A DNA stretch of 26,475 nt from Priapulus caudatus. Lineage: Eukaryota > Priapulida > Priapulimorpha > Priapulimorphida > Priapulidae. Below, one piece after another: positions 1-26,475 of this stretch. Position 1 is the first letter of the stretch, and every line of letters starts with the position of its first letter. The notes beneath the pieces were generated by a model that saw only the letters and a list, made by a program, of their open reading frames with translations, did not search any database and was not told the DNA's origin. The translations under genes were made by a program, and so were the position numbers. Location: contig NW_014578082.1 of NCBI RefSeq assembly GCF_000485595.1, positions 1 through 26,475 of the forward strand, read 5' to 3'.

Positions 1-188
<188 letters not shown>

Positions 189-576
189 GCTGCATGCATC
201 ATTGGATTATGTATCGCAAGTAAAAATGTCTTTATTCTCATTTCCGTTGTTAAACAGTAAACGACGACAGCCAGAGACGAATCCCTCCGCTCTCACTATA
301 ACCACGCGACGTTACATCTATCGATGAAACATGACGATGATGACGATGATGATGATGACATCACGATGATGACGATGCTTTCGTCATCCTTTGTTTCGCT
401 ATCTAATAATTCAACCACACGTCAAGCACGTCCTGCCGACCACACCAGCACGATCTTTCATCATCACTCTTCCTCACACTGTCCTGTTCCTTTCATGCGT
501 CGGCCGCCCGGCCCCCTGCCGATGCCTGGGTAAACAGAGAAGCTAATCGCGACGAAATATCTGCAGCTTTGTTAAT
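189..576. repeat. Unique segment, copy A of a duplicated block
   Basis: Non-repetitive segment between the first AC tract and the first CT tract. It aligns along its full length with 1561-2010, sharing blocks such as ATCCCTCCGCTCTCACTATA, but with many one- to few-base insertions and deletions. It includes a GATGAT-rich stretch at about 328-376. No coding pattern is convincing: the open frames differ between the two copies. An N at 577 marks an uncertain base. Confidence 0.8.
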
Positions 577-586
577 NCTCTCTCTC

Positions 587-628
<42 letters not shown>

Positions 629-691
629 CTCTCTTTATCCTACCTCCTTCTCAGTCGCTTTCTCTCTCTATGTCTCTCTTCTCTCTCTTTC

Positions 692-734
<43 letters not shown>

Positions 735-950
735 TTCCCTATATCTAACTATTTCTCACCCTATCGCTATGACGCGTTGTTTCTATTTCTATCCTGCTCT
801 CATTCTATCTACCCATGTCTTACTCTATCTCTCTCATGCTCTCTCTTCCTCTTGATCTCTCTCTCCCACTTCGATCTGTCTTCTTCAATCATTCACTAAC
901 TCCTTCTCTCTCTCTGCCACTCTCTCTGTCTCGCCTTTTTTGTTGTCAGT
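577..950. repeat. (CT)n-rich tract, copy A
   Basis: Polypyrimidine CT microsatellite with interruptions, starting at the single ambiguous base at 577 and thinning out after about 760. The long serine- and leucine-rich reading frames are repeat artefacts. Confidence 0.9.
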
Positions 951-964
951 GTTTCAATCTATTG

Positions 965-1046
965 AAAATTTACACGCACACACACACGGAGGCACACACA
1001 CAACCACACACACAGGACAACACACACAACGACACACACGACACAC

Positions 1047-1085
<39 letters not shown>

Positions 1086-1560
1086 GCAACACACACCAAA
1101 CACACATCACAGCACAACACACACACATACACACACACACGACGGCCAACGACACAACACACACACACACACAGCACACCACACGAACCACTACCACACA
1201 CACACACACACCACACACACAACACACGACACACACACACACACACACAACACACGCGACACACGCCACGACACACACTAGGCAGGCATACACACACACG
1301 CCCACACACACACCACACACAGCCACAGCCACCACACCACTCACAGCCCAACACCCACACACACACCACACACACACACAACACACACACACAGCAAACA
1401 ACACGACCACACGCCCAACACAGCACACACACATACAACACACACACACGCACCACACACACACACACAGCGCACACAGCACAACACACACACACACGCC
1501 CAACACACACGCCCACACTCACACACACGACGCCCACACGCCCCACACACGGCGTCCACA
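965..1560. repeat. (AC)n-rich tract, copy B
   Basis: AC microsatellite heavily interrupted by single-base changes and losses. Open frames on both strands are low-complexity artefacts. The right edge resembles the right edge of the first AC tract. Confidence 0.9.
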
Positions 1561-2010
1561 CTACCAGCAGCCTGCCATGCAGTCATTGACGATATGTTAT
1601 CGCCAAGTAAAAATTGCCTTTCTTTAATTCTCATTTCCGCTTGTTATAACAGTAAACGTCGGACAGCCAGAGACGAGCAATCCCTCCGCTCTCACTATAA
1701 CCCAGCGCCGACGTTACATCTATCCGATGCAACATCACGATTGATTGACAGATTATGATGATGACATTCCGCATGAGGATGACGATGCTTTCGTCATGCC
1801 TTTGTTCGCTATTAATAAGTCAACCACACGTCAAGCACGGTTGCTGCCGACACACACCAGCGACGATCTTTTCATTCATCACTCTATCCTACACAGTCCT
1901 GCTTCACTTTCATGCGTCGGCCGCCCCGGCCCCCTGCCGATGCCTGAGCTTATAAATCAGAGAAGACTAATCGCCCGACGAAATTATCTGCACAGCCTGT
2001 TAATCAACCC
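1561..2010. repeat. Unique segment, copy B of a duplicated block
   Basis: Second copy of the 189-576 segment. The same landmarks occur in the same order: CAGCAG, a CAAGTAAAAAT block, the CCCTCCGCTCTCACTATA block, TCAACCACACGTCAAGCACG, and a GCGTCGGCCGCC block. It is about 60 bases longer because of scattered small insertions. The indel-dominated difference is what uncorrected long reads produce, so this may not be a real duplication. Confidence 0.8.
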
Positions 2011-2164
2011 TCTCTCTCCCACTCTCTCTCTCGTCTCTCTCTCTACTCTCTCTCTCCTCTCTCTCTCCTCGCTCTCTAGCTCTCTCTGTCGCTCGTCTTC
2101 TCTTCTCTCACCTCTCTACTCTCTCTCTCTCTAATCCTCTTTCCTCTCTCTCTCTCTCTCTCTT

Positions 2165-2204
<40 letters not shown>

Positions 2205-2244
2205 CTCCCACTCTCTCTTCTCATGCCCGACTCTTCGTTCTAAC

Positions 2245-2297
<53 letters not shown>

Positions 2298-2444
2298 GCT
2301 CATCTCTCTCTTCTCTCCCTCTGCGTCTCTATTTCTCTTTGCTTCTCTTCTCCCACTCTCTTCCTCTCTCCCACTCTCTCTCTCTCCCCCCCCCTCCCTC
2401 CCCTTCCTCTTTTTTTTATTTTTCTCTCTCTCTCTCCTTTTCTC

Positions 2445-2480
<36 letters not shown>

Positions 2481-2484
2481 GCTC

Positions 2485-2516
<32 letters not shown>

Positions 2517-2520
2517 CTAC
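2011..2520. repeat. (CT)n-rich tract, copy B
   Basis: CT and CTCTT polypyrimidine tract with short C and T homopolymers near 2387-2420. It follows the unique segment just as the CT tract does in copy A. No gene is visible. Confidence 0.9.
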
Positions 2521-2634
2521 ACACGGGTATATAGCCCCCGCATCCTAGCGCTCACGAGATAATACCTGCCCGAAAAATCAATTCGCGGTTAATGGCTACA
2601 CTTGCTTCGACTGCCGCGTGTACTGACGCCATAG

Positions 2635-2671
<37 letters not shown>

Positions 2672-2920
2672 TGCGAGTACTTTTCTAGAAGTGATACTCT
2701 CACTGTCTGATGGATTTCGTCTTGCTCCCGGACGCCTATCGCCTATACAACAATCGTCTTTCACAGTATCTTCTGCTTCGATCGGATTCTCAATTGACCA
2801 TCTCTCAACGCACTCTCGCAACAAATGCTGTTTTTTTCGTCACTGGAAAAAACCATTGAGTGTTCGGCGATGATTTCAACTGTAGAGCCTGGGTGGGTGT
2901 AGAGTTACAGGCGGTCTGTC
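2521..2920. other. Gene-poor stretch with an (AT)n microsatellite
   Basis: Ordinary-complexity sequence with no recognised gene. A pure (TA)n run lies at about 2638-2668. The two open frames through it translate the AT run as alternating Ile-Tyr and have no other support. Confidence 0.7.
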
Positions 2921-2924
2921 GCTC

Positions 2925-3015
2925 AGGCTTCCCCGCGGGGGAAGGGGAGAAGAAGCGCTGACCTACGTAATGAGAGGTGAGCGGCTTCGATCCCCGCCTC
3001 TCGCCTTCACGCATT
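2925..3015 (+). repeat. Possible tRNA-derived SINE head
   Basis: GCTTCGATCCC at 2984-2994 matches the RNA polymerase III B-box consensus GGTTCGANNCC at nearly every base. It sits in a tRNA-like context: AGCGCTGACCTACGTAATGAG upstream resembles an anticodon arm and CCCGCCTCTCGCC follows. The T-stem has one mismatch and no clean A box is visible, so this is more likely a SINE head or tRNA relic than a working tRNA gene. Downstream sequence to 3280 shows nothing else recognisable. Confidence 0.35.
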
Positions 3016-3279
3016 GACGTCAGCAAAGAAAGAAGATGTGTGTGTAGGCGTTAATGTCTTTCTAGGACTACATATAGAGAGGAAGCCTGTACGGAGATTC
3101 TTTAGTGGAGCGGTGACGGCGGGAAAACGTTGAAGAAGCGCGTGCGTGTGGGAATCTTGCTGCGTCGTGGTAGAGATGCAGATCGAGGTTTGAATGCTCA
3201 CATATACGCCATCGCAGAAGCGCGTTATTATAACGTTAGACTCTGAGGTATTATTATCCACCCACATACACTGGAACGT

Positions 3280-4915
3280 ATACGTATACGTACGTGTGCA
3301 TACCCGCACTAACGCACTCACGTACGTACACGCTAGCGCGCATACCCGCACCAACGCACTCACGTACGTACACGCTAGCGCGCATACCCGCACCAACGCA
3401 CTCACGTACGTACACGCTAGCGCGCATACCCGCACCAACGCACTCACGTGCGTACACGCTAGCGCGCATACCCGCACCAACGCACTCACGTACGTACACA
3501 CTAGCGCGCATACCCGCACCAACGCACTCACGTACGTACACGCTAGCGCGCATACCCGCACCAACGCACTCACGTACGTACACGCTAGCGCGCATACCCG
3601 CACCAACGCACTCACGTACGTACACGCTAGCCGCGCATACCCGATACCGGCACCAACGGCCACTCAGCGTACCGATACACGCTAGCGCGCCTACCGCACC
3701 AACGCACTCACAGTACGTAACCGTCTACCGCTAGCGCGCATAACTAGCAAGCATACACAGCCCCGCAATCGCCGCCACGCAACAGCACTCACGTACGTAG
3801 CACGCGCAACAAGCATACCCCGCAATGCGCCAAACGGCGCACTCACGCTAACGTACACGCGCGCGCATCCGCACCACAACGCCTCACGTACGTTAAACGC
3901 GCACGCGCATACCCGCCCAACAGCACTCACGTACGTACACGCGCGCGCATACCCGCACCAACACGCACTCACGTTACGGGACACGCTAGCGCGCATAACT
4001 AGCAGCAATCACGCTAGCGCGCATACCCGCACCAACGCACTCACGTACGTACACGCTAGCGGCGCATACACCGCGACCGCAACGCACTCAAGTACGTAAC
4101 CGCAGCTAGCTGCAGTAGCCGCCCGAACGCACTCAGCGTACCGTACACGCGCACGCATCAAAGAACGCGCACCAACGCACTCACGTACGTACACGCAGCG
4201 CGGCATACCCGCACCACGCACTGCACGTACGTACACGCGCGCTGCATGACCGCACCAACGCACTACGTACGTACACAGCGCGACGCATACCCCAGCCAAA
4301 CGGCACTCACGACGTACGGACTCGCGCGCATACCCGCACCCAACGCACTCACTGTACGTAACGCTGCGCGGCATCCCGACCAGCACTCACGTACGTACAC
4401 GCTAAGCGCGCAATACCCGCCCCAGACCTCCCGGTACTAACGGCTAGCGCGCATACCCGCACCAACGCGCCTCAGCGTACGTCCACGCTACGCCAATACT
4501 GAGCGAAAGCATACACGCGCACCGGCTACCCGCACCAACGCAGCGTCACGTGCGTAGCACGCTAGCGCGCATCAGACCCGCACCAAAGCACTCCACTACG
4601 TACACGCTAGCGCGGCTACCCGCGAACTAACGCCTCACGTCGACACGCTATGCGGCATACCGCACCAACGCAGCTCATCGTACGTACACGCTAGCGTCAT
4701 ACCCGCGACGCAACGCAGCTCCACGTGCGACACACGGCGCACGCAACCCGCACCAACGCACTCACGACGTACACGGCTAGCGCGGCATACAACCGCACAA
4801 CGCGACTCACGTGGCGACAAACCGCACGTGCATTACCCGCAGCCAACGGCACTCACGTACGACACGCTGCGCGCATATCCGCGACTCAATGCAGCTCACG
4901 TAGGTACAGGCATAT
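3280..4915. repeat. 42-bp minisatellite array
   Basis: The tandem unit contains GCTAGCGCGCATACCCGCAC followed by CAACGCACTCACGTACGTAC and AC. About eight copies at 3298-3630 are nearly perfect. From about 3640 to 4915 the same unit continues but is broken by frequent one-base insertions and deletions. Because 42 is a multiple of three, every frame stays open in the clean part and gives 14-residue peptide repeats on both strands; these are not genes. GCTAGC and ACGTACGT are small palindromes inside each unit. Confidence 0.95.
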
Positions 4916-4959
4916 ACCATTGCCAAGCGCACACTCGCCCCATCCGGGTTGGCAAAAAA

Positions 4960-5300
4960 AAGCACACGAATACTGTTCTACGCTACTTGTTGATTCAAGC
5001 GAGACTTGGAGAATGACAAAGGGAGACGAGAAAAGGCTAGATACCTTCCAACATAAATGCTTAAGAAGAAAAATGAAGATATACTGGCCTATGAAAGTAT
5101 CAAACGCCGACATCAGGAAAAAAGCTAACATCGAACAATCGAAGCATGATAATAAAAAGGAGATGGAAATGGATTGGCCATGTCAATCAGAATGAGAAAG
5201 ACAAAGCCCAGGGGGGAGGCATTGCATTGACATGGGCCCCGGAGAGGAAGAGAAAAGGGGAAGACCAAGGGTGTATATATCTGGTCAAACTGCATGCAGC
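4960..5300 (+). mobile_element. LINE-like retrotransposon, 3' ORF remnant
   Basis: The translation has the C-terminal signature seen downstream of the reverse transcriptase in many animal non-LTR elements: SSETWRMTKGDEKRLDTFQ, then CLRR, an IYWPMKVSNADIRKKA block, KRRWKWIGHV, and ALTWAPERKRKGEDQG. The first part reads in the frame ending near 5140 and the WKWIGHV part in another frame from about 5146, so at least one frameshift separates them. The catalytic reverse transcriptase region is absent, as expected for a 5'-truncated copy. The left edge meets the 42-bp array. The remnant cannot be active. Confidence 0.8.
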
Positions 5301-5870
5301 GCCCCCTTCGCACAACGTTCTCCGGGTACCAGAGCGTAGAATTGAGCTAGAGCGAGAGCGCCATCTGTCGTGGAGTTTGATATTTGGTAGGACAGATATC
5401 GCCATCTATTGGCTGAATTAAATTTTATTCATGTTACGTCGTCCGGGCAACTGATAACCATTAAACCGAGACACCTGGATTTATTTTTAATGTTAAGTTA
5501 CTGTGACGAGTATCCACTTAACTTTTTAAACGTCTGATAACACTGGTTATGCGAGAACAGAGGTCTACCACTATGATACAGAGAAATTTGGTACGACTAG
5601 AAAACGATTAGGATAAGGATTGCCCACATCCCTTTCTTGTGAAACTACTGGTGCATAACATAGCATGTGTTTTGTATATGAATAGATATGAATAGTACAG
5701 GTTTCATGGCAATACGCATAGTAAATTTATTTTATTATTTCTCAGGGCTGCAAGTAAAATGGCACATGTTGAATGTAGGAAGTTTACTCAGTAATTGCAG
5801 AAAGAATTGATGAGGTTGTAAAGGCCACCTGACTAAGGAAGTAACCACCGCAAACCACCCCAAACCCACG
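5301..5870. other. Non-coding stretch, nothing recognised
   Basis: No gene. CGCCATCT occurs at about 5361 and 5400, each in an AT-rich context, which may belong to the end of a small repeat. The rest is AT-rich unique sequence. Confidence 0.5.
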
Positions 5871-7290
5871 AGTTCACGTGTAAGGTTTCACAACGCACGC
5901 CAGCACGCACACCAACGTGTACGTTCACACACCGCAACGGCATGCATGTGTCACGTGCCACGGCACGCACACACTCAGGCACGCACGTGTACGTGAACTA
6001 CGGCACGACGCAGAACGCGACGCAACGTCTACGTGCACATGCACACCGCGCAACACACAGCAACGCACGCACGTGTACGTGCTTACACACGGACGCACGC
6101 CTGCCGCACGGCGTACGTGCACACACACGCACGCACGCCGCACGAAACGTTACGCGGCACAAGCGCGCACGGTGGGCAACCACGTGCGGTACGTGCGCAC
6201 GCAGGCCAGGCCGCATGCACTCACGGGTACGTGCCACAGCGTCGGCGCACGCAGGCAGCGCGACGCAACGCACGTGTAAGTTCACACGACGGCAAGCGAC
6301 GCGACGCACGTGTACGTCCCACGACGCGCACGTAGTAGTGCCCCGCACGCACACACTCATAGCACGAACGGTGTACGTGGCACACACACGGGACGCCCAC
6401 GCATGCCACGCACGTGTACCGGCAGCAAGCGCGCACGCCGCATGTGTAGGTGCGCACACCAGGCAGGCACGCAGCGGGTAACGTGCACTACGCGGCAGGC
6501 ACGTCACGGCACGTGTAAGTTCAGCACGCCACCCACTGCACCACGTCACGTGTACGTGCACTACGCAACGCGACGCACGCCGCACGACACTCATGGCACG
6601 TCACGGTGTACGTGCACACCACCGCACGCACGCACGTCTACGTGCACATGCAGGACAGCGCGCAACACGCACGCACAGCACCGTGTAGTGCAGCACACCA
6701 CGGACGCACGCACGCCATGCTACGTGCACAGCACTCACGCCACGGCACGAACGTGTACTCGGCAACAACCGCGCACCGCAACGCACGGCAGGCAGGCACG
6801 CATGCCAAGCCAGGGTCACGTGCGCACGCGGCGACTCAACGGGCATGGACGTCGCACTGTACGTGCACACGCACCCACTCACGGCATGCACGAGCACGTG
6901 TCCGTGCAACGCACCGCACAGCAATCACCGCACGTGTACGTACACACGCACGCACGCACGTGTACGTACACACGCACGCACGCACGTGTACGTGCACACA
7001 CACGGACGCACGCACGCGTACGTGCACACGCACGCACGCGTACGTGCACACGCACGCACGCGCGCACGTACGAACGTGTACCGACACACGCGCGCACGCA
7101 CGCACATGTACGTGCACACGCACGCACACACTCATGCACGCACGTGTACGTGCACACGCACTTACGCACGCACGCACGTCTACGTGCACATGCACACACG
7201 CACGCACGTGTTCGTGCACACACACGGACGCACGCATGCACGCGTGCGTACGTGCACACCCGCACGTTTACATACGCACGCATGCATAAT
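5870..7290. repeat. ACGT-rich minisatellite array (about 26-bp unit)
   Basis: An alternating purine-pyrimidine array built on CACGTGTACGTGCACACGCA-like units. In the clean part the CGTGTACG core recurs at 6933, 6959 and 6985, a period of 26; a 24-bp variant follows. Copies before about 6900 are irregular. Several long frames on both strands encode only His/Thr/Arg/Ala or Cys/Val/Arg low complexity and are rejected as genes. The array is rich in CACGTG and GTAC palindromes. Confidence 0.9.
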
Positions 7291-8200
7291 AAATCAGTAA
7301 TAATCGCTATCGGGTGTTGTCGTGTGGACGCTACATAATCGCTAACTCGAGTTAGCTTAACTCGAGTTAAGCGTCGTCGTGTAGACGAGGCTTGTATGTG
7401 AGATGGGTTGATATATTATTGGTGCATGCAAAATGTATTTATTGTTCGCCACAGCTGCCGTTCTGCTTTCGCTGTAGTTCCATAACTACATAGGTTCTTA
7501 AATTAAAATAATTAGTATAATTCTGCAGTCAACTAAAACTCCTGCATTTCTGTGGCTACGGTAACACTGTATACAGATTCGTAATAAGCACACGTGATTT
7601 GATAATTTGTTGAACATTTTTAAATGAACTCGTACGTACACTACGTGTCTTGTATTTCAGTTAGATAAAACAACTGCTAGACATTTTACTTCCATAGTAG
7701 CAAATCTAAAGCTATTGTGGGCTTTACGCCTGAGAAGTCTACCTATTTGAGCATGCTAATGTGACCATGTGAATTTTGATGGGAGGCACGTCCTCAATAT
7801 TACTTTGTATCATTAAGTTTTAATTAATAAATATGTCTGTTTATGTATTGCAGGGATACAATTTTCTGATCTGACATTTTTCCTTACAAACATGTTTACT
7901 GACTGATTTACAAATTTGGTTAATATAATCAACCCAATTTAATGTTTCATCAAGAGACATTTTGTACACTAGTGACAGTTGTAACTTTTCCATATACATA
8001 CACACAAGTTATCAATGGGTACAGAACCATTATAAAAGACAATATTAATAAACACCTTGATACATGTATATTTAACTCCACAGGATTGATAAATATGTTC
8101 ACAATAACTAAAAGATGGTTATATTATACGCCAGTCCGTCGAGTTCAATTGAATCAATCGCCACATTTCAACACACATTCAACGTATGTCACTCAGTCTC
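7291..8200. other. Non-coding stretch with a paired palindrome
   Basis: AT-rich sequence with no gene recognised. The one structured element is at 7340-7373: the perfect palindrome GCTAACTCGAGTTAGC (7341-7356) is followed directly by TTAACTCGAGTTAA (7357-7370). They are flanked by similar GTCGTGTGGACGC and GCGTCGTCGTGTAGACG sequences in direct orientation. An open frame from 7942 runs into the retrotransposon fragment downstream but has no support before about 8205. Confidence 0.5.
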
Positions 8201-8204
8201 GTCA

Positions 8205-8960
8205 TAGAACGTGTGTCCCCACAGATAGCAAGCATGGCCAGCATTGCGTCCAGGCATTTGAAAACCTGTGTCGTGGTGAGTTTTCATCTAGGGTATCAAC
8301 GTTCTTAACCGTAGTCAGCCGCTATCAGTTGTCGTTGCGTCTCCTAGCGGGCTCCGCAAATGTGCTCTCGGATTTTGCCAGTCGCAATGCGCCCCTGTGT
8401 CACTGACCACCTCATGCCAGCAATGGACTTCATTGACATGTGTTCCACATACCCTTGTGCAGCAGTCTACAGGGGCCCTCCAGTGGCAGTGTGGGTAGGA
8501 TTTGCAGCTGACGTCCTCAAGCACGAGCGACAACGCGTGCTTGTTGTCAGAGAATGTGTGATGTCAACCACAGCCGCATGCCTGATTGACAGCGACCATC
8601 ACGTCCTGTTACGACGTGATGCACTTATTCGACTTTGGCATTGACATTATTCGAATTTGACATTGGGCTACGACCTATGCATGGACCTGTTACCATTGTG
8701 CGTACTGGCCATGCTCCGGGATTCGTCACCTCATTGACCTGTTGAGACGCCATAGGATTTGCATTGAAGTTAGTCGTGTGAAGAATGCCAATAAGAATCC
8801 GGTCGCGGAAAGGGCTGTGCAAGAGCTAGACGATGAGCTTCTGCGTCAAGAGCCTGGTGGTGGTACTGTTCCAATACTTACTCTCTCCTTAGCTGTGGTG
8901 AGGACGAATGATGTGGTGACTGCGTTACTACCGTGCTGCCAAGACGTTCAACTTGTCTAA
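8205..8960 (+). mobile_element. Decayed Ty3/Gypsy-like pol fragment (RNase H end and integrase)
   Basis: Three consecutive pieces in three different frames. At 8205-8406 the translation [20 protein letters not shown] followed by [17 protein letters not shown] matches the region between the RNase H and integrase of Gypsy-like elements. At 8410-8644 GFAADVLKHERQRVLVVREC and a DALIRL block match the integrase core. At 8742-8960 VKNANKNPVAERAVQELDDE matches the end of the core. In the bridging segment (about 8670-8735) the usual Asp of the VRTDPAPGF-type motif reads as Gly. Frameshifts and this substitution make it a dead relic. No LTRs were seen. It stops ten bases short of the CARF-like stop codon on the other strand. 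Confidence 0.8.
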
Positions 8961-8969
8961 AGCGGCCTC

Positions 8970-10927
8970 CTAAACACTTGGTGTGCTGTCATTCAGCTGA
9001 GCATTCACATTTACTAAATAGTTATTTTTCAACATTTCAGCAGAAGTGCCAAATCGCCCAGTTGCCGGGTGTCGTTTTTTTGGCATTTTTAGTTTTGAAT
9101 ATCTGAGCTTTTTTGTTGGCTGAGATTCTGTCAACAACTCAGATTTTCTTTTCGACGGTAACTTTTCCTTAACTATAAGCCCGCTGCTTTTGTGAGCAGA
9201 TTGTTTTAATTTCAGGTACATCTGGTGGAGGCCAACTTCTACATCATTGAGCGTACTGTCATCTAGTACGTATGTTAGATTGTTTATTGACTTCAGCAGC
9301 TCCCTGCACTTGGGTCCTCGAGCACGTGGAGTATGGCTTTTTGTGGGTAGCTGCCTATATTCTGTAACGTTAGTAGTAGATTCGATTCCACCTGTAATAT
9401 CATTATCACACTGAATGATATTAATACTATCTTCATTACTGCTGTTCATTTTTTGCTTGGCACGGCACATATGAGCGCGTATGTCTGCCTTGGTTGGGAA
9501 AAAGGCACGATTGGTACGTGGTGGTAGCTCTCGTCCAGCAAACATGTTCTTGACGAACCAACATAAGTGCCGCTTCATCTCTAACACCGTACCGACTCCT
9601 TCTCTAACCATGTCGCAGAGGTAGTTTAGCACACGCTTGTCCATCACCAGTGAAACACCACTTCCCTGAAATCAAAAATTATATATCGCAACTGGTAACG
9701 TTTACAGTGTGATTCCATGGTATTTCCATTCTCTTTATCTACTACTTTGTCAGAGTCATCAGAGGTCTATAGATAGTTGTTTATGCGCCATTCCAGCAAA
9801 AAATCCGTTGTACGCGGTGTCGACTTTAATACCCCGTACAGACTACGAATTTGATATGGTATTAAACTAGCGCGCGCCAGGCCTGCGCTAAATATTTGCA
9901 GTGTGTACACGCTATCCCACTCCAAATACACGCTGGCCCGCTCCAAGTTGGCCCCGCAAATAAAGCAGGGCCAGGCCCGAGCTAACTTAGCCCGGGATAA
10001 GATAGCCCGCTTGTGTGTGTGCCAGTACACAACAAGCGGGCCAGACCAGGTGCAAAATTGCAATACGCATGCGCATAGCCTTATTTGGGTCACGTAATTG
10101 TGCGCTCGCTGTACCTCGCAAAAAAAGGTATATTTTTTAGCCTTACCTCTCCAACAGGATGATTCCTGTGATCACTCATATCCGGTAGGCACACATGCAG
10201 TTCTTTTCTGACGTTTTCTATGCACAATGTTGACAGTGCTTTTTTAATTGCCTTTGAGGATTTATCCCTGTAAGACTTGGTGTCTTTCTCAACCTGAAGT
10301 GTACAAATTTAATATACTGTTAAGATAAACAAAGCAATCAGGAGCAATGACAGGCATTCCAAATACCAGAATTTAACATGAAAAATATCCATGACATCAT
10401 GAATATAAAATACAACATAGGTGCTAAAACTAAATAATGATCATCTGCATGATAATTCAAGCAAAATGTAGCTGTCAATGTCACTATTTATTTCTATAAA
10501 CAAATCTTTTGATGGAAACCACTCTCCTGCAAAAGTGTGATAAATACCAAAATTGGCCAATTGCAATTATATAGCTGGAAAGGACACAACTATACCCTAA
10601 AACAAACTAGAAATGGCAGTTGTCGCCAACTACATGTATCCCCCGCGATCTAGTTTGGTCATGCTAGGTCAATTAGGGGCAAAGTTATAAAGCGGAAGGG
10701 AAAGTGTCTGCGGCGGCGGCGAGCGGCGGCTGAACAGACGTGAAACCATAGTATCCCCGTCAACTTTGTCGCGGGGGATACAATAACTTATTATAAACCC
10801 TTAAATAACTTACCTTGAACTGTGGGAATGTAATGATTTCATTGACTGTAATTTTTGCTGGGCAACCTAATTTTTTGGTGTCTTGAATCATTAAGTTGTT
10901 CCTTTGCCATACGTGGTCAGGGCCACC
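8970..10927 (-). CDS. CARF-like (ALS2CR8-type) protein, 3' three exons, partial
   Basis: Three minus-strand exons join in phase 0 with GT-AG borders: 10927-10814 (38 codons), 10293-10147 (49 codons) and 9665-8970 (231 codons plus TAG). The joined text carries the family signature in order: GCPAKITVNEIITFPQF in the first exon, a LPD...NHPVGE block in the second, then MDKRVLNYLCDMVREGVG, EMKRHLCWFVKN and PPRTNRAFFPTKADIRAHMC in the third. CARF in vertebrates is a calcium-responsive nuclear transcription factor, and related genes are expanded in some invertebrates. The C-terminal tail has a Lys/Arg-rich stretch (RKSELLTESQPTKKLRYSK) that could be a nuclear signal. Upstream exons were not found before the transposon, so the start is unknown. 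Function here is inferred only from the domain. It could be a host gene or a retained gene fragment. Confidence 0.75.
9770..10100. other. Intron insertion with GC-rich hairpin
   Basis: Inside the last intron of the CARF-like gene lies a locally GC-rich stretch with several inverted short motifs. The clearest is GCCCGCTTGT (10005-10014) paired with ACAAGCGGGC (10032-10041). It is probably a small mobile element, but no terminal repeats or target duplication could be defined. Confidence 0.35.
10635..10782. mobile_element. Short MITE-like element with 14-bp inverted ends
   Basis: TGTATCCCCCGCGA at 10635-10648 is the exact reverse complement of TCGCGGGGGATACA at 10769-10782. The 148-bp interior is GC-rich with GCGGCGGC repeats and has no coding capacity. 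The size and perfect inverted ends suit a non-autonomous DNA transposon. A target-site duplication is not evident. It sits in an intron of the CARF-like gene. Confidence 0.55.
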
Positions 10928-10929
10928 CT

Positions 10930-11905
10930 AAAATGGAAAAAATGAGATGACTGTTTTATTTCTAGCCTATCATACTAGGATAATCTACTATGTTTAATTG
11001 TTTAGCCATTTCATTTTCAGAGTTGGTACACTGCATGGCTTCTGCCTTTTTAAATACAGGTCATAAGAATTGCTGCAAATGTTTTAATGGCTATTTTACT
11101 CTGTGTGCTCCCCTAAAGTGGGGTTTGAAGGTTTTTCTATTATAACCACTCAACCATCTGATCCTACCTGTTCAGTGTGTCGTTGTTATTGCGAAACTGT
11201 CATAGATGGCACTGGTTAATTGTACTGACTCTTAAATATCTATAATATGTGCCAGGAAGAAAATGGGTGGTGCGAAAGACTAAATTTGTAGTCTTTAGTT
11301 TGTGTCATACTCATAGCTAGATGCTTTCTAAAGACTCAAGATATTTAGAAAGCAATAATATTTTTTATTATTTGCAGGGCTTTTGCCAGTTTGGGTTAGC
11401 CTTTACTTTTAGTAGGCATATTCTTGAATTGATTATTTTGTTACTGCGAGTCTTTATGATTAAATTTTAAAATGGCCAACCTTTTTTCCTGCTTTATATT
11501 TCTTTTTAAAGGCAACCTTCCTGTCCTTGCCATGGTGGCAGTCGTATACCATCGGTCGTGACAAACACATGTAAGGAATGTGGTTATCCCATAATACTCT
11601 ATGTTTCTCTCCTCGAACTTTATCTAGGCCTGGGCCTATAGCTGAAATAAAATGAGACTATATTGGCTAGAGGCTTTAGCTATTAGCTTAGTATATATAA
11701 ATAATCTATTACGGTCTATCATCACGTTACTCGTTAGTACAAACATCCTATTAGGCCTACACACACAGCACGTGCTATGTTATAGCTTGGGTAAATGGTC
11801 TACACTGGCCAAAACCTATAAGCCTTATCGCCAATCGGAACAGCAATGCATCATGGGATAGGAAATGGGACATTACTAGCGCCGCCGCGGCCACGAGCGG
11901 TTAGC
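10930..11905. other. Non-coding stretch upstream of the recognised CARF-like exons
   Basis: No gene recognised. It may contain earlier introns of the CARF-like gene. A GC-rich island occurs at about 11878-11945 (GCCGCCGCGG). A TGCATCATGGGAT sequence at about 11848 resembles part of the ZNF143-type promoter motif; this is weak evidence for a promoter. Confidence 0.35.
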
Positions 11906-12323
11906 AGCCGGCTGCACGCAATAGGCGTCAGTATGCATGCGCGATACCGTTCGCATATATTTGGTAATTAATTAGACTAATCGTGCTTCAACAAACTGAA
12001 AATTCACAGAGATTATAGCTAAGACATGTATTTATATTCATCTAGATTTCTAGAAATGTAACTCAACTCGTTCGGAAGATATGATAGTTAGTACCCTTTC
12101 CTATCGCCCAGAGCCGTGCGTACATAGCCGGCTGCACGCAATAGGCGCCTATGCGCAATACCGCTCTCGTATATTTGGTAATTAATTAGACTAATCATGC
12201 TTCAACAAACTGAAAATTCACAGAGATTATAGCTAAGACATGTGTTTATATTCCTCTAGATTTCTAGAAATGTAACTCAACTCGTTCGTGAGATATGATA
12301 ATTAGTACCCTTTTTTATCACCC
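11906..12323. repeat. Tandem duplication of a 0.2 kb segment
   Basis: 11906-12110 and 12126-12323 are two copies in the same orientation, about 220 bp apart. Both begin AGCCGGCTGCACGCAATAGG and contain TTGGTAATTAATTAGACTAA, ACAAACTGAAAATTCACAGA and TCTAGATTTCTAGAAATGTA. Differences are mostly substitutions, unlike the indel noise at the left end of the window, so this looks like a real and moderately old duplication. No open frame runs through it. Confidence 0.9.
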
Positions 12324-13926
12324 ATATATTACGTATGAGCGCCGATCGCTTCCCCCTTTTCCATCCCATCATGCTTTGCGGTGGTGCGCCATCTGGTATA
12401 TTGTCTATAAAGTTATCACATTCATATATGTTTTCAGTTTGTATGCTTGTACATTTTTAATAGGGTCGAGAGTGCAGCACCTCTTTACTAAGTGGTTACC
12501 TAGTTGTATAAACTAGCATGAATAACTGAATCAGACAATCAAGGAAAAAACTCTAGAAGAATATTGATTGCAAGCCAAAAATCTATTTTTACGGAATAAA
12601 TAATTCAATTCAATATACGATAACAATGTTTCGTTACGTTTCGTAAGGTTTGTAGCGTTGAGCATATTTACCAATTTCATTTCCACAAATGTTGCTTGAA
12701 TATTGCATCTCCTTGATCCTTTTCACAGAGTGCGCATTCGCGGCGTTTGAATTTTATAATGCTAAACAAGGATCGACACAAAGTGACTGACTGTACATAT
12801 ATACTTTTATGCCATTCCACTGCCATAGCCAAGGCCACGTCCACCTTTTAGGTTTCCACCAACAGCTATATTAATTTAATCTCTACTGCACAGGAACTGC
12901 ACTATTACAAAACTAAAGTAGTAGAATAACAAGTAATAACAGATGTCGTTTATCAAACGGGTGTGACAATAAAAATATAACAGCATTCTCAGTTAACGCA
13001 TAACCTGCGTTGATATATAGCAGAGCTCTTCATTAAATTATCATCGAAACAATCTTTGCTAAAATATGTTCAAATTCTAGATTGAAATCTAACAACAACA
13101 TTCGTGAGAAACGTTATGACATTGCCCATCGCATTCAACAGCCTATGAGCAAGAGGCTCAACTGCCGTACCATTATTTGATTTTTTAAATTTAATAAAAC
13201 AACATCACCGAAAGCAAAGCAATCATCGAGGCTTTCTGCGAATAGGCATAACTCACCCGAAAACCAACAAATGTTGCTATTCCGTAAATCTACACGCCAT
13301 CACATTCCATCCAGGGTCTCAACCTAGTGACGACGACGGTGAATTTACACAGACAAATATGTTTATCTTCACACATGCAGAATGTACAGGATGTACAGTG
13401 AGTGCGTTTACATTCGGGCACGTAAAAAAGTGCCGACGTCATAGAAACACTAGGTGAATAGCGGACACGTTAGGGAGATGCCATTTCTGGAGCGACCCTT
13501 GCCCCCTCGAAACAATCTCACATCCGTGATCATATCACGCCTAGCAGGACCGACACAAGGATCCAAGAACTCGCCGAATTTTCACGGAAAGTAGTTGTAA
13601 TCGACCTGTATCGGGTTGCGCATGTAACAAGGGGTTGGGCAGCCGCTGAAGATTACACCATTCCCTTCACGAGGGTGAGAACCTATCAGTTGAACGTGGC
13701 ACGGCCCAGCCTGCACACAGGCACTTGGACCGTTTCAATAATAAAATGATGGTTAATAAATACAACTTGTCAGTAGCCTACTACTACAGTACCAGCAATA
13801 GTCTTAATGTTTGATTTGACCTAATAACTTCACTTGAACACCGTTAAATACACCGATGCAACACATAGCCCGCACGCCATTGTGCATGCACAGATACACA
13901 GTAGATAGGAGAAGGTAAGAAAGCCT
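12324..13926. other. Non-coding stretch left of the transposon
   Basis: Mostly AT-rich unique sequence with no recognised gene. A more GC-rich section at about 13470-13740 has only short open frames interrupted by stops and could be a degraded repeat. A minus-strand piece at about 12680-12760 reads like a short exon but lacks supporting homology. Confidence 0.5.
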
Positions 13927-13932
13927 TTTCAC

Positions 13933-14143
13933 AGAAATTCCAGACCGCTCCACTCTTGTCGATGCACTAGAGACGAAATAAACCTCCAAACGCCATGATA
14001 TTGGCATCTGTGTGTAGCTGAATGATCACTTGTTCGAAATATACGTCTTGCAACATGGTACCACAGACTTTACCCAGAATTATATGATAAATCCTGCTCA
14101 AATTTGCCGCAAATTTCCCATGAAGCCGATTTGTAAACCGGAC
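13933..14143. repeat. Left terminal inverted repeat (211 bp)
   Basis: Begins AGAAATTCCAGACCGCTCCA and ends CCGATTTGTAAACCGGAC. By eye every base is the reverse complement of 26019-26229. The 68-residue minus-strand open frame across it is found equally in the right repeat and is a by-product. Confidence 0.95.
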
Positions 14144-14414
14144 AAGTACATGAGCAATGGCGGCGCATTGCACTCTGGGAGGAGTTGCATCCGCCTGCCC
14201 AACTCCAAAACGAGCCTCGACGCCAACCCCAGGGTACCCGGATGCCTCGCCGCCGGCGCTGTCAAGGTATGCGTTGCTATGCGTTGCTATGCGTGTGTCT
14301 GTACAACAGAAACTTAGTATTTGCTTTGCGTATGAATGTTGCTATAGATTTTTGATTTATATTGGTGTATAATAGATTTACATGATATAAAACAGTCAGC
14401 TTTTTACCAGTGAA
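14144..14414 (+). promoter_or_regulatory. Leader region of the helicase gene
   Basis: The 271 bases between the left inverted repeat and the first helicase ATG must hold its promoter if the element is self-contained. It contains a GC-rich part (CAATGGCGGCGCATTGC, near 14155) and a short direct repeat of TATGCGTTGC at about 14269-14298. No TATA box at a sensible position is visible. Confidence 0.4.
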
Positions 14415-14909
14415 ATGTTCAAGTTGACAGAGTCACAGAAACGTGCAATTAGTTTGGTCAAAGACGGCCACAATCTTCTCGTTCTAGGACAAGCTGGTAT
14501 TTATTTATCTAAACCTATACTATAGGCTATAGTATGGCTATATAAAATTAATATATTACTATTACTAGGCTATAGGCTATACTACTACTAGTAATATATT
14601 CCCTGTTCATCATTCAGTGCAGTCAATGAATTTTTTTATAATCTCACTGTTACTAATACTAATAGCTATTAATAATAATAGTGATTGAACCACGTAACTC
14701 AACGCGATGTACACGCGATAGTTCCAAGAAATTGTTCTGGTAGGCCTACTGGTAGGCGTATAGCCCGGCCAGACTGTGCGACGGTTTGTCTATACAATGT
14801 ATTACAGGGTATTCTAACCCTAGCAATACCGTTTCTTGGAGCTAGTAGTCGTAATGATTGAGCATTAATTTCATTTGAACTATTTGTAAGGACAGTTTAA
14901 TTTTTAGAA

Positions 14910-14946
<37 letters not shown>

Positions 14947-17900
14947 TATCAGTGTTTAATACTAATGACGTAATGAACAGTTTTAACTTGCTTTTATACA
15001 GTCTTTTAACTATTAGTATTAGCATACACAGTGCACATTGTATACTCACTCATAGCCCGCGCAGGCTCCCCGGGGGGGTTAATCTCTATTTTTATTAGAA
15101 CATTACCCCATGTGCATTTTCACTAAAAATGATAGGCCCCCTAGTGCGAACTGCACATTGGAAAACCCGACCCCCTATTGCAGACACAATTTAAGAAAAC
15201 CACCCCCTATTGCTTACAGTGACACAATGAAAATATCCCACCCTCTATTGCATACACAATGATAGAGTCCTACCCGCGGTCCTACCCCCTATTGCAAGGT
15301 CTTGCAGACAAGTGGAGAGCAAAGAGTAGAGGGAATACTTGTGATCAACTCAAAGAAGACTACTTGCAACTCTTGTTGCTGTCAACAGAGAGTGTCAAAT
15401 CTCAAATCAAGAAGAACGGAAGGAAAAGAGAGAGATTATTTATCACATTATGAGAATTTATTTGTCACAGCTTCAAATACTCAACTGAGTTACATTTGGA
15501 CTTGAACGATCCCGAGAGCTTATTGCGGGATTAGCTGTATAAAGGGGGCCTATGTGCTCCCGCACGGGCCCGCTTTAGAAGTTGAAAAGCACCCCCCTAA
15601 CTCGCTAAATTTGGAACGCACATGGAGGCATAAAGCATATAGGGTAATAACGGCATATATATAGTGATCACCCCCCCCCGGGCCAGGCTCTACGCAGTGT
15701 AAAGTGAGAAGGTAACTTGTGGCTAACTCACTCAGAGCTATACACTGTTGATATATATTATTCATGACCATTATGACAAAATATTAAATTTTGTAGGTAC
15801 TGGAAAAACCTTCGTCCTGAAGAGAATTGCAGATGCACTGAAGAGCAATGAGAAATCTGTTAGTGTATTGAGCACAACAGGTAGGAACTAGTCTTTATTA
15901 GTTTTCACGTGATATTAACACTTGCTTATATATTAAACCGTTCCGCAATATTAAATGTTAAACTACTGCATTACAAAAAAGGGGATCCAGCTTTTTGAAA
16001 AAGGGGGTTCCAACTTGTTGTCCTGTTAAGGATACTCTCAGGCTTTTGACATGGTATTGCTTTATTGATGAGTAAACATTTATTGACCAAAGAAGCTAAT
16101 GAGTAACATGTTTAGCTTATGTATAGATGTATCACCATGCTCAAAAAAATAATAATTCCACTAAATTTCTTGCATATAATTATGATACAACACAAATTTT
16201 GAATTAAAAAAAATGTAAATTTGGATATTTCTCAATAACCACAAACAGTGTGAAAGTAAAACCTTTGCTAGATGTTAAGTACCCCATGCGCTAAAAAACG
16301 GCATCGAGAATTTTTTTAAATTTCATATTTATATATTAAATTGCTCAAATGTAATGTAGATTTTACGAAATTGAGAGAAATATTAACACAGACATGAGTG
16401 ATCTGCATGACATCACTAATTTATGTGTCAGAGGGCTTTACCCCGTTATGTTCCCGTGGGAACAGAGGTGGCCCATGGTGGCAGCTATCAAATAAAACTG
16501 TTAATGAAAAATCGATCAAATTTCGCAAAAAAGCCTGATAGTATCCTTAAATGATTTAATGTAAATGATACATATTCTCTTAACTTTGTTCTGAAATGGC
16601 CATGCATTAGCAAAAAGAGCAGAAAACCATCTATTTTAAGACGTTTAATGGTTGTGCGACTTAGATGAAATGTTTAGTTAAATCAATTGTGTTTTTTGGA
16701 TCTGTTAGTGTTGTTTGACACGAATTTCTAGTTTAAAGTTAAAAATTAATTTTTTTTAATTTTGGGACGAGTACAGATTACATTTTGGCGAGTTTGATTT
16801 ATTGACTCCCTCGCCCAGTCTGGCGAGTTATTTTTATCTTAAACTGTTATCACTGGAATGACTCTTACATATTCTTACTTTATTTCAGGGGTCTCAGCTA
16901 GTGCACTGTTAGACTACGGAGGGACCACGCTTCACAAGTGGTCGGGAATTAGAGATGGTCGACATGATGCCCAATACTTGGCGCACCTCATCGCTACTGA
17001 TGAGGCATACATGGACGCCAATCACAACATCAAGTCTGCAGATGCTGTGATCATCGACGAGGTGTCAATGCTCAGCCAGCTCACACTCGAGTCGTTTGAG
17101 ACCATCTGCAGGCTAACCAGGTCGTCTAATATTCGGTTTGGAGGCTTGCAAGTCATCATGGCCGGAGACTTCTTCCAGCTACCTCCAGTTCCGAACCCAC
17201 AATACGGAGATCACGGCCGCTACTGCTTCATGTCGCCCGTCTTCAGCAGTTTCCCACATACAATAGAGCTGGTCCAGGTACTTCGCCAGCAAGATGATAC
17301 CTTGATCAGCTGTATCAACCAGCTCGCTAGAGGCCAGTTGCTATCAGACACCTCGTTGTCTCTCCTAACAGAGGTATCTCGCCCTCTCCAACAATCACCG
17401 GACACCATTGTTCTTTTTGCTAGAAATTTTGAAGCAGAAGTCTTCAACGCTGAAAAGCTGGGCCAGCTCCATGGTGAACCTACAATTTCGACTGCAAAGG
17501 ACACTGGAGACTTGCGCACGTTGAGGAGGTCCAGAGTACCTAAATACGTCGCGTTAAAAGTCGGTGCACCTGTGGTTTTGACGGCCAATCTGGCAGACAC
17601 CTTGTTTAATGGCCTTCTGGGAAGAGTACATGCGATATCGTCTGCAGGGCCTCTAATAAAATTTGATATCAACGGCTGTGATGAGGCTATTCTCATCACA
17701 CCTCACCTATTCTCCATGTACTCTGCTACAGAACAGAAGGTCACTGCTACAAGGAAGCAACTGCCATTGCTTTTGGCATTTGGCATGACGATCCACAAGT
17801 GCCAGGGCATGACATTGCCATCTGTGGAGGTGCACTGCCAGAACATTTTTGCACCTGGCCAACTCGGAGTTGCCGTCGGTAGAGCCACGCACAGGGATGG

Positions 17901-19938
17901 TCTTCGCGTGGTTGGCTTCACATCAAACTGCGTGAAGGAACATCCCCAGGCTGTCATCGACTTTTACCAGCAACTAGTCGATGCCGACACTGAAGGTGAC
18001 TTGGGTTGCTGCCAGGTTTGCGACACCGGTGCACTCCCTCAACATGTCGAAGAAGACGGCGGCAGTGACTTCTCCTCGTTCTCTGAGGGGGAGATTCAGA
18101 GGATCGACGAGATGTTGTCGGCTGCGCCCCCGAGCGATATTGCGCCTGCAGAGCGTTCGGTCCTAGAGGTTTGTTCCCTGCAAGAAGGTATCCGTAACGT
18201 ACTGCCTGACTTGTGCCCACTCGCAGGTGCTGACATGCTTGCTGAGCTGTCCCAAGATCCAGTGACTGATATACAGCAGCAGATTGCTTCACTCGCCGTC
18301 AATCTGCTTCAGCCTGGCAATGAAAAGATGCAGCTTTTTCTACACCAAAACTGGATTGGGATAGGCAACATGCTTGCAGAGCAGTTGCCACAACTGACAC
18401 CCCAAAACTGGATTGGGATAGGCGACATGCTTGCAGAGGATTTGGCACAACTGACACCATTCACACAAGTCAGGTGTAGGGAACTAACGGCCTTCACTAC
18501 CAGCCTGCACAGTTTCTTCAACAGCGACATCTACAAGCAGAGGTGTGCTGCGTTGATGAGCTGTGTTGTCGACGCACTCGGTGACTACCAGTGGGTCTTC
18601 TGCCATGCCATCGTAGATGCTGTCGTTCGCAGCATTTTGGAGACTGCTGCTTCGCATGTTATTACTAAACAGCGAGAACAGATGGAGCATCGTCCCCTAA
18701 TGGACATCCGAGCAACCGACGAAGGCATGGGCAAAATACGTTACGTCGCTGGACGATGCATTGCAAAGTTGGCAAACCGGTACAGGAACAGTTTGCGTCA
18801 TCTTCTGTACAGCCAAGGTGTACACCAGCAGAAGATTTGCAAGAGCACTATAGCAAGGCTCAAACTCCTGGACCACCTCACTGCTTCCTATGCAGATCTC
18901 CAACAAAGCAGCCAAGTTCCAGCCACACTGCAGGAGACTGCAAGAAAGCAGAACATCCGGCAGTCATTGTTGAACATCAGCGATGACGCATTCCAGTTCT
19001 TTTTGCTCCTGGAGAAGCACCGAGGTCACTTGGAAACCCAGCGCCTCTTCGACCTGGAAAAGCAAGATATCATTCATGTGGTCGAAGCACAAATCAGGGA
19101 AACGCCTGACTTGCAGGAAGCATGGCAGCAGCTAGTCATGCCGTCATGTCAGCCAGGTGAGGATGCAACAGCTGTGTATCGGGAGCTTGTCCATTCGTTT
19201 CTATTCATAGCCAGCAATTACTTCAGGAAACGACTTATCCAGGCATTTGGACGAAAGAAAACCGAAGCCCACAGAAGACAAATTCACATTAAACAGCAGA
19301 AAATATTGGATAAAACTTCAAAATTGTCACCAGCGACCATTGCAGCAGACAAGTCCCGGGGCAAACAGCTGACTCACCTGCACCTGCAGAAAATGCTTCA
19401 TTCAAGCCCGAACTTCTTCTCCACGAGCTACACTAAGGACGAGCTGAAACCGTTCTTCCGGGCATACAGCATACCCTGGAGTACACGGGCATCAAAATCA
19501 AAATTGGCAGAAAATCTCTGGAGGAAAATCCTTGAAGTGGAAAGCATACCGCAGCCGTTATGCTTTGATACACCTGGATTGTCCGGCCCCACTGCAGTTG
19601 TCCAGCCACTGGCTGCAGATGAGGCCCAGCCTGGACCCTCAGGCCTCCAACAGCAAGTAAGTCTGCCTCGGCCAGGAACCTCCACCAAGCGTCAAAAATC
19701 GGTTGCTGGTTCGAAGTCTCATAAGAAGAAGCAAAAGACGACATACATCTGCCCTGTATGCAGCATAGATGTGGGAGATGGCCAGTGTGTGGGTTGTGAT
19801 CACTGTGAAGGGTGGCTACACCGAGCATGTGCAAACTTGCTAGATGAAGTCGCATGGAACAGTGTATCTTCAAGCACGGAGCCTTTGGAGTGCCCAGCTT
19901 GTATGAACCGTCGTCTAGCAGCATCTTCCATCGTGTGA
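14415..19938 (+). CDS. PIF1-family helicase with C-terminal PHD finger (transposon-encoded)
   Basis: Three exons, 14415-14496, 15797-15880 and 16889-19938, joined in phase 1 at both GT-AG introns, give 1071 residues ending TGA. PIF1 helicases are ATP-driven 5'-to-3' DNA unwinders. Visible motifs: Walker A GQAGTGKT at residues 25-32, split by intron 1; STTGVSAS (motif Ia); Walker B VIIDEVSML with D112-E113; GDFFQLPP at 148-155; GMTIHKCQGMTL at about 354-365; and VAVGRATHRDGL at about 383-394. Residues 400-1000 are family-unknown, with a tandem 19-residue duplication (NWIGIG...AQLTP) and a SAP-like stretch near 890-925. A PHD finger follows at 1010-1060: C1010, C1013, C1025, C1028, H1033, C1036, C1057, C1060. 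The first ATG is preferred because it lies just before the Walker A exon. No Rep/HUH domain is present, so it is not a Helitron protein. The stop codon touches the 93-bp array. Confidence 0.9.
14550..14600. repeat. AT-rich inverted repeat in helicase intron 1
   Basis: AATATATTACTA (14550-14561) pairs exactly with TAGTAATATATT (14589-14600). The surrounding text also repeats CTATAGGCTAT. Probably local sequence drift or part of a small element. Confidence 0.5.
14808..14840 (+). repeat. 33-bp direct repeat, left copy
   Basis: Starts GGTATTCTAACCCTAG and ends AATACCGTTTCTTGGA. It is identical to 25652-25684 in the same orientation. The first 23 bases form an imperfect hairpin, with GGTATT pairing with AATACC. 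It lies in intron 1 of the helicase. Confidence 0.85.
14912..14944. repeat. (AT)n microsatellite
   Basis: About 30 bases of pure AT dinucleotides in intron 1 of the helicase. Confidence 0.95.
15062..15690. mobile_element. Possible nested insertion in helicase intron 1
   Basis: The left edge CCCCGGGGGGGTTAATCTCTAT (from about 15068) and the complement of the right edge near 15660-15682 (GGGGGGTGATCACTAT) are similar inverted ends. Inside are four diverged copies of CCCCCTATTGC at about 15171, 15203, 15241 and 15285, spaced 32-44 bases apart. Low-complexity ends make the boundary uncertain, and open frames inside are short. Confidence 0.35.
16026..16550. mobile_element. 517-bp MITE with TTAA target duplication in helicase intron 2
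   Basis: TTAA at 16026-16029 is followed by GGATACTCTCAGGCTTTT. The right end reads AAAAGCCTGATAGTATCC and is followed by TTAA at 16547-16550. The 18-bp inverted ends differ at one position. TTAA duplications are made by the piggyBac and Kolobok superfamilies; the GG start argues against typical piggyBac ends. There is no coding capacity, so it is non-autonomous. It inserted into the transposon after, or during, the transposon's own spread. Confidence 0.8.
18346..18459 (+). repeat. In-frame 57-bp tandem duplication inside the helicase
   Basis: 18346-18402 and 18403-18459 both encode QNWIGIGxMLAExLxQLTP, 19 residues each. The nucleotide match is very high (ACTGGATTGGGATAGGC in both), so the duplication is recent relative to the gene. 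It lies between the helicase core and the C-terminal region. Confidence 0.9.
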
Positions 19939-21515
19939 TTGCATCACAACAACGTCGTTTGCTATCAGTGAGCTGGCAGTGATTGCATCACGGCGACATC
20001 TCTGCTCATCGTCTGAAGTGAAGCTACGACACTGCATCACGGCGACATCGTTTGCTATCAGTGAGCTGGCACTGATTGCATCACAGCGACATCTCTGCTC
20101 ATCGTCTGAAGTGAAGCTACGACACTGCATCACGGCGACATCGTTTGCTATCAGTGAGCTGGCACTGATTGCATCACAGCGACATCTCTGCTCATCGTCT
20201 GAAGTGATGCTACGACACTGCATCACGGCGACATCGTTTGCTATCAGTGAGCTGGCACTGATTGCATCACAGCGACATCTCTGCGTCAATCGTCTGAAGT
20301 AAGAAGCTTATGACCCGTGCATACGCGCCGAACCACTGACATGATTTGACATCAGTGACCTGGCGCTAAATTGCCGATCACAGCGATCATCTGCGCTTAT
20401 TCGTCTGAAGCTGAAGGCTGATCGACACTGCATCACGGCGACATGACATGATGACATCAGTGACCTGGCGCTCAAATTGGCGCATCACAGCCGACATCTT
20501 GTCTCATCGTCTGAAGTTGAAGCTAGACACGTGCATCACGGGACAAGTCGTTGCTCTGAGATACAAGCGTGACGGCTAGCACTGATTAGCATACACAGCG
20601 AACATTCTTCTGCATCAATTCGTCTGAAGTGAAGCTATGACCCTGCATCTACGGTCAAGCGACAAACTAGACATGATGACCATCAGAGATGACCTGCGCC
20701 GCTTAAAAGCATCACGGGCGACATCTCTGCTCATTGTCCTGAAGCTGAAGCCCTACGACACTGCCATGCACGGCGACATCGTTTTGCTGATTCAGTGACC
20801 TGGCGCTAAATGCATCACGGCGACATCTCTGCTCATCGTCTGAAGTGATGCTACGACACTGCATCACGGCGACATCGTTTGCTATCAGTGAGCTGGCGCT
20901 AAATGCATCACAGCGACATCTCTGCTCATCGTCTGAAGTGAAGCTACGACACTGCATCACGGCGACATCGTTTGCTATCAGTGAGCTGGCACTGATTGCA
21001 TCACAGCGACATCTCTGCTCATCGTCTGAAGTGATGCTACGACACTGCATCACGGCGACATCGTTTGCTATCAGTGAGCTGGCGCTAAATGCATCACAGC
21101 GACATCTCTGCTCATCGTCTGAAGTGAAGCTACGACACTGCATCACGGCGACACTGACATGATGACATCAGTGACCTGGCGCTAAATGCATCACAGCGAC
21201 ATCTCTGCTCATCGTCTGAAGCGAAGCTATGATACTGCATCACGGCGACATCGTTTGCTATCAGTGAGCTGGCACTGATTGCATCACAGCGACATCTCTG
21301 CTCATCGTCTGAAGCGAAGCTATGACACTGCATCACGGCGACACTGACATGATGACATCAGTGACCTGGCACTGATTGCATCACGGCGACATCTCTGCTC
21401 ATCGTCTGAAGTAACGTACGGAACTGCATCACAGCGACACTGACATCTGTGAGCTGGCACTGCATCACAAACGGTGACATCTATGATCATCGTCTGAACT
21501 GCATCACGGCGACAA
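19936..21515. repeat. 93-bp tandem array between convergent stop codons
   Basis: ACATCGTTTGCTATCAGTGA recurs at 20045, 20138 and 20231, a 93-bp period. Each unit is made of two related halves that both end in GCATCAC(G/A)GCGACATC. About 17 units fit. Copies near both edges are clean, while about 20290-20830 is broken by frequent small indels. A multiple-of-three period with few stops keeps frames open on both strands; these are not genes. The helicase stop (19936-19938) and the transposase stop (21504-21506) both lie at the array edges, so the repeat supplies the 3' untranslated regions of both transcripts. Confidence 0.95.
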
Positions 21516-24500
21516 CATCTCAGTGCTTTTCCGTTTTTTCGGATTTATGGCGTTGTGCACGTGAAATGAATAAGGCACAGCCGCTACACCTGTGTTGCAG
21601 CGGTTTGTATTTATTGTGTCTGCTGTGAGTATGATGGTGTTCATTCCGTACATGAATTGCTTGTAATTTGGGTTGTCGTTCGCACCATGTGAAGTAGCTC
21701 TTTGCTGGCAAAAAATGTTTTCCACCGAATCACTATTGATTCGGGAAGGAGTGATACTGGTTCCAGGATGGGATTTTTGTTTTTGCTGTATAATGGAAGC
21801 AAAACCCAACACGGTTGACTTCATGTCAAACCGTGTCTCTTGGGACATGAGCTTTCTTCGGCACAGGCCTGGAGTGTTTTGAGGGTTGCCTGTGATCTCG
21901 TTTTCCCATGATACAAACCACTCCAATGCTTTTGCATTGCTTGACAGACGGTCATCGGCTGCAGAGGTTATTGGCCGAGAGTCTGTGAAGTTGCTCACGA
22001 ACACACTGGTCACCTCCAACAGTTGAATGGCGGCATTGAGTGTATCTCCATTTGGCCCTTCGGCTTTCTGGTAAGCCTAGTTAAAAAAATAATGCTATAA
22101 TTACACAATACGAATTAAATTGAACTAATGTGTTGGGCATTAGTGCAAAGGTGCACACTCTGTTACAGAAATGCAGGCACCATCTAGTGCAGCACAAGTT
22201 TACCTTGAATAAGTACAGCATTTCTTTATCCAGAACGTCTTCTGCCAGCCTATTTCTCATCTTCTGGCCACTGTTGGGTCAGAGGTGTTCATCCGTCAGG
22301 ACGTGATGAATCCGTGAAACCTCGCTAGCGTTGGCCGACTGGTCCCACTGGTAAGCCTTGACCCACATGGCCCATGTTATGTAGCCTGCATTGTGGTACA
22401 GCAGTCGGGTGCTTGATTTGCCAAATCCACTTTTGAGGATGTTGTTCCGTATCTTTTTCAAAAGATGCTGAATCAAAAGGAAAAGCACACAATGCGTTCA
22501 GTGTCATGTATTTTAAAGCATGATATCAGTTGCTCATGATTGGCATTTCTTTGAGAAATGTTTCATGCAAAACCTGTGATGTGTATGTTTCAGTAAAATA
22601 CCTTCGGATCCATCATCATTACAAGTGGTCGATATGGTAGGCAAGAGTTGCGCGTTACGAACAACGCACGTACCGCAGCAGACTCTGACCCATCGAAATG
22701 CGACTTGATGAACGATCGGTTATGGACAGCACCGTCAAAGCATGCGTAGTTTACCTGGAAAACACATAACAAGTACGTTGTCAGAAAATGTCACCACTAG
22801 TAATTAATTCATTCTAAATTTTTCTAGATAAATGACACTGTCATCATCGTTTTGTGATGTGCAACTGATCAGTGACTTTTCGCGTCTTCGTATTATTGTT
22901 GCACTACAACTTACGCATTGCAATGCGTATACCACGTAACTTCCTAAAACCTTGAATGACACCCAGCTTGTTGTTTATGCCCTTCCTATTCCATATAGTG
23001 ATGTAATTGGATAATGATAAATCGGCATTCCTGGTACAAGATGTTTGTGCTATAGTTGTTGTACTGTTTGTTTTGTACTTTTTATTGCAAAATATGTACT
23101 CACGTGGAAGCCCCACAAAATCAGCTCTTGCACTGCTTTCCAGAACAACATGTAGATGTCTGGCGCTGTTGCTTCAGTTGTGGGCACATGCATGAACGGA
23201 AAGCGAAACCCACTATCGCCTTGGAACAGGAAGAGCAACACATGTGTTGCAAGTTGTGCTGTAGCATTGTCTGCGAAATTGTGAATTGAAATCAGTATAA
23301 ACTATATTTAGCATTGAACAGTTAACATAATTATTAATTTATTTAATATTATGCTGATATGTATAGCCATACATGCATGCTCACACTTGAGAATACTTAC
23401 TTTCTTTCAGCACTTGCATAGCAGTGCATGTGTCTCCCATGTCCATGACTCCAAGTATTTTTACTTTACCCTCACAGTAGATGATCTGAAGATCGCTTTG
23501 AATTGACATTTCGTCAAACACGATGCCTCCAGTCATGCCGTGAGGGGGGACTTTCTTAAGCTTCGCCTCTTCATACATCCAACGGAAGATCTTCTTGTTG
23601 ATGCCAGGCTTTTGGTGGACCGAATTTTTGTAATACTGAAGAAGGCGTCCACTCGGCAGCGTTACTAGCATCCCGAGTGATGATATCTTCTTGTACGTCT
23701 TGGGACTGCTCGCCCACAGTGTAAGACAAGCTTTCACTATCCTGTGTACGATAGCATGGTTAGGACCTAGCATTTTACTTTACAGCATAAACATAATCAT
23801 TGCGTGCAATGAGCCTGAGCACTACAACACGTGTTGTTTACTGAAATAAGACAATTGAATTTTTGTGGAAATATATACAAATTGAAATTCTTATTACAGT
23901 TGTGCGTTTTTCACTTACTCCGGCTTCCACCGTCTACCCCTTGGTGGTCTTCCCAGGTTCTGCTCTTGGCTCAGGAGCTGGTCCCGCATCAACGGATGAT
24001 CGCTAATTTGTGGCAAATAGTTTGCAACAATGGCAGCGATATCAGCATCATCTTCATTGATGAGGCTCCAGTCGTCATCCAACGCCGGTGGAGCTGAGGA
24101 GTCAACTGGAGGAGGCACTGTTGACTCACGTGATGATGTCTTCAACCGGCGCATGTGTTGACGACATGGTTTGCAGATTTGCGAACGTGCCGTCAACAGC
24201 CAAGAGCACTGGCGACTTCGAACTCGTTGCGATGGAAACTCGTCCTCCGCTGCCTTGAAACTTTCCACTCCTGAAGTAGTGCAGGCATTGTTTCCATCAA
24301 CGATACCACCTCTGCACATATGCATGTTGCTTACCCTGTCAAGGAGGGCCTCTACACTCGTACGAGAGAATCTACCTTGAACTGGGTGCAACATGCTTGC
24401 CTCATCACTACACACATTGATGTTAGCCACGTGTACTTGCCATTTGCCATCATGGGAAATGTCTAAGGTTTTCTCCACTACCTTTTTGTCGATGGTGGCA

Positions 24501-25774
24501 ATACAGGTGGACATATTGAGGTGTAGTTCACTGATGTCAGCTAAAACCCATCGAGCTGGTCTTGAAGATGATGCAATGTCTTGAAGACTCATTGTGTTAT
24601 TTATGTTTTCCTTGAAGGAAATGCCACGGTATATTCTAAAATGCTTTGCTGCCTTTCTCATTGTGGATATGGTTGTTGCAGGGAATTGTGATCTCAGCAA
24701 TTTTCCAAATAAGCAATTTGAAATAGGTTTGCCTTCTAAATTAGTGAAACTGTTTGTATAACAATTGTACACGTCCTCTGCTATTATAGAGCCGTAGGGT
24801 GCAACCACCAACTCCTTTTCGAGCCTATAAACGAAGAAAATTAAATATTAGTTATAAACAGACGTTTTTGGGAGTTCAATCATTTTAAGGCACCCTCTGT
24901 ACTGCTATTATTATATGTTACATTGGCGTTAATTATCATTTATTATTATTTAACATTACACATTTTTTTTAGTGATTGTATTATCGCGTATATTTACATT
25001 AAACTGTTCTGCACTGAAGTCCATTTCGTATGACTATATAGCCCGTTACGCCGTTGGGTTGTTACCATTTGTTAGTTTTGAAATGTTTTTAAATGTAATG
25101 TCAAGAATACTTGTTTGCCGGTGAGTTACAATTTTCACCATCTGGTTCTTGGTTTAGTGCTTAATACATATTAAATTTACATTAGGAGTCTATCAATATT
25201 GATAGACTCCTGATTACATTTATAGGCCTATATCATGTGTTTGAATTATATTTCATTTGCATTAATTTGCATTATTAATTTTACATACAATATATATTAC
25301 AAATACATTTACAAGAGCAATTACAATTACAAATACAAATACAAGAGCGAGGAAAGTTCCTGGAGTTGAATTTCTTAATATTGAGATAAGCATACCACAT
25401 AAAGATCGCCATTCTGGTAAATTATTATCCCAGCTAAATGAATATTTGAAAATTTTAACATGAATCTAATGCCTAATGCGTAATGCCACTACTAATGGTA
25501 ATATTCATTTTTGTTCTCACTGTTGTGTTTAATTTTACATCTAGTACTTCTAGTTATAGTTTTAAAAACATGAAATCCGTGAGATGAGATCCGCTACATC
25601 TAACACGACCATGCTGTGTGACTAACGTCAATATACGCCTACGTAAGAATAGGTATTCTAACCCTAGCAATACCGTTTCTTGGACTGGAGCTAACCTAGC
25701 CTATATCATGTATAAATGAGCATCACTTACCATGCCGAGGCAGCTCTTTCCATATGGTTCTTTGGCTTTGCCAT
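21504..25774 (-). CDS. P-element/THAP9-type transposase with RFX-like DNA-binding domain; one in-frame stop
   Basis: Seven GT-AG exons in matching phase: 25774-25731, 24824-23919, 23741-23401, 23270-23104, 22754-22602, 22467-22204 and 22076-21504, 815 codons. Residues about 20-88 match the RFX winged helix: EDVYNCY, PISNCLFGKLLRSQFP and YRGISFKEN. A C-x10-C-x2-C knuckle follows at 221-235. The P-element transposase core then appears in order: RRW..E..KACLTLW..SPKTY, LPSGRLLQYYKN, GGIVFDEMSI (D393), GDSGFRFPFMHVPTTEA, CFDGAVHNRSFI (D493), MDP-HLLKKIRNN (D535), and RINSDSVENIFCQQRA (E744). These are the expected acidic catalytic positions of the RNase H-like fold. It should cut and join the element ends in the nucleus. 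TGA at 22279-22281 (codon 600) breaks an otherwise conserved block, so this copy may be inactive. Confidence 0.88.
25184..25211. repeat. Perfect 28-bp palindrome
   Basis: The half-site AGGAGTCTATCAAT (25184-25197) is followed directly by its reverse complement ATTGATAGACTCCT. It has no spacer and lies in intron 1 of the transposase gene. It could extrude as a cruciform or be a dimeric protein-binding site; no family was recognised. Confidence 0.9.
25652..25684 (+). repeat. 33-bp direct repeat, right copy
   Basis: Identical in sequence and orientation to 14808-14840. It lies in intron 1 of the transposase, 47 bases inside the 5' splice site. The pair is 10.8 kb apart, subterminal within the transposon. 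Confidence 0.85.
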
Positions 25775-26018
25775 GGTTGGGGTTGGGGAGAGGCCCAGAA
25801 TACCGTGTTTCAAATTTTTAATTGTAATTAAACACTTTAGAGACTTTTGTTCGATACTTTGGTCGCTTTGATATAATATTTCTTCTTTCGCCTCAATGTT
25901 TTCGCGTTGTCAAGCGCATTTCGCGGCTATCGTATTTCGCGCAAAGTGACGTCACACGGGCGACTATCGTGATTGGTCAAAGGATATAATAGAGCAGTTA
26001 GGGATTTCCGGCATGTTG
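25775..26018 (-). promoter_or_regulatory. Transposase promoter region
   Basis: Lies between the transposase start and the right inverted repeat. Reading toward the gene it has a CCAAT box (ATTGG on plus, 25972-25976), a perfect TGACGTCA CRE/ATF-type site (25947-25954), and the E2F-like palindrome TTTCGCGCAAA (25935-25945). Such spacing is typical of TATA-less, cell-cycle-linked animal promoters. Use by the transposase is inferred from position. Confidence 0.6.
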
Positions 26019-26229
26019 GTCCGGTTTACAAATCGGCTTCATGGGAAATTTGCGGCAAATTTGAGCAGGATTTATCATATAATTCTGGGTAAAGTCTGTG
26101 GTACCATGTTGCAAGACGTATATTTCGAACAAGTGATCATTCAGCTACACACAGATGCCAATATCATGGCGTTTGGAGGTTTATTTCGTCTCTAGTGCAT
26201 CGACAAGAGTGGAGCGGTCTGGAATTTCT
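26019..26229. repeat. Right terminal inverted repeat (211 bp)
   Basis: Exact reverse complement, by eye, of 13933-14143. It begins GTCCGGTTTACAAATCGG and ends GGAATTTCT. The next two bases (TG) differ from the left side by one extra base. Confidence 0.95.
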
Positions 26230-26236
26230 TGTTTCA

Positions 26237-26475
26237 TTTGTCTCGTTTTTAAAATTGCATTTCCTTGCCTGCAACTTGCAGCGGTTTACAAAATCGTCGA
26301 CGGTTTCGTCCGTATTCTGTTTGAATTGCTGGAGCCACAGACGCGCTACCCTGAAATTATCAGGGGGGTCAAGCTGCTCCTCGAATCTTCCCCACACGGT
26401 CTCGGGGTCCTCTGCGCCCTCGGTGAGGCCCCATGAATTATATCGTCTTATCCCTTCTTGGCCAGCTAATAGCAG
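26237..26475 (-). mobile_element. Ty3/Gypsy-like gag fragment, cut by window edge
   Basis: One open minus-strand frame continues past the window end. Its translation, with SWGLTE, VWGRFEEQLDPPDNFRVARL, then LQQFKQ, ETVDDFVNRCKLQARKCNF, is the conserved capsid-like region of gag proteins from Gypsy-like retrotransposons. The frame ends at the transposon boundary. The sequence on the far side of the transposon (left of 13927) does not continue gag, so the two flanks do not simply rejoin. Confidence 0.75.

Follow-up and report, generated by a model that had tools for sequence, protein, structure and literature searches.

A candidate two-gene P-superfamily transposon of Priapulus caudatus with an RFX-headed transposase, a PIF1-PHD helicase gene and long inverted ends

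Two convergent genes between inverted repeats

The window, that is, the whole stretch of 26,475 nucleotides of Priapulus caudatus DNA that was analysed, contains a perfect inverted repeat with arms of 211 nt (13933-14143 and 26019-26229, 100% complementary), which are spaced 11,875 nt apart and delimit an element of 12,297 bp. The similarity stops sharply at the inner edges of the arms, and given the length of the match, chance is no concern. Between the arms lie two genes, a helicase gene of three exons on the plus strand and a transposase gene of seven exons on the minus strand (25774 down to 21504), which are convergent, each starting 244-271 nt inside the arms and reading inward. A preliminary description of this DNA had reported long identical inverted ends enclosing a transposase gene and a separate, convergent PIF1-PHD helicase gene; this observation was confirmed as a whole, and its element coordinates proved correct to 1-2 nt. 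The model of helicase exon 1 was drawn by eye, with homology and GT/AG sites as guides. The features are as follows.

13933..14143, plus strand: left terminal inverted repeat of 211 nt; 26019-26229, reverse-complemented, has the same sequence
14415..14496, plus strand: helicase exon 1, with the start codon and the first half of Walker A, supported by an alignment
15797..15880, plus strand: helicase exon 2, with the second half of Walker A
16889..19938, plus strand: helicase exon 3, with the remaining PIF1 domain, the helical C-terminal region, the PHD-like end and the stop codon
19940..21498, no strand assigned: 93-bp minisatellite that occupies the interval from one stop codon to the other
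21504..22076, minus strand: transposase exon 7, with the NSDxxEN motif, the catalytic E at 21722-21720 and the stop codon
22204..22467, minus strand: transposase exon 6, with an in-frame stop at 22281-22279
22602..22754, minus strand: transposase exon 5, with the second catalytic D at 22736-22734
23104..23270, minus strand: transposase exon 4, from the gene model
23401..23741, minus strand: transposase exon 3, with FDEMSIQ and the first catalytic D at 23515-23513
23919..24824, minus strand: transposase exon 2, with most of the RFX DNA-binding domain
25731..25774, minus strand: transposase exon 1, with the start codon and the start of the RFX domain
26019..26229, minus strand: right terminal inverted repeat, 211 nt

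The possibility that the arms are two solo MITEs was rejected, because their own terminal inverted repeats are no longer than 6 nt. No full RFX X-box was found in the whole window; half-sites are scattered, with none in the arms. By eye, helicase intron 1 holds a C-rich stretch at about 15050-15700 that is bounded by G/C runs and in which 'CCCCCTATTGC' recurs; it is possibly a small nested element. The first transposase intron contains a perfect 28-nt palindrome (25184-25211).

Products of the two genes and their relatives

The minus-strand product has a P-type RNase H (DDE) catalytic core in which the catalytic residues D393, D493 and E744 are all present, and its NSDxxEN motif aligns with the NQDxxEH motif of the P transposase. 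The earlier assignment to the P superfamily is upheld by this core. The further label 'THAP9-type' is not, because at its N-terminus the protein has an RFX winged helix as DNA-binding domain, and the N-terminal THAP domain that marks the P element and THAP9 in the narrow sense was not found. The GTP-binding insertion domain PF21788, present in 8 of 24 family members, is absent from the match list of the window protein. The nearest relatives of the transposase are likewise from Priapulus caudatus. By eye, the second catalytic D is kept in 21 of the 24 aligned rows; the window protein retains it, and the Priapulus caudatus proteins P0121, P0122 and P0123, its nearest annotated transposases, have lost it. 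The in-frame stop in exon 6 falls at residue 600, where the Priapulus model P0121 reads through. Since the transposase frame is interrupted and the helicase frame is open, the examined copy is probably non-autonomous for transposase. A scan for the transposase family gave 78 pattern matches in genome contigs and 42 in viral contigs, none of which was confirmed.

The plus-strand gene encodes 1071 aa in an open frame. Its product, a PIF1 helicase by fold and motifs, is stand-alone; its C-terminal region is conserved and its end is PHD-like. The PHD is weak in the window protein (Pfam E 0.066 and 0.094, both below the cut-off; PDB PHD match, E 0.0044) but clear in its relatives, with PF00628 in nine of the 12 rows of A1. 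The Pfam scans showed no Rep/HUH domain in the two gene products (for the helicase, among the best 25 of 31 Pfam rows), in the 27 non-exon open reading frames of at least 55 aa in and around the element, or in the six that overlap exons, in agreement with the absence of Rep noted in the preliminary description. Matches below the cut-off (best E 1.1e-4) came from a few open reading frames that lie in the minisatellite or run antisense to the helicase; none of these matches was to a Rep or HUH family.

Phylogenetically, the helicase groups with bivalve and metagenome PIF1 proteins (Mytilus, Saccostrea and others) in one clade with an SH-aLRT value of 99. P0001-P0003 and P0005-P0008 are about 30% identical to it over 88-99% of the length, and BLAST among the helicase relatives showed that its C-terminal region is common to 18 proteins at E < 1e-14. 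P0026 from Branchiostoma lanceolatum is also a stand-alone PIF1, with a weak match in the C-terminal region (E 6e-5) and a long internal repeat. A protein search with helicase residues 420-1071, by a method that needs shared exact words, returned nothing at E <= 0.001 among the 7993 proteins scored, and the PDB matches listed, which were taken up by the helicase domain, gave no fold for the C-terminal region. In the viral contig collection, the full helicase profile matched only about residues 1-433 in the 80 loci kept of 475, which is generic PIF1, and a scan for the C-terminal motif gave seven pattern matches in viral contigs and 40 in genome contigs, with none confirmed. A viral origin of the helicase was rejected, as the 50 BFVD matches listed had TM values of at most 0.30 over the query. 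Both protein families, helicase (P0002, P0017 and P0020) and transposase (P0128 and P0139), are present in Mytilus edulis, which is a weak co-occurrence; transposases are also known from Ptychodera and Dreissena.

Integrity of the probable unit and its target site

Exact inverted repeats of at least 13 nt inside the element were limited to AT runs, the 28-nt palindrome and two 13-nt pairs in the helicase introns, and candidate inverted ends around either gene alone were within the range of shuffled controls. The stretch from stop codon to stop codon is taken up by one minisatellite, whose last unit (21499-21516) runs into the final codons of the transposase, and the GC3 values of the two genes are similar (0.54 and 0.51). 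The lack of an inner inverted repeat, the single minisatellite between the stops and the similar GC3 together favour a single unit over a nested pair, and the preliminary description, which had preferred one element to a nested helicase, meets no sign of nesting at this one copy. Scans of the genome-contig and viral-contig collections with either gene recovered no second copy, and no empty site was seen. On these sequence features of the one copy examined, the two genes likely form a single unit. A separate helicase-bearing element, Helitron-like or other, lying within a P-type transposon, or the reverse, or a chance association of the two, is improbable in our judgement, even though PIF1 helicases are best known from Helitrons and the pair was seen in one copy.

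Clean target duplications, listed among the checks in the preliminary description, were not seen at the examined copy. No 8-bp duplication was found at the 25 offsets tried; the best match at the arm edge was 5 of 8 bases, which composition shuffles equalled at one or more of 25 offsets in 0.47 of trials. A 6-of-8 match at one offset falls within the arms, whose own start is nearly palindromic, and is due to this. The element has the terminal inverted repeats of the P superfamily, which at 211 nt of perfect match are far longer than known P ends, and lacks its 8-bp duplication.

The minus strand of the right flank (26164-26475) matches Retrotrans_gag weakly (E 0.018; 15.7 bits against a cut-off of 24.1). 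The match breaks off at 26233, within 4 nt of the right arm, in the manner of a gag gene cut by the element. The open reading frame across the left junction matched no Pfam family, and the left flank is unlike the other half of the gag match. The missing duplication and the unmatched flanks could be explained by recombination between copies, by deletion at insertion or by an assembly join. They also lend something to the view that the inverted ends do not belong to one transposition unit and that the halves of two copies were joined in assembly or by recombination: a duplication is missing, and the right arm meets a below-cut-off match with no Pfam counterpart in the left-junction frame. However, the two arms do not differ at a single position (100% identity) and their inner edges are sharp, as in one element, and recombination between copies of the same family would swap flanks yet leave a two-gene element. 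We regard this view as very improbable. Elsewhere in the flanks, an open reading frame with an ALS2CR8/CARF domain was found on the minus strand at 8970-9671 (PF15299, E 4e-11), a degenerating 42-bp tandem array of about 38 copies at 3298-4908, adjoining long AC and CT runs, and 1.9 repeats of a 214-bp unit with 90% matches at 11906-12324. Position 577 of the window is a single N.

Proposed role of the helicase and comparison with known systems

Cut-and-paste elements gain copies largely through host copying-back into the excision gap, which is harder for a larger element. We propose, with a probability of roughly 0.6 that covers the whole loosely, that the locus is one class II transposon of 12.3 kb, which belongs to the P superfamily, has two genes and uses its helicase to drive repair synthesis. 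Its transposase would bind and pair the ends through the RFX domain and would cut and paste the element in the manner of the P element. The helicase would act as a 5'-to-3' PIF1-type motor, a polarity taken from the known family, and would promote processive D-loop synthesis of the polymerase-delta type from the sister chromatid into the excision gap, so that the 12-kb element would be copied back whole, escaping loss or internal deletion. The PHD-like end of the helicase may serve as a tether to chromatin. Because its transposase frame has a stop codon, the examined copy would now depend on transposase from another copy.

In one report, the gap after P{wa} excision is 14 kb long, has 3' overhangs of 17 nt and is filled by SDSA from the sister; the synthesis often aborts, and the fly host PIF1 is required for efficient repair without POL32 (PMC8951532). 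Larger PIF/Pong/Harbinger elements, according to another, show less excision and reinsertion (PMC10288884). That a P-type element of 12 kb has a PIF1 of its own fits the idea of a helicase that secures long repair synthesis. Given a single unit, the odds that the helicase is a repair helicase are about even.

The helicase might instead be a passenger: a P-type element would have captured a PIF1-PHD gene that contributes nothing to its movement. To our knowledge, P elements of flies and zebrafish lack a helicase gene and are still mobile. Single-gene elements are described in PMC7776569, and the helicase clade is mostly bivalve whereas the nearest transposases are priapulid, hence any fixed pairing of the two is putative. 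Yet the helicase has stayed open over 1071 codons despite the stop in the transposase of the same copy, and it belongs to a multi-copy, multi-phylum clade, resembling a gene of mobile elements and not a captured host PIF1. We consider a passenger unlikely, though less so than nesting or joined halves. More tentatively than the repair-synthesis reading of this locus, the element may belong to a P-superfamily lineage that occurs in several animal phyla and pairs an RFX-headed transposase with a PIF1-PHD repair helicase of the element itself. By driving long synthesis in gap repair, this helicase would rebuild the large donor and make excision effectively replicative, so that a cut-and-paste element would bring along a motor for break-induced replication.

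An element that carries a PIF1 of its own would offer a natural way of testing whether the size and copy number of transposons are limited by repair synthesis as well as by transposase. For the P superfamily, a transposase with an RFX winged helix would be a new route of end recognition, and the RFX head would be a possible transposon link to a cellular transcription-factor domain.

Helitrons and Helentrons carry a PIF1-family helicase fused to a Rep/HUH nuclease and are not known to have long inverted ends. The present element shares with them the PIF1 family, but no Rep was found here and the helicase is nearer to cellular PIF1; the Helitron reading was rejected on these two grounds. The cut-and-paste DDE elements KolobokH and Kolobok-1_CCri encode a RecQ helicase, which in Kolobok-1_CCri lies on the complementary strand, as stated in PMC9587614; a DDE element can therefore carry a helicase, though a RecQ. 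The present element resembles the Kolobok lineages in joining DDE cut-and-paste transposition with a helicase and differs in superfamily and helicase, its transposase being of the P type and its helicase a PIF1. The bivalve and metagenome PIF1-PHD proteins have the same C-terminal region as the window helicase and are known from proteins alone. The fly P element is 2.9 kb long with 31-bp ends and 8-bp target-site duplications, and the zebrafish P-like element has 13-bp ends and 8-bp duplications, as given in PMC7776569. Here the ends are 211 bp, the element is 12.3 kb with a helicase as second gene and no target-site duplication was found, and the transposase has an RFX N-terminus in place of the THAP of the Drosophila P element, THAP9 and the zebrafish element. 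The preliminary description knew of no family of such make-up, and in the open-licence literature searched no P-type element with a PIF1 or with an RFX transposase was found described. Taken together, the sequence features indicate that the element is real and unusual, combining a P-type catalytic core, an RFX head, its own PIF1-PHD helicase and long identical ends.
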